Source: Enterobacter oligotrophicus (GTDB taxonomy: Bacteria > Pseudomonadota > Gammaproteobacteria > Enterobacterales > Enterobacteriaceae). Taken from it: DNA of 64,000 nt. The DNA is taken from NCBI RefSeq assembly GCF_009176645.1, contig NZ_AP019007.1:4412586-4476585 (forward strand), in the 5' to 3' direction. How positions within the stretch are numbered: the first letter of the stretch is position 1; the number at the start of each line of letters is the position of its first letter. Below the pieces are notes generated by a model that had not been told where the DNA came from, ran no database searches, and worked only from the letters and a program-made list of their open reading frames with translations. The position numbers were made by a program, and so were the translations under genes. This document shows, one piece after another, positions 1-64,000 of this stretch.

Positions 1-738
1 CAGCAGTTACTGGAAGCGCTGGTGGCAACCGGTAAGCCAGTGATTGTCGTTATGACCGGTGGACGCCCGTACAACCTGCAGGGGCTGGAAGATAAGGTCG
101 CCGCGCTGATGATGGCCTGGGCTCCGGGGCAGGAAGGGGGCTGGGCGATTGCAGATATACTGACGGGGCGCGCAGAGCCGCAGGGCAGGCTGGTGGTGAG
201 CGTGCCGAAGAGTGCGGGCGCAATGCCCTATTATTACAACCACAAGCTGAAAAGTGGCGGTACGCCGTTTGCGTTCCATTTTGGCTCGCGGTATCCGTTT
301 GGTTTTGGTCTCGGCTGGACGCAGTTCCACTGGGGAGAGGTGCGCGTGGCTGAAAACCGTGTGCCTGTCGAAGGTGATATTGTGCTGAGCGTTGATATCA
401 CTAACACCGGCGAGCGCAGCGGTAGCGAAGTGGTGCAGGTTTACGTGCGGGATAAAGTCGCCACGCAGGTGCGGCCACTGCAGGAGTTAAAAGCGTTCCA
501 GCGCGTTACGCTTTCGCCGGGTGAAACCGCCACGCTGACCTTCACGCTGCCCGTCGAGATGTTTAATTTCACGCGCCGGGACGGGAAGCGAATCGTCGAA
601 CCTGGGGAATTTGAGCTGCAGGTTGGCGCATCGTCAGCGGATATTCGCAAGGTGGTGACGGTGAATGTGCGTGGGGAGACGCGGGTGCTGCCTGAAGAGT
701 GGCGGATGTTGAGTACCTGTCGTATCAGCCGCGCGTAA
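1..738 (+). CDS. beta-glucosidase, glycoside hydrolase family 3 (C-terminal part)
   Basis: The frame is open from the first base, so the 5' end lies outside the window. The visible 245 residues are the end of a GH3 enzyme, which removes terminal beta-D-glucosyl residues from oligosaccharides or glucosides. Near the start is the end of the alpha/beta sandwich domain (KPVIVVMTGGRPYNL, then WAPGQEGGWAIADILTGRAE). From about residue 110 comes a fibronectin-III-like domain with VDITNTGERSGSEVVQVYV and the LKAFQRVTLSPGETATL stretch typical of GH3 C-termini. No signal peptide can be judged. Substrate is unknown; BglX-type and cytoplasmic forms cannot be separated without the N-terminus. Confidence 0.85.
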   Translation, partial: QQLLEALVATGKPVIVVMTGGRPYNLQGLEDKVAALMMAWAPGQEGGWAIADILTGRAEPQGRLVVSVPKSAGAMPYYYNHKLKSGGTPFAFHFGSRYPFGFGLGWTQFHWGEVRVAENRVPVEGDIVLSVDITNTGERSGSEVVQVYVRDKVATQVRPLQELKAFQRVTLSPGETATLTFTLPVEMFNFTRRDGKRIVEPGEFELQVGASSADIRKVVTVNVRGETRVLPEEWRMLSTCRISRA

Positions 739-745
739 TCAGCTT

Positions 746-851
746 AAAAAAAAGCCCATCGTGGGAGATGGGCAAAGACTACACACAGCAATTCGTTGTT
801 TCACTCAGGGGATTTCCATGCTTATAAATCAAGGTGTTGATTTATAACCGT
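746..851 (-). ncRNA. rprA: RprA small regulatory RNA
   Basis: On the minus strand the 106 bases begin ACGGTTATAAATCAACA, pass through a GGAAATCCCCTGAGTGAAAC segment, and end in a GCCCATC/GATGGGC hairpin followed by a run of eight T. This matches remembered E. coli RprA almost throughout, including its length and place next to ydiK. RprA is an Hfq-dependent sRNA that opens the rpoS leader and acts on csgD and other mRNAs. It is made from its own promoter and uses the hairpin as a Rho-independent terminator. Confidence 0.93.
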
Positions 852-857
852 GTCCTA

Positions 858-900
858 ATAGTAGGCATGCTAACTTTTTGCGTCGATCAGATTCGTCTCA
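858..900 (-). promoter_or_regulatory. rprA promoter with RcsB-type box
   Basis: Upstream of the RprA start the minus strand has a TACTAT -10 hexamer (858-863), seven bases before base 851. Further out is GAGACGAATCTGA (888-900), which resembles the RcsB site before E. coli rprA. That rprA is activated by the Rcs phosphorelay is known for E. coli; the site here is assigned by similarity. Confidence 0.6.
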
Positions 901-1025
901 ATAGTTAAAGAGACGTAAAGATTTCGTAGAGTGAATGGCAGTCTTACGGGCGAAATGGCGGGTCTGACCAGTGTGCAGGGAATAAATAGTTTAGCGGTGT
1001 TTAAGTATTACTGAAGGAAATCAAA

Positions 1026-1050
1026 GCCGGGTAGCGTAACGCTACCCGGC
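1026..1050. repeat. REP-like palindrome
   Basis: An 11-bp perfect inverted repeat, GCCGGGTAGCG / CGCTACCCGGC, with a 3-base loop, lies just past the ydiK stop codon. It lacks a T-run, so it is more like a REP element (as at 14077 and 61110) than a Rho-independent terminator, although it may protect the ydiK 3' end. Confidence 0.6.
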
Positions 1051-1057
1051 AACGCTG

Positions 1058-2173
1058 TTACTGCTTGTTCTTGTCTTCCAGCTCTTCAAGCTCGCTGAGG
1101 ATCACGTCCGGATCGGTTCCCGGTGGTGGGACTTCATGCACCCAGGCAGAGAACAGACGCCAGGTCACGGCGAGCAGCACCGGACCAATAAACAGACCGA
1201 TCATCCCAAAAGCGATTAAGCCGCCAATCACGCCTGAGAGGATCAGGATCAGCGGCAAATCAGCCCCCATGCGGATCAGTATCGGACGAATCACGTTATC
1301 CATGGTGCCGACAACGCAGCTCCAGACCAGCAGGACGGTCCCCCAGGTGGTATCGCCTGTCCAGTAGAGCCAGATAATGCCCGGCACCAGAACCAGCAAT
1401 GGCCCCAGTTGCGCAAGACAGGTCATCAGCATCACGACGGTAAAGACGGTTGCGTAAGGCACGCCTGAAATGGCGAGACCGATACCGCCCAGCACCGCCT
1501 GTACCAGTGCCGTCACCACGACGCCAAGGGCCACCGCGCGCACGGCCTGTGCAGCCAGCAGGACGGCGGCATCGCCACGTTTACCCGCCAGACGTGTTGC
1601 AAAATGACGAATACCCAGCGCAACTTGCTCTCCACGCCAGTACAGCAGGGCGCTGAAGACCAGCATCAGCGTACAGTGCATCATAAAGCGACCAATATGC
1701 GCCGCCTGTCCCACAAACCATGTGGTGGTGGTGCCGATATAGGGGCGCACTTTTGCCATCAGGGCGCTGCCACCCATCTCCAGCAGGTTGTGCCAGCCGC
1801 TGTAGAGTTTTGCCCCGACGACGGGAATGCTGTTAAGCCAGGCGAGATCCGGCAGAGTCAGGTCGCCACTGGTAACAGCACGAATAATCGGGCCGCTGGA
1901 ATCAACCAGGCTGTTCACCAGCAGCGCAATCGGAATAATGAACAGCAGGAAGAGCAGCAGTGTCATTACCAGCACCGCTAACCCGCGACGACCAAACAGT
2001 AACGTCTGCAGACGCAGCAGCAAGGGCCAGGTGGCGACGACAACGGTCGCGGCCCAGGCAAAGCCGAGCACGAAGGGGCGAACAATCCACAGACACGCAA
2101 TAATCATGATGGCTAAAAACAGCACCGACAGCAAAATTTGCGCAACATCCCTGGGCTGACGAAGATTGACCAT
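1058..2173 (-). CDS. ydiK: AI-2E family transporter YdiK
   Basis: 371 residues, close to the 370 of E. coli YdiK and alike along its length. It is an inner-membrane protein of the AI-2E exporter (PerM/TqsA) family, with clusters of hydrophobic segments near residues 10-90, 150-175, 205-270 and 300-345. The C-terminus is charged (LEELEDKNKQ). The transported substrate is not established. It is divergent from ydiJ across about 200 bp that contain a PurR-type site. Confidence 0.92.
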   Translation of the reverse strand: MVNLRQPRDVAQILLSVLFLAIMIIACLWIVRPFVLGFAWAATVVVATWPLLLRLQTLLFGRRGLAVLVMTLLLFLLFIIPIALLVNSLVDSSGPIIRAVTSGDLTLPDLAWLNSIPVVGAKLYSGWHNLLEMGGSALMAKVRPYIGTTTTWFVGQAAHIGRFMMHCTLMLVFSALLYWRGEQVALGIRHFATRLAGKRGDAAVLLAAQAVRAVALGVVVTALVQAVLGGIGLAISGVPYATVFTVVMLMTCLAQLGPLLVLVPGIIWLYWTGDTTWGTVLLVWSCVVGTMDNVIRPILIRMGADLPLILILSGVIGGLIAFGMIGLFIGPVLLAVTWRLFSAWVHEVPPPGTDPDVILSELEELEDKNKQ

Positions 2174-2331
2174 AAATGAAACTTTCCTTTAATGAACGTC
2201 AGCATGGCTGACGGAAACGTAAACCGCGTCTTACTAATCATTAGTGATTTCAGCGATTTTTGACAGGCGGATTCTGCCTGTAATTCTGCTGAGCGTATAA
2301 GAAAAAAATGTGATAAAACTTTCCAGACACA

Positions 2332-2347
2332 ACGCAAACGATTTCAC
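2332..2347. promoter_or_regulatory. candidate PurR operator between ydiK and ydiJ
   Basis: ACGCAAACGATTTCAC matches the PurR consensus (ACGCAAACGNTTNCNT) at all fixed positions except the last. It lies 23 bases before the ydiJ start in the divergent ydiK/ydiJ gap, so it could act on either gene. PurR itself is encoded at 56125-57150. Confidence 0.6.
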
Positions 2348-2370
2348 ACCTCTAATTAGGGTCGACCGTA

Positions 2371-5300
2371 ATGATCCCACAGATTTCTCAGGCACCTGGC
2401 GTCGTTCAGCTGGTGCTTAATTTTTTGCAGTCACTGGAGCAACAGGGTTTTACAGGTGATACCGCCACGGATTACGCCGACAGGCTGACGATGGCGACCG
2501 ATAACAGTATTTACCAGCTTCTTCCCGATGCAGTCGTTTTTCCACGCTCAACCGCAGATGTGGCGCTGATTGCCCGTCTGGCGTCGCAGGAGCGGTTCAC
2601 CTCTCTGGTATTTACCCCACGCGGTGGCGGTACGGGCACCAACGGACAGGCGCTGAACCAGGGCATTATTATTGATATGTCGCGCTATATGAACCGCATC
2701 ATAGAGATCAACCCTGAAGAGGGGTGGGTACGCGTGGAAGCGGGCGTAATCAAAGATCAGCTCAATCAATTTTTGAAACCCTACGGCTACTTCTTTGCAC
2801 CGGAACTTTCCACCAGCAACCGCGCCACGATTGGCGGGATGATTAATACCGATGCGTCCGGACAAGGTTCCCTGGTCTATGGGAAAACCTCCGATCACGT
2901 GATGGGGGTTCGTGCGGTCCTGCTGGGGGGCGATATCCTTGATACCCAGCCGATGCCGGTCGAACTGGCCGAAACGCTCGGTAAAGAGAACACCACAATC
3001 GGGCGAATTTATCGCACCGTGCTGGAACGCTGTCGCGACAACCGCCAGCTTATCCTCGATAAATTCCCGAAACTGAACCGTTTCCTGACGGGCTATGATC
3101 TGCGCCACGTCTTTAATGATGATCTGAGCCAGTTCGATTTAACCCGCGTGCTGACCGGCTCGGAAGGCACGCTGGCGTTTATCACCGAAGCGCGTCTGGA
3201 TATCACCCGGCTGCCGAAGGTGCGCCGCCTGGTGAACGTTAAATATAACTCCTTCGATTCTGCACTGCGCAATGCGCCGTTTATGGTGGAGGCACGGGCG
3301 CTGTCGGTGGAAACCGTCGATTCGAAAGTGCTTAACCTGGCCCGCGAAGATATCGTCTGGCATTCCGTCAGCGAGCTGATTACCGATGTGCCAGATAAAG
3401 AGATGCTCGGTCTGAACATTGTGGAATTTGCGGGTGATGACGCCGAACTGATTGAAAGCCAGGTGAGTACGCTCTGCCAGCGTCTGGACGACCTTATTGC
3501 TGCGGGGGAAGGTGGCGTCATTGGCTGGCAGCTGTGCAACGATCTTTCCGGTATTGAGCGTATCTACGCGATGCGCAAAAAGGCGGTGGGGCTGCTCGGC
3601 AACGCCAAAGGTGCCGCCAAGCCGATCCCGTTTGCTGAAGATACCTGCGTGCCGCCTGAACATCTGGCGGATTACATTGTGGAGTTCCGCGCGCTGCTGG
3701 ACAGCCACGGCCTGAGCTACGGTATGTTCGGGCACGTTGATGCGGGTGTGCTGCACGTGCGCCCGGCGCTGGATATGTGCGATCCGCAGCAGGAGATCCT
3801 GATGAAGGCGATCTCGGATGACGTAGTGGCCTTAACCGCAAAATATGGTGGTCTGCTGTGGGGCGAGCACGGCAAAGGGTTCCGCGCCGAATACAGCCCG
3901 GCATTCTTCGGTGAGCTACTGTTTGGTGAGCTGCGCAAAGTCAAAGCGGCATTCGATCCGGATAACCGTCTTAACCCTGGTAAAATTTGCCCGCCTGAAG
4001 GGGTTGATGCGCCAATGCTGCGCGTCGATGCCACCAAACGTGGTACTTACGATCGTCAGATCCCGATTGCGGTCCGTACATCCTGGCGCGGCGCGATGGA
4101 ATGTAACGGCAACGGGTTGTGCTTTAACTTCGATGTGAAAAGCCCGATGTGTCCGTCGATGAAGATCACCAGCAATCGCATTCACTCCCCCAAAGGACGT
4201 GCAACGCTGGTGCGCGAATGGCTGCGTCTGCTGGCCGACCGTGGCGTCGATCCACTGAAACTTGAGCAGGAACTGCCGGAAAAACGGGCCAGTTTGCGCT
4301 CGCTTATCGAACGTACCCGGAACAGCTGGCATGCGAATAAGGGCGAATACGATTTCTCGCATGAAGTAAAAGAGGCAATGTCCGGCTGTCTGGCCTGCAA
4401 GGCCTGTTCAACCCAGTGCCCGATTAAGATAGACGTGCCGGAGTTCCGTTCGCGCTTCCTGCAGCTCTACCACACGCGCTATCTGCGCCCGATGCGCGAC
4501 CACCTGGTGGCGACGGTGGAAAGCTATGCGCCACTCATGGCGCGCGCGCCAAAGACCTTTAACTTCTTTATCAATCAACCGCTGGTGCGCAAACTTTCCG
4601 AAAAACATATCGGGATGGTGGATTTGCCGTTGCTGTCTGCGCCATCGCTGCAGCGACAACTGGTGGGGCACCGCTCTGCGAACATGACGCTGGAGCAGCT
4701 TGAGGCGCTAAGCCCTGAGCAAAAAGCGAATGTGGTGCTGGTGGTTCAGGACCCGTTCACCAGCTACTACGACGCGCAGGTGGTGGCGGATTTTGTGCGA
4801 CTGGCGGAGAAAATTGGCTGGCAGCCGGTGGTATTGCCCTTCTCACCGAACGGCAAGGCGCAGCACATTAAAGGTTTCCTGAGCCGCTTTGCGAAAACCG
4901 CGCAGAAAACGTCGGACTTCCTGAACCGCGTGGCGCAGCTCGGGATGCCGATGGTCGGTGTTGATCCGGCACTGGTGCTTTGCTATCGCGATGAGTACAA
5001 GCAGACACTCGGTGACAAACGCGGCGATTTCCACGTTATGCTGGTGCATGAGTGGCTGCCTGCCGCCCTGGAGCAGACGGACAACAGAGAGGTCAGCGGC
5101 GAACCGTGGTATCTGTTTGGCCACTGCACTGAAGTCACCGCGCTGCCAGGCGCACCGGCACAGTGGGCCTCTATTTTTGCCCGTTTTGGCGCGAAACTGG
5201 AAAGCGTCAGCGTCGGCTGCTGCGGGATGGCGGGGACATACGGGCATGAAGTTAAAAATCATGCTAATTCATTGGGTATCTACGAGTTGTCGTGGCACCA

Positions 5301-5427
5301 GGCGATGCAGCGCTTACCGAGAAACCGCTGTCTGGCGACGGGCTACTCCTGCCGCAGCCAGGTGAAACGCGTTGAGGGTAACGGTGTCCGCCATCCATTA
5401 CAGGCTTTACTGGAGATTATAGGATGA
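2371..5427 (+). CDS. ydiJ: FAD-linked/Fe-S oxidoreductase YdiJ (D-2-hydroxyglutarate dehydrogenase type)
   Basis: 1018 residues, the same length as E. coli YdiJ. The N-terminal half is a PCMH-type FAD domain (PRGGGTGTNGQALNQG near residue 87) followed by an FAD-linked oxidase C-terminal domain ending near LNPGKICPP. A ferredoxin-like 4Fe-4S part follows (CLACKACSTQCP, about residues 672-683), then a CCG-type cysteine domain (SVGCCGMAGTYG near 949). This layout fits a fused 2-hydroxyacid dehydrogenase. The specific D-2-hydroxyglutarate assignment is recalled for E. coli YdiJ and not visible in the sequence. The start ATG has weak upstream pairing. The stop codon overlaps menI by 4 bases. Confidence 0.93.
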   Translation: MIPQISQAPGVVQLVLNFLQSLEQQGFTGDTATDYADRLTMATDNSIYQLLPDAVVFPRSTADVALIARLASQERFTSLVFTPRGGGTGTNGQALNQGIIIDMSRYMNRIIEINPEEGWVRVEAGVIKDQLNQFLKPYGYFFAPELSTSNRATIGGMINTDASGQGSLVYGKTSDHVMGVRAVLLGGDILDTQPMPVELAETLGKENTTIGRIYRTVLERCRDNRQLILDKFPKLNRFLTGYDLRHVFNDDLSQFDLTRVLTGSEGTLAFITEARLDITRLPKVRRLVNVKYNSFDSALRNAPFMVEARALSVETVDSKVLNLAREDIVWHSVSELITDVPDKEMLGLNIVEFAGDDAELIESQVSTLCQRLDDLIAAGEGGVIGWQLCNDLSGIERIYAMRKKAVGLLGNAKGAAKPIPFAEDTCVPPEHLADYIVEFRALLDSHGLSYGMFGHVDAGVLHVRPALDMCDPQQEILMKAISDDVVALTAKYGGLLWGEHGKGFRAEYSPAFFGELLFGELRKVKAAFDPDNRLNPGKICPPEGVDAPMLRVDATKRGTYDRQIPIAVRTSWRGAMECNGNGLCFNFDVKSPMCPSMKITSNRIHSPKGRATLVREWLRLLADRGVDPLKLEQELPEKRASLRSLIERTRNSWHANKGEYDFSHEVKEAMSGCLACKACSTQCPIKIDVPEFRSRFLQLYHTRYLRPMRDHLVATVESYAPLMARAPKTFNFFINQPLVRKLSEKHIGMVDLPLLSAPSLQRQLVGHRSANMTLEQLEALSPEQKANVVLVVQDPFTSYYDAQVVADFVRLAEKIGWQPVVLPFSPNGKAQHIKGFLSRFAKTAQKTSDFLNRVAQLGMPMVGVDPALVLCYRDEYKQTLGDKRGDFHVMLVHEWLPAALEQTDNREVSGEPWYLFGHCTEVTALPGAPAQWASIFARFGAKLESVSVGCCGMAGTYGHEVKNHANSLGIYELSWHQAMQRLPRNRCLATGYSCRSQVKRVEGNGVRHPLQALLEIIG

Positions 5428-5834
5428 TCTGGAAACGTGCAGTGACGCTACAGGCGCTGAATGCCATGGGCGAGGGGAATATGGTGGGTTTGCTGGATAT
5501 TCAGTTTACCCGTATTGGTGAGAACGAACTGGAGGCGACGATGCCGGTCGATAACCGTACTCACCAGCCGTTTGGCTTGTTGCACGGCGGTGCGTCCGTT
5601 GTGCTGGCTGAAACGCTGGGCTCGGTGGCGGGTTATCTGTGTACGGAAGGGGAGCAGAAAGTCGTCGGGCTGGAGGTTAACGCCAACCACATTCGCTCGG
5701 TGCGCAGTGGCCGCGTGCGCGGTATTTGTCGCGCGCTTCATGCCGGGAGCCGTCATCAGGTGTGGCAGATTGATATTCTGGATGAACAGGAACGCCTGTG
5801 TTGTTCGTCCCGTCTGACGACGGCGGTTGTGTAA
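5424..5834 (+). CDS. menI: 1,4-dihydroxy-2-naphthoyl-CoA hydrolase
   Basis: 136 residues of hot-dog thioesterase fold. The active-site helix is HGGASVVLAETLGSVAGYL, with the catalytic Glu in LAETLGS. This is the MenI (YdiI) enzyme, which releases CoA from DHNA-CoA in menaquinone and demethylmenaquinone synthesis. It starts inside the end of ydiJ (ATGA overlap), so the two are probably translationally coupled, as in E. coli. Confidence 0.93.
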   Translation: MIWKRAVTLQALNAMGEGNMVGLLDIQFTRIGENELEATMPVDNRTHQPFGLLHGGASVVLAETLGSVAGYLCTEGEQKVVGLEVNANHIRSVRSGRVRGICRALHAGSRHQVWQIDILDEQERLCCSSRLTTAVV

Positions 5835-5880
5835 AGTTTCCGGATGCCTTGCCTTTGGTCAAAAACTAACCAGCGCATTG

Positions 5881-5889
5881 TGGTATACT
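5881..5889 (+). promoter_or_regulatory. extended -10 promoter element before ydiH
   Basis: TGGTATACT is an extended -10 (TGN plus TATACT), 31 bases before the ydiH start. No good -35 sits at the usual distance, as is common for extended -10 promoters. Confidence 0.5.
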
Positions 5890-5919
5890 GGTCAGGTTTT
5901 GAACATAAGCGAGGACATC

Positions 5920-6114
5920 ATGGATACTGAAATAACCCCAACCCAACTGGCAATCGAATATTTACGTCGCGATAAGAGCAACCTGTCTCCGGCGCAGTAC
6001 CTGAAAAAACTGAAACAGCTTGAGCTGGAGTTTGCTGATTTGCTGGCGCTCTCTTCAAATGAACTGAAAGAAGAGATCTACTTTGCCTGGCGGTTGGGCG
6101 TTCACGTCCATTAA
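5920..6114 (+). CDS. ydiH: small conserved protein YdiH
   Basis: 64 residues starting MDTEITPTQLAIEYLRRD, with the strongly conserved tail ELKEEIYFAWRLGVHVH. It matches E. coli YdiH (62 residues), whose function is unknown. The start at 5920 has GAGG just upstream and agrees with E. coli; a longer open frame to 5827 would run back into menI and is not supported. There is no signal peptide or membrane segment. It is the last backbone gene before the accessory region. Confidence 0.88.
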   Translation: MDTEITPTQLAIEYLRRDKSNLSPAQYLKKLKQLELEFADLLALSSNELKEEIYFAWRLGVHVH

Positions 6115-6123
6115 GCGCTAAAG

Positions 6124-6149
6124 AAAAGGCCGCGGTTGCGGCCTTTTTT
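6124..6149 (+). terminator. Rho-independent terminator after ydiH
   Basis: GGCCGC-GGTT-GCGGCC stem followed by TTTTTT, with AAAA on the 5' side, so it may also help end the convergent regulator gene at 6161. Confidence 0.88.
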
Positions 6150-6160
6150 GTCTCTGAAAT

Positions 6161-6790
6161 TCAATATTTAGCAGGAAGTTTGTTGATTTTAATAAGCCTG
6201 CCTTCATCCATTTCGATAAACCCGCCGGTTTTTAAATCCGCCAGAATTCGCATTACACCGCTACGGGAAAGTTGCGTTTTCTCTCTGATATACCTTTCCG
6301 CCGTTACGCTGCAACGGTAGCTCTCATCTTCATCCATTAGCTTGATTAACTGTTGGCGAATCATCTCATACGCGGTCGGCGCACCCTGAGGCATTACGTT
6401 GTTATAAAGGCGGCCATAGACAAACATCAGTTGCTTAGAGATAAGCCCCCATAACCCTTTTTCTTTGATGATTTCATTTGCCCGTTCGGTAGTGAGCACG
6501 CCGATCAGACAAGGGCTGACGGTTTTAAGATAGTCATTGAAGTAGGTGCCGGTAAGGTTAGCCAGGCCAAAAAGCGCGGGACTGCGCGCCGTTGAAAGCA
6601 TCATGTTGTCGCTTCTTCGGTATACTGCAATCGTGCCTTCCGTAATTAAATAACACATTGCCTGGCCGTTTACCTGAAGGTCAAGTTGCTCACCGCGGCC
6701 TGTTCTGCGGGGAGTGCAGTATGGCCAGAAATGAGAAATAAGTTCCTGTGCATAAGGAGAACCGCGAAATGGCTGGTCTGAAGCGGACAT
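6161..6790 (-). CDS. IprA/YaiV-like winged-helix regulator (copy 1)
   Basis: 209 residues with Crp/Fnr-like layout. A cyclic-nucleotide-type beta roll (GRGEQLDLQVNGQAMCYLITEGTIAVYRR, about 31-60) is followed by a winged helix (SRSGVMRILADLKTGGFIEMDEG, about 175-200). The C-terminus KINKLPAKY matches the INRLPSEY ending of E. coli IprA (YaiV), a regulator linked to peroxide resistance. The ligand-binding residues of true CRP are not evident. It lies in tandem, same strand, with a related gene at 6868, and both are divergent from the fimbrial operon, so a role in fimbrial control is inferred. Confidence 0.78.
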   Translation of the reverse strand: MSASDQPFRGSPYAQELISHFWPYCTPRRTGRGEQLDLQVNGQAMCYLITEGTIAVYRRSDNMMLSTARSPALFGLANLTGTYFNDYLKTVSPCLIGVLTTERANEIIKEKGLWGLISKQLMFVYGRLYNNVMPQGAPTAYEMIRQQLIKLMDEDESYRCSVTAERYIREKTQLSRSGVMRILADLKTGGFIEMDEGRLIKINKLPAKY

Positions 6791-6809
6791 GGCTATAACC
6801 TTTGAGAAG

Positions 6810-6821
6810 AACGTATACGTT
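6810..6821. promoter_or_regulatory. palindrome upstream of the first IprA-like gene
   Basis: AACGTATACGTT is a perfect 12-bp palindrome, 20 bases before the start at 6790. It may be an operator; the binding protein is unknown. Confidence 0.35.
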
Positions 6822-6867
6822 ATAGTTTCGCTCTTATCTTCAGCTATCTCCAGATATAAATTGACGG

Positions 6868-7527
6868 TCAGTACTTCCGCGGCAGGTGGTGGATATCAAG
6901 CAATACGCCGCGTTCCATTGTGATGTATTTTCCCGTGCGCAGCTCCGCCAGTATCCTCATAATACCGCTACGAGAGAGATAGGTTCGGCTTTTAATATAA
7001 GCAGCCGCGGTGATATTTTGTCTTATTGCGTCAGGCTCTTGCATCAATTCCACAAGCTGAAAGCGAATGATGTCATAAGCAGACATCTGGGAAATTTGAG
7101 CGCAATGTTCATAAACACGGGATGCAGTATAGATAAGCAGATTTGAGAAATGTTCCCAGAGATTATGCTCTGCAATCACACGATTAAAGCATTCCAGAGG
7201 TACGCTCGCTACCTCCGAGGTTTCAACCGCCCTGACATAAAGGTGCTCTGAAGATAATTGACTGCTTACGCCAAGAATAAACGGTGAGGACTCTGAATTC
7301 AAAACAATCCCGTCACCGCGACGATGTAAAGCCACGCTGCCATGTATCAGCAAAAAACATTGACGAATTTCATTGTTGAAATAATGGATAATTTCACCTT
7401 TTGCAAGAATGAGCCGTTCAGTAAATGGAAGTACGTTATCAATTATTTTTTCAATGTGATTATAGGGCTTTAATCCAAGTACAGTAGATTGTTCATCGCC
7501 GAGTACAGGTGCGATTCGCGTGTTCAT
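6868..7527 (-). CDS. IprA/YaiV-like winged-helix regulator (copy 2)
   Basis: 219 residues, clearly related to the 6161-6790 protein. It has a beta-roll sensor (LAKGEIIHYFNNEIRQCFLLIHGSVAL) and a winged helix ending SRSGIMRILAELRTGKYITME, with the family tail IHHLPRKY. GAGG six bases before ATG supports the start. The two copies differ in most sensor residues, so they probably respond to different signals. It is divergent from the fimbrial major subunit gene across 446 bp with repeated 14-bp dyads, which makes it the closest candidate to bind there. Confidence 0.78.
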   Translation of the reverse strand: MNTRIAPVLGDEQSTVLGLKPYNHIEKIIDNVLPFTERLILAKGEIIHYFNNEIRQCFLLIHGSVALHRRGDGIVLNSESSPFILGVSSQLSSEHLYVRAVETSEVASVPLECFNRVIAEHNLWEHFSNLLIYTASRVYEHCAQISQMSAYDIIRFQLVELMQEPDAIRQNITAAAYIKSRTYLSRSGIMRILAELRTGKYITMERGVLLDIHHLPRKY

Positions 7528-7973
7528 TGGTTACCTCGCCAGCAGAGACTATCTTTCTAATCGACCCAAGAATTATCTTAAAAACCAGCAACTCATGGAA
7601 TATCAGGCGCGAGTCTAATAATAGACCTACAGAAAAGAGGGTCTTAACCGTTTGAAATAATAGGTTTTGTTACGTCAGTCTAAAAGTGGACCGTTTTTGG
7701 CGGGCTTGAGATTATCCTAAATAATAATGTTTTATTTTTGTTAAATTCGAGTCTACAGCTAGACCTCAAAACACATTGTCTGCAGGTAGGGAGTAGGATA
7801 AGTTTTATCAGGCCGACAGGAGCGCCAGAAATTTATTGTATTAGCAATACTCATTTTGTTCTGTTTCTGTCTGCATATAAATAACAATGGACAAAACGCA
7901 AGTGGTGAATGAACCATTAAATGTTTTTTGCCTGAATATCAGTAATAAATAAAGTAATACAGGATATGGCATC
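7528..7973. promoter_or_regulatory. AT-rich fimbrial control region with three GTCTA-N4-TAGAC dyads
   Basis: This gene-free gap separates the divergent regulator and fimbrial genes. Dyads are GTCTAATAATAGAC (7613-7626), GTCTAAAAGTGGAC (7678-7691, one mismatch) and GTCTACAGCTAGAC (7751-7764), spaced 65 and 73 bases apart. The outer two share flanks (CGA before, CT after). The rest is AT-rich, with a possible -10 (TATAAA, 7876-7881) and a long leader. No long terminal inverted repeats like the fimS switch were seen. Confidence 0.55.
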
Positions 7974-8504
7974 ATGAAAAAGAAAATTATCATTGCTATG
8001 CTCGCAGCAAGTTCTGCATTGACAATGACTCACGCTTTCGCAGCAGCGGGCACCGTGAATTTTAATGGAAATATTCTGGATTCTGCCTGTGATGTTGATG
8101 TGGCATCCCAGAACCAGGTAGTGGTGTTGGGGGATTATAATAAAACGGAATTTTCATCGACAGGTGCCAGAACGGCCGCGAAAAAATTCAATATTATTCT
8201 GAAAAACTGTCCGGTATCAGTAACTACTGCAAAGGTGCGCTTTGACGGTACGCCTGATGTAACCAATAGCAGTTTGCTTGCTATTGATTCCTCCATTACT
8301 GGTGCGGCAACGGGTGTGGCGATTAACCTGATGACCGCAGATAAAGCCGATCTACCTCTTCATGATAACAACGGGTTCTCCTACGTGCTCAACAGCGCGA
8401 CGGAAAATGTCCTTGATTTTTATGCCCAGTATATTTCAACAGCGTCAGCGGTGACGGCGGGTCCGGCTAACGCAGTCGCTAATTTCTCTGTTGTTTACAA
8501 CTAA
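7974..8504 (+). CDS. fimbrial major subunit (type 1 pilin family)
   Basis: 176 residues. The signal peptide MKKKIIIAMLAASSALTMTHAFA is followed by a mature pilin starting AAGTVNFNGNI. The conserved disulfide cysteines are in DSACDVDV and LKNCPVS, and the C-terminus FSVVYN is the aromatic beta strand bound by the chaperone. It is the first gene of the operon and is followed by a hairpin, so it is probably made in excess of the assembly genes, as is usual for the shaft subunit. Confidence 0.88.
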   Translation: MKKKIIIAMLAASSALTMTHAFAAAGTVNFNGNILDSACDVDVASQNQVVVLGDYNKTEFSSTGARTAAKKFNIILKNCPVSVTTAKVRFDGTPDVTNSSLLAIDSSITGAATGVAINLMTADKADLPLHDNNGFSYVLNSATENVLDFYAQYISTASAVTAGPANAVANFSVVYN

Positions 8505-8521
8505 GCCATTTGCAGCAATTA

Positions 8522-8550
8522 AAAGGGGGGCCTTCCCGGCCCCTTTGTTT
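8522..8550 (+). terminator. leaky terminator/attenuator inside the fimbrial operon
   Basis: AAAGGGGGGCC (8522-8532) pairs with GGCCCCTTT (8538-8546) with a small G bulge, followed by GTTTT. It lies between the pilin and chaperone genes, where fimbrial operons often have a processing or attenuation hairpin that raises pilin mRNA relative to the downstream genes. Confidence 0.65.
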
Positions 8551-8563
8551 TATGAGGAATCAC

Positions 8564-9241
8564 ATGCGTTTTATCAGAACAATCGGGTTGGCCGCGGTAT
8601 CGTTACCGCTAATATTTTCAGGGGCCAATGCCGGAGTGATTATTGGCGGCACGCGTATCATTTTTGATGGTGCGAAAAAGGAAGCGTCAATAGGTGTCAC
8701 TAACCCTGACAGCACTCCGTATTTAATTCAGTCCTGGATTGATTTAAAAGACGGTCATTCTGGTAAAACGCCTTTTATTATCACACCACCTTTATACCGT
8801 CTGGATGGCGGGCAACAAAACGTGGAACGTATCGTGATGACAGGAACCTTGCCGCAGGATAAAGAAACGTTGTTCTGGCTAAATATTAAAGCCATTCCGG
8901 CTGCATCCAGCCAGGCTAATTCTCTGCAAATCGCCGTTAAAACACGAATTAAGCTCATTTATCGGCCTGAGGATCTTCGCGCGTCAACACCGGAAGAGCA
9001 AGCGACGAAATTAACCTGGCAAAGAACAGGAAATGAACTTCAGGTCACTAACCCAACACGCTATGTGATCAATTTTAATGAAGTGAGTGTTGGCGGCCAA
9101 AACATTGACGATGTGACATATGTTTTGCCAGGAGAGTCAGCCCGCTTCCCATTACCCGCAGGGGCTCGTGGCAACTCGCTCATATTTAAAATTATCAACG
9201 ACTATGGCAGCCCCGGAAAACCACATCAAGCCAGCTTGTGA
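8564..9241 (+). CDS. periplasmic fimbrial chaperone (PapD/FimC family)
   Basis: 225 residues from the second of two nearby ATGs, chosen because GAGGA lies 5 bases upstream and a clean signal peptide (MRFIRTIGLAAVSLPLIFSGANA) follows. The mature protein begins GVIIGGTRIIFDGAKKEASI, with the conserved Arg of the subunit-binding cleft. KTRIKLIYRP carries the conserved Lys and the family IKLxYRP motif. The chaperone folds subunits by donor-strand complementation and passes them to the usher. Its stop is 42 bases before the likely usher start. Confidence 0.9.
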   Translation: MRFIRTIGLAAVSLPLIFSGANAGVIIGGTRIIFDGAKKEASIGVTNPDSTPYLIQSWIDLKDGHSGKTPFIITPPLYRLDGGQQNVERIVMTGTLPQDKETLFWLNIKAIPAASSQANSLQIAVKTRIKLIYRPEDLRASTPEEQATKLTWQRTGNELQVTNPTRYVINFNEVSVGGQNIDDVTYVLPGESARFPLPAGARGNSLIFKIINDYGSPGKPHQASL

Positions 9242-9282
9242 GTTTTAAAAGCGGCGCTTCTGTACTGATTAGGCTTATAACA

Positions 9283-11823
9283 ATGACAATAAAAAATAAT
9301 AAGATGCGGCCTGCTCGCCTGGCGACGTATATCGCCATCGCGCTTACAGGTTCTGCACAGCCTCTGTATGCCAGCGAGACGTTTAATTCCGAACTGGTTG
9401 AACTGGATAATCCTGGTATGGGCAGGGCAGATTTATCTGCCTTTGAATCAGGATCGCAGATGCCTGGAACGTACCATGTTGACGTCATTCTTGACGACCA
9501 GTTAATCGAGACCGTTGATATCCCCTTTAATACCCTTAAAGGCGTTGATGACAATGAAAAATTGCAGCCTTGCCTGAGTGTGGAACAGCTCAAACGCTGG
9601 GGAGTGAAAACCGATCTTTTTCCTGATATTGCAGCCGATAACAGTGTTTGCGCTAATCTTCAGGCAATTCCACAAGCCAGCACAGATTTTCAGTTTGGCA
9701 CTCAGCGGCTGGTCATCAGTATCCCCCAGGCTGCAATTAGCCTGCCTGCAAGAGGCTCTGTACCGCCGGAGATGTGGGATGAGGGTATACAGGCTGCAAT
9801 GCTCAATTACAGTCTGAGTGGCGCGAACAATTGGGCGAAAACGCGCAATGGCACTAACAGCGATAGCCAGTACGCAAACCTGCGTCCGGGGATAAATATT
9901 GGCCCGTGGCGTTTACGAAATTACTCCACGTGGTCGCGTGATGCATCCGGCCAGGATCAATGGGACACCGTCTATACCTACGTTCAGCGTGCCATTATTC
10001 CCCTGAAAGCGCAGCTAACGGTAGGGGACAGCACTGCGCCTGCCGATGTGTTTGACAGCATGCCTTTTCGTGGTGGACAACTGGCATCGGACGACGACAT
10101 GCTGCCAGACTCACTGAAAGGCTATGCGCCGGTGGTACGCGGTATCGCGCGTACCAATGCTCAGGTTGTGGTGCGCCAGAACGGGTATCAGATTTATCAA
10201 AGCTATGTCTCGCCTGGCGCGTTTGAAATTGTGGACATGTATCCCACCGGAGGCGCAGGGGATCTTGAGGTGACGATTAAAGAAGCCGATGGAAGCGAGC
10301 AACATTTCACTCTGCCTTATGCCTCGCTGCCCGTATTGCAGCGTGAGGGTCGGCTGAAATATGCCCTCACCGGAGGACAATATCGCTCATATAACAGCAG
10401 TGTGGATAAGACCCCGTTTGAACAAATCACCGGAATATATGGCCTGAAGCATGGCATTACCCTCTACGGGGGGCTGCAGGAATCAAGCAAATATCAGTCG
10501 CTTGCTTTCGGTACAGGTAAAAACATGGGCGATTTTGGCGCACTGTCCGCAGACGTGATCCAGGCATGGTCCACACCGAATAAAACAGCAAAAACGCGCG
10601 GCCAGTCCTGGCGAGCGCGTTACAGCAAGAACTTTGTGAATAGCGGGACGAATTTTTCCATTGCGGGATACCGCTATTCGACCAGTGGCTATTACGGGAT
10701 GCAGGACGTGCTGGATTCATACGGGGACAGCACTGCACTGCAGGACAGAAGACGTAACCGTGCGGAGCTGACAATGAGCCAGACGCTGGGGGGACGCCTC
10801 GGCGCTCTGACGCTTAGCGCTGCGCGTGAAGATTACTGGAATTCCCCTCAATCGATGGTCTCCTGGAGCGTCGGATACAACAATTACTGGCACAACATCA
10901 GCTATGGCGTGACATGGACATACAGTAAAAACAGCCACTCTGCCTCAAATAACGGGAGCGCTAAAACCTATGATCACGATCAGCTTCTGGCTTTTAATGT
11001 CAGCGTGCCGTTGGAGAAATTCCTGCCGCAAACCTGGGCTAACTATGGCGTGAACGCGAGCAAGGATCGCGGCACGACGCACAATATTGGTATGAACGGC
11101 GTGGCGCTGGAGAACCGGGCTCTGAGCTGGAACATGCAACAGGGTTACGGTACGGATGGCGTGGGTTATACAGGTAATGTAAACGGTGACTATAAAGGAA
11201 CATACGGCGAAGCCTCGGCGGGGTATAGCTACGATAAAAACAGTACACGTCTGAATTATGGTTTGCAGGGTGGGATCATCCTTCATGGTGACGGTGTGAC
11301 ACTCTCTCAGCCGCTGGGGGAAACAAATGTACTGGTAAAAGCACCTGGCGCTCATGGCGTGGATATTCGAAATCAGCCGGGTGTCCGCACGGATTACAAA
11401 GGCTATACGGTGGTGAGCAATCTTTCAGTTTACCGGAAAAATGACGTTATTCTCGATCCGGAAAATATGCCTGACGATGTTGAGCTGGACATCAATACCC
11501 GAACGGTAATACCGACGCGGGGAGCGCTGGTTAAAGCCGAATACATATCTAAAGTGGGTCGCCGGGTTCTGATGACCTTATCGGATAATAACCATTTTGT
11601 TCCATTTGGCGCGGTGGTCACGCTCTCAGGTGATAGCCAGAGCAGTTTTATCGTGGGCGATCGCGGACAGGTGTACTTAACGGGTATGCGCGAGCAGGGA
11701 GCAATATTAGCAACATGGGGAAATCAACCTGGTCAACGGTGTCGGGCTGAGTTCAGCTTGCCAAAACAATCATCTTATGGGGGCATAACAGAAGTAAACG
11801 CACAGTGCCTTCAGGACCGTTAA
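9283..11823 (+). CDS. outer membrane fimbrial usher
   Basis: About 846 residues, the usual FimD/PapC size. An N-terminal signal peptide ends near GSAQPLYA. The chaperone-binding domain has CLSVEQLKRWGV, the pore has the FIMD-type SLSGANN and YSLTGGQYR-like strands, and the C-terminal domain ends with a cysteine pair (QRCRAEF and VNAQCLQDR). The ATG at 9283 has TAGG upstream; GTG at 9238 (overlapping the chaperone stop) and ATG at 9304 are alternatives. It forms the export and assembly pore for the pilus. Confidence 0.9.
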   Translation: MTIKNNKMRPARLATYIAIALTGSAQPLYASETFNSELVELDNPGMGRADLSAFESGSQMPGTYHVDVILDDQLIETVDIPFNTLKGVDDNEKLQPCLSVEQLKRWGVKTDLFPDIAADNSVCANLQAIPQASTDFQFGTQRLVISIPQAAISLPARGSVPPEMWDEGIQAAMLNYSLSGANNWAKTRNGTNSDSQYANLRPGINIGPWRLRNYSTWSRDASGQDQWDTVYTYVQRAIIPLKAQLTVGDSTAPADVFDSMPFRGGQLASDDDMLPDSLKGYAPVVRGIARTNAQVVVRQNGYQIYQSYVSPGAFEIVDMYPTGGAGDLEVTIKEADGSEQHFTLPYASLPVLQREGRLKYALTGGQYRSYNSSVDKTPFEQITGIYGLKHGITLYGGLQESSKYQSLAFGTGKNMGDFGALSADVIQAWSTPNKTAKTRGQSWRARYSKNFVNSGTNFSIAGYRYSTSGYYGMQDVLDSYGDSTALQDRRRNRAELTMSQTLGGRLGALTLSAAREDYWNSPQSMVSWSVGYNNYWHNISYGVTWTYSKNSHSASNNGSAKTYDHDQLLAFNVSVPLEKFLPQTWANYGVNASKDRGTTHNIGMNGVALENRALSWNMQQGYGTDGVGYTGNVNGDYKGTYGEASAGYSYDKNSTRLNYGLQGGIILHGDGVTLSQPLGETNVLVKAPGAHGVDIRNQPGVRTDYKGYTVVSNLSVYRKNDVILDPENMPDDVELDINTRTVIPTRGALVKAEYISKVGRRVLMTLSDNNHFVPFGAVVTLSGDSQSSFIVGDRGQVYLTGMREQGAILATWGNQPGQRCRAEFSLPKQSSYGGITEVNAQCLQDR

Positions 11824-11824
11824 A

Positions 11825-12772
11825 ATGAAAATTGCAACCTTTATATTTTTGCTGTGTTCGTTTACTGGCTGGAATATTGCCTATGCCGGAACCTGTACAA
11901 CGATTACGCCGCAACTTTCTACGCTGTCTGTCGGTACGATTAACGTTCAGCGCGATACACCTGTCGGTACAGTGATATTTTCCCGTGCAGCGACAAGGAC
12001 AACTTCGTATTTAACGGGGTGTACCAATCCGTTAATGTTGGGATTCAGTATGCGGTATAATAGTGCAATACCGAGTGGTTTTGGCAACCACGTATATGCC
12101 ACTAATATCAGTGGCATTGGAATACGGTTTTCCTCCGGGAATTACTTTGAAAGTCCGAATAATACATTTACGTATAACGCCCAGACATCCTATGTCGAAT
12201 GGTTTGGCGGAAAGATTGAATTGATTGTAACCGGCCCGGTGTCGTCAGGCGTATTAATGCCTGGTGTTATTGGCGTAGTTATGCTGCAGGGGGCTGATGG
12301 AGTTTACCGTGAAGGTCTCACCACGCAGCTTAACGATGGGACTATCAACGCGCTGGCATGCAGTATCAGTTCGTCTCAGTTAACGTTTCCGATGGGTGAT
12401 ATTCCTGTTTCAATGTTCGGTTCTGTTGTGGGAACAACGCCGGCAGGGGCGCAGAATACGCAAAATCTGGGACTAAGTTGTTCCGCCGGAACCAATATCA
12501 ACGTTTCACTGAGTGGTATACAAAACCCGGATGTGGCTGATACAAGCGTAATGGCGTTAACAGGACAAGGGAATGCAGGTACGGCAAAAGGCGTTGGTGT
12601 GCAGCTTTTATATAACGGTTCACCGTTGGTCATGAATAGCCGGATTCTGTTAAAACAATCTGCGGGTGGGCAAGAGACGTTACCATTAACGGCTCGCTAT
12701 TATCAAACGTTAACGACCATTGAACCGGGCTCAGCAAATGCCTCAGCAACGCTGACGTTGACCTACCAGTAA
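11825..12772 (+). CDS. two-domain fimbrial tip adhesin (FimH-like architecture)
   Basis: 315 residues. The signal peptide MKIATFIFLLCSFTGWNIAYA is followed by a domain of about 155 residues with one cysteine pair (GTCTTITPQ and LTGCTNP), fitting a receptor-binding lectin domain. A C-terminal pilin domain (ACSISSSQLTFPMGDIPV through LSCSAGTNINVSLSG to ATLTLTYQ) follows. Its length and place after the usher fit a tip adhesin. The lectin-domain sequence is not one I recognise, so the receptor is unknown. It begins one base after the usher stop. Confidence 0.83.
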   Translation: MKIATFIFLLCSFTGWNIAYAGTCTTITPQLSTLSVGTINVQRDTPVGTVIFSRAATRTTSYLTGCTNPLMLGFSMRYNSAIPSGFGNHVYATNISGIGIRFSSGNYFESPNNTFTYNAQTSYVEWFGGKIELIVTGPVSSGVLMPGVIGVVMLQGADGVYREGLTTQLNDGTINALACSISSSQLTFPMGDIPVSMFGSVVGTTPAGAQNTQNLGLSCSAGTNINVSLSGIQNPDVADTSVMALTGQGNAGTAKGVGVQLLYNGSPLVMNSRILLKQSAGGQETLPLTARYYQTLTTIEPGSANASATLTLTYQ

Positions 12773-12783
12773 CAGGTGAGATA

Positions 12784-13296
12784 ATGCAAATGCAATATAA
12801 GAAATTCCTTTTTCTCGCTTTATTGTGCTGGAACGTCTATGCCGCAGACGGGGTGAATGTCAGCGTCACGGGAAATATTGTGGCCTCGCCCTGTGTATTT
12901 AACGGCGGGAATTCAAATCTTGATGTTAACCTTGGGAATATTCAGGCGATAAATATGGCGACGCCAGGGTCAACGTCCGATCCGGTCACATTTAATTTCG
13001 TGTTTACCCATTGTCCGGTGGGTACGCGTACCGTCACCGCCAGCTTTACCGGAACGCCCGATCCTGTTGCTGGCGCGGACTATTATATGAACAGCGGTTC
13101 GGCCACCAATGTTGCGGTGGCAATGAGAGAGCGGGCGTCTGGCATACTCAAGGGGACGGGTTCCAGCATCTCACAAAACATCGCGGCAGACAGAACCGCA
13201 ACTATGCCAATGCAGGCGTTGGTTAAATCTGTATCGGGTGGGGTAGCGCCAGGAAGCATAAGTGCAGTTGTGATGGTTACGCTGCAATACAATTAA
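12784..13296 (+). CDS. minor fimbrial subunit
   Basis: 170 residues with signal peptide MQMQYKKFLFLALLCWNVYA. The pilin features are SPCVFNGG and FTHCPVG (disulfide), GNIQA in the first strand region, and the C-terminal VTLQYN. It resembles FimG/FimF-type adaptor or terminator subunits. A GGTGAG ribosome site lies just upstream. Placed after the adhesin, it probably joins tip to shaft or ends the fibre. Confidence 0.85.
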   Translation: MQMQYKKFLFLALLCWNVYAADGVNVSVTGNIVASPCVFNGGNSNLDVNLGNIQAINMATPGSTSDPVTFNFVFTHCPVGTRTVTASFTGTPDPVAGADYYMNSGSATNVAVAMRERASGILKGTGSSISQNIAADRTATMPMQALVKSVSGGVAPGSISAVVMVTLQYN

Positions 13297-13345
13297 GTGG
13301 AAGAGAACTGTTCGTCTTTTTTATTACGATACATCGGTACGATCT

Positions 13346-14068
13346 ATGTTGAATATTTTGATTAAAGAAACGGATCTGTTTTTTAGAGCCGGATTACAAT
13401 ATTTTCTTGTGGATTTCTTTTCCCGTAATTTTAAACATCATCTCCACTTTAACTATGTATTTACGGCTGACAGCGTCAGTATGGCCGATATTGTCGTTCT
13501 TTCTTTATGTAATGGTGAAATGCTGACCTGCTTCCCTGAGTTTAAAAACCGGAAAAAAGGCATTGTGATAGGGTTGGTTGACGATGCGTTTCGCTTCCAG
13601 GCGATGTCATCCTGTTTTCAGGATATTATATTTATTTCCCGTAACGCTTCTCTTGACCAGGTGAGCGAGACGCTCTTTATTGCATGGCTTAAAATGCAAT
13701 TACCCGGATATAGCTGGAATAAAAATACCTGTCTGAATTGTCAACATAGAGTCTTATCACCACAGCAAGTCAGAATTATGGTGAGTTTTTACCGGGGTTT
13801 ATCAGTTATGCAAATAGCTGACGCGTTGCGGATAAGCGATAAAACGGTATTTACCCATAAATATATTTTGATGCAGAAATTTGACCTGCGAAGCGATTAT
13901 GAACTGATCGCTTTGCTCAACAGGCTGGTTGCAAAAAACAGTCACCCTAACGTTTTCCGTGACTATCTGGAAAAAGATTTCAGTGAAGAAAGCGATGCAG
14001 AAACGTCTGTACGTCAGGCCTGCGGTGGGGAGACTGCGGCAGGCGAAGAATCACAGAGCGTGAGGTGA
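13346..14068 (+). CDS. LuxR-type regulator at the end of the fimbrial operon
   Basis: 240 residues. The C-terminal half has a LuxR/FixJ helix-turn-helix (LSPQQVRIMVSFYRGLSVMQIADALRISDKTVFTHK, about 137-175). The N-terminal 120 residues look like a degenerate receiver and start MLNILIKETDLFFRAGLQYF; the phosphate-accepting Asp pattern is not clear. A CLNC motif precedes the DNA-binding domain. Same strand and 49 bases after the minor subunit, so it is probably co-transcribed and feeds back on fimbriae or motility. The charged tail after residue 205 has no recognised domain. Confidence 0.75.
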   Translation: MLNILIKETDLFFRAGLQYFLVDFFSRNFKHHLHFNYVFTADSVSMADIVVLSLCNGEMLTCFPEFKNRKKGIVIGLVDDAFRFQAMSSCFQDIIFISRNASLDQVSETLFIAWLKMQLPGYSWNKNTCLNCQHRVLSPQQVRIMVSFYRGLSVMQIADALRISDKTVFTHKYILMQKFDLRSDYELIALLNRLVAKNSHPNVFRDYLEKDFSEESDAETSVRQACGGETAAGEESQSVR

Positions 14069-14076
14069 CTTACGGT

Positions 14077-14110
14077 ATTGCCGGGTGGCGGCTACGCCTC
14101 ACCCGGCAAT
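14077..14110. repeat. REP element between convergent genes
   Basis: ATTGCCGGGTGGCG pairs with the complementary arm CTCACCCGGCAAT around a GGCTACGC centre. The GCCGGGTGGCG core is typical of enterobacterial REP units. It sits between the ends of the LuxR and formate dehydrogenase genes. Confidence 0.8.
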
Positions 14111-14114
14111 ATCC

Positions 14115-16265
14115 TTAAACGTTCACGGCGCTGATCAGCCGTGATTTCATGGTTTGGTACGCCGAAGCCGCAAAATCTTCCGCCCGGCGCTGGTCCTCAA
14201 TCGCCTCCAGTTGTACTGCACAATACTTCGTTTCCGGCGTTCTGGAGACCGGGTCGAGGTTATCCTGCGTCAGTTCGTTGCATGCGCCAATCCACCATTG
14301 ATAGGTCATATACACCGCACCGGTATTAATGCGTTCGCTGATGCTGGCGCGCGTGATGACTTTACCCCGGCGTGAACGTACCCATACCAGTTGACCATCG
14401 GCAATGCCCCGTTTATCCGCATCGGCAGGGTTGATCTGCACCTGACCGGGTTCATCGGCGAGGCTTTGCAGCGCGGCGCAGTTACCGGTCATTGAACGAC
14501 AGGAGTAATGACCGACCTCGCGCACGGTACATAGCACTAACGGATAATCCATATCCGGAGTTTCAGCCGGTGCGCGCCAGGCGGCGGCGAAAAGCTGTCC
14601 TTTGCCAGTCGGCGTATCGAACTGATTATTTTTATACAGGTACGGCGTCCCCGGATGATCGAGCGTCGGACACGGCCACTGCACATGGCCCATCTCGCCC
14701 ATTTTCTCATACGTAACGCCATAGAACAGCGGGCACAGCTCGCGCATCTCATCCCAGATCTGCTGGTTAGAGCTGTACTGCATCGGGTAGCCCATCTCAG
14801 TGGCAAGCAAACTAATGATTTCCCAGTCCCGCTTCACGTTACCGCTGGCGTCAATGGCTTTGCCGAAACGCTGAAAGCCCCGGTCAGCGCAGGTAAAGAC
14901 GCCGCCGTGTTCACCCCAGGAGGTTGCAGGCAGCAGCACATCCGCCACTTCTGCCGTTTTGGTCATGAAAATGTCCTGCACGACGACAAAATCGAGAGCC
15001 TCGAAACCGCGGCGGACCAGGCCGAGATCGGCCTCGGTCTGAAGCGGATCTTCCCCCATGATGTAGTAGGCTTTGACCTTCCCCTCCAGCGCAAGGTGCG
15101 GTACTTCGGTGATGCGCGCTCCGACACGATCGTCCATGTTATTGACGTCGATCCCCCACGCATCGGCAAACTTTTGCCTGACTGCCGGGTCAGTAACGTC
15201 CTGATAGCCGGGGAACATATTGGGCAGAACGCCCATGTCACAGGCACCCTGAACGTTATTCTGCCCGCGAACCGGGCCGACACCCACGGCAGGGCGACCC
15301 AGGTTGCCGGTCAATAGCGCCAGGCTGGAAAGACCTTTCACGACGTCCACTGCCTGACCAAACTGCGTTACGCCCATTCCCCACATCACCGTTGCAGAAG
15401 GCGCTGCGGCAAAGGTACGCATCGCCTGACGAACCTCCTGCGCAGGAATGCCTGTAAGGTGTTCCACTTTCTCCGGCGCGTAAGCGCTGACCATCTGGCG
15501 ATACATATCCAGACCTTCCGTGAAGCGCGCAACGTAATTCTTGTCGTACAGCTCCTCCTCCAGCAGCACATAGCCAAACGCGTTGACCAGGGCCATATTA
15601 CTGCCGTTTTTCAGTTGCAGATGCTGATCGGCAATGCGTGCCGTTTCAATGCGACGCGGATCGCAGACGATGATTTTCGCGCCGTTCTCGCGCGCTTTAA
15701 GCACTCGTCTGGCGACGATCGGATGGGAATCCGCACAGTTGTAGCCAAACACCAGCAGGCACTTTGAGTGTTCAATATCATTTATGGAATTACTCATCGC
15801 CCCGTTGCCGAGCGTTTCCTGTAAACCGGCAACAGAGGGGCCATGGCAGACGCGCGCGCAGCAGTCGACGTTATTGGTGTGAAGCACCGCGCGGGCAAAT
15901 TTTTGCATGACATAGTTAGTTTCATTCCCGGTCCCCCTTGATGAACCGGTCGTCATGATTGCGCGGGGGCCAAACTGGGCTTTGATATTATTGAGTTTTT
16001 GCGCGGTATAGCGGATAGCTTCTTCCCATGTAACAGGCGTAAAAGCAGCGCCTTTATGATAGCGGATCATGGGTTGCGTTAAGCGGGGAGTCAGCAGACG
16101 CGTATCGTTCAGGAAGTCCCAACCGTAATACCCTTTCAGACACAGGGTGCCCTGATTGGTTACACCATCCGCGGCTTCGGCACGGATAATGCGGTTATTT
16201 TCTACAACGAGAGTTAATTTACAGCCCGCACCACAGTAAGGGCAGACGCTAGCGATTTTTTTCAT
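14115..16265 (-). CDS. formate dehydrogenase H-type alpha subunit, cysteine form
   Basis: 716 residues, the length of E. coli FdhF (715) and roughly two-thirds identical by eye. It has an N-terminal 4Fe-4S site (CPYCGAGC and GTLCLKGYYGWDF) and molybdopterin domains (ATSWGEHGGVF, REVGHYSCRSMTGNCAAL, YMTYQWWIGACNEL). At the catalytic selenocysteine (residue 140) the motif is CCARVCHGPSVAGL with a plain TGC codon (15846-15848), so translation needs neither SelB nor SECIS. It oxidises formate to CO2 in the cytoplasm; the partner is unknown, as no hydrogenase or small subunit is nearby. ATG at 16265 is preferred to the in-frame TTG three bases earlier because it matches the E. coli start. Confidence 0.9.
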   Translation of the reverse strand: MKKIASVCPYCGAGCKLTLVVENNRIIRAEAADGVTNQGTLCLKGYYGWDFLNDTRLLTPRLTQPMIRYHKGAAFTPVTWEEAIRYTAQKLNNIKAQFGPRAIMTTGSSRGTGNETNYVMQKFARAVLHTNNVDCCARVCHGPSVAGLQETLGNGAMSNSINDIEHSKCLLVFGYNCADSHPIVARRVLKARENGAKIIVCDPRRIETARIADQHLQLKNGSNMALVNAFGYVLLEEELYDKNYVARFTEGLDMYRQMVSAYAPEKVEHLTGIPAQEVRQAMRTFAAAPSATVMWGMGVTQFGQAVDVVKGLSSLALLTGNLGRPAVGVGPVRGQNNVQGACDMGVLPNMFPGYQDVTDPAVRQKFADAWGIDVNNMDDRVGARITEVPHLALEGKVKAYYIMGEDPLQTEADLGLVRRGFEALDFVVVQDIFMTKTAEVADVLLPATSWGEHGGVFTCADRGFQRFGKAIDASGNVKRDWEIISLLATEMGYPMQYSSNQQIWDEMRELCPLFYGVTYEKMGEMGHVQWPCPTLDHPGTPYLYKNNQFDTPTGKGQLFAAAWRAPAETPDMDYPLVLCTVREVGHYSCRSMTGNCAALQSLADEPGQVQINPADADKRGIADGQLVWVRSRRGKVITRASISERINTGAVYMTYQWWIGACNELTQDNLDPVSRTPETKYCAVQLEAIEDQRRAEDFAASAYQTMKSRLISAVNV

Positions 16266-16391
16266 CAATAACAGACCTGTTAAGAAATGAAGCGATGTTT
16301 AACTGGATAGCCCAGTCCCGTAGGGGAGAACTAGCAGGAACCATGCCACATTGTCTTTTGTTGTTTTACAGGGAGTTATGAAGAGGGGGAG

Positions 16392-16433
16392 CGTGTCATC
16401 GTCAGGCGCTTCGTCAAAACTGACGATGACACG
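16392..16433. repeat. 14-bp perfect inverted repeat
   Basis: CGTGTCATCGTCAG (16392-16405) and CTGACGATGACACG (16420-16433) are exact inverted copies with a 14-base spacer. It lies past the ariR stop and upstream of the formate dehydrogenase gene. No T-run follows on either strand. It could be a Rho-assisted terminator or 3' stabiliser for the ycgZ-ymgA-ariR mRNA, or a regulator site. Confidence 0.55.
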
Positions 16434-16458
16434 TTAGCAAGGGTTGGCGAAGGGGAGG

Positions 16459-16737
16459 TTACAGATCATCCATGGTATAACCCACGACAATTTCCAGCGT
16501 TTTACGAATAACATCCGCCTTCACAACGTCGTCGGTTGTTTCCAGCGTCTGGATCAGCCAAAGAATGATCGCTTTATTGGTAAGGTGGCCTTCGGAAGCA
16601 AGAACACAACGTACTGCAGTAGCAAAAATGGCGGACTCTTCAGCAAAACGATCGCCGGCGTGACGGAAATACTCCGATAACGCGCTATCTAAAAAGGCGG
16701 AATGGTATTTGGGTTGAAGCTGAATGTGTTGTCTCAT
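16459..16737 (-). CDS. ariR: biofilm/acid-resistance connector protein AriR (YmgB)
   Basis: 92 residues, closely matching E. coli AriR (88 residues), most clearly in LETTDDVVKADVIRKTLEIVVGYTMDDL. It is a small helical dimer that in E. coli acts with YcgZ and YmgA in an Rcs-linked biofilm and acid-resistance response. It is the last gene of a three-gene minus-strand operon; ymgC of E. coli is absent. Confidence 0.88.
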   Translation of the reverse strand: MRQHIQLQPKYHSAFLDSALSEYFRHAGDRFAEESAIFATAVRCVLASEGHLTNKAIILWLIQTLETTDDVVKADVIRKTLEIVVGYTMDDL

Positions 16738-16766
16738 TTCTTTTCACCGTAGCTGTAAAGTGGTAG

Positions 16767-17087
16767 TCAATGTATTTTCTTTGGATCGGATGGTTTTCCA
16801 TTACCTAATAACGGCACTACATTGTCTTTGTTATCTCTGAGAGGTCCCTCTCTGATGGTTCTTCCCTGTGCGGTTCTGCCGCGTCTGAAGGCGATAATGT
16901 TCTCACCGATTTCGGCGATCGCCTTCGCGAGAGTCTCCCGCCGCTGGGGATTATGTTCATGTGCTTTCATATCCCGCAGGCGCTGAACTAAGCGATCAAT
17001 GGTCAGCGGTTCCCACTCTTTCAGAAGTGAAAGAACAGCGTCTCCTATAAGCTGGTCAATCAGTCGCTCTGCGTCACTGCTGTTCAT
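16767..17087 (-). CDS. ymgA: connector protein YmgA
   Basis: 106 residues from MNSSDAERLIDQLIGDAVL, resembling E. coli YmgA (90 residues) in its N-terminal helical part and in a tail rich in Arg, Asn and Lys. The start at 17087 lies 4 bases after the ycgZ stop; the longer open frame would overlap ycgZ and is unlikely. In E. coli, YmgA and AriR stimulate the Rcs phosphorelay when the BluR repressor is released. Divergence in the C-terminal third lowers confidence. Confidence 0.75.
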   Translation of the reverse strand: MNSSDAERLIDQLIGDAVLSLLKEWEPLTIDRLVQRLRDMKAHEHNPQRRETLAKAIAEIGENIIAFRRGRTAQGRTIREGPLRDNKDNVVPLLGNGKPSDPKKIH

Positions 17088-17091
17088 AACG

Positions 17092-17331
17092 TTAGCGTTC
17101 GAAGAGCAGACCAAGCAGCATGTGATAATGCTGTTCCTCGTCCGGGCCATTGGCATTTTCGAGGCGGCTTAATAATTTGGTACAGAGCGATTTGCGGTTG
17201 AGATGTCGACCATCGCTCAGGATTTCAACAACCACCTGACCCAGTGTCTCCTGCTGAGTTGGCAGCGCAGTTTTCTCAAAATATTGCGCAATCGCTGTTG
17301 CTGAATCTGCGGCGTAACCGTTCTGTTGCAT
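17092..17331 (-). CDS. ycgZ: connector protein YcgZ
   Basis: 79 residues from MQQNGYAADSATAIAQYFEK, matching E. coli YcgZ (78) through TQQETLGQVVVEILSDGRHLNRKSLC to LLGLLFE. AGGAG six bases before ATG fixes the start; the upstream extension is not coding. It is the first gene of ycgZ-ymgA-ariR, divergent from bluF, and preceded by TGTACA-rich DNA that probably binds BluR. Confidence 0.88.
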   Translation of the reverse strand: MQQNGYAADSATAIAQYFEKTALPTQQETLGQVVVEILSDGRHLNRKSLCTKLLSRLENANGPDEEQHYHMLLGLLFER

Positions 17332-17396
17332 GTTTCGCTCCTGTAAATATCCGTAATCAGTAACGTTACATTTAAGGTATACACAATTTTCAAATC

Positions 17397-17542
17397 TGTA
17401 CATTTAAAATGTACAATTTTTCACTTTTTCTATAATATATTTTATAAAATATTTATATTTCAATTGGTTATATTGAGATTGTTTGTTGCGTATGTCGCAG
17501 GATATATTGTACAGCCTGTTCCATTGATGCAGAATTGTACAA
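17397..17542. promoter_or_regulatory. candidate BluR operators upstream of ycgZ and bluF
   Basis: TGTACATTTAAAATGTACA (17397-17415) is a perfect 19-bp dyad about 65 bases upstream of ycgZ. Two more TTGTACA copies lie at 17507-17513 and 17535-17542. MerR-type regulators of the BluR/MlrA group recognise TGTACA-containing sites, so this gap is the likely control region for the divergent genes. A TATACC -10 for ycgZ lies close by on the minus strand. Confidence 0.65.
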
Positions 17543-17671
17543 GCGGAAGGAGAAGCACCGGGTAGGGCGTAAGGCCTTGAGATGTAAATTATTTGTTAGC
17601 CAGGTAATGTGCTATAAAATAGCTTTACCCACGTAAATGTCGTGGCTGACCCCATAACCCCCAGGAATAGC

Positions 17672-18892
17672 ATGCTAACAACCATCATTTACCGCAGTCA
17701 CATCTGCGAGGACGTTCCGGTGAAAGCGCTGGAAGAAATGGTAGCTGCTGCAAACAGTAAAAACCGGCAAGCCGATGTCACGGGGATCTTGCTGTTCAAC
17801 GGCACACATTTTTTTCAGTTGCTTGAAGGGCCTGTTGAAAACGTCACGGCTATCTACCAGCAGATTTGCCACGATCCGAGACATCACAATGTCGTGGAAC
17901 TGCTGAGCGATCACGGCCCCACCCGACGTTTTGGCAACGTGGGAATGGAGCTTTTTGATTTACGTCAGTTCGACAGAAATGAAGTTTTGCAGCAGGTGCT
18001 CGACAGAAGTACAACGAAATATCAGATGGCATATAACGATCGCCCTCTGCAGTTTTTCCGCACTTTTGTAGAGGCCACAGAAAAAGCCAACTATTTTGAG
18101 CTGCCGCCTGCGGACTCTTGGGACTTTATCTCTGAAGAGACGCCGTTATCCGCGCAGCCTGAAGTCGTGGCAAAAGGGGCGAACTGCAGCTTTGCATTTC
18201 AACCGATAGTGGACCCGTTTATGCAGCAGGTTGTCTCCTGGGAGGCGCTGGTTCGCACTCCGTCCGGTGAATCGCCAGAGATCTATTTTGAAAACCTGCC
18301 TCGTGATGTTGTCTATGAGTCGGATCTGAAGAGCAAGCAAGTGGCGTTGTCGATGGCCAGTGCGCTGGGTTTGCAGGGGCAGACGTTGTCTATCAATCTG
18401 CTGCCTATGACGCTGGTCAATGTTCCCAATGCCGTAGATTTTCTGCTCAATGCCATTGAAGCAAATGGCTTTGTACCAGAACAGATTGTTGTGGAGTTTA
18501 CGGAGAGTGAGGCGATCTCTCGCTTCGATGACTTTACCAGCGCAGTCAGGCAGCTGAAAAGCGCTGGCATCAGCGTGGCGATCGATCACTTTGGTGCCGG
18601 GTTTGCCGGGCTGCAACTACTGGCGCAATTTCAGCCGGACAGAATCAAAATTAATCGTGATTTGATCGCCAATGTGCATAAGAGCGGCCCGCGACAGGCG
18701 ATAATTCAGGCGATAATTCAGTGCTGTATTTCCCTGGAAATTCAGGTTTGTGCTGTCGGCGTAGAGCTGGCAGAAGAGTGGATGTGGCTGGAATCTGCAG
18801 GGATTTCCCAGTTCCAGGGGCACCTGTTTGCCAGCCCGCGACAAGGGGCCGTTCCTGCCATTGCCTGGCCAGAGAAAAAATTCGATTCCTGA
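17672..18892 (+). CDS. bluF: blue-light sensor BluF (BLUF plus degenerate EAL)
   Basis: 406 residues. The N-terminal BLUF domain (1-93) binds FAD and keeps Tyr7, Asn31 and Gln49 of the photocycle. The C-terminal EAL-like domain (about 155-400) keeps EAL (as EALVR) and EFTE. It has DHFGAG instead of DDFGTG, KINR instead of KIDR, and VGVE instead of EGVE, so c-di-GMP hydrolysis is not expected. In E. coli, illuminated BluF binds BluR and removes it from DNA. ATG at 17672 has AGGAA upstream and gives the E. coli MLTT start; GTG at 17642 is less likely. Confidence 0.92.
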   Translation: MLTTIIYRSHICEDVPVKALEEMVAAANSKNRQADVTGILLFNGTHFFQLLEGPVENVTAIYQQICHDPRHHNVVELLSDHGPTRRFGNVGMELFDLRQFDRNEVLQQVLDRSTTKYQMAYNDRPLQFFRTFVEATEKANYFELPPADSWDFISEETPLSAQPEVVAKGANCSFAFQPIVDPFMQQVVSWEALVRTPSGESPEIYFENLPRDVVYESDLKSKQVALSMASALGLQGQTLSINLLPMTLVNVPNAVDFLLNAIEANGFVPEQIVVEFTESEAISRFDDFTSAVRQLKSAGISVAIDHFGAGFAGLQLLAQFQPDRIKINRDLIANVHKSGPRQAIIQAIIQCCISLEIQVCAVGVELAEEWMWLESAGISQFQGHLFASPRQGAVPAIAWPEKKFDS

Positions 18893-18897
18893 GAAAC

Positions 18898-19029
18898 TTG
18901 TACATAACTCTTCAGAGGTAGCTGTACCTACGGCTGAATTTATACAACAATACATAAACAGAGTGAATGGTTTGTACGCCATTCACTTGTTTCAAAATGA
19001 GGTCTTAGTTATACAAATGGTTTGTACAA
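18898..19029. promoter_or_regulatory. TTGTAC-repeat region before bluR
   Basis: The 189-bp gap between bluF and bluR has TTGTACAT (18898-18905), TTGTAC (18972-18977) and TTGTACAA (19022-19029). The last two are part of a repeated AATGGTTTGTAC (18966 and 19016). The sites suggest that bluR has its own promoter with autoregulation. Confidence 0.5.
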
Positions 19030-19081
19030 TCTGATAAGGTTGGCTTAGTTAGGTATGGAAGTTCTGAGCGTGAGGGAGTTA

Positions 19082-19816
19082 ATGGCCTATTACAGTATCG
19101 GCGAAGTGGCCGAACGATGCGGTATCAACCCCGTTACGCTGCGTGCCTGGCAGCGCCGTTATGGATTGTTGAAGCCACAGCGCAGCGAAGGGGGACATCG
19201 TCAATTCGACGATGAAGATATCCTGCGCATTGAAGAGATCAAGCGCCTCATGAAAAGTGGCGTCTCGGTTGGCAAGGTGAAAGCCTTGCTGGAAAACAAA
19301 GACGTCATCACGCAGGGAAACTGGGTGTCATTTCAGGAAGAGATGCTGTCCGTTGTGCGTTACGCCAGCCCGGCAAAACTGCGTGCCAAAATCGGTGAAT
19401 TCCGCCGCGATCATGCGACGGATGCGCTTATCGATAACATTATCATCCCCGTTCGTCAGCGAATAAGCCAGGATCAGAACACGGTGCGTCATATGGCGAG
19501 CCTGCTCGATGGTGTGCTGATTGAATTCGCCGTCACAAGCCTGGCAGAGTCGCGAAAAAAAGCCGGGAAAGATGCCCTGCTGATCGGTTGGGAGTGTGAC
19601 GATCGCACGCACCTGTGGCTTGAGGCCGCTCGTCTGGCGCATAAGGGCTGGCATATTGATGTGCTGGCAGAGCCCATTGATTCTCCGCGCCCTGAACTCT
19701 TTCCAGGGCAAAAAATCTTTGTCTGGACGGGAAAATCCCCTACGCCTCGTCAGCAGGAGTTGCTGGATTACTGGCGGGAACAGGGTTTTTCAGTCTCCTT
19801 CCACGCAAGAACATAA
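19082..19816 (+). CDS. bluR: MerR-like repressor BluR
   Basis: 244 residues. The N-terminal MerR-type winged helix ([30 protein letters not shown]) is followed by [17 protein letters not shown], nearly identical to E. coli BluR. The C-terminal region (about 75-240) receives BluF. It represses ycgZ-ymgA-ariR and its release by lit BluF derepresses them. ATG at 19082 has GAGGGAG upstream and matches the E. coli start. It is on the same strand as bluF and downstream of it, whereas in E. coli the pair has the same adjacency. Confidence 0.9.
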
Positions 19817-19837
19817 AGGGCCCGGAAGGGCCTTTTT
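19815..19837 (+). terminator. Rho-independent terminator after bluR
   Basis: AAAGGGCCC-GGAA-GGGCC stem with one bulged base, followed by TTTTT, overlapping the bluR stop codon. Confidence 0.75.
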
Positions 19838-20062
19838 AATTTCTTCTGCCCGCATTGGAAGTACAAAATCTATCTCAAAAATAGGCATTTCCGATGCATA
19901 TTTTATTTTTCACCAGATTCATGCCACTCCTGCAGTCAAATGCATTATTAATCAATGCATTGAACAATTACATCCTTCCCGTCAGCATCGCGTGACAGGG
20001 TCTATGCTTAATAAAAGTAGCCAAAAAGGGCGAATTAGCCGAAAGCCCCTGCTGTCTGGGGG

Positions 20063-20090
20063 TTGAAGTGATAATCGTTATCACTAACAT
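20063..20090 (+). promoter_or_regulatory. suf promoter with Fur-type site
   Basis: GTGATAATCGTTATCAC (20068-20084) resembles the Fur box GATAATGATAATCATTATC. It fills the spacer between a possible -35 (TTGAAG, 20063-20068) and -10 (TAACAT, 20085-20090). Iron-loaded Fur would block the promoter. The rest of the 313-bp gap (19838-20062) is AT-rich, with a TGCATTATTAATCAATGCA dyad; OxyR, IHF and IscR sites are expected from E. coli but I could not place them. Confidence 0.7.
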
Positions 20091-20129
20091 GGTGTTATGC
20101 CCTGGTGGCTTAACAGATGAGGTGGACCT

Positions 20130-20498
20130 ATGGAACTGCAATCAGAAACCTTTAATCCGGCCGATTTTGCCTGGCGTGGTTTAACCCTCACGCCTGCGGC
20201 TGCGGCGCATATCCACGAACTGGTGGCAAAAAAGCCCGACATCCTCGGCGTGCGTTTGGGCGTGAAGCAGACAGGCTGCGCGGGTTTCGGCTACGTTCTT
20301 GATACCGTGACTGAGCCTGAAAAGGATGATCTGGTGTTCGAGACCGATGGCGCGAAACTCTATGTTGCGCTGCAGGCGATGCCGTTTATCGACGGAACGG
20401 AAGTCGACTATGTTCGTGAAGGTTTAAACCAGTTATTCAAATTCCATAACCCGAAAGCCCAGAACGAATGCGGCTGCGGCGAAAGTTTTGGGGTATAG
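20130..20498 (+). CDS. sufA: Fe-S cluster carrier SufA
   Basis: 122 residues, an A-type carrier. The three conserved cysteines are in TGCAGFGY and CGCGESF at the C-terminus. It accepts clusters from the SufBC2D scaffold and delivers them to target enzymes under oxidative stress or iron limitation. It is the first gene of sufABCDSE, under the Fur-type promoter, with GAGGTGG upstream of ATG. Confidence 0.95.
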
Positions 20499-20506
20499 GC
20501 GGTACT

Positions 20507-21997
20507 ATGTCTCGTAATACTGAAGCAACGAGTGATGTGAACACCTGGAGCGGCGGACACCTTAACTATAAAGAAGGGTTCTTCACGCAGCTGCAGACCG
20601 ATGAACTGGCGAAAGGCATTAACGAAGATGTCGTTCGTGCGATCTCGGCTAAACGTAATGAGCCGGAGTGGATGCTTGAATTCCGCCTCAGCGCTTTCCG
20701 CGCGTGGCTGGAAATGGAGGAGCCGCACTGGCTGAAAGCACACTACGACAAACTGAATTACCAGGATTACAGTTACTACTCCGCGCCCTCCTGCGGGAGC
20801 TGTGACGATACCTGCGCCTCGCAGCCGGGAGCGGTTCAGCAGACCGGCGCTGAGAACAGCTTCCTGAGCAAAGAGGTTGAAGAAGCGTTTAACCAGCTCG
20901 GTGTGCCGGTGCGAGAAGGGAAAGAGGTGGCGGTGGACGCCATTTTTGACTCCGTATCGGTCGCGACAACCTATCGTGAAAAGCTGGCAGAGCAGGGGAT
21001 CATTTTCTGTTCCTTTGGCGAAGCGATCCACGATCACCCGGAACTGGTGAAAAAGTATATTGGTACGGTGGTGCCGAGTAATGACAACTTCTTTGCGGCG
21101 CTTAACGCCGCAGTGGCATCTGACGGCACCTTTATCTACGTGCCGAAAGGCGTGCGTTGCCCGATGGAGCTGTCCACCTATTTCCGCATTAACGCCGAGA
21201 AAACTGGCCAGTTCGAACGTACCATTCTGGTGGCCGATGAAGGCAGCTACGTCAGCTACATCGAAGGCTGCTCTGCGCCGGTTCGTGACAGCTACCAGCT
21301 CCACGCGGCGGTGGTTGAAGTCATCATTCACAAAGACGCCGAGGTGAAATACTCCACGGTGCAGAACTGGTTCCCTGGCGATGGTAACACCGGCGGTATT
21401 CTGAACTTCGTGACCAAACGTGCGCTGTGCGAAGGTGAAAACAGCAAGATGTCCTGGACTCAGTCAGAAACCGGCTCCGCCATCACCTGGAAATACCCGA
21501 GCTGCATTCTGCGTGGTGATAACTCCATCGGTGAGTTTTACTCAGTGGCGCTGACCAGCGGCCGTCAGCAGGCCGATACCGGTACTAAGATGATCCACAT
21601 TGGTAAAAACACCAAATCGACCATCATCTCAAAAGGGATCTCCGCCGGGCACAGCCAGAACAGCTATCGTGGGCTGGTTAAGATCATGCCAACGGCCACC
21701 AATGCGCGTAACTTTACCCAGTGTGACTCCATGCTGATTGGCGCGGACTGCGGTGCACATACCTTCCCGTATGTGGAGTGCCGCAATAATAGCGCCCAGC
21801 TAGAACACGAGGCGACCACGTCGCGTATCGGTGAAGATCAGCTCTTCTACTGCCTGCAGCGCGGCATCAGCGAAGAAGATGCCATTTCGATGATTGTGAA
21901 CGGCTTCTGTAAGGATGTGTTCTCTGAACTGCCGCTGGAATTCGCCGTTGAAGCACAAAAACTCCTCGCCATTAGTCTTGAACACAGCGTCGGTTAA
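20507..21997 (+). CDS. sufB: Fe-S scaffold SufB
   Basis: 496 residues, matching E. coli SufB (495). Recognisable parts are [16 protein letters not shown] in the N-terminal third, [19 protein letters not shown], and the C-terminal beta-helix with [23 protein letters not shown]. SufB assembles the nascent cluster with SufC and SufD, receiving sulfur from SufE. The start at 20507 lies 8 bases after the sufA stop; an earlier in-frame start inside sufA is not supported. Confidence 0.95.
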
Positions 21998-22006
21998 GGA
22001 AAGCAC

Positions 22007-22753
22007 ATGTTAAGCATTAAAGATTTACAGGTAAGCGTGGAAGACAAAGCGATCCTGCGCGGCCTCAATTTTGACGTCAAACCAGGTGAAGTTCACGCCA
22101 TTATGGGGCCGAATGGCTCAGGGAAAAGTACGCTTTCAGCGACGCTGGCAGGGCGCGAGGATTACGAAGTCACCAGTGGAACGGTGGAGTTTAACGGCAA
22201 AGATCTGCTGGAGATGTCTCCTGAAGATCGTGCGGGCGAGGGCATCTTTATGGCCTTCCAGTATCCGGTGGAAATTCCCGGCGTCAGCAACCAGTTCTTC
22301 CTGCAAACCGCCCTGAATGCGGTGCGTAAGTATCGTGGCCTGGAGGCGCTGGATCGTTTTGATTTTCAGGATTTAATGGAAGAGAAGATCAAGCTGCTGA
22401 AAATGCCGGAAGACCTGCTGACCCGCTCGGTCAACGTTGGTTTCTCCGGTGGTGAGAAAAAGCGTAACGACATCCTGCAGATGGCAGTACTCGAACCTGA
22501 GCTTTGCATTCTCGATGAGACCGATTCTGGTCTGGATATTGATGCGCTGAAGATTGTCGCCGATGGCGTCAACTCCCTGCGCGACGGCAAACGCTCGTTT
22601 ATCATCGTCACCCACTACCAGCGTATCCTGGACTATATCAAACCGGATCATGTCCACGTGCTCTATCAGGGGCGTATTGTGAAGTCCGGCGATTTTACGC
22701 TGGTCAAACAACTGGAGGAGCAGGGTTATGGCTGGCTTACCGAACAGCAGTAA
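22007..22753 (+). CDS. sufC: Fe-S assembly ATPase SufC
   Basis: 248 residues of ABC-ATPase fold: Walker A GPNGSGKST, signature FSGGEKKRNDI, Walker B LCILDETDSGLD and switch HYQ. It is a soluble ATPase that drives SufBC2D conformational change and is not a transporter. It overlaps sufD by 26 bases. Confidence 0.96.
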   Translation: MLSIKDLQVSVEDKAILRGLNFDVKPGEVHAIMGPNGSGKSTLSATLAGREDYEVTSGTVEFNGKDLLEMSPEDRAGEGIFMAFQYPVEIPGVSNQFFLQTALNAVRKYRGLEALDRFDFQDLMEEKIKLLKMPEDLLTRSVNVGFSGGEKKRNDILQMAVLEPELCILDETDSGLDIDALKIVADGVNSLRDGKRSFIIVTHYQRILDYIKPDHVHVLYQGRIVKSGDFTLVKQLEEQGYGWLTEQQ

Positions 22754-23996
22754 TGCACTCCAGCAATGGCACCGCCTGTTTGAAGCGCAGGGTGAAACAC
22801 GCTCTGAGCAGGCTCAGCAGCACCTTCAGCAACTGTTGCGCCTCGGCCTGCCGACGCGTAAGCATGAGAACTGGAAATACACGCCGCTTGATGGCCTGCT
22901 GAACGGCGAGTTTGTGACGCGGCTGGCGGATATCAGCCCGGCCCAGCGTGATGCGCTGGCGCTTAACGTGGATGCCGTGCGCCTGGTGTTTGTCGACGGA
23001 CAGTTCCGGGCGGAGCTGAGCGACAACACGCGGGAGAGTGGGTTTGAGATTACCATTAACGACGACCGCCAGCGGCTGACTGCTGCCGTTCAGCCTGAGG
23101 TGTTCCTGCATCTCACAGAAAGCCTGGCGCAGAGCGTGACGCATATCCATGTGAAGCGTAACCAGCGTCCGGCGAAACCGCTGCTGTTAATGCACATCAC
23201 TCAGGGGCTGGACGGTGGCGAGATCAATACGGCGCACTATCGCCATCACCTTGAGCTGGCCGAAGGGGCGGAGGCGACGGTGATGGAGCATTATGTCAGC
23301 CTCAATGATACCCGCCATTTCACGGGCGCACGTCTGACGATGAATGTGGCCGCCAATGCCCAGCTTCACCATATCAAGCTGGCATTTGAAAACCCGCTGA
23401 GCCACCACTTCGCCCATAATGACATTGTGCTGGGGCAGGACGCTGCGGCGTACAGCCACAGCTTCCTGCTGGGTGATGCCGTGCTGCGACACAACACCAG
23501 TACGCAGCTGAACGGTGAAAATACTACGCTGCGCATCAACAGCCTGGCGATGCCGGTCAACTCGGAAGTGTGTGATACGCGCACCTGGCTTGAGCACAAC
23601 AAAGGGTATTGCAACAGCCGCCAGCTGCATAAAACCATTGTCAGTGACAAAGGCCGCGCGGTGTTTAACGGCCTGATTAACGTGGCGCAGCACGCCATCA
23701 AAACCGACGGGCAGATGACCAACAACAACCTGCTGTTGGGGCGTCTGGCGGAAGTGGACACCAAACCGCAGCTGGAGATCTACGCCGACGACGTGAAATG
23801 CAGCCACGGCGCGACGGTCGGGCGCATTGATGACGAACAGATGTTCTATCTGCGCTCGCGCGGTATCGACAGGCAGGCCGCGCAGAAGATGATCATCTAT
23901 GCCTTTGCGGCAGAGCTGACGGAAGCGCTGAGCGATGAGGCGTTAAAACAGCAGGTGCTGGCCCGCATAGGCCGGCGTCTTGGAGGCGAAGCATGA
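22728..23996 (+). CDS. sufD: Fe-S scaffold subunit SufD
   Basis: 422 residues, close to E. coli SufD (423). N-terminal helices with [15 protein letters not shown] are followed by the SufB/SufD beta-helix core ([41 protein letters not shown]). It forms the SufBC2D complex and is needed for iron entry. It starts inside sufC and ends in an ATGA overlap with sufS. Confidence 0.95.
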
Positions 23997-25213
23997 GTTT
24001 TCCCGTAGAGAAAGTCCGGGCAGATTTTCCGGTTCTGACCCGAGAAGTGAACGGTCTGCCGCTGGCCTATCTCGACAGTGCTGCCAGCGCGCAGAAACCA
24101 AACCAGGTGGTGGACGCCGAAGCGGAGTTTTACCGCCACGGCTATGCGGCGGTGCATCGCGGTATTCATACGCTGAGCGCCGAGGCGACTCAGCGTATGG
24201 AAAACGTGCGCACCCAGCTTGCCGCTTTCCTCAATGCGCGCTCGCCGGAAGAGCTGGTGTTTGTGCGCGGGACCACGGAGGGGATCAACCTGGTCGCTAA
24301 CAGCTGGGGCAACGCGCAGGTACACGCGGGCGATAACATCATCATCACCCGGATGGAACACCATGCCAATATCGTGCCCTGGCAGATGCTCTGTGAGCGT
24401 GTGGGTGCCGAACTGAGGGTGATCCCGCTTAACGTCGACGGGACGCTGCAGCTTGATCAACTCGACGCGTTGCTGGATGAACACACGCGGCTGGTGGCGG
24501 TGACCCAGGTCTCTAACGTGCTGGGCACTGAAAACCCGGTGGCAGAGATTATTGAGAAGGCTCATCAGGCGGGCGCGAAGGTGCTGATTGATGGTGCGCA
24601 GGCGGTGATGCACCACGCGGTCGACGTGCAGGCGCTGGACTGTGATTTCTATGTTTTCTCCGGCCATAAGCTCTACGGGCCTACCGGTATTGGCGTGTTG
24701 TACGTCAAAGAAGATATTCTGCAGGCTATGCCGCCGTGGGAAGGGGGCGGTTCGATGATTGCCACCGTCAGCCTGACCGAAGGCACCACCTACGCGCGTG
24801 CGCCGTGGCGTTTTGAGGCGGGCACACCAAACACGGGCGGTATTATTGGGCTTGGCGCGGCGGTCTCTTACGTCTCCGCGATGGGTCTGGACGCCATTCA
24901 GGAATACGAACAGCAGCTGATGCATTACGCATTGCAGGAGCTGGCCGGCGTGCCGGATCTTACGTTATACGGTCCTGCAGAGCGACAGGGTGTAATAGCA
25001 TTTAATCTGGGTAAACACCATGCTTATGATGTGGGCAGTTTCCTTGATAACTACGGCGTGGCCGTGCGTACCGGACACCACTGCGCTATGCCGCTGATGG
25101 CGTTTTACCAGGTTCCGGCGATGTGCCGCGCATCGCTGGTGATGTACAACACAACGGAAGAGGTCGACAGACTGGTGGCGGGACTAAAACGCATTCACCA
25201 GCTGCTGGGCTAA
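23993..25213 (+). CDS. sufS: cysteine desulfurase SufS
   Basis: 406 residues, the E. coli SufS length. A PLP-dependent class II desulfurase: PLP Lys in [17 protein letters not shown], catalytic Cys in [11 protein letters not shown] near residue 364. It takes sulfur from L-cysteine and passes the persulfide to SufE. The start overlaps the sufD stop (ATGA). Confidence 0.96.
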
Positions 25214-25226
25214 CGAGAGGCAAGAG

Positions 25227-25643
25227 ATGGCAGAGTTGCCGGATAAAGAGAAACTGTTGCGTAATTTTGGGCGTTGCGCAAACTGGGAAGAGAAGTACCT
25301 CTATATCATTGAGCTTGGGCAGCGTCTGCCGCCGCTCAGTGAAGAGGCGCATAACCCGGATAATATTATTCAGGGCTGCCAGAGCCAGGTGTGGATCGTG
25401 ATGCAACCTGACAAAAACGGTGTGATGGAATTACAGGGCGACAGCGATGCCGCAATTGTGAAAGGGCTGATTGCCGTTGTGTTTATTCTGTATCACCAGA
25501 TGACGGCGCAGGACATTGCCACGTTTGATGTGCGCCCGTGGTTTGAAAAAATGGCGCTAACCCAACACCTCACTCCGTCCCGCTCCCAGGGGCTGGAAGC
25601 GATGATCCGCGCGATTCGCGCTAAAGCCGCAATCCTTAGCTAG
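25227..25643 (+). CDS. sufE: sulfur acceptor SufE
   Basis: 138 residues. The acceptor Cys (about residue 51) is in [11 protein letters not shown]. It stimulates SufS and relays persulfide sulfur to SufB. It is the last suf gene, 13 bases after sufS, with AGAGGCAAG upstream, and is followed by a terminator. Confidence 0.95.
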
Positions 25644-25671
25644 ACTTAAAAGACAGCATTCATTCTGTTTC

Positions 25672-25700
25672 GCGAGGTGGTTTCTGCCTCGCTGGTTTTT
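25672..25700 (+). terminator. Rho-independent terminator of the suf operon
   Basis: GCGAGG (25672-25677) pairs with CCTCGC (25687-25692) around a 9-base loop, then TGGTTTTT. Confidence 0.75.
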
Positions 25701-25740
25701 CAGCTTTCTGACGTTCTGTCAGTGAATAAGGAATCTCAGC

Positions 25741-26754
25741 ATGAAGCGCGCGTCTTTTATAACCCTGGTACTGCTTGGTTCGCTCGGTGCTCTTAATTCA
25801 GCCAGAGCGGTAGATTACCCTTTGCCGCCTGAGGGCAGCCGTCTTATTGGTCAAAATCAAACCTACACCATTCAGGAAGGCGACAATAAGCTACAAACCA
25901 TTGCCCGTCGGTTTAATACCGCAGCACAGCTTGTTCTTGAAACCAATAATACCATTGCGCCGGTCAATCCTGCGCCGGGAACGGTGATAACGATTCCGTC
26001 TCAGATGCTACTGCCGGATACACCGCGCGAGGGCATTGTGGTGAACCTGGCAGAACTGCGGCTCTATTACTTCCCGCCAGGTGAAAATAGCGTTCAGGTT
26101 TACCCGCTGGGGATCGGGCAGCTTGGGCTGGAAACGCCGGTATCAACTACCCGCGTGAGTCAGAAAATCCCTAACCCAACCTGGACGCCAACAGCGGGCA
26201 TCAGGGCGCGCTCACTGGCACAGGGCATCAAACTGCCCCCGGTGGTGCCCGCAGGGCCAAATAACCCGCTGGGGCGCTATGCATTGCGTTTAGGCATCGG
26301 GAATGGGGAATATCTCATTCACGGGACCAGCGCGCCGGACAGCGTCGGGCTGCGTGTCAGCTCCGGTTGTATGCGCATGAATGCGCCGGACATCAAGGCG
26401 CTGTTCGGGCAGGTACGCGTCGGTACGCGGGTGCAGATCATTAATGAACCGGTGAAGTTCTCCGTGGAGCCTGACGGTAAACGCTATATTGAAGTTCACC
26501 GCCCTCTGGCACAGGTTGAAGGGGAAAACCCTCAGGTTGCGCCAATTACGCATTCCGCAGAGTTTGCCGCGTTTGTTTCCCAGACGGGGAGTGATAAAGC
26601 GCTTATTGATAAAGCGTTGTCACGTCGGGCGGGCATTCCGGTTGCTGTGTCGGCAGATAATGGCCCGTCCGCCAGTAACCCTGTGTTATCGGTACAGAAC
26701 AGTCGTGTGTCAACGGCGGTTGCGGAAGAGGAAGGGGAGAAAGTGACGCAATAG
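25741..26754 (+). CDS. ldtE: L,D-transpeptidase LdtE (YnhG)
   Basis: 337 residues (E. coli 334). The signal peptide [23 protein letters not shown] is followed by a LysM domain ([20 protein letters not shown] to GTVITIP, about 42-84). A YkuD catalytic domain follows, with [20 protein letters not shown], ending in the catalytic Cys. It forms 3-3 cross-links between diaminopimelate residues of peptidoglycan in the periplasm. The tail after about 280 is low-complexity. Its neighbour lpp encodes a substrate of the related Lpp-anchoring enzymes. Confidence 0.93.
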
Positions 26755-26773
26755 CCGTTTGACGAAGGCAAAA

Positions 26774-26800
26774 AAAATGGCGCACAATGTGCGCCATTTT
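26774..26800. terminator. bidirectional terminator between ldtE and lpp
   Basis: AAAATGGCGCAC and GTGCGCCATTTT form a perfect 12-bp stem with an AAT loop, flanked by A- and T-rich tails, so it can end both convergent transcripts. Confidence 0.92.
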
Positions 26801-26814
26801 ATTAACAGGTACTA

Positions 26815-27063
<249 letters not shown>

Positions 27064-27096
27064 CTAGATTGAGTTAATCTCCATGTAGCGTTACAA

Positions 27097-27122
27097 GTAT
27101 TACACAAAGTTTTTTAGGTTGA
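27097..27122 (-). promoter_or_regulatory. lpp promoter
   Basis: On the minus strand, TTCTCAACCTAAAAAACTTT is followed by GTGTAATACTTG, then the conserved leader ACGCTACATGGAGATTAACT. This is the E. coli lpp promoter with one change; TAATAC (27097-27102) is the -10. Upstream DNA to about 27300 is very AT-rich, as an UP-element-driven promoter would be. Confidence 0.85.
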
Positions 27123-27310
27123 GAATATTTTTTTGATGGGAATACGCCTATTTTTGATCGTTCGCTCAAAGAAGCAACGAATTTGGCATTTTTGTCGAAA
27201 AAGCTATGTTAAAAAAGGCATTTTTCATCGGATTCATCTTAGATAAATCGCGATTAAATAGAAAAACCCGATTTGCTATTTTGTTTAGATATAGCTAATG
27301 CCAGCAATAA

Positions 27311-27335
27311 AAAAAGCGCCGCGAGGGCGCTTTTT
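27311..27335 (-). terminator. Rho-independent terminator after pykF
   Basis: AAAAAGCGCC and GGCGCTTTTT around a 5-base loop, 26 bases beyond the pykF stop. It lies upstream of the lpp promoter and separates the two transcripts. Confidence 0.9.
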
Positions 27336-27361
27336 AACAGAATGCATTCGTTCGGGAATTA

Positions 27362-28774
27362 TTACAGTACGTGAACAGATGCAGTATTGGTTGTGCCTGA
27401 TGGAACCAGTGCACCAGAAACCATCACGACAACGTCGCCTTTCTGTGCCAGGCCGCTTTCCAGTGCCAGCGCTTTACCCTGAATGTAGAAATCGTCAGTA
27501 GAGGCGATCTCTTTCACCAGATGCGCAACAACGCCTTTGCTCAGCACCAGCTGACGCGCCGTGGTTTCGTTGGTGGTCAGTGCCAGGATAGTGGCGTCCG
27601 GGAAGTATTTACGTACTGCGCGAGCAGATTTACCGCCCTGAGTGGCTACCACGATCAGCGGTGCGTCCAGTTTCTCAGCGGTTTCTACAGCACCACGGCA
27701 TACTGCTTCGGTGATGCGCAGTTTGCGGCTGTCGTTGCTGAAGTCCAGACGGCTGGTCATGACGCGATCGGTACGCTCACAGATGGTCGCCATGATGCTA
27801 ACGGCTTCCAGCGGGTATTTCCCTTTCGCGGATTCGCCGGACAGCATCACTGCGTCAGTGCCGTCGAGGATGGCGTTAGCCACGTCGCCTGCTTCAGCGC
27901 GGGTAGGGCGTGGGTTTTTGATCATGGAGTCCAGCATCTGCGTGGCAGTGATAACCACTTTACGCGCGCGAACACACTTCTCGATCATCATCTTCTGCGC
28001 GAAGATCACTTCTTCAACCGGGATCTCAACGCCCAGGTCACCACGTGCAACCATGATGCCGTCAGATGCTTCGAGGATTTCGTCGAAGTTGTTCAGGCCT
28101 TCCTGGTTTTCGATTTTGGAGATGATCTGGATCTTCTCGCCGCCGTGCGCTTTCAGGTGCTCACGGATTTCAACCACGTCGGAACGTTTACGAATGAAGG
28201 ACGCCGCAACGAAGTCAACGCCTTGCTCGCAGCCGAAGATCAGGTCTTGCTTGTCTTTTTCAGCCAGGGCTGGCAGAGCGATAGAAACGCCTGGCAGGTT
28301 AACGCCTTTGTTTTCGCCCAGGTCGCCGTTGTTCAGTACCTTACAGATAACCTTGTTGCCTTCGATAGCGGTGACTTCCATACCGATCAGGCCGTCGTCC
28401 ACCAGCACGGTGTTACCCACGGACAGATCGCTGGTGAAGCCTTCATAGGTCACCGCAACGATGTCGTTGTTACCGACAACAGACTTGTCAGTGGTGAAGG
28501 TGAAGGTCTGGCCCGCTTTCAGAGAGACGTCGTTACCGCCTTCGAGTTTGATGGTACGGATTTCTGGACCTTTGGTATCGAGCAGGATAGCGGCTTTTTT
28601 ACCGGTCTTGCTCATCACGTTGCGCAAGTTCTGGATACGCTGACCGTGTTCAGCATAGTCACCGTGGGAGAAGTTCAGACGCATAACGTTCATGCCGGCG
28701 TCCAGCATTTTGGTCAGCATCTCTTCAGATTCGGTTTTCGGGCCGATGGTGCAAACAATTTTCGTCTTTTTCAT
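27362..28774 (-). CDS. pykF: pyruvate kinase I
   Basis: 470 residues, the E. coli PykF length. Signatures: [24 protein letters not shown]-type start ([13 protein letters not shown]), [12 protein letters not shown], active-site [12 protein letters not shown] and [14 protein letters not shown]. It converts phosphoenolpyruvate and ADP to pyruvate and ATP and is the fructose-1,6-bisphosphate-activated isozyme in E. coli. A Cra-type site lies about 210 bp upstream. Its antisense strand has a long open frame, which is only a codon-bias shadow. Confidence 0.97.
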
Positions 28775-28978
28775 GACAGTCTTAGTCTTTAAGTTGGGAA
28801 GGATATGGAAATCTCGCTCCGGGGGCGCACCGCCGCGGAGTCAAACCTGTGTTGCAAAAGAGTATATGACACGCACTAAGGATAGGAGACATCAAATGAG
28901 CGTGCAGAAGAAAGTGTGCCTGAGTGTCAGCCCAACGAAGGAGAGGAGAAATTGTACGTTGTTTTTTGTATTCCAAGC

Positions 28979-28994
28979 GCTGAAACCATTCACC
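28979..28994. promoter_or_regulatory. candidate Cra (FruR) operator upstream of pykF
   Basis: GCTGAAACCATTCACC fits the Cra consensus (GCTGAAWCSNTTCA). Cra represses pykF in E. coli. The gap 28775-29151 otherwise holds a TATACT -10 on the minus strand (28861-28866) and nothing else I can name. Confidence 0.55.
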
Positions 28995-29151
28995 AGGGAT
29001 TAGGCGCGCATTATACGCTGATTTTCAGCAAAAAGGAAAATGAAAACAGCGTTTCAAAAATAATCTGTGCAGTTTCACACAATATTGTTATCAAGGCGTT
29101 AAGGCATAATGACATCTTATGGCGGCAGGCCGAACGCCCGCCGCATTTTGC

Positions 29152-30297
29152 TCAGATTTTCAGCGCCTGGTGGAGATCGGCGATTAAGTCTTTCGCATCC
29201 TCAATCCCGACTGAGAGGCGGATCAACTGAGGAACAATGCCGTTAGCCAGACGTTGTTCCAGCGGAATGGAGGCATGGGTCATGCTGTAAGGCTGGCTGA
29301 CCAGACTTTCCACACCGCCCAGGCTTTCGGCAAGGGTGAACAGCTTCAGGTTACGGATAACCTCTGTCGCCCGTTGCGCATCACCTTTTACCACCACGGC
29401 GATCATGCCGCCCGGCAGCGCCATCTGGGAGCGGGCGAGCGAATACTGTGGGTGCGACTCTACCCCCGGATAGAAGACTTTTTCCACCTGCGGGTGCTGC
29501 TCAAGCCATTGCGCAATCGCGAGTGCGTTGGTGCTGTGCTTCTCCACACGCAACGCAAGGGTGCGAATACCGCGCAGGGTCAGGAAGCTGCTAAACGGAT
29601 CAAGCACGCCGCCGATGGCGTTCTGCAGGTAACCCAGCGTGTCAGCCAGGGCTTTGTTATCCCCCACGACCGCCAGCCCAGCCACCACGTCAGAGTGGCC
29701 GTTAAGATATTTGGTAGCAGAATGCACCACAATATCGAAACCCGACTCCAGAGGGCGGTGAATGACCGGTGACGCAAACGTATTATCTGCCACGCTGATG
29801 AGGTTATGACGCCGGGCAATCGTGGCAATAGCCGCCAGATCCGCCAGCTTCAGCAGGGGATTGGTCGGCGTTTCCACCCAGATCATCCGGGTATCCGGGC
29901 GAATGGCGGCTTCCAGCCCCGCCAGATCGTCCGGTTTAATCCAGCTGACCTGCAGACCGGTACTGCGCTTGCGCACGTTTTCAATCAGGCGATACGTCCC
30001 GCCGTAGACGTCATCAATGGCGACGATATGGCTGTCTTTATCCAGCAGTTCGAGCACGGTGGAAATGGCCGCCAGCCCTGACGCAAAGGCGTAGCCACGC
30101 GTCCCGCCTTCCAGTTTAGCAATCGCCGTTTCCAGCGCATGGCGGGTCGGGTTACCGCTGCGGGAATATTCATAGCCGGTATGTTCTCCCGGTGACGGCT
30201 GCGCAAACGTTGAGGTGGCGTAAATCGGCGGCATCACCGCACCGTGCTGATCGTTAAACTCGCCGCTATGAACGCTGAGAGTGGCCAGATTTTTCAT
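29152..30297 (-). CDS. cystathionine gamma-lyase/gamma-synthase family PLP enzyme
   Basis: 381 residues of the Cys/Met-metabolism PLP family. Features are the N-terminal YATSTFAQPSPGEHTGYEYSR-like start, ASGLAAI, SVADNTFASP, the PLP lysine in HSATKYLNGHSDVVAG, and ESLVSQPYSMTHASI near the end. Its pairing with a cystathionine beta-synthase (4-base overlap) points to gamma-lyase activity in reverse transsulfuration, which makes cysteine from homocysteine. MetB-like gamma-synthase is the alternative; sequence alone does not separate them. Confidence 0.88.
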   Translation of the reverse strand: MKNLATLSVHSGEFNDQHGAVMPPIYATSTFAQPSPGEHTGYEYSRSGNPTRHALETAIAKLEGGTRGYAFASGLAAISTVLELLDKDSHIVAIDDVYGGTYRLIENVRKRSTGLQVSWIKPDDLAGLEAAIRPDTRMIWVETPTNPLLKLADLAAIATIARRHNLISVADNTFASPVIHRPLESGFDIVVHSATKYLNGHSDVVAGLAVVGDNKALADTLGYLQNAIGGVLDPFSSFLTLRGIRTLALRVEKHSTNALAIAQWLEQHPQVEKVFYPGVESHPQYSLARSQMALPGGMIAVVVKGDAQRATEVIRNLKLFTLAESLGGVESLVSQPYSMTHASIPLEQRLANGIVPQLIRLSVGIEDAKDLIADLHQALKI

Positions 30298-31679
30298 CGT
30301 GTGTTCCTTTCTTGTTGTAGACGGTTGCGCCAGGCGGTGAGGACGTCGCTGCGCGTGATCAGGCCGAGAAAGCGCTCGTTGTCAGTGATAACGGCGACCA
30401 GTCCGCGGTCAAAAATGGCGTGCAGGTCGCTCTCCGGTGCGTGCTTATCAAGAAACTCCACCTGCCGCGTCATCGCCTGAGTGACGGGGAGGGTGAAACG
30501 ATCGCCTTCGCCGCCGATGTGCCGCAGCAGATCCCACTCGTCGATGATACCGACGACCTTACCGTCATCCAGCACAGGAAGCTGGGAGATGTCGTACAAA
30601 CGCATCCGTGCCAGCACGGTGGAGAGAGTGTCATCCGGTGAGGCGGTAACGGTCGCGCCTTCATCGTGGCGAAGGGCGATGTAGTCGGAAAGATCGCCAG
30701 CCTGAGGGCGCGTAATTAGCCCCTGCTGACGCATCCAGTCGTCGTTGAACATCTTCGAGAGATATTTATTACCGCTGTCGCAGGCGAAGGTGACAACGCG
30801 CTTCGGCGTGGTCTGCGCCTGGCAGTATTTCAGTGCGGCTGCCAGCAAAGTGCCGCTGGAGGAACCCGCCAGAATGCCTTCCGTTTTCAGCAGCGCGCGT
30901 GCGGTTGTAAAGGCTTCCTGGTCGGTAATACGCCAGGCGCGATGAACGCCCTCGATGTGCGCCAGCGGGGGAATGAAGTCTTCACCGATCCCTTCAACCA
31001 GCCATGAACCCGCATCGTGGTAGCGCCCGGTCTCCACCTGATCGGCGAGAACCGAACCCGCAGGGTCGGCCAGCACAAACTCCGTATGCGGGGAGTGCCC
31101 GGCAAACCAGGCCTGCAGGCCCCCCAGCGTGCCGCCGGAACCGACGCCGACCACGATGGCATCAATGTTTCCATCGAGTTGCTCGTACAGTTCCGGCGCG
31201 GTGGTGGTGCGGTGCGCCAGCGGGTTGGCTTCATTATTAAACTGATCAATATAAAACGCGCCGGGCAGGTCGTTCGCCAGCCGTTGGGCGTAATCCTGAT
31301 AATAGGCCGGATGACCTTTGTTGACGTCGGAACGGGTCAGCACCACCTGAGCCCCCAGCGCGCGCAGGTGGAATATTTTTTCGCGGCTCATTTTGTCGGG
31401 CACCACCAGAATCAGCGAATACCCTTTCTGTGCGGCAATCAGCGCCAGCCCGAGGCCGGTATTCCCGGCGGTGGCCTCAATAATCGTGCCGCCGGGCAGC
31501 AGCAGACCTTTGCGCTCCGCTTCATTAATCATCGACAGCGCGACGCGATCTTTGATCGAACCACCGGGGTTTTGGTTTTCCAGCTTAAGAAACAGCGAGC
31601 ACGGGCCGGTATCGAGTTTATGTAGCTGGATCAGCGGCGTGCGGCCAATCAGTTCGGTAACGGAATGATAAATCGTCAT
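30294..31679 (-). CDS. cystathionine beta-synthase with CBS-domain pair
   Basis: 461 residues. The PLP fold-type II core (1-330) has the PLP lysine in NPGGSIKDRVALSM, the asparagine loop ATAGNTGLGLAL and GVGSGGTLGGL. A tandem CBS module follows (about 340-455: VTASPDDTLSTVLARMRLYDISQLPVL and LGLITRSDVL). The CBS domains distinguish it from CysK/CysM. It joins homocysteine and serine (or O-acetylserine) to cystathionine. First gene of the pair, divergent from the methionine-type transporter. Confidence 0.88.
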   Translation of the reverse strand: MTIYHSVTELIGRTPLIQLHKLDTGPCSLFLKLENQNPGGSIKDRVALSMINEAERKGLLLPGGTIIEATAGNTGLGLALIAAQKGYSLILVVPDKMSREKIFHLRALGAQVVLTRSDVNKGHPAYYQDYAQRLANDLPGAFYIDQFNNEANPLAHRTTTAPELYEQLDGNIDAIVVGVGSGGTLGGLQAWFAGHSPHTEFVLADPAGSVLADQVETGRYHDAGSWLVEGIGEDFIPPLAHIEGVHRAWRITDQEAFTTARALLKTEGILAGSSSGTLLAAALKYCQAQTTPKRVVTFACDSGNKYLSKMFNDDWMRQQGLITRPQAGDLSDYIALRHDEGATVTASPDDTLSTVLARMRLYDISQLPVLDDGKVVGIIDEWDLLRHIGGEGDRFTLPVTQAMTRQVEFLDKHAPESDLHAIFDRGLVAVITDNERFLGLITRSDVLTAWRNRLQQERNTR

Positions 31680-32080
31680 GAGGGTTTCCCTTTAAGAAGT
31701 TCATGACGGGATGATAGGACCGTGAATTTTTCTCAATAAAGAACGTTTCACTGTCTTTTAGAACAGAAAAGCATATTCATGCCAGTTTTGGATGTCAGGA
31801 AAGCAAGACGTAAAGTGCTCTGGATGTGAGGATGGCTATACAGGCATAAAATGCTGCAAAAATAGCCATTTTTACCGGTGGTGGTCGGTGATATATGCAT
31901 CTGGCAGATATTCATTGCTGAAAATAGTCTAAATGCCTGGTGCCCTGTTATTTCGCTGCTTATTTCCGGTCGTTATAAGACATTCCTTTTTGGTCATTTA
32001 AAACCTGATCACCTCTGTTTACACTCATTTGGACATCCATACTGCTAAACCGCTATATGCGTAACGGATAAAGAATAAGA
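31680..32080. promoter_or_regulatory. 400-bp divergent control region between transsulfuration and MetNIQ-type genes
   Basis: No coding signal. It contains a direct repeat GGATGTCAGGA (31790-31800) / GGATGTGAGGA (31822-31832) at 32-bp spacing, about three helical turns. It also has TGAATTTTTCTCA (31723-31735), a weak match to the MetR TGAA-N5-TTCA pattern, and CTGTCTTTTAGAACAG (31751-31766), an imperfect dyad. None is proven. Confidence 0.4.
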
Positions 32081-33103
32081 ATGATTGTACTCAGGAATAT
32101 TTCGAAGGTTTTTGACAACGGAAAGGTGGCACTCACTGCCGTTGATAACGTCAATTTGACGATCGAACAGGGACAAATTTACGGCATTATCGGTTACAGC
32201 GGCGCAGGGAAAAGTACCCTGATCCGCCTGCTGAATGGCCTCGAAAAACCGAGTACCGGGAGCGTCACCATTAACGGGCAGGGCATCTCTGCCGCAAAGG
32301 GTGAAGCGCTGCGCCAGGCGCGTCTGAAGATCAGCATGGTATTCCAGCACTTCAACCTGCTGTGGTCGCGCACGGTGAACGAGAACATCGCCTTCTCAAT
32401 GCAAATCGCCGGCGTGCCCAAAGCCAACATCAAGGCCCGCGTGGCCGAGCTGGTGGCGCTGGTCGGGCTGAAGGGGCGCGAAAATGCGTACCCTTCGCAG
32501 CTCAGTGGCGGGCAAAAGCAGCGGGTAGGCATCGCGCGTGCGCTGGCGAATAACCCGGATGTACTGCTCTGCGATGAAGCAACCTCCGCGCTCGACCCGC
32601 AGACCACCGATCAGATCCTTGACCTGCTGCTGGATATTAACCGTCGTTTTAAGCTGACTATCGTGCTGATTACCCACGAGATGCACGTGGTGCGCAAAAT
32701 CTGCGACCGCGTGGCGGTGATGGAGAACGGCAAAGTAGTGGAAGAGGGCGACGTGCTGAGCGTCTTTACCCATCCACAGCAGCCCATCACGCAACAGTTT
32801 GTCCGTCAGGTAAGCCAGTATGCCGAGGAAGAGACGTTCAATACTGAACTGGCAAACGAGCTGGAAGGCACGGTTATCCGGCTGACCTTCACCGGGCACA
32901 GCACGCATAAGCCGATCGTGGGGGAACTGACGCTGCGCTACGGCCTGCCGTTTAATATCCTGCACGGAAAAATGACGCAAACCGCCCACGGTGTTTTCGG
33001 GCAACTCTGGGTACACGTGGTGGCATCTGACGAACAACTGAACAATATCCTTGCCGACCTGCAGCAAAGTGATATTCAGGGCGAGGTGATTAAACATGGC
33101 TGA
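32081..33103 (+). CDS. MetN-type ABC transporter ATPase
   Basis: 340 residues: Walker A GYSGAGKST, signature LSGGQKQRVGIARAL, Walker B VLLCDEATSALDP, and a C-terminal NIL regulatory domain (about 265-340), which binds methionine in MetN. It powers uptake of methionine or a related sulfur compound. The canonical metNIQ of enterobacteria lies elsewhere next to gmhB, so this is probably a second copy. It overlaps the permease gene by 8 bases. Confidence 0.87.
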   Translation: MIVLRNISKVFDNGKVALTAVDNVNLTIEQGQIYGIIGYSGAGKSTLIRLLNGLEKPSTGSVTINGQGISAAKGEALRQARLKISMVFQHFNLLWSRTVNENIAFSMQIAGVPKANIKARVAELVALVGLKGRENAYPSQLSGGQKQRVGIARALANNPDVLLCDEATSALDPQTTDQILDLLLDINRRFKLTIVLITHEMHVVRKICDRVAVMENGKVVEEGDVLSVFTHPQQPITQQFVRQVSQYAEEETFNTELANELEGTVIRLTFTGHSTHKPIVGELTLRYGLPFNILHGKMTQTAHGVFGQLWVHVVASDEQLNNILADLQQSDIQGEVIKHG

Positions 33104-33764
33104 GGATCTCTTTCCGCATCTGAAGTGGGATCAACTGTGGGCGGCAACGCTGGAGACGTTGTACATGACGGCACTCTCTGGTGTGGCGACCTTTGTCCTG
33201 GGGATTGTGCTCGGCCTGGCGCTGTTTTTAACCGCCCGTGGTGGGCTGTTTCATAACCGCACGGTCTATAGCGTAATTTCGATTGTGGTGAACGTGTTCC
33301 GTTCTATCCCGTTCATCATCCTGATTGTATTGCTGATCCCATTCACGAAAACCATCGTGGGTACCATCCTCGGCGCAAATGCGGCGCTGCCTGCGCTGAT
33401 AGTGGGCGCGGCACCGTTCTACGCGCGTCTGGTGGAGATTGCCCTGCGTGAAGTGGACAAAGGGGTCATAGAAGCAACGCGTTCAATGGGCGCACGACTG
33501 AGCACCTTAGTGTTTCGGGTTTTACTGCCGGAATCTTCACCCGCACTGGTTTCAGGCATTACGGTGACGCTGATCGCGCTGGTGAGTTACAGCGCAATGG
33601 CGGGGGTGATTGGCGCTGGCGGTTTGGGAAATCTGGCTTATCTGGAAGGATTCCAGCGCAACCATGGTGACGTCACGCTGGTAGCAACGGTGACCATTTT
33701 GATCATCGTTTTCGTTATCCAGTTCTGCGGCGACATCATTACTTCACTGTTAGATAAACGCTAA
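33096..33764 (+). CDS. MetI-type ABC transporter permease
   Basis: 222 residues with about five membrane segments and the EAA-type loop (EATRSMGARLSTLVFRVLLPES) that docks the ATPase. It is similar to MetI (217 in E. coli) and starts inside the ATPase gene, implying coupled translation. It forms the inner-membrane channel for methionine or a related compound. Confidence 0.87.
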   Translation: MAEDLFPHLKWDQLWAATLETLYMTALSGVATFVLGIVLGLALFLTARGGLFHNRTVYSVISIVVNVFRSIPFIILIVLLIPFTKTIVGTILGANAALPALIVGAAPFYARLVEIALREVDKGVIEATRSMGARLSTLVFRVLLPESSPALVSGITVTLIALVSYSAMAGVIGAGGLGNLAYLEGFQRNHGDVTLVATVTILIIVFVIQFCGDIITSLLDKR

Positions 33765-33788
33765 TAAATACACACAGGAACCATCATC

Positions 33789-34601
33789 ATGAAAAAGACA
33801 CTGACACTGATCGCCGCAGCAACCCTGAGCGCCCTGAGCTTTGCTTCCTGGGCCGATACCTTGACCGTGGGCGCGTCCAACACGCCGCATGCCGAAATCC
33901 TGGAGCAGGCGAAGCCGATTCTGGCGAAGCAGGGTATCGATCTGGAGATCAAACCGTTCCAGGACTACATTCTGCCAAACACCGCGCTGGCGGGGCATGA
34001 TATCGATGCCAACTACTTCCAGCATATCCCTTACCTGAACAGCGTGCTGAAAGATCACGCGGGCGACAAGGATTACGATTTTGTCAGCGCAGGTGCTATC
34101 CATATTGAGCCAATCGGTATCTACTCTAAAAAATACAAGTCGCTGAAAGATCTGCCGGAAGGCGGCAAAATCATCATGCGTGATGCCGTTTCGGAAGAGG
34201 GTCGCATTCTCTCTATCTTTGAAAAAGAGGGTGTGATCAAGCTGAAGCCGGGCATCGACAAAGTGACCGCGCGCATTAGCGACATCGTGGAGAACCCGAA
34301 AAAGCTGCAGTTCACTCCTAACGTGGAAGCCTCCCTGCTGCCGCAAATGTACAACAACGACGAAGGCGATGCGGTGGTGATTAACGCCAACTACGCGATT
34401 GACGCCGGTCTGGACCCGGTTCACGACCCGATTGCGGTTGAGAGCGGTGAAAATAACCCGTATGCCAACATCATTACCGTGCATCGCGGTGACGAGAAGA
34501 AGAAAGATATCGTCGCGCTGGTGAACGTGCTGCACTCTAAAGAGATTCAGGAGTGGATTCGTACCAAATATAAAGGCGCGGTTATCCCTGTAAATAACTA
34601 A
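33789..34601 (+). CDS. MetQ-type substrate-binding protein, non-lipidated
   Basis: 270 residues of the NLPA family: signal peptide MKKTLTLIAAATLSALSFASWA, then DTLTVGASNTPHAEILEQ and FQDYILPNTALAGHDIDANYFQHIPY. The binding-domain hinge region has PEGGKIIMRDAVSEEGRIL. E. coli MetQ is a lipoprotein (LAGC); here no Cys follows the signal peptide, so it should be free in the periplasm. The ligand may be D- or L-methionine or another sulfur compound, given the neighbours. Confidence 0.86.
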   Translation: MKKTLTLIAAATLSALSFASWADTLTVGASNTPHAEILEQAKPILAKQGIDLEIKPFQDYILPNTALAGHDIDANYFQHIPYLNSVLKDHAGDKDYDFVSAGAIHIEPIGIYSKKYKSLKDLPEGGKIIMRDAVSEEGRILSIFEKEGVIKLKPGIDKVTARISDIVENPKKLQFTPNVEASLLPQMYNNDEGDAVVINANYAIDAGLDPVHDPIAVESGENNPYANIITVHRGDEKKKDIVALVNVLHSKEIQEWIRTKYKGAVIPVNN

Positions 34602-34616
34602 TTCCTTGATTTTACA

Positions 34617-34652
34617 AAGAAGCCCGGCGAGATCCTCGTCGGGCTTCTTTTT
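34617..34652 (+). terminator. Rho-independent terminator after the MetNIQ-type genes
   Basis: AAGAAGCCCGGCGAG pairs with CTCGTCGGGCTTCTT (one mismatch) around ATC, followed by TTTT. Confidence 0.88.
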
Positions 34653-34707
34653 GTATCCAGCCCACGAATCATTTAAGCTGAACGTTTAGGGCAATGGAGG
34701 GTTGGCA

Positions 34708-34917
34708 ATGGGCAATGTGACCAAAGACGAAGCGCTGTACCAGGAGATGTGTCGGGTGGTCGGGAAGGTGGTGCTTGAGATGCGTGATTTAGGCCAGGAG
34801 CCAAAGCATATTGTGATCGCCGGTGTGCTGCGTACCGCGCTGGCGAACCAGCGCGTCAAACGCAGTGAGCTGACAACCGAAGCGATGGAAACAGTGGTTA
34901 AAGCGCTGGCCGGGTAA
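34708..34917 (+). CDS. fumD: fumarase D
   Basis: 69 residues, nearly the same as E. coli FumD (YdhZ): MCRVVGKVVLEMRDLGQEPK followed by IVIAGVLRTALAN. E. coli FumD has reported fumarase activity in vitro but its role is unclear. ATG at 34708 has GGAGG seven bases upstream, ruling out the TTG at 34702. Its last 20 bases overlap the end of the convergent permease gene. Confidence 0.92.
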   Translation: MGNVTKDEALYQEMCRVVGKVVLEMRDLGQEPKHIVIAGVLRTALANQRVKRSELTTEAMETVVKALAG

Positions 34918-35584
34918 GCCGCCAGCGTTTCGCGAGCTGTTCGAGTGAACAGCAGAGCAGGTAGTAGACCACACCGGTAAAGATAAAAATGGCGGCAGGG
35001 TAGATCTGCACCCGGTTATTCACCTGTCCTGCCACTGTCGTCAGTTCCGGCACGTTTACAATGAACGCCAGCGACGTATCCTTCAGCAGGCTGATAAAAA
35101 TGCCCACCAGAGACGGCAGGATGTTGCGCAACCCCTGCGGAAGCAGCACGCGCCACAGGGTTTGTTGGGTGCTGAATCCCTGAGATAGCGCCGCCTCATA
35201 CTGTCCGGCAGGCAGCGCGTTTAGCCCGGCCAGTACCGAATGCATCACCGATGCCGCCGTAAACCAGGCCAGCGCCAGCGTGACCGTCAGCGCACCTGGC
35301 AGATCGCCGCCGGTCATCAGCGGCAGCAGATACCACATCCAGAAAATCACGAAGATTAACGGGATTCCGCGGATCAGCTCTGCCCACAGAAACAGCGCCT
35401 TGCGCACCAGCCCCGTATAACGCCAGGCCAGGCACGCAAGGGCAATGCCGCCAGGCAGGGCGAGCAGCGCTGCTCCTGTAGCCATCAATAGTGAGAGCAA
35501 CACCCCGCCAGGCTCACCCGCCGCCGCACGTCCCCACAGCAGATAATCCAGGTTTTCGGTAATAACATTTATTCCGGCAATCAT
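34898..35584 (-). CDS. polar amino-acid ABC transporter permease 2
   Basis: 228 residues of the HisM/GltK family, with about five membrane segments and an EAA loop (GQYEAALSQGFSTQQTLWRVLLPQG). It pairs with the permease at 35581 (4-base overlap). Last gene of a binding protein-ATPase-permease-permease operon reading leftward. Its stop overlaps fumD. Confidence 0.88.
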   Translation of the reverse strand: MIAGINVITENLDYLLWGRAAAGEPGGVLLSLLMATGAALLALPGGIALACLAWRYTGLVRKALFLWAELIRGIPLIFVIFWMWYLLPLMTGGDLPGALTVTLALAWFTAASVMHSVLAGLNALPAGQYEAALSQGFSTQQTLWRVLLPQGLRNILPSLVGIFISLLKDTSLAFIVNVPELTTVAGQVNNRVQIYPAAIFIFTGVVYYLLCCSLEQLAKRWRLTRPAL

Positions 35585-36312
35585 TTTGCACTCCCTCTGG
35601 CAGGGCCGATGCGCACCAGCACCATGCCCATCACCACGCCCGTGAGCAGATACAGTGCCGTTCCCACGGTAAATGCCTCCAGCGCGTGGGCGTTGTAACT
35701 CTCTATCTGCCGCACCTGGTAAGTGAGTTCGGCAAAGCCAATTCCACTGGCAAGCGAGGAGAGCTTCATCAGGTTGAGATACTGCCCGACGACCGGTTGC
35801 CAGGCGTTAGCCAACCCCTGAGGCAACAGAATGTAACGAAACAGCCGCCAGGCGGAAAATCCCTGCGCCATCGCAGCTTCACGCTGCCCGGTGGGGACGG
35901 AGCGCAACCCGGACTCGATCTCTTCAATTAAAAAGGCTGAAGTGAACACCCCCAGTCCCCAGGCAGAACATAAAAACTCCGGTGTGAACCACCAGATGTC
36001 GCCGGGCAGGATCGACCAGCTGTGATCTGCATTCACCACATCCCGAAACGCCAGCGGAAGCCAGTTCCAGGCGGCGAAATACCAGAACAGCAGTTGTACC
36101 AGGAGGGGGGTATTGCGAAACAGGGAGACCCAGGCGCTGACAACCCCTTCGCCGGTTCGCCCGCCAGAGAGGCGTAACAGCAAAAACAACAGCGCGAAAA
36201 GGCTGGCCAGTATCGCACCCGCGAGAGTGACCCATAGCGTGGTCAGAAAACCGGATAATATCCACTGCAGGGGCTGCCCGGTCAGCACCCCCTGCCAGTC
36301 GAGCGCGGGCAT
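35581..36312 (-). CDS. polar amino-acid ABC transporter permease 1
   Basis: 243 residues of the HisQ/GltJ family: LFRNTPLLVQLLFWYFAAWN near residue 85 and EAA loop GQREAAMAQGFSAWRLFRYILLPQG. Its start shares one base with the ATPase stop (TAATG). Relative GltJ suggests acidic or other polar amino acids, but substrate cannot be read from the permease. Confidence 0.88.
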   Translation of the reverse strand: MPALDWQGVLTGQPLQWILSGFLTTLWVTLAGAILASLFALLFLLLRLSGGRTGEGVVSAWVSLFRNTPLLVQLLFWYFAAWNWLPLAFRDVVNADHSWSILPGDIWWFTPEFLCSAWGLGVFTSAFLIEEIESGLRSVPTGQREAAMAQGFSAWRLFRYILLPQGLANAWQPVVGQYLNLMKLSSLASGIGFAELTYQVRQIESYNAHALEAFTVGTALYLLTGVVMGMVLVRIGPARGSAK

Positions 36313-37127
36313 TACAGATGCTCCTGATGAAGCGGGTTGAGCACCTTTTGCAGGAAACGCTGCGCGCGCGGATGCGATGGTTGCGTAAAAAACTGCTCCG
36401 GCGAGGCCGTTTCCAGGATCTGACCGCCATCGATAAAAACAATCCGGTCGGCAATTTCACGGGCAAACTGCATTTCGTGCGTTACCACGACCATCGTGAT
36501 CCCACTATGCGCCAGCGCTTTCATTACAAACAGCACTTCACCAATCATCTCCGGGTCGAGGGCTGACGTCGGCTCGTCGAACAGGATGATTTGCGGCGAA
36601 GAGGCCAGCGCACGGGCGATGGCGACGCGTTGCTGCTGCCCTCCTGATAGCTCTGCCGGGAAATGGTGGGCTTTTTCCAGCATGCCCACTTTTTCCAGCA
36701 GGACGGCGGCACGTTCCTGAGCAGGCTGAGGTTTCCAGCCGTGGACGTGCTCCAGCGCCAGGGTAATGTTCTGGCTGGCGGTGAGATGCGCGTAAAGATT
36801 AAACTGCTGGAAAACGAAGCCAACGCGGCTGCGAAGCTGTCGAAGCGCCACGCCGGAAAGTTGCCCGGTGGGTTTGTTGTCGACCAGAATTTCGCCGCCG
36901 TTAAGGGTTTCCAGTTGGTTGATGAGCCGGATGAGAGTGGACTTGCCGGAACCGGAAGGGCCGAGTATAGCAACCACTTCACCGGGCGTGATGCTCAGGT
37001 TTATCCCTTTGAGCACCTCATGATTACCGTAACGTTTAACCACGTCACGAAACTCAACGCTGGCGTGTTCCAGACGTGAAAAATCCGCGGCACCGGCCGC
37101 GGAGTGTGAAAATAAACCTGAGAGCAT
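36312..37127 (-). CDS. polar amino-acid ABC transporter ATPase
   Basis: 271 residues: Walker A GPSGSGKST, signature LSGGQQQRVAIARAL, Walker B IILFDEPTSALDPE, H-loop VVVTHEMQFA. GltL/GlnQ family. The first 25 residues before VEFRDVVKRYGNHEVLKG are not part of the usual domain, so the true start could be further in; no clear ribosome site distinguishes them. Confidence 0.88.
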   Translation of the reverse strand: MLSGLFSHSAAGAADFSRLEHASVEFRDVVKRYGNHEVLKGINLSITPGEVVAILGPSGSGKSTLIRLINQLETLNGGEILVDNKPTGQLSGVALRQLRSRVGFVFQQFNLYAHLTASQNITLALEHVHGWKPQPAQERAAVLLEKVGMLEKAHHFPAELSGGQQQRVAIARALASSPQIILFDEPTSALDPEMIGEVLFVMKALAHSGITMVVVTHEMQFAREIADRIVFIDGGQILETASPEQFFTQPSHPRAQRFLQKVLNPLHQEHL

Positions 37128-37128
37128 A

Positions 37129-37959
37129 TTACCGGGCTTCTATTTTAAAGGCGCGAGGCTGTGGGGACGGGGTCTGTGGGCCAAACCAGGTGTCGTAGAT
37201 TTTTGCGGCCTGACCGCTTTTCTCGAGGTTAATCAGCTCATCGTTCACCACTTTCAGCAGCGCCGTTTCGCCTTTTTTCACGCCAACGCCAATCTCTTCT
37301 TTGCTGAGCAGGTCAGGCAGAATTTTGAAGTTCGCTTTATCCGGTGCTTGTGCCAGCAGGCCCGCCAGAATGGTGCTGTCCTGGGTGATCGCCTGCACAT
37401 TACCGTTACGCAGTGCGGTCAGCGCCAGCGGAATATCATCGTAGGAGAGCACGCGGGACTGCGGGAAACGCTGGTGGAGAGCCTGTTCACCTGTTGTGCC
37501 TTTTACCGCACCAATACGCGCGCGGCTGTATTCGTCCAGTTTATCCGGGGACGTTGCTGGCACCAGGAACTGCTGTCCGGTCACAAAATAGGGGGTGGAA
37601 AAATCGATCACCTGCGCGCGTTCTGGCGTGATGGTGATGTCTGCCACAATTAAATCGGCTTTACCGGACTGCAGCAGCGGAATGCGGTTGGCCGGATTAG
37701 TGGCAACCAGTTCCAGCTTCACGCCAAGCGCTTTTGCCAGCGCGTTGGCGAAATCGACGTCATAGCCCACGATCTCATGGGTTTTCGCGTCGATAGAACC
37801 AAACGGTGGGTTGGCGTCAAAGGTGGCGACTTTCACCACGCCTGCTGCCCTGATGTCCGCCAGTTGGTCGGCCTGCGCCTGTGTCGACAATATGCCGCCT
37901 GCCGCCAGTAAACCCAAAGCCACTGCTATTTCTTGATACGATTTTTTATATGCTGCCAT
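37129..37959 (-). CDS. periplasmic amino-acid-binding protein (SBP family 3)
   Basis: 276 residues. The signal peptide ends near STQAQA, then DQLADIRAAGVVKVATFDANPPFGSID, with the family motif VGYDVDFANALAKALG and RIPLLQSGKADLIVADITITPERAQ. It delivers a polar amino acid to the permeases encoded downstream. ATG at 37959 gives a normal signal peptide; the longer frame adds a charged N-terminus without support. First gene of the operon. Confidence 0.87.
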   Translation of the reverse strand: MAAYKKSYQEIAVALGLLAAGGILSTQAQADQLADIRAAGVVKVATFDANPPFGSIDAKTHEIVGYDVDFANALAKALGVKLELVATNPANRIPLLQSGKADLIVADITITPERAQVIDFSTPYFVTGQQFLVPATSPDKLDEYSRARIGAVKGTTGEQALHQRFPQSRVLSYDDIPLALTALRNGNVQAITQDSTILAGLLAQAPDKANFKILPDLLSKEEIGVGVKKGETALLKVVNDELINLEKSGQAAKIYDTWFGPQTPSPQPRAFKIEAR

Positions 37960-38203
37960 AGTAATGCGTCTTCCCGTCGTTTTTGTTTTCTCCGGATACG
38001 CTCCCATAAGCTAACGCTATCGCCAAATAAGAAATTCTTCTTTGCTATAAGCAAAAAAGCATTAGTGAACAAGGTGTTATTGACAAGTAAATGAATGGGA
38101 GGCTATTTGCGCATTCTGCACATTGACAGTCAATATTGGTATTTCCCTTACGTGAAATTTAGGTGTTTAACTGAGGACAGGTGAAGCGAAGAGGGTAAAG
38201 ACG

Positions 38204-38371
38204 ATGAAAAAGTGGATAAGCACGTTACGGCGGTTTTTTGCGACCCGGCCGGACAATGCGGAGAACAGCGCGCAACGTGTTCTTGAGTCGATTCTGCCTG
38301 TCGCCAGCCTGTATGGCGTCGACGTCGCTAACATTGACCCGGAGTGGTTCCATGATAAAACGTCACGCTGA
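38204..38371 (+). CDS. small hypothetical protein, 55 residues
   Basis: Short frame starting MKKWISTLRRFFATRPDNAE and ending DPEWFHDKTSR, with an AGAGGG sequence upstream. The basic amphipathic N-terminus is followed by a helical stretch (SAQRVLESILPVASLYGV). I do not recognise it. It overlaps the next frame by 20 bases, and the codon pattern and spacing fit a translated pair. Confidence 0.5.
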   Translation: MKKWISTLRRFFATRPDNAENSAQRVLESILPVASLYGVDVANIDPEWFHDKTSR

Positions 38372-38471
38372 ACTGCGCCGCACGCGCGAAATGTACTGGA
38401 ATGAGCTGTGCTCACGGTTTGTAAAGCCAGAGAGAGCGGAAAAGTACGCTGTGAAACACTCTGTTAATTAA
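38352..38471 (+). CDS. small basic hypothetical protein, 39 residues
   Basis: Starts inside the 38204 gene with CCGGAG seven bases before ATG. The protein MIKRHAELRRTREMYWNELC continues to KHSVN, is basic and mostly helical, and has no membrane segment. Not recognised. The overlap suggests translational coupling with the upstream micro-ORF. Confidence 0.45.
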   Translation: MIKRHAELRRTREMYWNELCSRFVKPERAEKYAVKHSVN

Positions 38472-38515
38472 CGCGCTTTTGTTACCAATGTGTCCTTTCA
38501 TACATGGAGAAAATG

Positions 38516-39922
38516 ATGAAACGGACCACGATAACAACGGCATTTTCATTCCCCGCTTTACTGCTCGCAATGCAGGCGGCACACGCCGCACCCCAGGCGC
38601 ATGTTGTCTGCGGCTACTCCCACACCCTCGGCGATGACGCCATCATGATGTTCGGCATGCCCAACGAGGCCATGCTGCACGACTTCTTTGGTAACACACA
38701 CACGGATGCTTTCTCACGCCGGGAGACATTGCGCCAGCATGAAGAGACCACCTGTGATAACAAAGCGGACAGCTCTGCATACTGGGCTCCCTCGCTGCGT
38801 CTGCCTGACGGAACGGTCGTCAAACCTGCGTATCAAAAAACGTACTATCAGGCATCGAATGTCGAAACGTATCCGCTGCAACCCTTCCCGGCGGGGCTGT
38901 CGCTGCTGGCGGGTGACCACCATGGCACGACGCCTAATCCGCATATCACTTTCTTATGCGCGAACGGCAAAGGCTATACCACCAAAACGGGAGAAGTCTG
39001 TGGGTTACGTAAGGCACAGGATGCGGTGCAGTTTAATATTGGCATTCAGTTCCCGAACTGCTGGGATGGGGTAAACCTGAAACCGGCTCATGGCCTTGCT
39101 AACGCGGCATACGATATTAAAGGGCAGTGCCCGGCCGCATTCCCGGTGAAAATTCCCACCGTGAACATGAACGTGGCTTACGTGATCCCAACGATCACTT
39201 CTCTGGATACCCGCAACGTGCAGCTTTCGCTTGACCCGATCATGCACGGCAATGAGCGCGAGGAGCTATGGGGCAGTCTTTATACCGCGCATGCGGATTT
39301 CATGAACGGCTGGACGGAAGACGCCGCGCGCTTTATGACCGAGCTGTGTATGAATCGCGGGATGGACTGCGGCACCACCGTGCCGTATGGCTACTCGAAA
39401 GCGAAGGCAAACGTCTGGCTGAGCAGCATGGAGCCGACGCTTTCTCTGCCGGAACCGCAGGTTTTACTGGTGCAGGATAACTGGCAGAACGGGGGCAGAA
39501 CCCAAAACAGTGAAACCCTGTCACTGGTGAAATTCAAGATCCCGCCGCTGCCGGTGGGGCAGGATGCTTCCCTGTTTAAATACCGTGTGCGCATTTACGG
39601 CGGCAAAGTAGAGACAGACGGTGCCGATCAGATCTTTTTCTACCCGGCCAGTAACGACTGGGACCCGGCAACCGTGAGCTGGAAATCACGTCCGGCGTGT
39701 AATTACAAATCGGATGCTGTGCTTTACCTCAACCATTCCCGTGAATACCGGATGGTGGACGTAGACAAAGCAGTGCGCAAAGCGCTGGCAGAAGGGAAAA
39801 CGGAGATCTCGTGGTATATCGGCGGCGATCGGCAGGGTAATCATTATCAGTTTGAACCGGGCTCCTCGCCTCAAAGCCTCATCCTGATGCTCAGTGGATT
39901 CAAAAAGACGCCGGAAATTTAA
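38516..39922 (+). CDS. secreted DUF1996 protein with C-terminal CBM96/DNRLRE-like domain
   Basis: 468 residues. A signal peptide (MKRTTITTAFSFPALLLAMQ to AHAA) is followed by DUF1996 hallmarks: MLHDFFGNTHTDA (about 53-65), TTCDNKADSSAYWAPSL, LLAGDHHGT, and IQFPNCWDG. From about residue 300 a beta-sandwich-like module follows (KANVWLSSMEPTLSLPEPQVLL, ASNDWDPATVSWKSRP, VDVDKAVRKALAEGKTEISWYI), with the DWDP/TVSW pattern of DNRLRE/CBM96 domains. Function is unknown; secretion and a likely glycan-binding module are inferred. ATG at 38516 is chosen because GGAG lies six bases upstream. DUF1996 is mainly known from fungi and actinobacteria. Confidence 0.75.
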   Translation: MKRTTITTAFSFPALLLAMQAAHAAPQAHVVCGYSHTLGDDAIMMFGMPNEAMLHDFFGNTHTDAFSRRETLRQHEETTCDNKADSSAYWAPSLRLPDGTVVKPAYQKTYYQASNVETYPLQPFPAGLSLLAGDHHGTTPNPHITFLCANGKGYTTKTGEVCGLRKAQDAVQFNIGIQFPNCWDGVNLKPAHGLANAAYDIKGQCPAAFPVKIPTVNMNVAYVIPTITSLDTRNVQLSLDPIMHGNEREELWGSLYTAHADFMNGWTEDAARFMTELCMNRGMDCGTTVPYGYSKAKANVWLSSMEPTLSLPEPQVLLVQDNWQNGGRTQNSETLSLVKFKIPPLPVGQDASLFKYRVRIYGGKVETDGADQIFFYPASNDWDPATVSWKSRPACNYKSDAVLYLNHSREYRMVDVDKAVRKALAEGKTEISWYIGGDRQGNHYQFEPGSSPQSLILMLSGFKKTPEI

Positions 39923-39935
39923 CCCTTACGGGTAA

Positions 39936-39963
39936 AAAAAAGCACCGGGATTTCCGGTGCTTT
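39936..39963. terminator. bidirectional terminator
   Basis: AAAGCACCGG-GATTT-CCGGTGCTTT with an A-run before and a T-rich end, between the convergent DUF1996 and small acidic protein genes. Confidence 0.88.
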
Positions 39964-39967
39964 ATCG

Positions 39968-40108
39968 TCAGATTTTGCAGGCATCGCCGCAGTCGTCGTC
40001 CGCGACGATCGCCTGTGCTTTTTTGTCCGCGTCGTCCAGACGTTCTGCGTTGCGCTCTTCTGCTTCATCCAGTCCGTTAAAGACTAAGTTCTCAAGATCA
40101 ATTTCCAT
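39968..40108 (-). CDS. small acidic hypothetical protein, 46 residues
   Basis: Starts MEIDLENLVFNGLDEAEERN and ends ADDDCGDACKI. An AGGTG site lies five bases before ATG at 40108, and a good terminator follows. It is strongly acidic with a CGDAC end that could bind metal or form a disulfide. I do not recognise the family. It stands alone between two plus-strand genes. Confidence 0.6.
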   Translation of the reverse strand: MEIDLENLVFNGLDEAEERNAERLDDADKKAQAIVADDDCGDACKI

Positions 40109-40233
40109 GGGGCACCTGCATTGTTCGGTTTTTGATACTGGCACAGTATAGGGCAAAAACGGCTAGCCCTGCACCCCGCAGCACATAAGGATAATCCCTG
40201 CCATACTCAAGGCTTTACCGCTGAGGAAACCTC

Positions 40234-41016
40234 ATGATTACTCTCTGTAAAACCTGCGGCACCTCTTATGACACACACCCGGAGCGATGTCCGATTTGCG
40301 AAGACGAACGCCAGTACGTCCCGAGAACCGGCCAGCAGTGGATTGATCTTGAAACCGTGACCGCCACGCACACGAATAAATGGCAGCAACTGGAGCCGCA
40401 GCTGTTCAGCATCAAAACGGTTCCGTCTTTTGCCATCAACCAGCGGGCTCTTCTTCTGCGCACACCGCACGGCAATATTCTGTGGGACTGTATCGCCAAC
40501 CTCGACCCGGCGACCAGCACGTTAGTTGCCGCGCTCGGCGGTATCAGTGCCATAGCCATTTCCCATCCTCATTACTACACCACCATGCAGGACTGGGCCG
40601 CGGCCTTTAATGCGCCGGTTTATCTGCATGCCAGCGATCGTGAGTGGGTCATGCGCAGCAGCCCGGCGCTTCACTTCTGGGAGGGGGATTCTCTGGCGTT
40701 GATGCCGTCTGTAACGCTGTTGCGGCTCGGCGGACACTTTGCGGGCGGTACGGTGCTGCACTGGCATGAAGGCGAGGGCGTGTTGCTGGCAGGCGACATA
40801 CTGCAGGTGACACCCGGTAAAGATGCCGTTTCGTTTATGTGGAGCTACCCTAATATGCTTCCGTTGCCTGCCCGTACCGTCGAGCGGATAACCCGTCATC
40901 TTGAGGACAAACCGTTTGAACGTCTCTATGGCGCGTTCGAAGGGCAGGATATGACGGCGAAAGCGAGTGAGATTGTGCAGCGGTCGGGCCAGAAATATAT
41001 TGCTTGTCTGAAGTAA
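40234..41016 (+). CDS. MBL-fold hydrolase with N-terminal zinc ribbon
   Basis: 260 residues. The N-terminus has a CxxC pair set (CKTCGTSYDTHPERCPIC, 5-22), a probable structural zinc site. The remainder is metallo-beta-lactamase-like: NILWDCIANLD, AIAISHPHYYTTM in place of the usual HxHxDH, GGHFAGGTVLHWHEGEGVLLAGDIL with conserved His and Asp. The missing HxHxDH Asp-His part suggests altered metal binding. Substrate unknown. Confidence 0.72.
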   Translation: MITLCKTCGTSYDTHPERCPICEDERQYVPRTGQQWIDLETVTATHTNKWQQLEPQLFSIKTVPSFAINQRALLLRTPHGNILWDCIANLDPATSTLVAALGGISAIAISHPHYYTTMQDWAAAFNAPVYLHASDREWVMRSSPALHFWEGDSLALMPSVTLLRLGGHFAGGTVLHWHEGEGVLLAGDILQVTPGKDAVSFMWSYPNMLPLPARTVERITRHLEDKPFERLYGAFEGQDMTAKASEIVQRSGQKYIACLK

Positions 41017-41087
41017 AGGGCGGTGGGTAAACTTCAGTCGCGTGATCTCGATCATGTCTAAACTAAAACAGAAAAAGAGAAATGGCT

Positions 41088-41723
41088 ATGCAACATATCA
41101 TTGAAGGTTTTCTCAGCTTTCAAAAAGAGATTTTCCCGCAACGTAAAGAGCTCTTCCGCAGTTTAGCGTCCAGCCAGAATCCCAAAGCGTTGTTCATCTC
41201 CTGCTCCGACAGCCGTCTGGTTCCCGAGCTGGTCACCCAGCAAGAGCCGGGACAGCTCTTTGTCATTCGTAATGCTGGCAACATTGTGCCACCGTTCGGG
41301 CCGGAGCCGGGTGGTGTATCCGCCACCATCGAATACGCTGTCGTGGCGTTAGGCGTGACCGATATCGTGATCTGCGGTCACTCTAACTGTGGCGCAATGA
41401 AAGCAATTGCCGACAATGCGAACCTTGAGCCAATGCCTGCGGTGTCTCACTGGCTGCGTTACTCCGATGCGGCAAAAGCGGTGGTTGAGAAGAAAACCTG
41501 GGACACGCCCGTCGATAAAGTGAACGCAATGGTGCAGGAGAACGTGTTTGCACAGCTGAGCAACATTAAAACGCATCCGTCGGTTGCTGTTGGTCTGCGC
41601 AACAACTCCATTCGCCTGCACGGCTGGGTATATGACATCGAAAGCGGCGAAATCCGTGCGCTGGATAAAAACAGCAAAACCTTCGTGTCTCTGTCTGAAA
41701 ACCCGGAAGTCTTCTTCGAGTAG
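41088..41723 (+). CDS. beta-class carbonic anhydrase (CynT-like)
   Basis: 211 residues, similar to E. coli CynT (219). Zinc ligands are Cys39 and Asp41 in [13 protein letters not shown] and the His/Cys of [20 protein letters not shown] and [11 protein letters not shown] are family motifs. It interconverts CO2 and bicarbonate in the cytoplasm. No cynS or cynX lies nearby, so the cyanate context is absent. Either 41082 or 41088 could be the start; the family's MxxIIxG pattern favours 41088. Confidence 0.88.
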
Positions 41724-41733
41724 TCAGACGCGT

Positions 41734-41751
41734 CAGGGCACGGAGGCCCTG
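41734..41751. terminator. short hairpin between convergent genes
   Basis: CAGGGC and GCCCTG with a 6-base loop, just past the carbonic anhydrase stop and before the ydhS stop. Without a strong T-run it is a weak terminator at most. Confidence 0.4.
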
Positions 41752-43347
41752 TCAGTTCTCCACAAAGGGCAGTTTCCTGCGCGATCCCGTTGCTGGTTTC
41801 TCCGCTGCTTTCGCCATTGCCTCCCCCAGTTCTGCGCACTCTGCAAGCCCCTGCACAAACGGCTGGTCGTGCATCAGCCACGGTATCGCACCGAAAGCAA
41901 TCCGTCCGCGAAGGGTTTCCGGTTCCCTGAGCGTGTAATCGTCACCCACATCAGGTATCTCTTCGCCGGTTTCCTGAAGCTGCTTACGCAGCGTGGGGAA
42001 GGGCAGATCTTTCGTTTTCAACGGTTTTTGCCCACGCGCATCGATAAATACATCGAAACGGTGAGTTTTCTCTTGTGTCGTAATCACGGTTTGGTCGCTG
42101 CCGATATCAAGCTCATAGTCGTCGCCGAGCGCCAGCACGCTGATTATCCCGGCTTCACGCAGAGCCAGCAGCCTGCGGATGGACTGGGACGGAATGGCAG
42201 CATAATTATCAATAAATACGCGTGCCAGCCCCGTTTTGAAGCGCTTCCGGTCTTCTTCATTGAGGTGAGGGACAATCTCCTGAACCACTTCATGCAACCG
42301 GAGAACGGCGTAGCGCCAGGGAACGGTATGCCTGTTTTGTTTGTTGCGTTCAACTTCTTCCAGGTTATCTTCGGCCCAGCTGAACGGGTCGTGTTTTTTA
42401 CGATCGGCAAACCAGGCATCACGAATGCTGTCTGCATCCAGCGTGTTCAGGGCTATCGCTTCGCTCCACTGTGGATCGGCATGTTCAAGCTCTTTCACCA
42501 TCAGGGTAAATATCCGGTCAAGTAACCCTTCTGCGCCCTTAGCTATTTCGGCTTCAGCGACCGTTTCAGTCAATACGGAAAGCGACTCATACGGGATGGG
42601 GCAATAAAAATCTGCTTCCGGCAGAATGCCGGTTCGCGACATCAGGGTGATGCTGAGCGCCTGGCTTTTCTCATCGAGCCTGAATTGGTCGCCCGTAAAG
42701 TCGCCATGCTGCATTGCCACCGCCATGGCAGCATCCAGACCGCTTAAGGATGTCCCCATAATACCGACCTGGCAGGCGCGGATGGTGGCGTCCATCAGCC
42801 CGGACCAGGGGCTGGGGAAGTAAGTGCGGGTTGCCTTTTCTTCATCCGGCCAGACATGACCTGTCGCAATCACGACAAGGTCAAACCTGTCAGGGTGCGT
42901 TTCTCCGTTTACCGAAAGCGTAACCTTATCTGTCGTGGCGGTGATATCGGTCACTTCGGCTGATTCATGTACCTCAACCTGAAATCCCTTTTTTTCAGCC
43001 TCGGCGACGATAGCCAGAAACCGATCGCGAAAATACTCACCCAACAGAATACGCGGCAGAAATTGCCGGTCGTGCAAGGTCGCTTTATCCACCTTAAACC
43101 GGCGCAGATGTGCTTCACTTTGCGTTTTCAGCCAGTCGAGATACGTGATGAAAACGGGCGGAATTTCAATACTGGCGATATTTGCCAGCATCAGCCGTGA
43201 ATTTTCCTCATCACTGTAGGGCATCCCGACGCCCGCTTCTTCAGCCTGCTCAAAAACCGAGACAGCAAGAGGTGTCGTGTTTTTCAAAAGAGAATAAAAG
43301 GTGTAAATCCCTGTGGGGCCTGAGCCGATAATAGCGATTTTCTTCAT
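41752..43347 (-). CDS. ydhS: FAD/NAD(P)-binding protein YdhS
   Basis: 531 residues, near the 534 of E. coli YdhS. Rossmann GxGxxG start IIGSGPTGIYTFYSLL, a second motif LVVIATGHVWPDE, GIMGTSLSGLDAAMAVA, and a C-terminal IAFGAIPWLMHDQPFVQGL segment. Biochemical role is not known. ATG at 43347 (MKKIAIIGSG) has AGAG upstream; a GTG two codons earlier is a less likely alternative. Synteny with E. coli (before the tRNA-Val pair) supports the name. Confidence 0.87.
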   Translation of the reverse strand: MKKIAIIGSGPTGIYTFYSLLKNTTPLAVSVFEQAEEAGVGMPYSDEENSRLMLANIASIEIPPVFITYLDWLKTQSEAHLRRFKVDKATLHDRQFLPRILLGEYFRDRFLAIVAEAEKKGFQVEVHESAEVTDITATTDKVTLSVNGETHPDRFDLVVIATGHVWPDEEKATRTYFPSPWSGLMDATIRACQVGIMGTSLSGLDAAMAVAMQHGDFTGDQFRLDEKSQALSITLMSRTGILPEADFYCPIPYESLSVLTETVAEAEIAKGAEGLLDRIFTLMVKELEHADPQWSEAIALNTLDADSIRDAWFADRKKHDPFSWAEDNLEEVERNKQNRHTVPWRYAVLRLHEVVQEIVPHLNEEDRKRFKTGLARVFIDNYAAIPSQSIRRLLALREAGIISVLALGDDYELDIGSDQTVITTQEKTHRFDVFIDARGQKPLKTKDLPFPTLRKQLQETGEEIPDVGDDYTLREPETLRGRIAFGAIPWLMHDQPFVQGLAECAELGEAMAKAAEKPATGSRRKLPFVEN

Positions 43348-43484
43348 CGACACTCTTCCTTCGTTTTATTGTCATATGAAAAGCGTAGCAAAAGAAGCGG
43401 TGAATCAGCGCGCGAAAATTCAGTCACATATTGATACCAAATTAAACGTACCCGCTGAGTATTTCCTGTTTTGATGACGGTTTG

Positions 43485-43504
43485 AATGTTATATCGTAAC
43501 GCTT
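43485..43504 (+). promoter_or_regulatory. Zur-like sequence upstream of the HflKC/P-type ATPase operon
   Basis: AATGTTATATCGTAACGCTT compares with the Zur consensus core AATGTTATANTATAACATT: the left arm is exact and the right arm keeps GTAAC. It lies 79-98 bases before the GTG start at 43583, in the only sizeable gap of the operon. About 15 of 22 consensus positions match, which is moderate. If real, the operon is induced by zinc starvation. Confidence 0.45.
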
Positions 43505-43582
43505 AAATCACGATCCGTGCGCCATTCCTGCTATTACCGTATGTATTTCAGCCAGGCAGGCGAAACTAATGGGAGTACCAGG

Positions 43583-45481
43583 GTGTCGTTACCGCTATTG
43601 CAGAATAGCGCTCAGGTAAGTCGTTTGCTGCAGCGCCTTCTGATCACAAAAATTTGTCTTTACGGCTTTCTGCTGCCCGTCGGCCTTGTTTACCTTTTTC
43701 TGCATCTATTCTCTGACGTCGCAATCTGGTTATTTGCATTTCGGCTGCTGCTGGCTGCGGGGCTGGTGGCGATGGCGTTTGTAGAAAACGCGCTACGCTG
43801 TGAACAAGCTGCAGCACCGGTCGCGGAAATGCCCGCAGAGGAGCCTGCTTCCCCGGAGCCTAAACGGTTGCAGCTGCCACCGCAGTTGCAGGCCTGGCTA
43901 TCGCATTTTCACCAGCATCTGGTCACTACCGCGACGATTTCCGTGCTGGCTCTCTGTTTTGCTATCGCAAACCTTGCCGATGCGGCGTTGTTCAGCGAAG
44001 CAGACACGGTTATCAGCCGCGTGATCCCTGGGGTGCTTCTGCTGCTGAGCTTTGGCCTGCTGGTCATTGAACGCATGATCAGCTTTAAAATTGTCCGCCA
44101 CTGGCGCTATCAGCGCGAATATATCGGGCTGGCGCGTGCGATGCTCAGCCTTCTGCTGGTGCTTGCCGCTGCGCTGCTGCTGGTGATCTTTTCCCCAACG
44201 CTGGCGCTGTGGCTTTTCCGGCTTGGCAGCTTGCTGGTCCTCGTGATGGCGCTGGAATATCTCCTGCGTACCCTCATCACCGCTCTCACGCCGCTTCCGG
44301 CGGATGAGGCTCCCCGTTTTCTGACGGTCAGCACCGTTGCTGCCTTGTACCGCTGGCCTCTGCGCCCACTGACGGTGGTTCTGGACGCGCTTGAGCAGCG
44401 TTTTGGCATTGATCTACGCCAGGTGCAGGCGTTTCGCCTGATGGGAAAAACGGTTTTGCCCGTAGCCTTTGGCATTGCCGTACTGGGCTGGTTGCTGAGT
44501 GGGTTGACGGAAGTCCCGCTGCAGCAGCGGGGGATTTACGAACGTTTTGGCCGCCCGCTGGCGGTGCTCTCTCCGGGGCTGCATGTCGGATTGCCCTGGC
44601 CATTTGGTCGGGTTCGCCCCGTGGAAAATGGGACGGTACATGAGCTGCGGCTCAGTGATGAACCGGAATCGCAGGCGCAGAGCGCAGAGCCCGACAGTGC
44701 CGAAGGTCCTGCACCGCAGAGTAGCTGGCGCTTGTGGGATAGCAGCCATCTGACCGATCAATCACAGGTGATTGCCAGCAAGGCTAACGACCGCCAGAGT
44801 TTTCAGATAGTAAATATGGATATCCGCCTTATCTGGCGCGTCGGGCTGCGTAATGAGGACGCGCTTAACAGCCAGTATCAGGCCGAAGATCTGCCTGTGC
44901 TGATCCGCAGTATTGCCCGACAGGTGCTGGTGGTGCAGTTTGCCAGCAAGCAGCTGGATGTGCTGCTCAACGAGCAGCGCGCGAGCCTGGCGTCAGCGCT
45001 TAACCGGCAGATCCAGCAGCGTTTAGTGACACTGCATACCGGCGTGGAGCTGCTCTCAACCCGAATAGAAGCGATTCACCCGCCTGCGGGGGCCGCCGAT
45101 GCCTGGCACGGCGTGCAGGCGGCGCAAATAGCCGCCAGCGCGCGGGTCGCCCGTGAGAAGGGGTATGCCGCCACGGTGACTCGCGAGGCGCAACAAAAAG
45201 CGGAAAACCGCGTAAACGACGCGCAGGCCTTTGCCGCAGAAGATCTCGCGCGTGCCAGAGCGGAAGCGATCCATTTTGCGGCGGACGAGCAGGCGTGGAA
45301 GCAGGCCGGCGCGGCATTCCTTCTTGAGCGCCGTTACCACATTCTCAGCCAGAGCCTGGCGCATACACCGCTTTTGATCCTGGACGACCGTTTGCAGGGC
45401 ACCCGCGAGCCCGTACTGGATTTGCGCCAGTATCCTGCATTATCCGACAGTACCGCACCACAGAAGGCCAGCACGAAATGA
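43583..45481 (+). CDS. HflK-like SPFH membrane protein with N-terminal membrane extension
   Basis: About 632 residues. The first 330 residues hold several hydrophobic segments (for example ICLYGFLLPVGLVYLFLHLF, TATISVLALCFAIANLADAAL, LLLVLAAALLLVIFSPTLALWLF). Then comes an SPFH/prohibitin domain (QQRGIYERFGRPLAVLSPGLHVGLPWPFGRV) with a helical tail (ARVAREKGYAATVTREAQQKAENRV). The domain resembles HflK, which with HflC forms rings around FtsH in E. coli. GTG at 43583 has GGGAG seven bases upstream; GTG at 43517 is possible. Begins a run of four overlapping genes. Confidence 0.75.
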   Translation: MSLPLLQNSAQVSRLLQRLLITKICLYGFLLPVGLVYLFLHLFSDVAIWLFAFRLLLAAGLVAMAFVENALRCEQAAAPVAEMPAEEPASPEPKRLQLPPQLQAWLSHFHQHLVTTATISVLALCFAIANLADAALFSEADTVISRVIPGVLLLLSFGLLVIERMISFKIVRHWRYQREYIGLARAMLSLLLVLAAALLLVIFSPTLALWLFRLGSLLVLVMALEYLLRTLITALTPLPADEAPRFLTVSTVAALYRWPLRPLTVVLDALEQRFGIDLRQVQAFRLMGKTVLPVAFGIAVLGWLLSGLTEVPLQQRGIYERFGRPLAVLSPGLHVGLPWPFGRVRPVENGTVHELRLSDEPESQAQSAEPDSAEGPAPQSSWRLWDSSHLTDQSQVIASKANDRQSFQIVNMDIRLIWRVGLRNEDALNSQYQAEDLPVLIRSIARQVLVVQFASKQLDVLLNEQRASLASALNRQIQQRLVTLHTGVELLSTRIEAIHPPAGAADAWHGVQAAQIAASARVAREKGYAATVTREAQQKAENRVNDAQAFAAEDLARARAEAIHFAADEQAWKQAGAAFLLERRYHILSQSLAHTPLLILDDRLQGTREPVLDLRQYPALSDSTAPQKASTK

Positions 45482-46479
45482 AGATCCACTCCATCACCTC
45501 TTCGGAACACGCGGAAAAAGTTGGCATACGTCAGATGACGTCGCCCGCGCCACAGCGCCACAAGCGGACGTTACGCATCGGTATTGCGGTATTGTTACTG
45601 GTGCTGGCGGTGCTCACCGCCTGCCTGCTTGACGTCAGCGCAGGCAGCGCGACGGTAGTGACGCGCTTTGGCAATCCACAGCGGGTCTTGCTCTCGCCCG
45701 GCCTGGCGTGGCGTTTCCCGGCACCCTTTGAAACGCCGGTGAATGTCGATTTACGCGTGCGTTCAACGTCCAGCGGTTTGCAGGACGTTGGCACGCGTGA
45801 CGGGCTGCGGGTGCTGGTGCAGGCGTGGGTTATCTGGAAGGTGAAACCGGATAATGACAACGTGCTGCGCTTTATCCGCGCCGTGCAGAACCAGCCGGAT
45901 GAAGCGGCTCGCCAAATCCGTACTTTTATTGGCTCGGCACTGGAAACCACCACCAGTAACTACGCGCTGGCGGATATCGTCAACGTCGACAGCAAGAAGG
46001 TCAAAATCGCTCAGCTTGAGCAGGCAGTGCAGGCGCAACTGAAAGCGCAGCTTCTCAACAGCTACGGCATCGAGGTGATCCAGACCGGTATTGAGCGCCT
46101 GACGCTACCGGCCGTGACGCTTAACGCCACCGTTGACCGCATGCGTGCCGAGCGGGAAACCATTGCAGCGGAGCGGACGGCTGAGGGGAAACGGCTGGCG
46201 GCGGAGATCCATTCACAGGCGGATCGCGATGGACGCATTCTGGAAGCTGATGCCTCCGTTAAAGCGGCGGCTATTGCCGCCAACGCACAGCGCGACGCAG
46301 CGGCAATATATGGCAAAGCCTGGGCCAGCGATCCGCAACTTTATAGCCTGCTGCGTTCCCTGGATACACTCAGCACCATCGTTAATGGCAACACCCGCCT
46401 GGTGCTGCGTACCGATGCAGAACCGTTCCGCGCGCTGGTGCAGGGGCCAGACCAAACACCAGAGGCGGCTAAACCATGA
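45478..46479 (+). CDS. HflC-like SPFH protein
   Basis: 333 residues with one N-terminal membrane segment (RIGIAVLLLVLAVLTACLLD, near 35-54) and an SPFH domain (TVVTRFGNPQRVLLSPGLAWRFPAPF). The helical tail has MRAERETIAAERTAEGKRLAAEI, close to the HflC/stomatin coiled-coil. It is not the housekeeping HflC, which lies beside hflX. ATGA overlap with the previous gene. It probably forms a hetero-oligomer with the flanking HflK-like proteins. Confidence 0.78.
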   Translation: MKIHSITSSEHAEKVGIRQMTSPAPQRHKRTLRIGIAVLLLVLAVLTACLLDVSAGSATVVTRFGNPQRVLLSPGLAWRFPAPFETPVNVDLRVRSTSSGLQDVGTRDGLRVLVQAWVIWKVKPDNDNVLRFIRAVQNQPDEAARQIRTFIGSALETTTSNYALADIVNVDSKKVKIAQLEQAVQAQLKAQLLNSYGIEVIQTGIERLTLPAVTLNATVDRMRAERETIAAERTAEGKRLAAEIHSQADRDGRILEADASVKAAAIAANAQRDAAAIYGKAWASDPQLYSLLRSLDTLSTIVNGNTRLVLRTDAEPFRALVQGPDQTPEAAKP

Positions 46480-47546
46480 TGCAGCCACCGCTGAAGCGCA
46501 CTCCCTGGGGGCAGTCATACCGGATTGCGTTCTTTGCCCTGTACGGCGCGGCGATTATCGCGGCCTGCGCGTGGCTGTTTTCCAGTATTTATCAGGTCGC
46601 CCCGGACAGCCGGGCGATCGTTTACCGCTTTGGTAAGCCCGTTCGTGTGGAAAACGCCGGGTTGCTGTTTGCCTGGCCCTATCCGATTGAACGCGTGGAG
46701 CGGGTGCCCGGCGAGGAGCGAATTCTGGAGCGCGATGTTCAGGCGTTGCAGCGCAGTCAGCAGCTTGATCAGATCAACAGCTGGGAGCGCGATGGTGATG
46801 CCGGAGCGGGGGCGGGCTACCTGCTTACTGGCGATGCCGGGGTCGTACAGCTGAACGTGCGGGTCTTCTGGCGCGTCAGCGATCCTGTCCGATACGCGCT
46901 TCAGCGTCCGCATATCGATCCGCTGATCGACCGCCTGACCGAGCACGCCGCGGCGGTTGTCTGCGTGGGACGCGATCTGGATTCGATCCTGGTGACCCGT
47001 CCTGAGACGCTGCAAAACGATCGCCACGCGGCCCAGGAGCGGCTTCAGCTACGCAGCGACTTCAGAAAGGCGATGACGCAAAGTCTTACCCTGCTGGCTG
47101 CCGGAGGGAACGATCCGGGCATTCGCATTGAACGCGTTGATATCACCTCTTCTTTGCCCCAGAACGCGGTGGCAGCGTTTAATGCGGTGCTGGCGGCAGG
47201 GCAGCAGGCGGAGCAGGCCGTAGCCAGCGCCCGCACGGCGGCGGCGCTGCGTACCCAGCAGGCGCAACAGCAGGCGGATCGGACGCTTCAGCAGGCGGAG
47301 GCGGGGCGTCAGGAAATTCTCGCGCAGGCCAGTGTCGACACCCGCACCATTATGCAACTGGCCCAGGCGAGGCGTGAAGGGGCCGATGGGGGTCTTTTGC
47401 AGCGCCTGTGGCGTGAAAAAGTGACGGCTATTCTGGCGCAGGCGGGGCAGGTGATTACCGTCGCGCCGGGCGACGACAGCCGCTTGATCCTGCAGGGGTT
47501 GCCTGCACAATCCGCCACTCCGACCGTTAGCGAGAAAAAACCATGA
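46476..47546 (+). CDS. HflK-like SPFH protein (second copy in operon)
   Basis: 356 residues: membrane segment IAFFALYGAAIIAACAWLFS, SPFH start YQVAPDSRAIVYRFGKPVRVENAGLLFAWPYPIERV, and a long Ala/Gln-rich helical tail (AEQAVASARTAAALRTQQAQ onward). It begins ATGATG at the end of the HflC-like gene (overlap) and overlaps the ATPase gene by 4 bases. Presumed partner of the two other SPFH proteins; function inferred only from family and context. Confidence 0.77.
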   Translation: MMQPPLKRTPWGQSYRIAFFALYGAAIIAACAWLFSSIYQVAPDSRAIVYRFGKPVRVENAGLLFAWPYPIERVERVPGEERILERDVQALQRSQQLDQINSWERDGDAGAGAGYLLTGDAGVVQLNVRVFWRVSDPVRYALQRPHIDPLIDRLTEHAAAVVCVGRDLDSILVTRPETLQNDRHAAQERLQLRSDFRKAMTQSLTLLAAGGNDPGIRIERVDITSSLPQNAVAAFNAVLAAGQQAEQAVASARTAAALRTQQAQQQADRTLQQAEAGRQEILAQASVDTRTIMQLAQARREGADGGLLQRLWREKVTAILAQAGQVITVAPGDDSRLILQGLPAQSATPTVSEKKP

Positions 47547-49450
47547 GCCACCAGTGCAGCCACGGACACTTTCACTTTGACGGCAATCTGCAAACACCAG
47601 CCGAGCAGAGGCGTATGCTACGTCAGTTAACGCTGACGATGATCACTATTGGCTTGCTGCTGCTGAGCCTGCTCTGGAAAGCGCTTGCGCCTGAGCAACC
47701 CGGCATTAGCGACATCCTGGCGGGCATCGCGTGGCTGCTGGTGGCTATCCCGGTTTTTCGGGCCGCCTGGCACAGCCTGCTGCATCCCGATCTGCATGGC
47801 GTAACCGATCTGCTGGTGGTACTGGCAATGCTTGGTGCGTGGGCACTGGGTGATTTAATGACCGCCGCGCTGCTGCCGGTGATTATGATTTTCGGTCATA
47901 TTCTTGAAGAGCGCAGCGTGATGGGAACCCGTCAGGCTATCGCCGGGCTGAGCAAACTGACGCACAGCCAGGCCAGGCGCGTGCGGGCAGACGGTGCGCT
48001 TGAGCAGATCGACAGCCAGCATCTCCACTCTGGCGACGTCGTTGAAGTGCGTGCCGGCGACAGGGTGCCCGCTGACGGGCAGATCCTTTCCGGCTATGCC
48101 AGCCTGGACGTGGCGCACATTACAGGTGAATCCGTACCGGTTGAAGCGGCAGCGGGAATGGCTGTGTTTGGCGGAAGCATTAATCTGAACGGCCTGCTGC
48201 GGGTGAAGGTCACCCACACGGGTGAGCAGTCGACTCTGGGGAAAGTGATTGCGCTGATGCAGGACGCCAGCCAGGCAAAGCCGCCGATTACCCGGATGTT
48301 AGAGCGCTATGCGGGCCACTATCTCATTCTGGTGCTGCTGATTGCGGCAACCACCTGGTTTCTGACGTATAACAGCCAGGCGATGCTGGCGGTGCTGGTT
48401 GCCGCCTGTCCCTGTGCGCTGGTGCTTTCAGCGCCCGCAACCGCAATGGCGGGGATAGCTGTGGCGGCACGACACGGTATTTTGATTCGCAACGCGGCAT
48501 TTCTGGAAGAGCTGGCGGATGTGGATGCCCTGATTGTGGATAAAACGGGGACCCTGACTCAGGGGAAGCTCAGTGTCGTCGACGTGATGCTGGCGACCGA
48601 CATGCCGCGTGAGCGCGTAATGCAACTGGCGGCAGCGCTGGGAGCTACCAGTAACCATCCGGTGAGCCGGGTGCTGGCCGGGACGGTGTCCGCGCCAGGT
48701 GAGGTAACACTGCGAGACATTGAAGAAATTCAGGGCATTGGCGTTGTGGCGACAACCGACGAAGGGCTGGCATTACTGGGGCAGCAGGCGCTGTTTGCTC
48801 GTTACCACATTGCGGTATCACCAGTGCCGGAGCACGATGGCCCGGTGGTTGGCCTGGCGCACGCTGGCGTTTTTCTTGGCTGGTTCCTGCTGGAGGATAC
48901 GCTTCGCCCCGAGGCACCGGAGATGGTTGCGATGCTCAAATCACTGGGTATTGACAGGCAACAGCTGCTGACCGGCGATCGTCTGGCGGTGGCGAAGCGG
49001 GTGGCGCAGCAGGCGGGGATCGACGAACTTTCCGCCGGGGCGCTGCCTGCGGAAAAACTGCGTCAGGTGCAGCGTGTTGTTGATGAAGGGTGGCGGCCAA
49101 TGGTGGTCGGAGATGGTATCAACGACGCGCTGGCGTTAAAAGCCGGTGCGGTTGGTATTGCGATGGGTGGTAATGGGGCGGATATTGCGCTGGCCTCGGC
49201 TGACGTGGTGCTTACCGGCTCTGATTTACGCCGCCTGCCATGCGCCATTCGGCTGAGCCGAAAATGCCGTGCCACGCTGCAGGTGAATGTGTTTATCGGG
49301 TTGGGCTGGACGCTGTTAATCGTCTCTGCCGCCGCAATGGGGCTGCTTGGGGCCACCGGGGCGCTGATTGCCGCGATTCTCCACAATCTGAGCACGCTGC
49401 TGGTGCTGCTCAATACCGGGCGCTTATTACAGTTTGATGAGACAAAGTGA
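47543..49450 (+). CDS. heavy-metal P1B-type ATPase (HmtA-like)
   Basis: 635 residues. The N-terminus is His-rich (MSHQCSHGHFHFDG) in place of a CxxC metal domain. Actuator TGESVP, membrane metal site CPC (AACPCALVLSAP), phosphorylation DKTGTLTQGK, nucleotide-binding SNHPVS and hinge GDGINDALAL are all intact, so it should be active. The last helix has HNLSTLLVLLNTGRLL, unlike ZntA (Asp) or CopA. It resembles in length and context the P. aeruginosa HmtA (PA2435), reported to take up zinc and copper and also flanked by hflK/hflC-like genes. Metal and direction of transport are inferred. Confidence 0.82.
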   Translation: MSHQCSHGHFHFDGNLQTPAEQRRMLRQLTLTMITIGLLLLSLLWKALAPEQPGISDILAGIAWLLVAIPVFRAAWHSLLHPDLHGVTDLLVVLAMLGAWALGDLMTAALLPVIMIFGHILEERSVMGTRQAIAGLSKLTHSQARRVRADGALEQIDSQHLHSGDVVEVRAGDRVPADGQILSGYASLDVAHITGESVPVEAAAGMAVFGGSINLNGLLRVKVTHTGEQSTLGKVIALMQDASQAKPPITRMLERYAGHYLILVLLIAATTWFLTYNSQAMLAVLVAACPCALVLSAPATAMAGIAVAARHGILIRNAAFLEELADVDALIVDKTGTLTQGKLSVVDVMLATDMPRERVMQLAAALGATSNHPVSRVLAGTVSAPGEVTLRDIEEIQGIGVVATTDEGLALLGQQALFARYHIAVSPVPEHDGPVVGLAHAGVFLGWFLLEDTLRPEAPEMVAMLKSLGIDRQQLLTGDRLAVAKRVAQQAGIDELSAGALPAEKLRQVQRVVDEGWRPMVVGDGINDALALKAGAVGIAMGGNGADIALASADVVLTGSDLRRLPCAIRLSRKCRATLQVNVFIGLGWTLLIVSAAAMGLLGATGALIAAILHNLSTLLVLLNTGRLLQFDETK

Positions 49451-49511
49451 ATGCGAGATGGACACTACAGGCAAATGCAGGTTAAGCCTGCACTACATGA
49501 GGGTGAACAGG

Positions 49512-49772
49512 ATGAAAATCAGTAAACTGGTTGCGATTTCGTTGTCGGTTGTCTCGACGGGGGCGCTGGCATTTCAGGCGAAAGAAAACATCAATCCGGC
49601 GATCTCTGCGCAGCAAATGCGAAATGTGGAGAATAATATTCTCAGTGGTTATTACAGCGAGCACGGCGAGCGACCACAAATTTCTGCCCTCGGGACTTGC
49701 GCTGCTGTGCCTGTACCTGGCTGTACTTGCCCGTACTGTACGGCGCTGCGCTCAATTAAAAATGGAATATAA
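49512..49772 (+). CDS. small exported Cys-rich protein
   Basis: 86 residues from MKISKLVAISLSVVSTGALA (signal peptide, probable cut after LAFQA). The mature part ends CAAVPVPGCTCPYCTALRSI with four cysteines (CTCPYC). It is preceded by AGG and lies 61 bases after the ATPase gene on the same strand. Not recognised. A periplasmic metal-binding or metal-handing role fits the Cys cluster and neighbours, but is inference. Confidence 0.6.
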   Translation: MKISKLVAISLSVVSTGALAFQAKENINPAISAQQMRNVENNILSGYYSEHGERPQISALGTCAAVPVPGCTCPYCTALRSIKNGI

Positions 49773-49852
49773 GCGGACTGAGAAGTCGGTTGTAGTAACT
49801 GCGCAGTGGGTATTGGACGATCAAATGCAGGAATGATAGAGGAAAAACAGAA

Positions 49853-49929
49853 TGGTGCGTCTGAATGGACTCGAACCATCGACCCCCACCATGTCAAGGT
49901 GGTGCTCTAACCAACTGAGCTACAGACGC
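49853..49929 (-). tRNA. valV: tRNA-Val (GAC)
   Basis: 77 bases on the minus strand, GCGTCTGTAGCTCAGTTGG to CAGACGCACCA, with a GAC anticodon in CCTTGACATGG, T-loop GGTTCGAGTCC and encoded CCA. All four stems pair. It is second of two tandem genes, 3 bases after the other. The valV/valW naming between the two is by analogy with E. coli. Confidence 0.95.
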
Positions 49930-49932
49930 AAA

Positions 49933-50009
49933 TGGTGCGTTCAATTGGACTCGAACCAACGACCCCCACCATGTCAAGGTGGTGCTCTAACCAACTGAGC
50001 TATGAACGC
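49933..50009 (-). tRNA. valW: tRNA-Val (GAC)
   Basis: 77 bases, GCGTTCATAGCTCAGTTGG to TTGAACGCACCA, same GAC anticodon and T-loop as its neighbour, with compensating changes in the acceptor stem. First in the transcript. The pair matches E. coli valV-valW next to mdtK; which copy corresponds to which name is uncertain. Confidence 0.95.
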
Positions 50010-50132
50010 AACGTGTTGCCGGTGACAACGGGGACGAATATTAGCGGCACAGCACCGCAGTGGCAAGAGGGAAAATGCAATTTTCTCTCTGATTTCACGC
50101 GATTGCTTCATTACCGCGCAAAGTGAAGAGAA

Positions 50133-50156
50133 AGTAGCCGCCTGCTGGCGGCTACT
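50133..50156 (-). terminator. hairpin after mdtK
   Basis: AGTAGCCGCC-TGCT-GGCGGCTACT is a perfect 10-bp stem. On the minus strand it is followed by TTCTCTTC, fitting an mdtK terminator. Confidence 0.72.
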
Positions 50157-50162
50157 GCGTAT

Positions 50163-51536
50163 TTAACGTGCGGCGCGTTGCAAAATAATGGTAGATGGCT
50201 GACGTTGCAGATAGCGCATACGCAGCATCATCATGATGGCCGCAGAGGTTAAGCCGATAATAAAGCCCATCCAGAATCCTGCTGGCCCCATACGGTCAAC
50301 CACCAGATCGGTGAGCGCCAGAACATACCCACACGGCAGACCCAGTACCCAGTACGCAATAAAGGTAATAAAGAAAATAGAACGCGTATCTTTATACCCG
50401 CGCAGCACGCCGCTGCCGATCACCTGAATGGAGTCCGAAATCTGGTACACCGCAGCCAGCAGCATCAGGTGAGATGCCAGAAGGACCACTTCCGGATTAT
50501 CGTTGTAGAGCAGGGCGATCTGCTCACGTAGCGCGACGGTAAAGAGTGCCGTACAGGCCGCCATGCAGACACCCACGCCAAGACCGGTACGCGCAGCCGT
50601 TTGCGCATCCAGCGTTGAACCTTGTCCGAGCCGGAAACCGACGCGAATAGTGACCGCTGCCGCCAGCGACATCGGCAGAACGAACATCAGCGAGCTGAAG
50701 TTCAGCGCGATCTGGTGGCCCGCAACGTCGATAATTCCCAGCGGCGACACCAGCAGGGCAACAACTGCAAACAGCGTCACCTCGAAGAACAGCGCCAGTG
50801 CAATCGGCAGACCCAGTTGAATAAGACGCGTCAGGATCGTCCAGTCTGGTGTGCTGAATGCCTTGTCATTACGGATGTCACGCATGGATCGCGCGCGTTT
50901 AATAAAGGTGATCATGCTGAAGAACATCACCCAGTAGACCGCCGCCGTTGCCACGCCGCAGCCAATGCCGCCGAGCTCTGGCATACCGAAGTGGCCATAA
51001 ATAAAGATATAGTTCACCGGAATGTTAACCAGCAGACCGATAAAACCCATCACCATGCCAGGCTTGGTTTTTGCCAGACCTTCACACTGGTTACGTGCGA
51101 CCTGGAAAAAGAGGTAGCCCGGTGCGCCCCAGAGCAGGGCGCGCAGATAGCCCACGGCTTTATCAGCCAGAGCCGGGTCGATATTATGCATCGCGCGAAT
51201 GATATGGCCCGCGTTCCAGAGCACCACCATGATAAGAACGGAGACGAAACCCGCCAGCCAGAACCCCTGGCGAACCTGGTGGGCGATGCGTTCTCGTCGA
51301 CCGGAACCGTTAAGCTGTGCGATTACCGGCGTTAACGCCAGCAGAAGACCGTGACCAAAGAGGATGGCCGGGAGCCAGATCGATGTCCCGATCGCAACGG
51401 CGGCCATATCGGTGGCGCTGTAGCCACCGGCCATGACCGTATCCACAAATCCCATTGCGGTCTGGGCCACTTGCGCGATGATCACCGGTATTGCCAGTGC
51501 CAATAACTGACGCGCTTCATTCATGTACTTCTGCAC
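50163..51536 (-). CDS. mdtK: multidrug efflux pump MdtK (MATE family)
   Basis: 457 residues, the E. coli length. Twelve hydrophobic segments; N-terminus [22 protein letters not shown], and MATE motifs such as [22 protein letters not shown]. It is a sodium- or proton-coupled exporter of fluoroquinolones and cationic drugs. The E. coli order tRNA-Val, mdtK, ribE is kept. Confidence 0.95.
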
Positions 51537-51761
51537 GTGAACACCTTTGTATTGTTGTTATTTGAGAGATTAAAAAAGCCGCCGTTACTGGCAGCAAGAA
51601 GAAAATGCAGGGGGATGCCAGCTATTGTAGCGGGGTTTAACTAATTATCTAGTGAAAAAATCGCCAGAAAATGCGCTCCGCTGGCAACCTGTTTTTCCAA
51701 CTGTTATTGTGAAGGGATTAAACGGTGTCGCCACCGTCCGGAAAAAACAGGAGTTGTAAGC

Positions 51762-52403
51762 ATGTTTACTGGTATTGTGCAGGGCACTGCGAAAGTGGTG
51801 TCTATTGATGAAAAACCCAATTTCCGTACTCACGTCGTTGAGCTGCCGGAATATATGCTTGAAGGTATTGAAACCGGGGCGTCGATTGCGCATAACGGCT
51901 GCTGCCTGACGGTAACCGAAATTAACGGTAACCTGATTAGCTTTGATTTAATGAAAGAGACGCTGCGCATCACCAATCTGGGTGAGCTGGTGGTGGGCGA
52001 TACCGTCAACGTAGAGCGTGCGGCGAAGTTCAGCGATGAGATTGGCGGACATCTGATGTCAGGCCATATCATGACCACCGCTGAAGTGGCCAAAATCGTG
52101 ACCTCGGAAAATAATCGTCAAATCTGGTTTAAAGTTCAGGACCCGTCATTAATGAAATACATCCTCTACAAAGGATTTATTGGTATTGATGGGATTAGCC
52201 TGACGGTCGGGGAAGTGACACCAACCCGTTTTTGCGTGCATTTAATTCCTGAAACGCTGCAGCGTACAACCCTGGGCGCGAAAAAACTGGGGCATCGGGT
52301 AAATATTGAAATCGATCCGCAAACTCAGGCGGTAGTGGATACCGTTGAACGCGTGCTGGCGGCAAAAGAGGCCGCAATAATAAAGACAGCGGAAGCTGAA
52401 TAA
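51762..52403 (+). CDS. ribE: riboflavin synthase alpha subunit
   Basis: 213 residues with the duplicated lumazine-binding fold: [19 protein letters not shown] and [16 protein letters not shown] in the first, [15 protein letters not shown] and [21 protein letters not shown] in the second. It dismutates two 6,7-dimethyl-8-ribityllumazine to riboflavin. AGGAG lies before ATG. The 225-bp gap upstream shows no FMN riboswitch. The same gene is called ribC in some E. coli annotations. Confidence 0.95.
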
Positions 52404-52405
52404 AA

Positions 52406-52434
52406 ATAACCCCGGCTAGCCGGGGTTATTTTTT
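52406..52434. terminator. bidirectional terminator between ribE and cfa
   Basis: AATAACCCCGG-CTAG-CCGGGGTTATT perfect stem flanked by A5 and T6, ending both convergent genes and touching the cfa stop. Confidence 0.93.
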
Positions 52435-53581
52435 AGCGGGCGACGCGCAGACCGTGTTCTATACCACGGCTAAAGACCACCTGCCATAGTTGAATATCGC
52501 GGGCACGAAACGCACCCGCGCAGGCATTCAGATAATAACTGAACATCCGTTTGAACCGTTCCGAATAGTTATCCGCAATTTCAGGCCAGGCGGCCTGAAA
52601 ACGCGCATGCCACGCCATCAGAGTGGTGTCATAATCCGCACCGAAGTTATGCCAGTCTTCCACAATGAAATGCGATTCGCTGGCTTTTGCTATCTGACGG
52701 ATGGACGGCAGGCAACCATTCGGGAAGATGTATTTGTTGATCCACGGATCAACATTATTGTCGGTGCGCTTAGAGCCAATGGTATGCAGTAAGAAGATAC
52801 CTTCCGGTTTTAAATTACGATCGGCCACCTCAAAATAGGTGTCGTAATTCTTAGGCCCTACGTGCTCAAACATCCCGACAGAAGCAATGCGGTCAAATTG
52901 CTCGTTCAGGTCACGATAATCCTGAAGCCGGATATCAACGTCCAGCCCCTGACAGCGTTCCTGTGCCATTTTTTGCTGTTCGGCAGAGATGGTGACGCCC
53001 ACAACGCTGACGCCGTAATGTTTCGCCATAAAATACGCCAGCCCGCCCCAGCCGCAGCCAATATCCAGCACGCGCATACCGGGCTGGAGCTGCAATTTTT
53101 CACAGATAAGACGCAGTTTGTCCTGCTGCGCCTCTTCAAGAGTTGTCGCCTTTTTCCAGTAGCCGCAAGAGTATTGCATGAAGGGATCAAGCATACGGCT
53201 GAACAGGTCGTTACCAAGATCGTAATGCTCTTTGCCGACAATCCACGCCCGCTTTTTACTTTGCAGATTGAACAATCGGGCGGAGGCGACACGCAATGTG
53301 TCTTTGAAGTGACGCGGAAGCTGGTTTTCCAGACCGGCGCGTAAAACGCTGCTGAAAAACATATCCAGCCGCTCGCATTCCCACCATCCATCCATGTAAC
53401 TCTCGCCCAGACCTAACGATCCCTCCCGCAATACACGTTTAAAAAAATCGGGATGTTTAACCTGCGGGTCGGAGGGTGAGGGCCCGTTGATGGTGATGCC
53501 CGCACGACTCAACAGCTCACTGACGATCCGGGACCAGTTATCGTCCGGAATGCTGACTTCTTCTATACACGATGAACTCAT
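52433..53581 (-). CDS. cfa: cyclopropane fatty acid synthase
   Basis: 382 residues, as in E. coli. SAM motif VLDIGCGWGGLAYFMAKHYG, then VGVTISAEQQKMAQERC, GMFEHVGPKNYDTYF, and GSKRTDNNVDPWINKYIFPNGCLPS. It adds a methylene from SAM across double bonds of membrane phospholipid chains in stationary phase and acid stress. The 299 bp upstream carry no gene; in E. coli a long leader there is bound by sRNAs. Confidence 0.96.
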   Translation of the reverse strand: MSSSCIEEVSIPDDNWSRIVSELLSRAGITINGPSPSDPQVKHPDFFKRVLREGSLGLGESYMDGWWECERLDMFFSSVLRAGLENQLPRHFKDTLRVASARLFNLQSKKRAWIVGKEHYDLGNDLFSRMLDPFMQYSCGYWKKATTLEEAQQDKLRLICEKLQLQPGMRVLDIGCGWGGLAYFMAKHYGVSVVGVTISAEQQKMAQERCQGLDVDIRLQDYRDLNEQFDRIASVGMFEHVGPKNYDTYFEVADRNLKPEGIFLLHTIGSKRTDNNVDPWINKYIFPNGCLPSIRQIAKASESHFIVEDWHNFGADYDTTLMAWHARFQAAWPEIADNYSERFKRMFSYYLNACAGAFRARDIQLWQVVFSRGIEHGLRVAR

Positions 53582-53737
53582 AGCTTCTCCATCACCTTGC
53601 TGTGATCAGAACCTTCAAACAGCGTAGACGCTTTTTATGGTTTGTGAGAAATCTCACGGTATTCCACCGCGAGGCTAGTATCCGACGTAGAACAGAGGAA
53701 GGGAGATAACCCTTGCCGAAATGCCTTCCATGGTAAA

Positions 53738-53760
53738 ACGGGAGCACTCCGGCTCCCGTT
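53738..53760 (-). terminator. Rho-independent terminator after punC
   Basis: AACGGGAGC and GCTCCCGTT around a 5-base loop, followed on the minus strand by TTTTACC. It separates punC from the cfa promoter region. Confidence 0.8.
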
Positions 53761-53880
53761 AACACTTAATATTTATCGTATTTAATCGAACCAAATTTAG
53801 TATAGGCCTCAAAATTTGGTGATTCAATAGAAAATTCTTAGCAACCTAATCACTGAAATGTAACATAATTTCCCACGCGA

Positions 53881-55080
53881 TTATGCATGCGATGTTTCCG
53901 CCTCCGGGGTGCCGTCCTGCTCACGCTGAGCGGATGCCTGCATGCGATAGCCGACGGCGGCCAGTATAACGGTAACCAGCATTACGCTGGTGGTGGTCAA
54001 CAGCGGTGTGGCAATCAACGCAGAGACCACCAGGCTTGCCAGGAAGCACAGGCCCAACTGGAGTGTGTTTTGCAGAGCGGCGGCGCGGCCAGTTGCCTGA
54101 GGGAAAGGGCGTAACGCCTGTGCCACCACGATAGGGTAAATGGCACCGTTAGCCACCGCCATGACACAGAACGGAAGTAAAATTTCTGTCAGACCGACAT
54201 GCGGGATAAAGCCCACTGCCCAGGTGCCGATCACGCTTAACGCATACAGACCCAGCAGCCACGGCAGCATTTGCTGACCCTCCCATTTTTGCAGCGCGGC
54301 GCGACAGCCGTAGCCTCCCACCAGGAACGCGATAGTCTGCGGCACATAGCTGAGGCCGATGGCAGCCGGACTGTAACCCATATCGTGCAAAATAAACGGC
54401 GAGCCAGTCAGCCAGGCGAAGAAGCTCGCGGAGCAGGCGGCGTAAATCAGGACGTTGCCACGGTAGGCTTTAGAACGCAGTAACGACATAAACGTTACCG
54501 GCTTTGCCTCAGCGTGCGTCGCTTTTTTTTGCGCGGGTTTGAGGGCAAATGCAGGCAGCATCAATACCAGGGTAATGGCAAACAGGGTGGCGAAAATCGC
54601 CTGCCACTCGAAATGCGCCAGAAGCCAGCTGCCCAGCAGCGGGGCAAGGGCGGGCGACAGGCCGACCAGCGGCATAATGGTGGCGAAAATACGGTTAGTG
54701 CGTGACGCCGGGTAGTAGTCGGTTACCAGCGCCTGCCAGGTTACCGCAGCAGCGCAGACGCCGACGGCCTGAATAAAACGCAGCACCAGCAGCCAGGCTG
54801 CATCGCGCACCCACAGCATACCCAGACAGCCTACAGCAAAGATCGCCAGGCCCAGTAACAGCACCGGTTTACGGCCAAAACGGTCAGAGAGCGGTCCCCA
54901 CAGCAGTTGCGCAAAGGCAAAACCGGCGAGGAATAAGCTCAGGCTGGCGCTAATCGCGGCAGCAGGTGTTTGTAAATCTTCCTGCATCGCGGCGAACGCG
55001 GGCAGATACATATCGGTGGCCAAAAAGCCCAGCACGCTTAAGCCGCCGAGCCAGACTAAAAATCCTTTCCTGGGTTGCAC
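53881..55080 (-). CDS. punC: purine nucleoside importer PunC (YdhC, MFS)
   Basis: 399 residues with 12 membrane segments, close to E. coli YdhC (403). MFS signature [19 protein letters not shown] after TM2; Bcr/CflA-like. Reported for E. coli as the purine nucleoside transporter controlled by PunR. The GTG at 55080 is chosen because AGGAG lies about 9 bases upstream and the protein then begins like E. coli ([11 protein letters not shown]). The ATG at 55137 would lengthen it without support. Confidence 0.88.
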
Positions 55081-55195
55081 TGTTTTATTCTCCTTAAGGA
55101 GGCAGGTGTACGTTGGCGCAGAGTGTAGGGAGTGCAAAGCTGCTTGTGAAACGCTAATATTTGGCTGGTGCGTTCAAAAATTTTGCAGGCAGAAA

Positions 55196-56137
55196 ATGTG
55201 GTCAGATTATTCCCTTGAAGTGGTGGATGCGGTAGCGCGCAACGGCAGTTTTACCGGCGCGGCGCAGGAGCTTCACCGCGTCCCGTCGGCTATCAGTTAT
55301 ACGGTGCGTCAGCTGGAAGAGTGGCTGGCGGTTCCGCTGTTTGAACGCCGCCATCGTGACGTAGAATTAACGCCCGCCGGGGCGTGGTTTTTGAAGGAAG
55401 GGCGTTCTGTTATCAAAAAAATGCAGATCACCCGTGAGCAGTGTCAGCAGATCGCCAACGGCTGGCGAGGACATCTTTCCATTGCGGTGGATAACATCGT
55501 GAAGCCCGAGCGCACCCGGCAGATGATTGTTGATTTTTACCGCCATTTTTCAGACGTCGAGCTGCGAGTCTCCCAGGAGGTGTTCAACGGTGTCTGGGAT
55601 GCGCTGGCGGACGGCAGGGCGGAGATGGCGATCGGGGCGACCCAGGCCATTCCTGTCGGTGGACGTTACGCGTTTCGCGATATGGGTATGCTGAGCTGGA
55701 CCTGCGTCGTCGCCAGCCATCATCCGCTGGCTTCGATGGAGGGGCCGCTCAGCGACGATACCCTGCGCAACTGGCCTTCGCTGGTGCTGGAAGATACTTC
55801 CCGTTCGCTGCCCAAGCGGATAACCTGGCTGCTGGATAACCAGCGGCGCGTGGTTGCGCCGGACTGGGAGTCCTCTGCAACCTGTCTTTCCGCTGGCTTA
55901 TGTGTTGCGATGGTGCCCGTTCACTTTGCCCGACCGCGAACAGATACCGGAGAATGGGTTGCGCTCAGGCTCGAAAACCCTTTCCCGGACGCAGCCTGTT
56001 GCCTCACCTGGCAGCAAAACGACATCTCGCCCGCAATGGCCTGGCTTCTGGATTATCTGGGAGACAGCGAAACGCTGAACCGGGAGTGGTTACGGGAGCC
56101 AGACTCGCTGGCCCCGAACAGCGATCAGCGACGGTAG
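55196..56137 (+). CDS. punR: LysR-type activator PunR (YdhB)
   Basis: 313 residues, matching E. coli PunR (310) from [20 protein letters not shown]. LysR winged helix (residues 4-62) and an effector-binding domain with [19 protein letters not shown]. It activates the divergent punC in response to purine nucleosides. ATG at 55196 gives the family start; the long upstream frame overlaps punC and is spurious. The gene ends 13 bases inside the convergent purR. Confidence 0.92.
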
Positions 56138-57150
56138 TCGCGGAACGGACCATCCGCAACGGAACGGCGTTCGATAAGACGCGGGTGGACTTCAATAGAC
56201 TGCGATTCTTCGCGTTTGTTGACGATCCTGTCCATCAGCATGTTGAAAGCCGTTTCACCCAGCGAATCTTTCGGCTGGTGGATGGTGGTCAGCGCCGGGG
56301 TAAAGAAGCGCGCGTTGCGCACGTTGTCATACCCGATCACGGAAATATCCTGAGGCACGCGCAGGCCCAGTTCATCGGCCGCACAGAGCGCGCCCATTGC
56401 CATGATATCGCCACCGCAGAAGACGGCAGTCGGGCGATGCTGTTGAGAGACAATCTGCTGCATCGCGCGGTAGCCTGACTCTGGCTCAAAGTCGCCCTGC
56501 ACAATCCAGTTTTCCGGCACGGTGATCAGCGCTTCTTCCATTGCTTTCATAAACCCGGCCAGTCGTCCTGCGCCGGTGTTACGCTCAAGCGGGCCAGGGA
56601 TCACGCCAATCTCGCGATGACCGCGCTCTACAAGATACCGGCCAGCCATGTAACCGCCTTCGAAGGCGTTATCAATGACCGAGTCGGTGAAGTCTGCGCG
56701 CGCTTCGCCCCAGTCCATCACGACCATCGGAATATGGCGGTACTCTTCCAGCATGGAGAGCACCGATTCCGGGTATTCGGAACACATCACCAGCAGGCCA
56801 TCCACGCGCTTTTGCGCCATCATCGACAGGTAAGCACGCTGTTTTTCAATGTTGTTCCACGCGTTGCCCAGAATCAGGGTATATCCTTTCTGGAAGCAGT
56901 TTTTCTCAACTGCTTCGATGATCTCGGCAAAATAGGCCGCTTCACTGCTGGTGGCCAGCAAGCCGATCGACTTGGTGTGATTAACTTTCAGGCTACGGGC
57001 CACCGCACTCGGAGAGTAGTGCAGTTCTTTAATTGCTGCCCAGACAGCGTTGCGCGTCTCTTCAGCCACAAAGCGCGTTTTGTTAATTACATGTGATACG
57101 GTTGTAGTGGAAACGTTTGCGCGTTTTGCCACGTCTTTTATTGTTGCCAT
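56125..57150 (-). CDS. purR: purine repressor PurR
   Basis: 341 residues, LacI family. N-terminal helix-turn-helix and hinge helix [20 protein letters not shown] to [12 protein letters not shown], then a periplasmic-binding-like domain for hypoxanthine and guanine ([21 protein letters not shown]). It represses purine genes and itself; both operators are present at 57107 and 57195. Convergent overlap with punR. Confidence 0.96.
57107..57122. promoter_or_regulatory. PurR operator within the start of purR
   Basis: On the minus strand the purR codons for residues 10-15 read GCGCAAACGTTTCCAC, near-identical to the PurR box. It matches the position of the internal purR operator known in E. coli, so the box is embedded in coding sequence. 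Confidence 0.75.
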
Positions 57151-57194
57151 TCGATGTCACTCCAGACCATATCCTAAGCTCCTGAATATCATGA

Positions 57195-57210
57195 AGGTAA
57201 ACGTTTGCCT
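57195..57210. promoter_or_regulatory. PurR operator upstream of purR
   Basis: AGGTAAACGTTTGCCT is a close match to the PurR box (minus strand AGGCAAACGTTTACCT), 45 bases before purR. With the internal box it forms the two-operator autoregulation known from E. coli. Confidence 0.82.
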
Positions 57211-57447
57211 TCTCTCACCCTTATTACGCAATCTTGAATTGCGACACGCCGGGAAAACGACACAGGACGTCAGGAGGGGGTCAATGGCCGGTACGCTAAT
57301 AAATTTAGCGTGGAATTTTGTCCTATCTTGATGAAAAGGGGAAGAGCAAAAGTGGATATCAGTTTAAATCCGGGAAGATTTTTGACGTAAACTGTGTAAA
57401 AATGAGCAAGCTCACTTTTCGTGGGGTGATTAAAAGGAGAAAAATTG

Positions 57448-57537
57448 ATGAGTTCCGATCTGAAGTTTTCACTGGTTACCACCTTTATTGTTCTGGCGTT
57501 GATTGTAGCGGGTGGTCTGACGGCTGCACTGCACTGA
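57448..57537 (+). CDS. ynhF: 29-residue membrane protein YnhF
   Basis: MSSDLKFSLVTTFIVLALIV followed by AGGLTAALH, matching E. coli YnhF (29 residues) except for a few changes. It is a single-span inner-membrane micro-protein of unknown role. AGGAG lies eight bases before ATG, and the position between purR and ydhP is as in E. coli. Confidence 0.92.
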   Translation: MSSDLKFSLVTTFIVLALIVAGGLTAALH

Positions 57538-57704
57538 TTTACTCGGGGGAGAATATCCGTTCTCCCTCCAGACCTGCCTTGATTGTTACTCCTCCGGCAA
57601 AAATCTTTTGCCAAAATGTTAACTTCTCATTATTTGTGATTGATGTCATGCTTTTGACTTCTTTGTTCTGTGTCGCTACCTGACACGGCATCCGGAGTTT
57701 ATTC

Positions 57705-58871
57705 ATGAAAATCAATTTTCCTCTGCTGGCCCTGGCGATTGGCGCTTTCGGGATTGGCACCACGGAATTCTCACCAATGGGATTATTGCCGGTTATCGCA
57801 AGGGGGGTGGATGTCTCTATCCCTGCGGCCGGTATGTTAATCAGCGCTTATGCCATTGGCGTAATGGTGGGGGCACCGTTGATGACGTTGCTGCTCTCGC
57901 ACCGGGCGCGCCGTAATGCACTCATTTTCCTGATGGCGATATTTACGCTGGGCAATGTGTTGTCTGCAATTTCGCCGGATTACACAACCTTAATGTTGTC
58001 GCGCATTCTGACCAGCCTGAACCACGGTGCGTTCTTCGGGCTGGGGTCCGTCGTCGCCGCCAGCGTGGTGCCAAAGCATAAACAGGCCAGTGCGGTAGCG
58101 ACCATGTTTATGGGGCTGACGATTGCGAATATCGGTGGCGTACCCGCTGCAACCTGGCTGGGTGAAGTGATTGGCTGGCGTATGTCTTTCCTTGCCACCG
58201 CTGTACTGGGCGTTGTCGCGATGGTGGCGTTGTTCTTCTCTCTGCCGAAAGGCAGTGCCGGAGAGCGTCCTGACGTGCGTAAAGAGTTGTCGGTGCTGGT
58301 GCGTCCGCAGGTGCTCTCAGCATTGCTGACCACCGTTCTTGGTGCTGGCGCGATGTTTACGCTCTACACCTATATTTCGCCTGTTTTGCACGATATCACG
58401 CACGCTACGCCGATGTTTATTACCGCGATGCTGGTGTTAATTGGCGTAGGCTTCTCCATCGGTAACTATCTGGGCGGGAAACTGGCTGACCGTTCCGTCA
58501 GCGGGACGCTGAAAGGCTTTTTGACGCTGCTGATTGTCATCATGGTGGCGATCCCATGGCTGGCACGCAATGAAGTGGGGGCGGCCATTGCCATGATTGT
58601 GTGGGGTGCGGCAACCTTTGCGGTAGTACCTCCGTTACAGATGCGCGTGATGCGTGTCGCCCATGAAGCGCCGGGACTTTCGTCTTCCGTGAATATCGGT
58701 GCGTTTAACCTCGGCAACGCGCTCGGCGCGGCAGCGGGCGGAGCCGTGATTTCGGGTGGGCTGGGATACAGCTTTGTGCCGGTGATGGGGGCGATTATCG
58801 CTGCTCTGGGCCTGCTGCTGGTGTTGATGTCCGGCCGTAAACAGCCAGAAGCGGCCTGCGCAGCAGAGTAA
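57705..58871 (+). CDS. ydhP: MFS transporter YdhP
   Basis: 388 residues with 12 membrane segments, nearly the length of E. coli YdhP (389). LLLSHRARRNALIFLMA is the MFS loop after TM2; GTTEFSPMGLLPVIA is typical of the arabinose/drug-proton antiporter group. Substrate not established. Followed by a terminator shared with sodB. Confidence 0.93.
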   Translation: MKINFPLLALAIGAFGIGTTEFSPMGLLPVIARGVDVSIPAAGMLISAYAIGVMVGAPLMTLLLSHRARRNALIFLMAIFTLGNVLSAISPDYTTLMLSRILTSLNHGAFFGLGSVVAASVVPKHKQASAVATMFMGLTIANIGGVPAATWLGEVIGWRMSFLATAVLGVVAMVALFFSLPKGSAGERPDVRKELSVLVRPQVLSALLTTVLGAGAMFTLYTYISPVLHDITHATPMFITAMLVLIGVGFSIGNYLGGKLADRSVSGTLKGFLTLLIVIMVAIPWLARNEVGAAIAMIVWGAATFAVVPPLQMRVMRVAHEAPGLSSSVNIGAFNLGNALGAAAGGAVISGGLGYSFVPVMGAIIAALGLLLVLMSGRKQPEAACAAE

Positions 58872-58877
58872 ACAAAA

Positions 58878-58903
58878 ACGCAGAAGGGCGAACCCTTCTG
58901 CGT
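58878..58903. terminator. bidirectional terminator between ydhP and sodB
   Basis: ACGCAGAAGGG-CGAA-CCCTTCTGCGT, a perfect 11-bp stem with short T-rich sequence on the + side (CCTTTT) and AAAAA on the other. Confidence 0.85.
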
Positions 58904-58908
58904 GCCTT

Positions 58909-59490
58909 TTACGCGGCGAAATTCTTCGCCACGAATTCCCAGTTAACCAGTGCCCAGAAGTGCTCCAGGTAGTTCGGGCGCGCGTTACGGTAATCAATGT
59001 AGTAAGCGTGTTCCCATACGTCCACGGTCATCAGCGGCGTTGCGCCGGTGGTCAGCGGGGTGCCCGCGTTAGACGTTGAAACGATAGCCAGTTTGCCATC
59101 GGCCTCTTTCACCAGCCACGTCCAGCCAGAACCGAAGTTTTTGACGGCAGCGTCAGTGAACTTCGCTTTGAACTCCGTAAAGCTGCCAAACGCGGCGTTA
59201 ATGGCGGCAGCCAGTTCGCCGGTTGGTTCTCCGCCAGCATTCGGTGCCAGGCAATGCCAGTAGAAGGTATGGTTCCACACCTGAGCGGCGTTATTGAAGA
59301 CACCACCGTCTGAGCTGCGCACGATCTCTTCCAGCGATTTGCCTTCGAACCCGGTGCCTTTGATCAGGTTATTCAGGTTGGTGACGTAGGTCTGGTGGTG
59401 TTTGCCGTAGTGATATTCCAGGGTTTCCACAGAAATATGTGGAGCCAGGGCGTCTTTTGCATACGGTAGTGCAGGTAATTCGAACGACAT
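58909..59490 (-). CDS. sodB: superoxide dismutase [Fe]
   Basis: 193 residues starting [20 protein letters not shown]; the size and sequence match E. coli SodB. Metal ligands: His27 (YHYGKHH), His74 region ([10 protein letters not shown]), Asp157 and His161 ([11 protein letters not shown]). Cytoplasmic superoxide dismutation. The start at 59490 has AGGAG upstream; the longer frame is not coding. In E. coli sodB mRNA is a RyhB target. Confidence 0.97.
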
Positions 59491-59583
59491 TGCTTCTCTC
59501 CTTATTATAGTTACGTTGCCAATAACCCTACAGACAACAAGGACAGAATAGCAAATTGAAAGGGTATGCAAAAGAGGAACTTA

Positions 59584-59605
59584 CCCTGCCACGAGTGCGG
59601 CAGGG
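59584..59605 (-). terminator. hairpin after mepH
   Basis: CCCTGCC and GGCAGGG around an 8-base loop, seven bases past the mepH stop; T-run weak. Confidence 0.6.
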
Positions 59606-59611
59606 CAGGGA

Positions 59612-60406
59612 TTAACGGATGGTTTTTGGCGTCATTACTCGGCGCGCACCAACGTAATGGCGTACCCAGTAATCTTCGCTGAGAGAGGTGATCTGAATAT
59701 CCTGGCCGCTGCGCGGTGACTGGATGAATTTCCCGTTGCCGACGTAGACACCGACATGGTCAGCCTTGCCGCGGCCCTGGGTGCGGAAGAAGACCAGATC
59801 GCCACTTTCCAGTTCGCCACGGTCAACCGGAGAGGCCATCCCGCAGGTGATACATTTCGTTCGCGGTGCGCGGAATACGGAACTTCACCAGATCCTTATA
59901 GGCGTAATACACCAGGCCGCTGCAGTCGAAACCGGTACGCGGGGAAGAGCCACCCCAGTGATACGGTTTGCCAATTTGCCCCATCAGCTTATTCATTGCC
60001 GTTTTTTTGCGCTTTCTGCATGCGTACCTTATGCACTTCAGCCAGTTTTCGTCACTTTCGTGCATTTCGCTTTATGGCCTTTGCGCACGGTGCATTTTTC
60101 ATTAACGAGGCTGGCAGTGGTCTGGGGAGCTTTACGTGTGCCGGAGCGGGTGGTTCTGGCTTTGGTCTTACTGGAGGCGGTCTTTTTAGTTTGAGTGGTT
60201 GTCGCTTTCTTTATTGTTTTGCTGGTTGTTTTTTTCTTACGTTCTGTGGTTTTTGCCAGATGCGTTTTTTGTACAGCAGAATGCCGCGCCTGTTCAGAAG
60301 CGTTCGCCGCTGGCGTGAAAGAGAGTGTTGTAAACAGTAAAGCACAGAGCGTGATCGAGATTTTATTTATCCGCCACTGGGCAGTCCCCTGATAAATGCA
60401 GGTCAT
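59612..60406 (-). pseudogene. mepH: mepH (ydhO) broken by three frameshifts
   Basis: The intact E. coli protein (271 residues) is a periplasmic D,D-endopeptidase of the NlpC/P60 family that cuts peptidoglycan cross-links. Here the parts are in three frames. First, the signal peptide and basic Lys/Thr-rich linker to TKVTKTG, then stop (60038). Second, the catalytic start MNKLMGQIGKPYHWGGSSPR plus TGFDCSGLVYYAYKD (active Cys) to MYHLRDGLSG, then stop. Third, DRGELESGDLVFFRTQGRGKADHVGVYVGN to MTPKTIR. Shifts lie near 60040-60060, in the A7/T7 run at 60002-60008 (one base too many against E. coli), and at 59834-59840. Each part is otherwise well conserved, which suggests recent decay or a sequence error. 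ATG at 60406 is a tentative start. Confidence 0.82.
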
Positions 60407-60715
60407 CAATAATACCTGCGTATGATTTACAAAGCCCGTCGATTCTAATCTATAAAAACCCGAGAAGTTAATAGCATTTTTCAATCTAAAAACGTGTTTC
60501 GTTAGCAAGTGCAAAAAAATGTATCGATCGGAAGCCGTTTTGTTCACTCCCTAAGCAAAACCGCATACGCTCCGCCGTTAAGCTACATTTGCGATGCAAC
60601 TTATGCAGACTCACGATAAAATATATAGACGTGACAAAAATGTTATTTTCCGATGTCTGCCTGAACCGCTACAATGTCAGACGAATGCCGTAACAGAAGT
60701 TAAAGGAAGCAAGAC

Positions 60716-61078
60716 ATGAGCACCACTATTGAAAAAATCCAGCGTCAGATCGCTGAAAACCCGATTCTCCTGTACATGAAAGGTTCTCCGAAGCTGCCAA
60801 GCTGCGGTTTCTCCGCGCAAGCGGTTCAGGCGTTGTCTGCCTGTGGTGAGCGTTTTGCTTACGTTGATATCCTGCAAAACCCTGACATCCGCGCTGAGCT
60901 GCCAAAATACGCCAACTGGCCAACCTTCCCGCAACTGTGGGTTGACGGTGAACTGGTAGGCGGCTGTGATATTCTGATTGAAATGTATCAGCGTGGCGAA
61001 CTGCAACAGCTGATCAAAAACGGCTGCCAGGTACAAAACGGAAGAGCCGGGCGCAGAGTAAGTTTTCTCCGGAAATAG
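60716..61078 (+). CDS. grxD: monothiol glutaredoxin GrxD with frameshifted C-terminus
   Basis: Residues 1-102 match E. coli Grx4 (115 residues), including the CGFS active site (KLPSCGFSAQAV). It binds a bridging 2Fe-2S with BolA and glutathione. After LIK (residue 102) the reading frame gives an unrelated NGCQVQNGRAGRRVSFLRK tail that runs into the terminator stem. In the next frame the DNA reads TAARYKTEEPGAE and stops at 61061, matching the E. coli ending TAAKYKSEEPDAE. Two bases seem to be missing at about 61017-61021 (or one base extra). Confidence 0.88.
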   Translation: MSTTIEKIQRQIAENPILLYMKGSPKLPSCGFSAQAVQALSACGERFAYVDILQNPDIRAELPKYANWPTFPQLWVDGELVGGCDILIEMYQRGELQQLIKNGCQVQNGRAGRRVSFLRK

Positions 61079-61080
61079 AA

Positions 61081-61109
61081 AAAGCGACCTGTAGAGGTCG
61101 CTTTTTTTT
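61081..61109 (+). terminator. Rho-independent terminator after grxD
   Basis: AAAGCGACCT-GTAG-AGGTCGCTTT stem then TTTTT. It begins three bases after the extended grxD frame, consistent with the intended stop at 61061 being the true end. Confidence 0.92.
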
Positions 61110-61133
61110 GCCGGGTGGCGCTGCGCTTACCCG
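61110..61133. repeat. REP-like element
   Basis: GCCGGGTGGCGCTGCGCTTACCCG carries the REP core with imperfect inverted arms, between grxD and rnt. Confidence 0.7.
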
Positions 61134-61135
61134 AT

Positions 61136-61795
61136 CTACGATTGAATATCTGCCTCATCGCCCATCGGCAGCGGCCAGCCACCCAACCGTTTCCAGCGGT
61201 TCACAATTTCACAGAACAGTTCTGCCGTGCGCTCCGTGTCATATAACGCAGAGTGCGCCTGCGTACCGTCAAACTCGATCCCCGCCGTGATACAGGCTTT
61301 GGATAAGACCGTTTGTCCCAGCGCCAGGCCACTCAGGGCCGCAGTGTCGAAGGTCACAAACGGATGGAACGGGTTGCGTTTAAGCGAGGCGCGTTCGGCG
61401 GCGGCCATTGTAAAGCTGTGATCGAACGTGGCGTTGTGGGCCACCATAATCGCGCGGCTGCAGTTACTCTCTTTCATGCCTTTACGCACCATTTTGAAGA
61501 TGGCGTGAAGCGCGTCATATTCACTCACCGCGCCGCGCAGCGGGTTTGTCGGGTCGATACCGTTAAACGCCAGCGCTTCTGGCTGCAGGTTTGCACCTTC
61601 AAAAGGTTCAACGTGGAAATGCAGCGTGGTGTCCGGTGTAAGCCAGCCCTGTTCATCCATCTTCAGCGTGATGGCGGCAATTTCAAGCAGCGCATCGGTT
61701 TTAGCGTTAAATCCGGCTGTCTCTACATCAATGACAACAGGATAAAAACCACGAAAACGGTCGCACAGACCGGTAAGTTGAGCATTATCGGACAT
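61136..61795 (-). CDS. rnt: ribonuclease T
   Basis: 219 residues. DEDDh exonuclease motifs: [12 protein letters not shown] (Exo I), [12 protein letters not shown] (Exo II) and [13 protein letters not shown] (Exo III). It trims 3' ends of tRNA and stable RNAs. Its reading frame is intact, unlike its neighbour grxD. Confidence 0.96.
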
Positions 61796-61891
61796 CAGGG
61801 TCTCTTACAAGGGGAAAAAAGCAGTGCGCATTATGGCAAATTTTGAGAGGGGATGCAGTAAAACTACGGGCGCATAGTGCGCCCGGCGGGA

Positions 61892-62299
61892 TCAGTTGCC
61901 CAGGCCGCGACCGGCGTCTTTGGCTTCAATCAGCTCGATTTTGTAACCGTCAGGATCTTCAACAAAGGCAATCACAGTAGTGCCGCCTTTAACCGGGCCC
62001 GCTTCACGCGTAACGTTGCCGCCGTTGCTGCGGATGCGCTCGCAGGCTTCGGCCGCGTTATCCACTTCCAGCGCAATATGGCCGTATGCCGTGCCCAGCT
62101 CGTACTTGTCGACGCCCCAGTTGTAGGTCAGCTCGATAACGGCTTCATCTGTTTCCGGGCCGTAACCGACAAACGCCAGGGAATATTTGTATTCCGGGTT
62201 TTCGCTGGTGCGCAGCAGTTTCATGCCCAGAACGTTGGTGTAGAAATCGATTGAACGTTGCAGGTCGCCAACGCGCAGCATGGTGTGAAGTAGGCGCAT
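61892..62299 (-). CDS. gloA: glyoxalase I
   Basis: 135 residues, [20 protein letters not shown], as in E. coli GloA. Ni ligands His5, Glu56 (VIELTYN), His74 (YGHIALE) and Glu122 (YKIELIE). It converts the methylglyoxal-glutathione hemithioacetal to S-lactoylglutathione. The start at 62299 fits the family; a longer frame adds six residues without support. Confidence 0.96.
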
Positions 62300-62398
62300 A
62301 ATTTCCTCATTAACCAATGGATTGGATTATCTTTTTGAACAGAAAGATATTTTAGTATAGCGGCGAAATGTCGCCGCTATCAATGCACAATGGCGGGA

Positions 62399-63496
62399 TT
62401 ACAGAGAAGGGTAGTCGGTGTAGCCTTCTGCGCCACCACCATAGAAACTTTCAGGGCGCTGCGGGTTAAGCGCTGCTTTTTTCTGCAGACGGGCAACCAG
62501 ATCCGGGTTAGCAATATAGTCACGGCCGAACGCCACCGCGTCGATCAGGCCTTTGCCAATCAGGTCTTCGGCTTTTTCTGGGGTATAAGCGCCCGCACCG
62601 ATGATCACGCCGTGGAAGCGCTCGCGCACTTTCTGACGGAAGGCTTCAGTGTATGGCTGACCACCGGCCCAGTCCGGTTCGGACATATGCAGGTAGGCAA
62701 TACCACGTTTTGCCAGCTCTTCGATCAGATACAACGCGTCAGCTTCTTCGTTCGGGCCGTTGTCGACGTTCTGGAACGTCCCAATTGGCGATACGCGGAT
62801 ACCGATGCGTTCCGGGCCCCACTCCTCGCATACGGCGTCTACCACTTCCAGCACCAGGCGGGCACGGTTTTCAACGCTGCCGCCGTACTGATCGGTACGA
62901 TGGTTAGAAGAAGGTGACAGGAACTGGTGCAGCAGGTAACCGTGTGCTGAGTGCAGTTCAACCAGGTCAAAACCGGCTTCACGCGCATTCGCAACCGCCT
63001 GACGGAAGTCGTTCACGATACCGGGGATCTCTTCCAGCGCCAGCGCACGTGGCATGGAGGTATCGACGCGGATCGCATTACCGTTTTCGTCGCGCAGGGA
63101 GGTGCGGGTGTTTGCGCTCAGGGCAGAGGCTGAAACCGGAGCCTGACCGCCAGGCTGGATGCTGCTGTGTGAGATTCGACCGGTATGCCACAGCTGTACC
63201 GCGATACGGCCATCTTCCGCGTGAACGCCTGCGGTGATTTTTTGCCAGGCGGCGATCTGTTCCGGGCTGTGCAGACCCGGTGCGCCAGCATAGCCTTTCG
63301 CCTGGGCAGAAATCTGCGTCGCTTCAGAGATGATCAGGCCAGAGCTTGCGCGCTGACGATAATATTCACCCATCAGTGGGGTTGGGATATCACCAGGCTC
63401 GATGCTGCGAAGACGGGTGAGTGGGGCCATGAACACGCGGTTCGGAGCGGTAACAGCACCCACTTTCAGTGGGGTAAATAACGTTTCAGCGGACAT
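62399..63496 (-). CDS. nemA: N-ethylmaleimide reductase NemA
   Basis: 365 residues of the old yellow enzyme family. FMN barrel with MAPLTRLRS, the substrate-binding His pair region [17 protein letters not shown], and [12 protein letters not shown]. It reduces electrophiles such as N-ethylmaleimide, nitrate esters and chromate. Downstream of nemR on the same strand (53-bp gap), in the NemR-controlled operon. Confidence 0.95.
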
Positions 63497-63549
63497 AACG
63501 ACTCCTGAGTAGACCAGTCGACTAGTAATTGAGTAAATAAAAACGCCTG

Positions 63550-64000
63550 CTAAACGCCAGGCGTTGTAATACAGCTTTTCACATGTGCCAGCGCGCTTTC
63601 GAGCGGCACCGCACTGCGAGAAATCTTGGCCTGCAGGTTCGCACCTAACCAGAGTGCATAAAGCACCTGCGCCTGCGTCAAAGGCTCGCCAGAGAAGGCC
63701 AGCGTTTTTTCATTGCGCCCTTTATCCAGCGCCTGAGCCAGCAGAGCAATCACGCCACTGGCCCCTTTATCCATTGCAGTGCGCATGTCTTCGGACAGAT
63801 CGCACACTTCAGCAGAAAGTTTTACCGTCAGGCAACCGCTGATGATGCCCTGCTGACAGAACTGCGTCAGCGTCTCCTGATAGTAATTAAGCACACGATC
63901 CCGGTAGTTACCTTCGCCGCTGGCAAAGTGGGTCGCCAGGCGCTGGTGGTAGCTTGCGTAGTGACGTTCCAGCATGGCCACGCCAAAGGCTTCTTTAGAG
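63550..64000 (-). CDS. nemR: TetR-family repressor NemR (C-terminal part)
   Basis: About 149 residues, cut by the window edge; the frame continues through [21 protein letters not shown] at the end of the TetR helix-turn-helix. The rest is the ligand-sensing domain ([42 protein letters not shown]). NemR senses electrophiles and hypochlorite through cysteines and releases nemRA (and gloA in E. coli). Cysteines in CQQG, GCLTV and EVCDL are kept. Confidence 0.92.

Follow-up and report, generated by a model that had tools for sequence, protein, structure and literature searches.

The window under study (the whole stretch of 64,000 nucleotides from Enterobacter oligotrophicus, contig NZ_AP019007.1) harbors, between a ydhS-like gene (called by its size and position) and a pair of tRNA-Val genes, five genes that follow a Zur-like operator (Table 1); at the corresponding place, an annotated E. 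coli genome has the gene order ydhS-ydhR-tRNA-Val-tRNA-Val. The three genes for SPFH proteins (here SPFH1, SPFH2 and SPFH3) and the ATPase gene overlap by an ATGA at each of their three junctions (45478, 46476 and 47543), and the ATG of the peptide gene (49512) lies 61 bases past the ATPase stop. For SPFH1 the list of open reading frames places the start at 43517, and we consider the GTG at 43583 (with GGAG 7 bases upstream) to be the likelier one, giving 632 aa; counted from the matching start, six relatives have 630-633 aa, and a further one (locus L019) about 610 aa. Scans for sigma-70 promoters and terminators found no match. A first-pass annotation had read the locus as one unit of four overlapping genes plus a fifth (three HflK/HflC-type SPFH proteins, an intact P1B ATPase with a CPC motif and an exported peptide with four cysteines) in a ydhS/tRNA-Val setting, and the coordinates, domain matches and flanking genes all agree with it.

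Table 1. Features of the operon (positions within the 64-kb window)
Feature	Position	Strand	Description
Zur-like operator GAATGTTATATCGTAACGCTT	43484..43504	.	best matrix match in 64 kb
SPFH1	43583..45481	+	HflK-like, 632 aa; Band_7; start by Shine-Dalgarno and relatives
SPFH2	45478..46479	+	HflC-like, 333 aa, one membrane helix; Band_7; groups with HflC
SPFH3	46476..47546	+	HflK-like, 356 aa, one membrane helix; Band_7; groups with SPFH1 in the tree
P1B ATPase, HmtA clade	47543..49450	+	635 aa, E1-E2_ATPase and Hydrolase, no HMA domain
Exported peptide gene	49512..49772	+	86 aa, signal sequence, 4 Cys

The order and strand SPFH1-SPFH2-SPFH3-ATPase were kept in all 33 loci examined, a set from which a Paenibacillus locus (L009, 31%) and a broken plasmid relic (L022) were excluded, and in which interrupted genes were left unmended (SPFH1 and SPFH3 in L007, SPFH3 in L001, SPFH2 in L047). 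Moreover, SPFH1 and the ATPase marked the identical 11 of 398 Pseudomonadota genomes (the E. oligotrophicus genome included) and were never found apart at the thresholds used (at most three candidates scored per genome; Fisher p 1.2e-21, over 5 genera and uncorrected for kinship). The ATPase and its scaffold genes thus stay linked in several bacterial groups. From one search, 10 of 13 matching genomes were taken in with their neighbours; of 10 plasmid records with SPFH1, 3 were used. Among E. coli genomes a near search for the operon gave no match, a distant search with the ATPase gave none either, the near search of plasmids returned a single relic, and a Klebsiella michiganensis plasmid carries, in the 18 kb examined, broken pieces of the ATPase and no SPFH genes.

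The SPFH proteins match the HflK and HflC models below their cut-offs (68.7 and 84.6 of 159.4 bits for TIGR01933; 104.1 of 134.4 bits for TIGR01932), the best model being HflC for SPFH2 and HflK for SPFH1 and SPFH3, and in a tree of 14 of the 33 loci (from which the short SPFH2 of L047 was dropped) each of the three forms one clade. A duplication of the housekeeping hflKC was considered and rejected: as the first-pass annotation had held, the genome has its own hflK/hflC away from the operon (C1:2963906-2965353), and the two sets fall on separate branches (with long branches for the three outside proteins). By hydropathy, the N-terminus of SPFH1 is predicted to contain six membrane helices, followed by a seventh helix and the SPFH domain, while its C-terminal part matches solved HflK; in a weak AF2 model (overall pLDDT only 51) the N-terminal helices reach roughly 60-80. 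We regard this predicted six-helix membrane domain as a new observation. The SPFH domain is common to the operon and the HflK/HflC-FtsH complex; the operon differs in having three SPFH subunits, one of them with the additional six-helix domain, and in that the partner gene encodes a P-type pump.

The ATPase (N-terminus MSHQCSHGHFHFDG) has a P1B heavy-metal core with CPC (289-291) and DKTGT, together with WT (589-590) and HN (614-615), and exceeds the cut-offs of TIGR01525 (528 bits against 346) and TIGR01512. All 33 ATPases form one clade (support 100/100), in which the membrane signature CPC, WT and HN-x-[S/G]-T is invariant. The P1B core, CPC, DKTGT and the TIGR01512 match are what the E. 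oligotrophicus ATPase has in common with the P1B-2 zinc exporter ZntA, from which it differs by falling in another clade, by having no HMA domain and by the replacement of ZntA E202, K693 and D714 (here T107, T590 and H614), these positions differing from ZntA in 33/33. The P1B-2 hallmark (Lys in TM7 and Asp in TM8 along with CPC) is absent, T590 and H614 being invariant, and throughout the 33 proteins the membrane residues are unlike those of ZntA- and CopA-like pumps; on these distinct motifs and the distinct clade, a ZntA or CopA paralogue was rejected. The best PDB match is sCoaT (7qbz), of class P1B-4; its last helix likewise has the His and the S-T (HEGST, against HNLST in the window's ATPase) and an earlier helix the GH, but it has SPC in place of CPC.

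His-rich tails occur on SPFH2 only in 9 of the 33 loci, on the ATPase only in 10 and on both in 13, the remaining locus (L003) having 3 His on the ATPase; the count for the L021 ATPase is uncertain because its start is. The tail of SPFH2 is N-terminal and His-rich in 22/33 loci (the E. oligotrophicus locus is not among them), which we consider a new observation; as a control, the tails of SPFH1 hold at most 3 His and those of SPFH3 at most 1.

In the exported peptide, the signal sequence is followed by the motif GTCxAxPxPxCxCPxCxxLR. A convincing relative turned up in none of Pfam, NCBIfam and PDB, the structure model is weak (pLDDT 57), and the family members named so far come only from Enterobacterales. 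Strong Zur boxes precede peptide copies beside aztABCD, a further strong box separates a copy from an ABC operon of zinc type, and in Raoultella and Enterobacter sp. 10-1 strong boxes lie between a copy and the SPFH-ATPase operon; on pBio30 a relative adjoins aztD. A family of this kind, with neither Pfam nor PDB relatives, often Zur-linked and placed beside other zinc importers, is new. The peptide is optional, since 5 of the 9 loci of the window's clade (three Kluyvera, one Citrobacter and one Erwinia, some of the stretches being short or masked) showed no copy close to the operon. Like the periplasmic zinc chaperone AztD, it is exported and linked to a zinc importer, whereas no such relative emerged from the family profile and Pfam scans, and the peptide has only 86 aa with four Cys. 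We consider it rather likely that the peptide binds metal in the periplasm, which would make it a handle on the periplasmic step of zinc uptake. Furthermore, 73 plasmid records carry copies, and 63 of these records are typed as conjugative, which suggests that zinc-starvation genes travel.

A matrix built on five E. oligotrophicus promoters of zinc type scores the operator at 14.0 bits, the next best site in the window reaching 6.1. Nine matches were obtained with the true pattern and six with the reversed one, and two matches of the true pattern (C1:1353034 and C1:3659133), judged by their neighbours to be chance, were left out of the matrix. Against an E. coli Zur consensus, the operator agrees in 15 of 22 letters and the next in the stretch in 12. 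Sites upstream of SPFH1 were found in 27/33 loci (26/32 apart from the window; shuffle p<0.02), some of the accepted ones scoring only 3-4 bits, and the six loci with no convincing site include the P. aeruginosa-like L067 (p 0.027). A chance motif was rejected on the score gap and on this conservation. The first-pass annotation had noted a Zur-like sequence before the first gene and proposed zinc control, and both are supported by motif and conservation, and also by published P. aeruginosa data (with one conflicting review): in a znuA mutant the listed cluster genes rise 5.6-14.4-fold, calprotectin raises HmtA, and Zur shifts the PA2439 promoter in an EMSA. Upon zinc depletion the cluster proteins rise (only PA2438 falling below p 0.05 in the table), and a zinc chelator raises PA2437-2439 slightly (log2 0.6-0.8) in a study that never names hmtA. 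The review, contrary to the EMSA report, excepts hmtA from the Zur-bound promoters, and in P. aeruginosa the addition of zinc did not repress hmtA mRNA. We hold it very probable that Zur controls the operon (an estimate slightly lowered because the matrix is partly circular, four of its five sites having been found with the pattern that the window's site fits), and with equal assurance we would assign the operon a role in zinc starvation.

The resemblance to the P. aeruginosa hmtA (PA2435) locus, proposed in the first-pass annotation, stands up to protein comparison. By the six-gene order PA2439-PA2434 we recognised a Pseudomonas-type locus (glycine-cleavage genes upstream, a DUF4946 gene after the ATPase) in a P. 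aeruginosa-like genome that serves as stand-in for the filed PA2435 sequence, and to which identities over the best aligned stretch are 65% for the ATPase, 66% for SPFH2 and 52% for both SPFH1 and SPFH3. The PA2439-PA2434 cluster (whose SPFH genes are paFlo5-7) and the operon share the hmtA-type core (three SPFH genes, then an HmtA-clade ATPase, in identical order) and a Zur-linked promoter; they differ in that the E. oligotrophicus locus has the Cys peptide and an SPFH2 with no His-rich tail, whereas the P. aeruginosa-like locus has an extra gene (162 aa) inserted between its SPFH3 and ATPase genes. PA2436-like and PA2434-like genes are absent here (SPFH3 and the ATPase overlap by 4 bases, and the Cys peptide gene follows the latter), and we do not regard them as core, since 9 of 15 Pseudomonas-type family loci likewise have no gene-sized gap before the ATPase. 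In one Pseudomonas-type locus the gene directly after the ATPase encodes a CxxC protein that, judged by eye, looks like a CopZ-type metallochaperone, and a Paraburkholderia locus adjoins PCu(A)C and DUF2946 genes and includes a transporter annotated as a zinc ABC type.

On balance, we favor as the best explanation of the whole an hmtA-type operon for metal acquisition that is repressed by Zur and moves horizontally. Low cytosolic zinc would release Zur from the operator, and the ATPase, once expressed, would move Zn(II) (perhaps also Cu) from the periplasm to the cytoplasm. By analogy with HmtA, which has served in E. coli to bring in metal and makes the cells hypersensitive, and in view of membrane residues unlike those of ZntA- and CopA-like pumps, we think that the ATPase probably imports metal. 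SPFH1-3 may co-assemble like HflK/HflC and hold the pump in a periplasmic vault or ring anchored in the membrane, for which the six-helix domain of SPFH1 would be the likely dock. A physical SPFH-ATPase complex, in favor of which we count the occurrence of His-rich tails on SPFH2, the ATPase or both, seems to us about as probable as import itself, and the scaffold is not strictly needed, because HmtA gives its E. coli phenotype in the absence of SPFH partners. The His-rich tails (of SPFH2, the ATPase or both), if cytoplasmic, could hold metal at the cytoplasmic mouth of the pump, and the Cys peptide may offer periplasmic metal to this pump or to other importers.

Were the ATPase an exporter, it might, with the SPFH platform, expel wrong metals (Cu, Co, Cd, Ni) let in by importers that are open during zinc starvation, or, in the manner of CcoI/FixI-type pumps, supply an enzyme of the periplasm or the membrane. 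Among the P1B structures listed none is named an importer, His-rich tails on the cytoplasmic side would fit a pump loaded from there, and the unrepressed hmtA mRNA and the CopZ-like neighbour point the same way; a review adds that HmtA import rests on overexpression data needing confirmation. Those data, however, report raised metal content and metal sensitivity, the opposite of what an exporter should cause, and the operator resembles those of zinc importers in the same genome, so that we judge export unlikely. A slighter chance is given to a reading in which SPFH1-3, when zinc is scarce, act on membrane quality control or on the membrane protease FtsH, which is a zinc enzyme too, and the ATPase is merely co-regulated: HflK/HflC do bind and regulate FtsH, and the HflK match of SPFH1 is in keeping with this, but plain co-regulation predicts neither the fixed gene order nor the His tails of SPFH2, and the co-occurrence of ATPase and SPFH1 across 398 genomes, at the thresholds used, speaks against it as well. 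Least probable of the three is copper as the main cargo, which would accord with the reported uptake of Cu besides Zn by HmtA and with the Paraburkholderia surroundings; against it stand the Zur-like sites, the zinc ABC transporter at that same locus and the zinc importers adjoining peptide copies.

Within the favored metal-acquisition reading, a more elaborate version can be put forward tentatively, and we doubt it more than we believe it: a periplasmic SPFH vault, docked via SPFH1, would enclose a P-type zinc importer that is fed by the Cys peptide, while a ring of His tails would catch the zinc inside. If true, an SPFH cage would house a transporter in place of a protease, zinc could possibly be reserved for zinc enzymes of high priority, FtsH among them, and the peptide would be the first member of a class of periplasmic zinc carriers common to several importers. 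SPFH proteins form large cages, and the conserved unit with its Zur-like operator makes the questions of what such cages hold and whether any P1B ATPase truly imports metal testable together. In a 2026 study, whose main text never names HmtA and mentions zinc once (with regard to FtsH), deletion of paFlo5-7 (PA2437-2439) caused no growth defect in rich medium; the condition that the present work indicates for testing genes of this type is zinc starvation.

The three genes for SPFH proteins (HflK/HflC-type; SPFH1, SPFH2 and SPFH3) and the P1B ATPase gene travel together. Across 33 loci selected by presence of SPFH1 or the ATPase (the window, eight from named genomes, three from plasmids and 21 from further genomes), all 33 keep the order SPFH1-SPFH2-SPFH3-ATPase on a single strand, with genes mainly overlapping or close together. 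Furthermore, SPFH1 (E<=1e-60) and the ATPase (E<=1e-120) mark the identical 11 of 398 Pseudomonadota genomes (own genome counted) and neither occurs in any other (Fisher p = 1.2e-21, for 11 genomes from 5 genera and uncorrected for kinship). The distribution is patchy: 4/99 relatives (own genome counted), the own genome alone among the 369 of the class sample, and 13 of the 25 genomes of one Pseudomonas-type genus carry the operon. It is also plasmid-borne in Klebsiella aerogenes, Rhizobium and Paraburkholderia, and the stretch fetched from a K. michiganensis plasmid holds just broken ATPase fragments. Interrupted SPFH genes in three relatives (L001, L007 and L047, left unmended) reflect either sequencing error or decay. 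The Paraburkholderia sprentiae plasmid (L021) may carry a combined island for zinc and copper, as the operon there adjoins an annotated zinc ABC transporter along with genes for PCu(A)C, DUF2946 and a GTP-binding protein; in Erwinia typographi (L003, 2085-3877) two metal ABC permease-like genes (by eye) lie immediately 5' of it.

In the window, the five genes sit where the first-pass annotation had placed them, as the overlaps and the last intergenic gap read in the sequence confirm. The start of SPFH1 is most likely a GTG, since GGAG stands 7 bases 5' of it and the product would have 632 aa, against 630-633 aa in six relatives. Domain searches found Band_7 in all three SPFH proteins, and E1-E2_ATPase and Hydrolase, with no HMA domain, in the ATPase. 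The SPFH proteins fall under the cut-off of the HflK/HflC equivalog models, the ATPase exceeds that of TIGR01525 and TIGR01512, and the genome's own hflK/hflC lie at another place. As the annotated E. coli genome has ydhS-ydhR-tRNA-Val-tRNA-Val-ydhQ-mdtK-ribE at the corresponding place, the operon looks like an insertion into a familiar stretch.

Features of the operon in the window
Feature	Position	Strand	Basis
Zur-like site	43484-43504		motif scan
SPFH1 start (GTG), most likely	43583		GGAG; product length
ATGA overlaps, three gene junctions	45478, 46476, 47543	+	sequence
Peptide ATG	49512	+	61 bases past end of ATPase gene

The 33 operon ATPases form a single clade (support 100/100, in a tree of 49 proteins with some long branches), apart from one Paenibacillus pump and from the 15 paralogues that four genomes supplied (by eye ZntA-, CopA-, CcoI- and KdpB-like). 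All 33 share the membrane-helix residues CPC (289-291), WT (589-590), LHN (613-615) and T618. Three ZntA residues, E202, K693 and D714 (numbering of the 4umv alignment), serve zinc release; they correspond to T107, T590 and H614 in the window's ATPase. The aligned CopA-like sequences have YN at 589-590 and M at 614, in contrast to WT and H614 here. As these signature residues differ from both, a ZntA or CopA identity was ruled out. The best PDB match is sCoaT, whose last helix, like that of the operon ATPase, has His then S-T. The changed exit path is consistent with, and no proof of, a changed transport direction.

The likeness to the hmtA locus of P. aeruginosa, proposed in the first-pass annotation, was borne out. 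Locus L067 has gcvH-gcvP-glyA-type genes (by eye) on the 5' side, then SPFH1-2-3, a 162-aa gene, an ATPase 65% identical to the window's, and a DUF4946 gene, which we take to be the order of PA2439-PA2434. In L049, L065, L066, L067, L071 and L072, SPFH3 and the ATPase are ~600 bases apart; in the four of these loci examined (L049, L066, L067, L072) the space is taken by a gene whose product of 150-175 aa looks exported, and the two such genes tested had no Pfam family. In another relative (L068, 15557-15862), a 101-aa protein encoded directly 3' of the ATPase contains CxxC, ends in CCCG and by eye resembles a CopZ-type metallochaperone.

Zinc control was assessed with a Zur matrix for which the operon's own site was set aside. 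Its five source promoters, all zinc-type and from the own genome, belong to zinT-, ykgM- and znuA-like genes and to two transporters, one a zinc ABC and the other FecB-like; these names were assigned by eye, and two of the five are backed by Pfam ZnuA matches. The predicted Zur-like sequence before SPFH1 ranks first in the 64 kb (14.0 bits, runner-up 6.1), by a matrix only partly independent, as four of its sites were found via the pattern GTTATANNRTAAC, which the operon's site also fits. Two more matches to this pattern were taken as chance and excluded from the matrix, and the pattern has nine matches in all against six for its reverse. In 27/33 loci (related, some with rough starts) the best site 5' of SPFH1 reaches shuffle p<0.02 (3.0 to 24.4 bits); L019, L020, L021, L057 and L072 have none at this level, and that of L067 is weak (p 0.027), in agreement with P. 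aeruginosa, whose site has E=0.11 in the available text of Pederick et al. 2015 (PMC4542158). There, five cluster genes are listed as 5.6-14.4-fold higher in a znuA mutant. In the accessible parts of other reports, Zur shifts the PA2439 promoter and hmtA mRNA is low throughout (Ducret et al. 2021, PMC8531726), a later review sets hmtA apart from the promoters that Zur binds (PMC10393844), cluster proteins rise on depletion (p<0.05 in the table for PA2438 only; PMC11761036), N-acetylcysteine raises PA2437-2439 by log2 0.6-0.8 (PMC9431628) and calprotectin raises HmtA (PMC8557868). Two genes 5' of the operon lies a beta-carbonic-anhydrase-like gene (41082-41723, by eye), near which none of the window's eight best Zur-like sites falls.

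The simplest reading would be a Zur-controlled import pump within an SPFH assembly. Import is suggested because HmtA expressed in E. coli is reported to give hypersensitivity (PMC5353632); by the same result, the pump is able to work when its SPFH partners are absent. The accessible part of the review calls for confirmation of HmtA import (PMC10393844). The SPFH trio may raise the pump's affinity, protect it or make a private pool, and the exported peptide would be an optional periplasmic metal binder.

SPFH1, SPFH2 and SPFH3 form one clade apiece in a tree of sampled loci, where SPFH2 groups with HflC and SPFH1 with SPFH3 (three outside proteins being on long branches). Six helices are predicted ahead of the usual anchor helix of SPFH1, and a weak structure model has the same six. 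By analogy with HflK/HflC, described as periplasm-facing in the available text (PMC2636767), the N-termini would be cytoplasmic. By thresholds of our own setting, the N-terminal tail of SPFH2 has at least 8 His within 20 residues in 22/33 loci and that of the ATPase at least 4 in 23/33; only L003 is under both (3 His on the ATPase), and the maxima in the other tails are 3 (SPFH1) and 1 (SPFH3). The window's clade has the His-rich tail on the ATPase only and two other clades on SPFH2 only, which looks like a single function carried by one or other partner, with few independent changes.

The peptide family comprises 34 proteins at E<=1 in a profile search, all from Enterobacterales where an organism is given and labelled "hypothetical" in the NCBI listing. 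After the signal sequence they share the core GTCxAxPxPxCxCPxCxxLR; Pfam, NCBIfam and PDB gave chance-level matches only. The window's copy, 3' of the ATPase, has no box of its own. The gene and SPFH1 point away from each other in Kosakonia, where the best box scores 8.7 bits, and likewise in Raoultella and in Enterobacter sp. 10-1, where the boxes score 19 and 24 bits; these boxes are at -108/-109. On pBio30 (L039, K. pneumoniae, typed conjugative) it has its own 24-bit box, amid several strong Zur-like sites, near aztABCD and copies of thrS, dihydroorotase and hemB that we read as zinc-sparing paralogues; the region looks like a zinc-starvation island. In genome G012 (L101, 7484-10533) a copy with one of the four Cys absent points away from what by eye is a zinc-type ABC operon, and a box of 31 bits lies between the two; flanking genes resemble an integrative element (by eye). 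On other Klebsiella plasmids its neighbours are a Fur-family repressor gene and ABC genes with an iron-transporter annotation, and its own best site there reaches 7.1 bits; on an E. coli plasmid record (L040, CP088398) it lies amid lambdoid-type phage genes in a prophage-like region. The latter copy and two Klebsiella plasmid copies have no strong box, and their annotated neighbours include no zinc gene, which counts against the pattern.

As a conserved machine, the SPFH-ATPase pair seems undescribed in the literature searched (mostly without subscription papers). We found there no joint treatment of SPFH, P-type ATPase, operon and HflK, no HmtA in the papers that bring together SPFH, flotillin and Zur, and, for P-type ATPase with HflK, HflC, SPFH and zinc, the pump in a reference list only. 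The accessible text naming HmtA with HflC merely remarks that the genes adjoin, and that of a 2009 SPFH survey has no word starting "ATPase". A 2026 P. aeruginosa SPFH study, in the main text available, handles paFlo5-7 (PA2437-2439) as an operon, leaves HmtA unnamed and reports mild effects (biofilm and Galleria; PMC13086221).

Window positions 32367-64000 at the contig end are repeated at the contig start (G000:C1:1-31581, 99.5-99.9% identity, many gaps); most likely, the ends of the circular assembly were left untrimmed. SPFH1 is frameshifted in the contig-start copy only.
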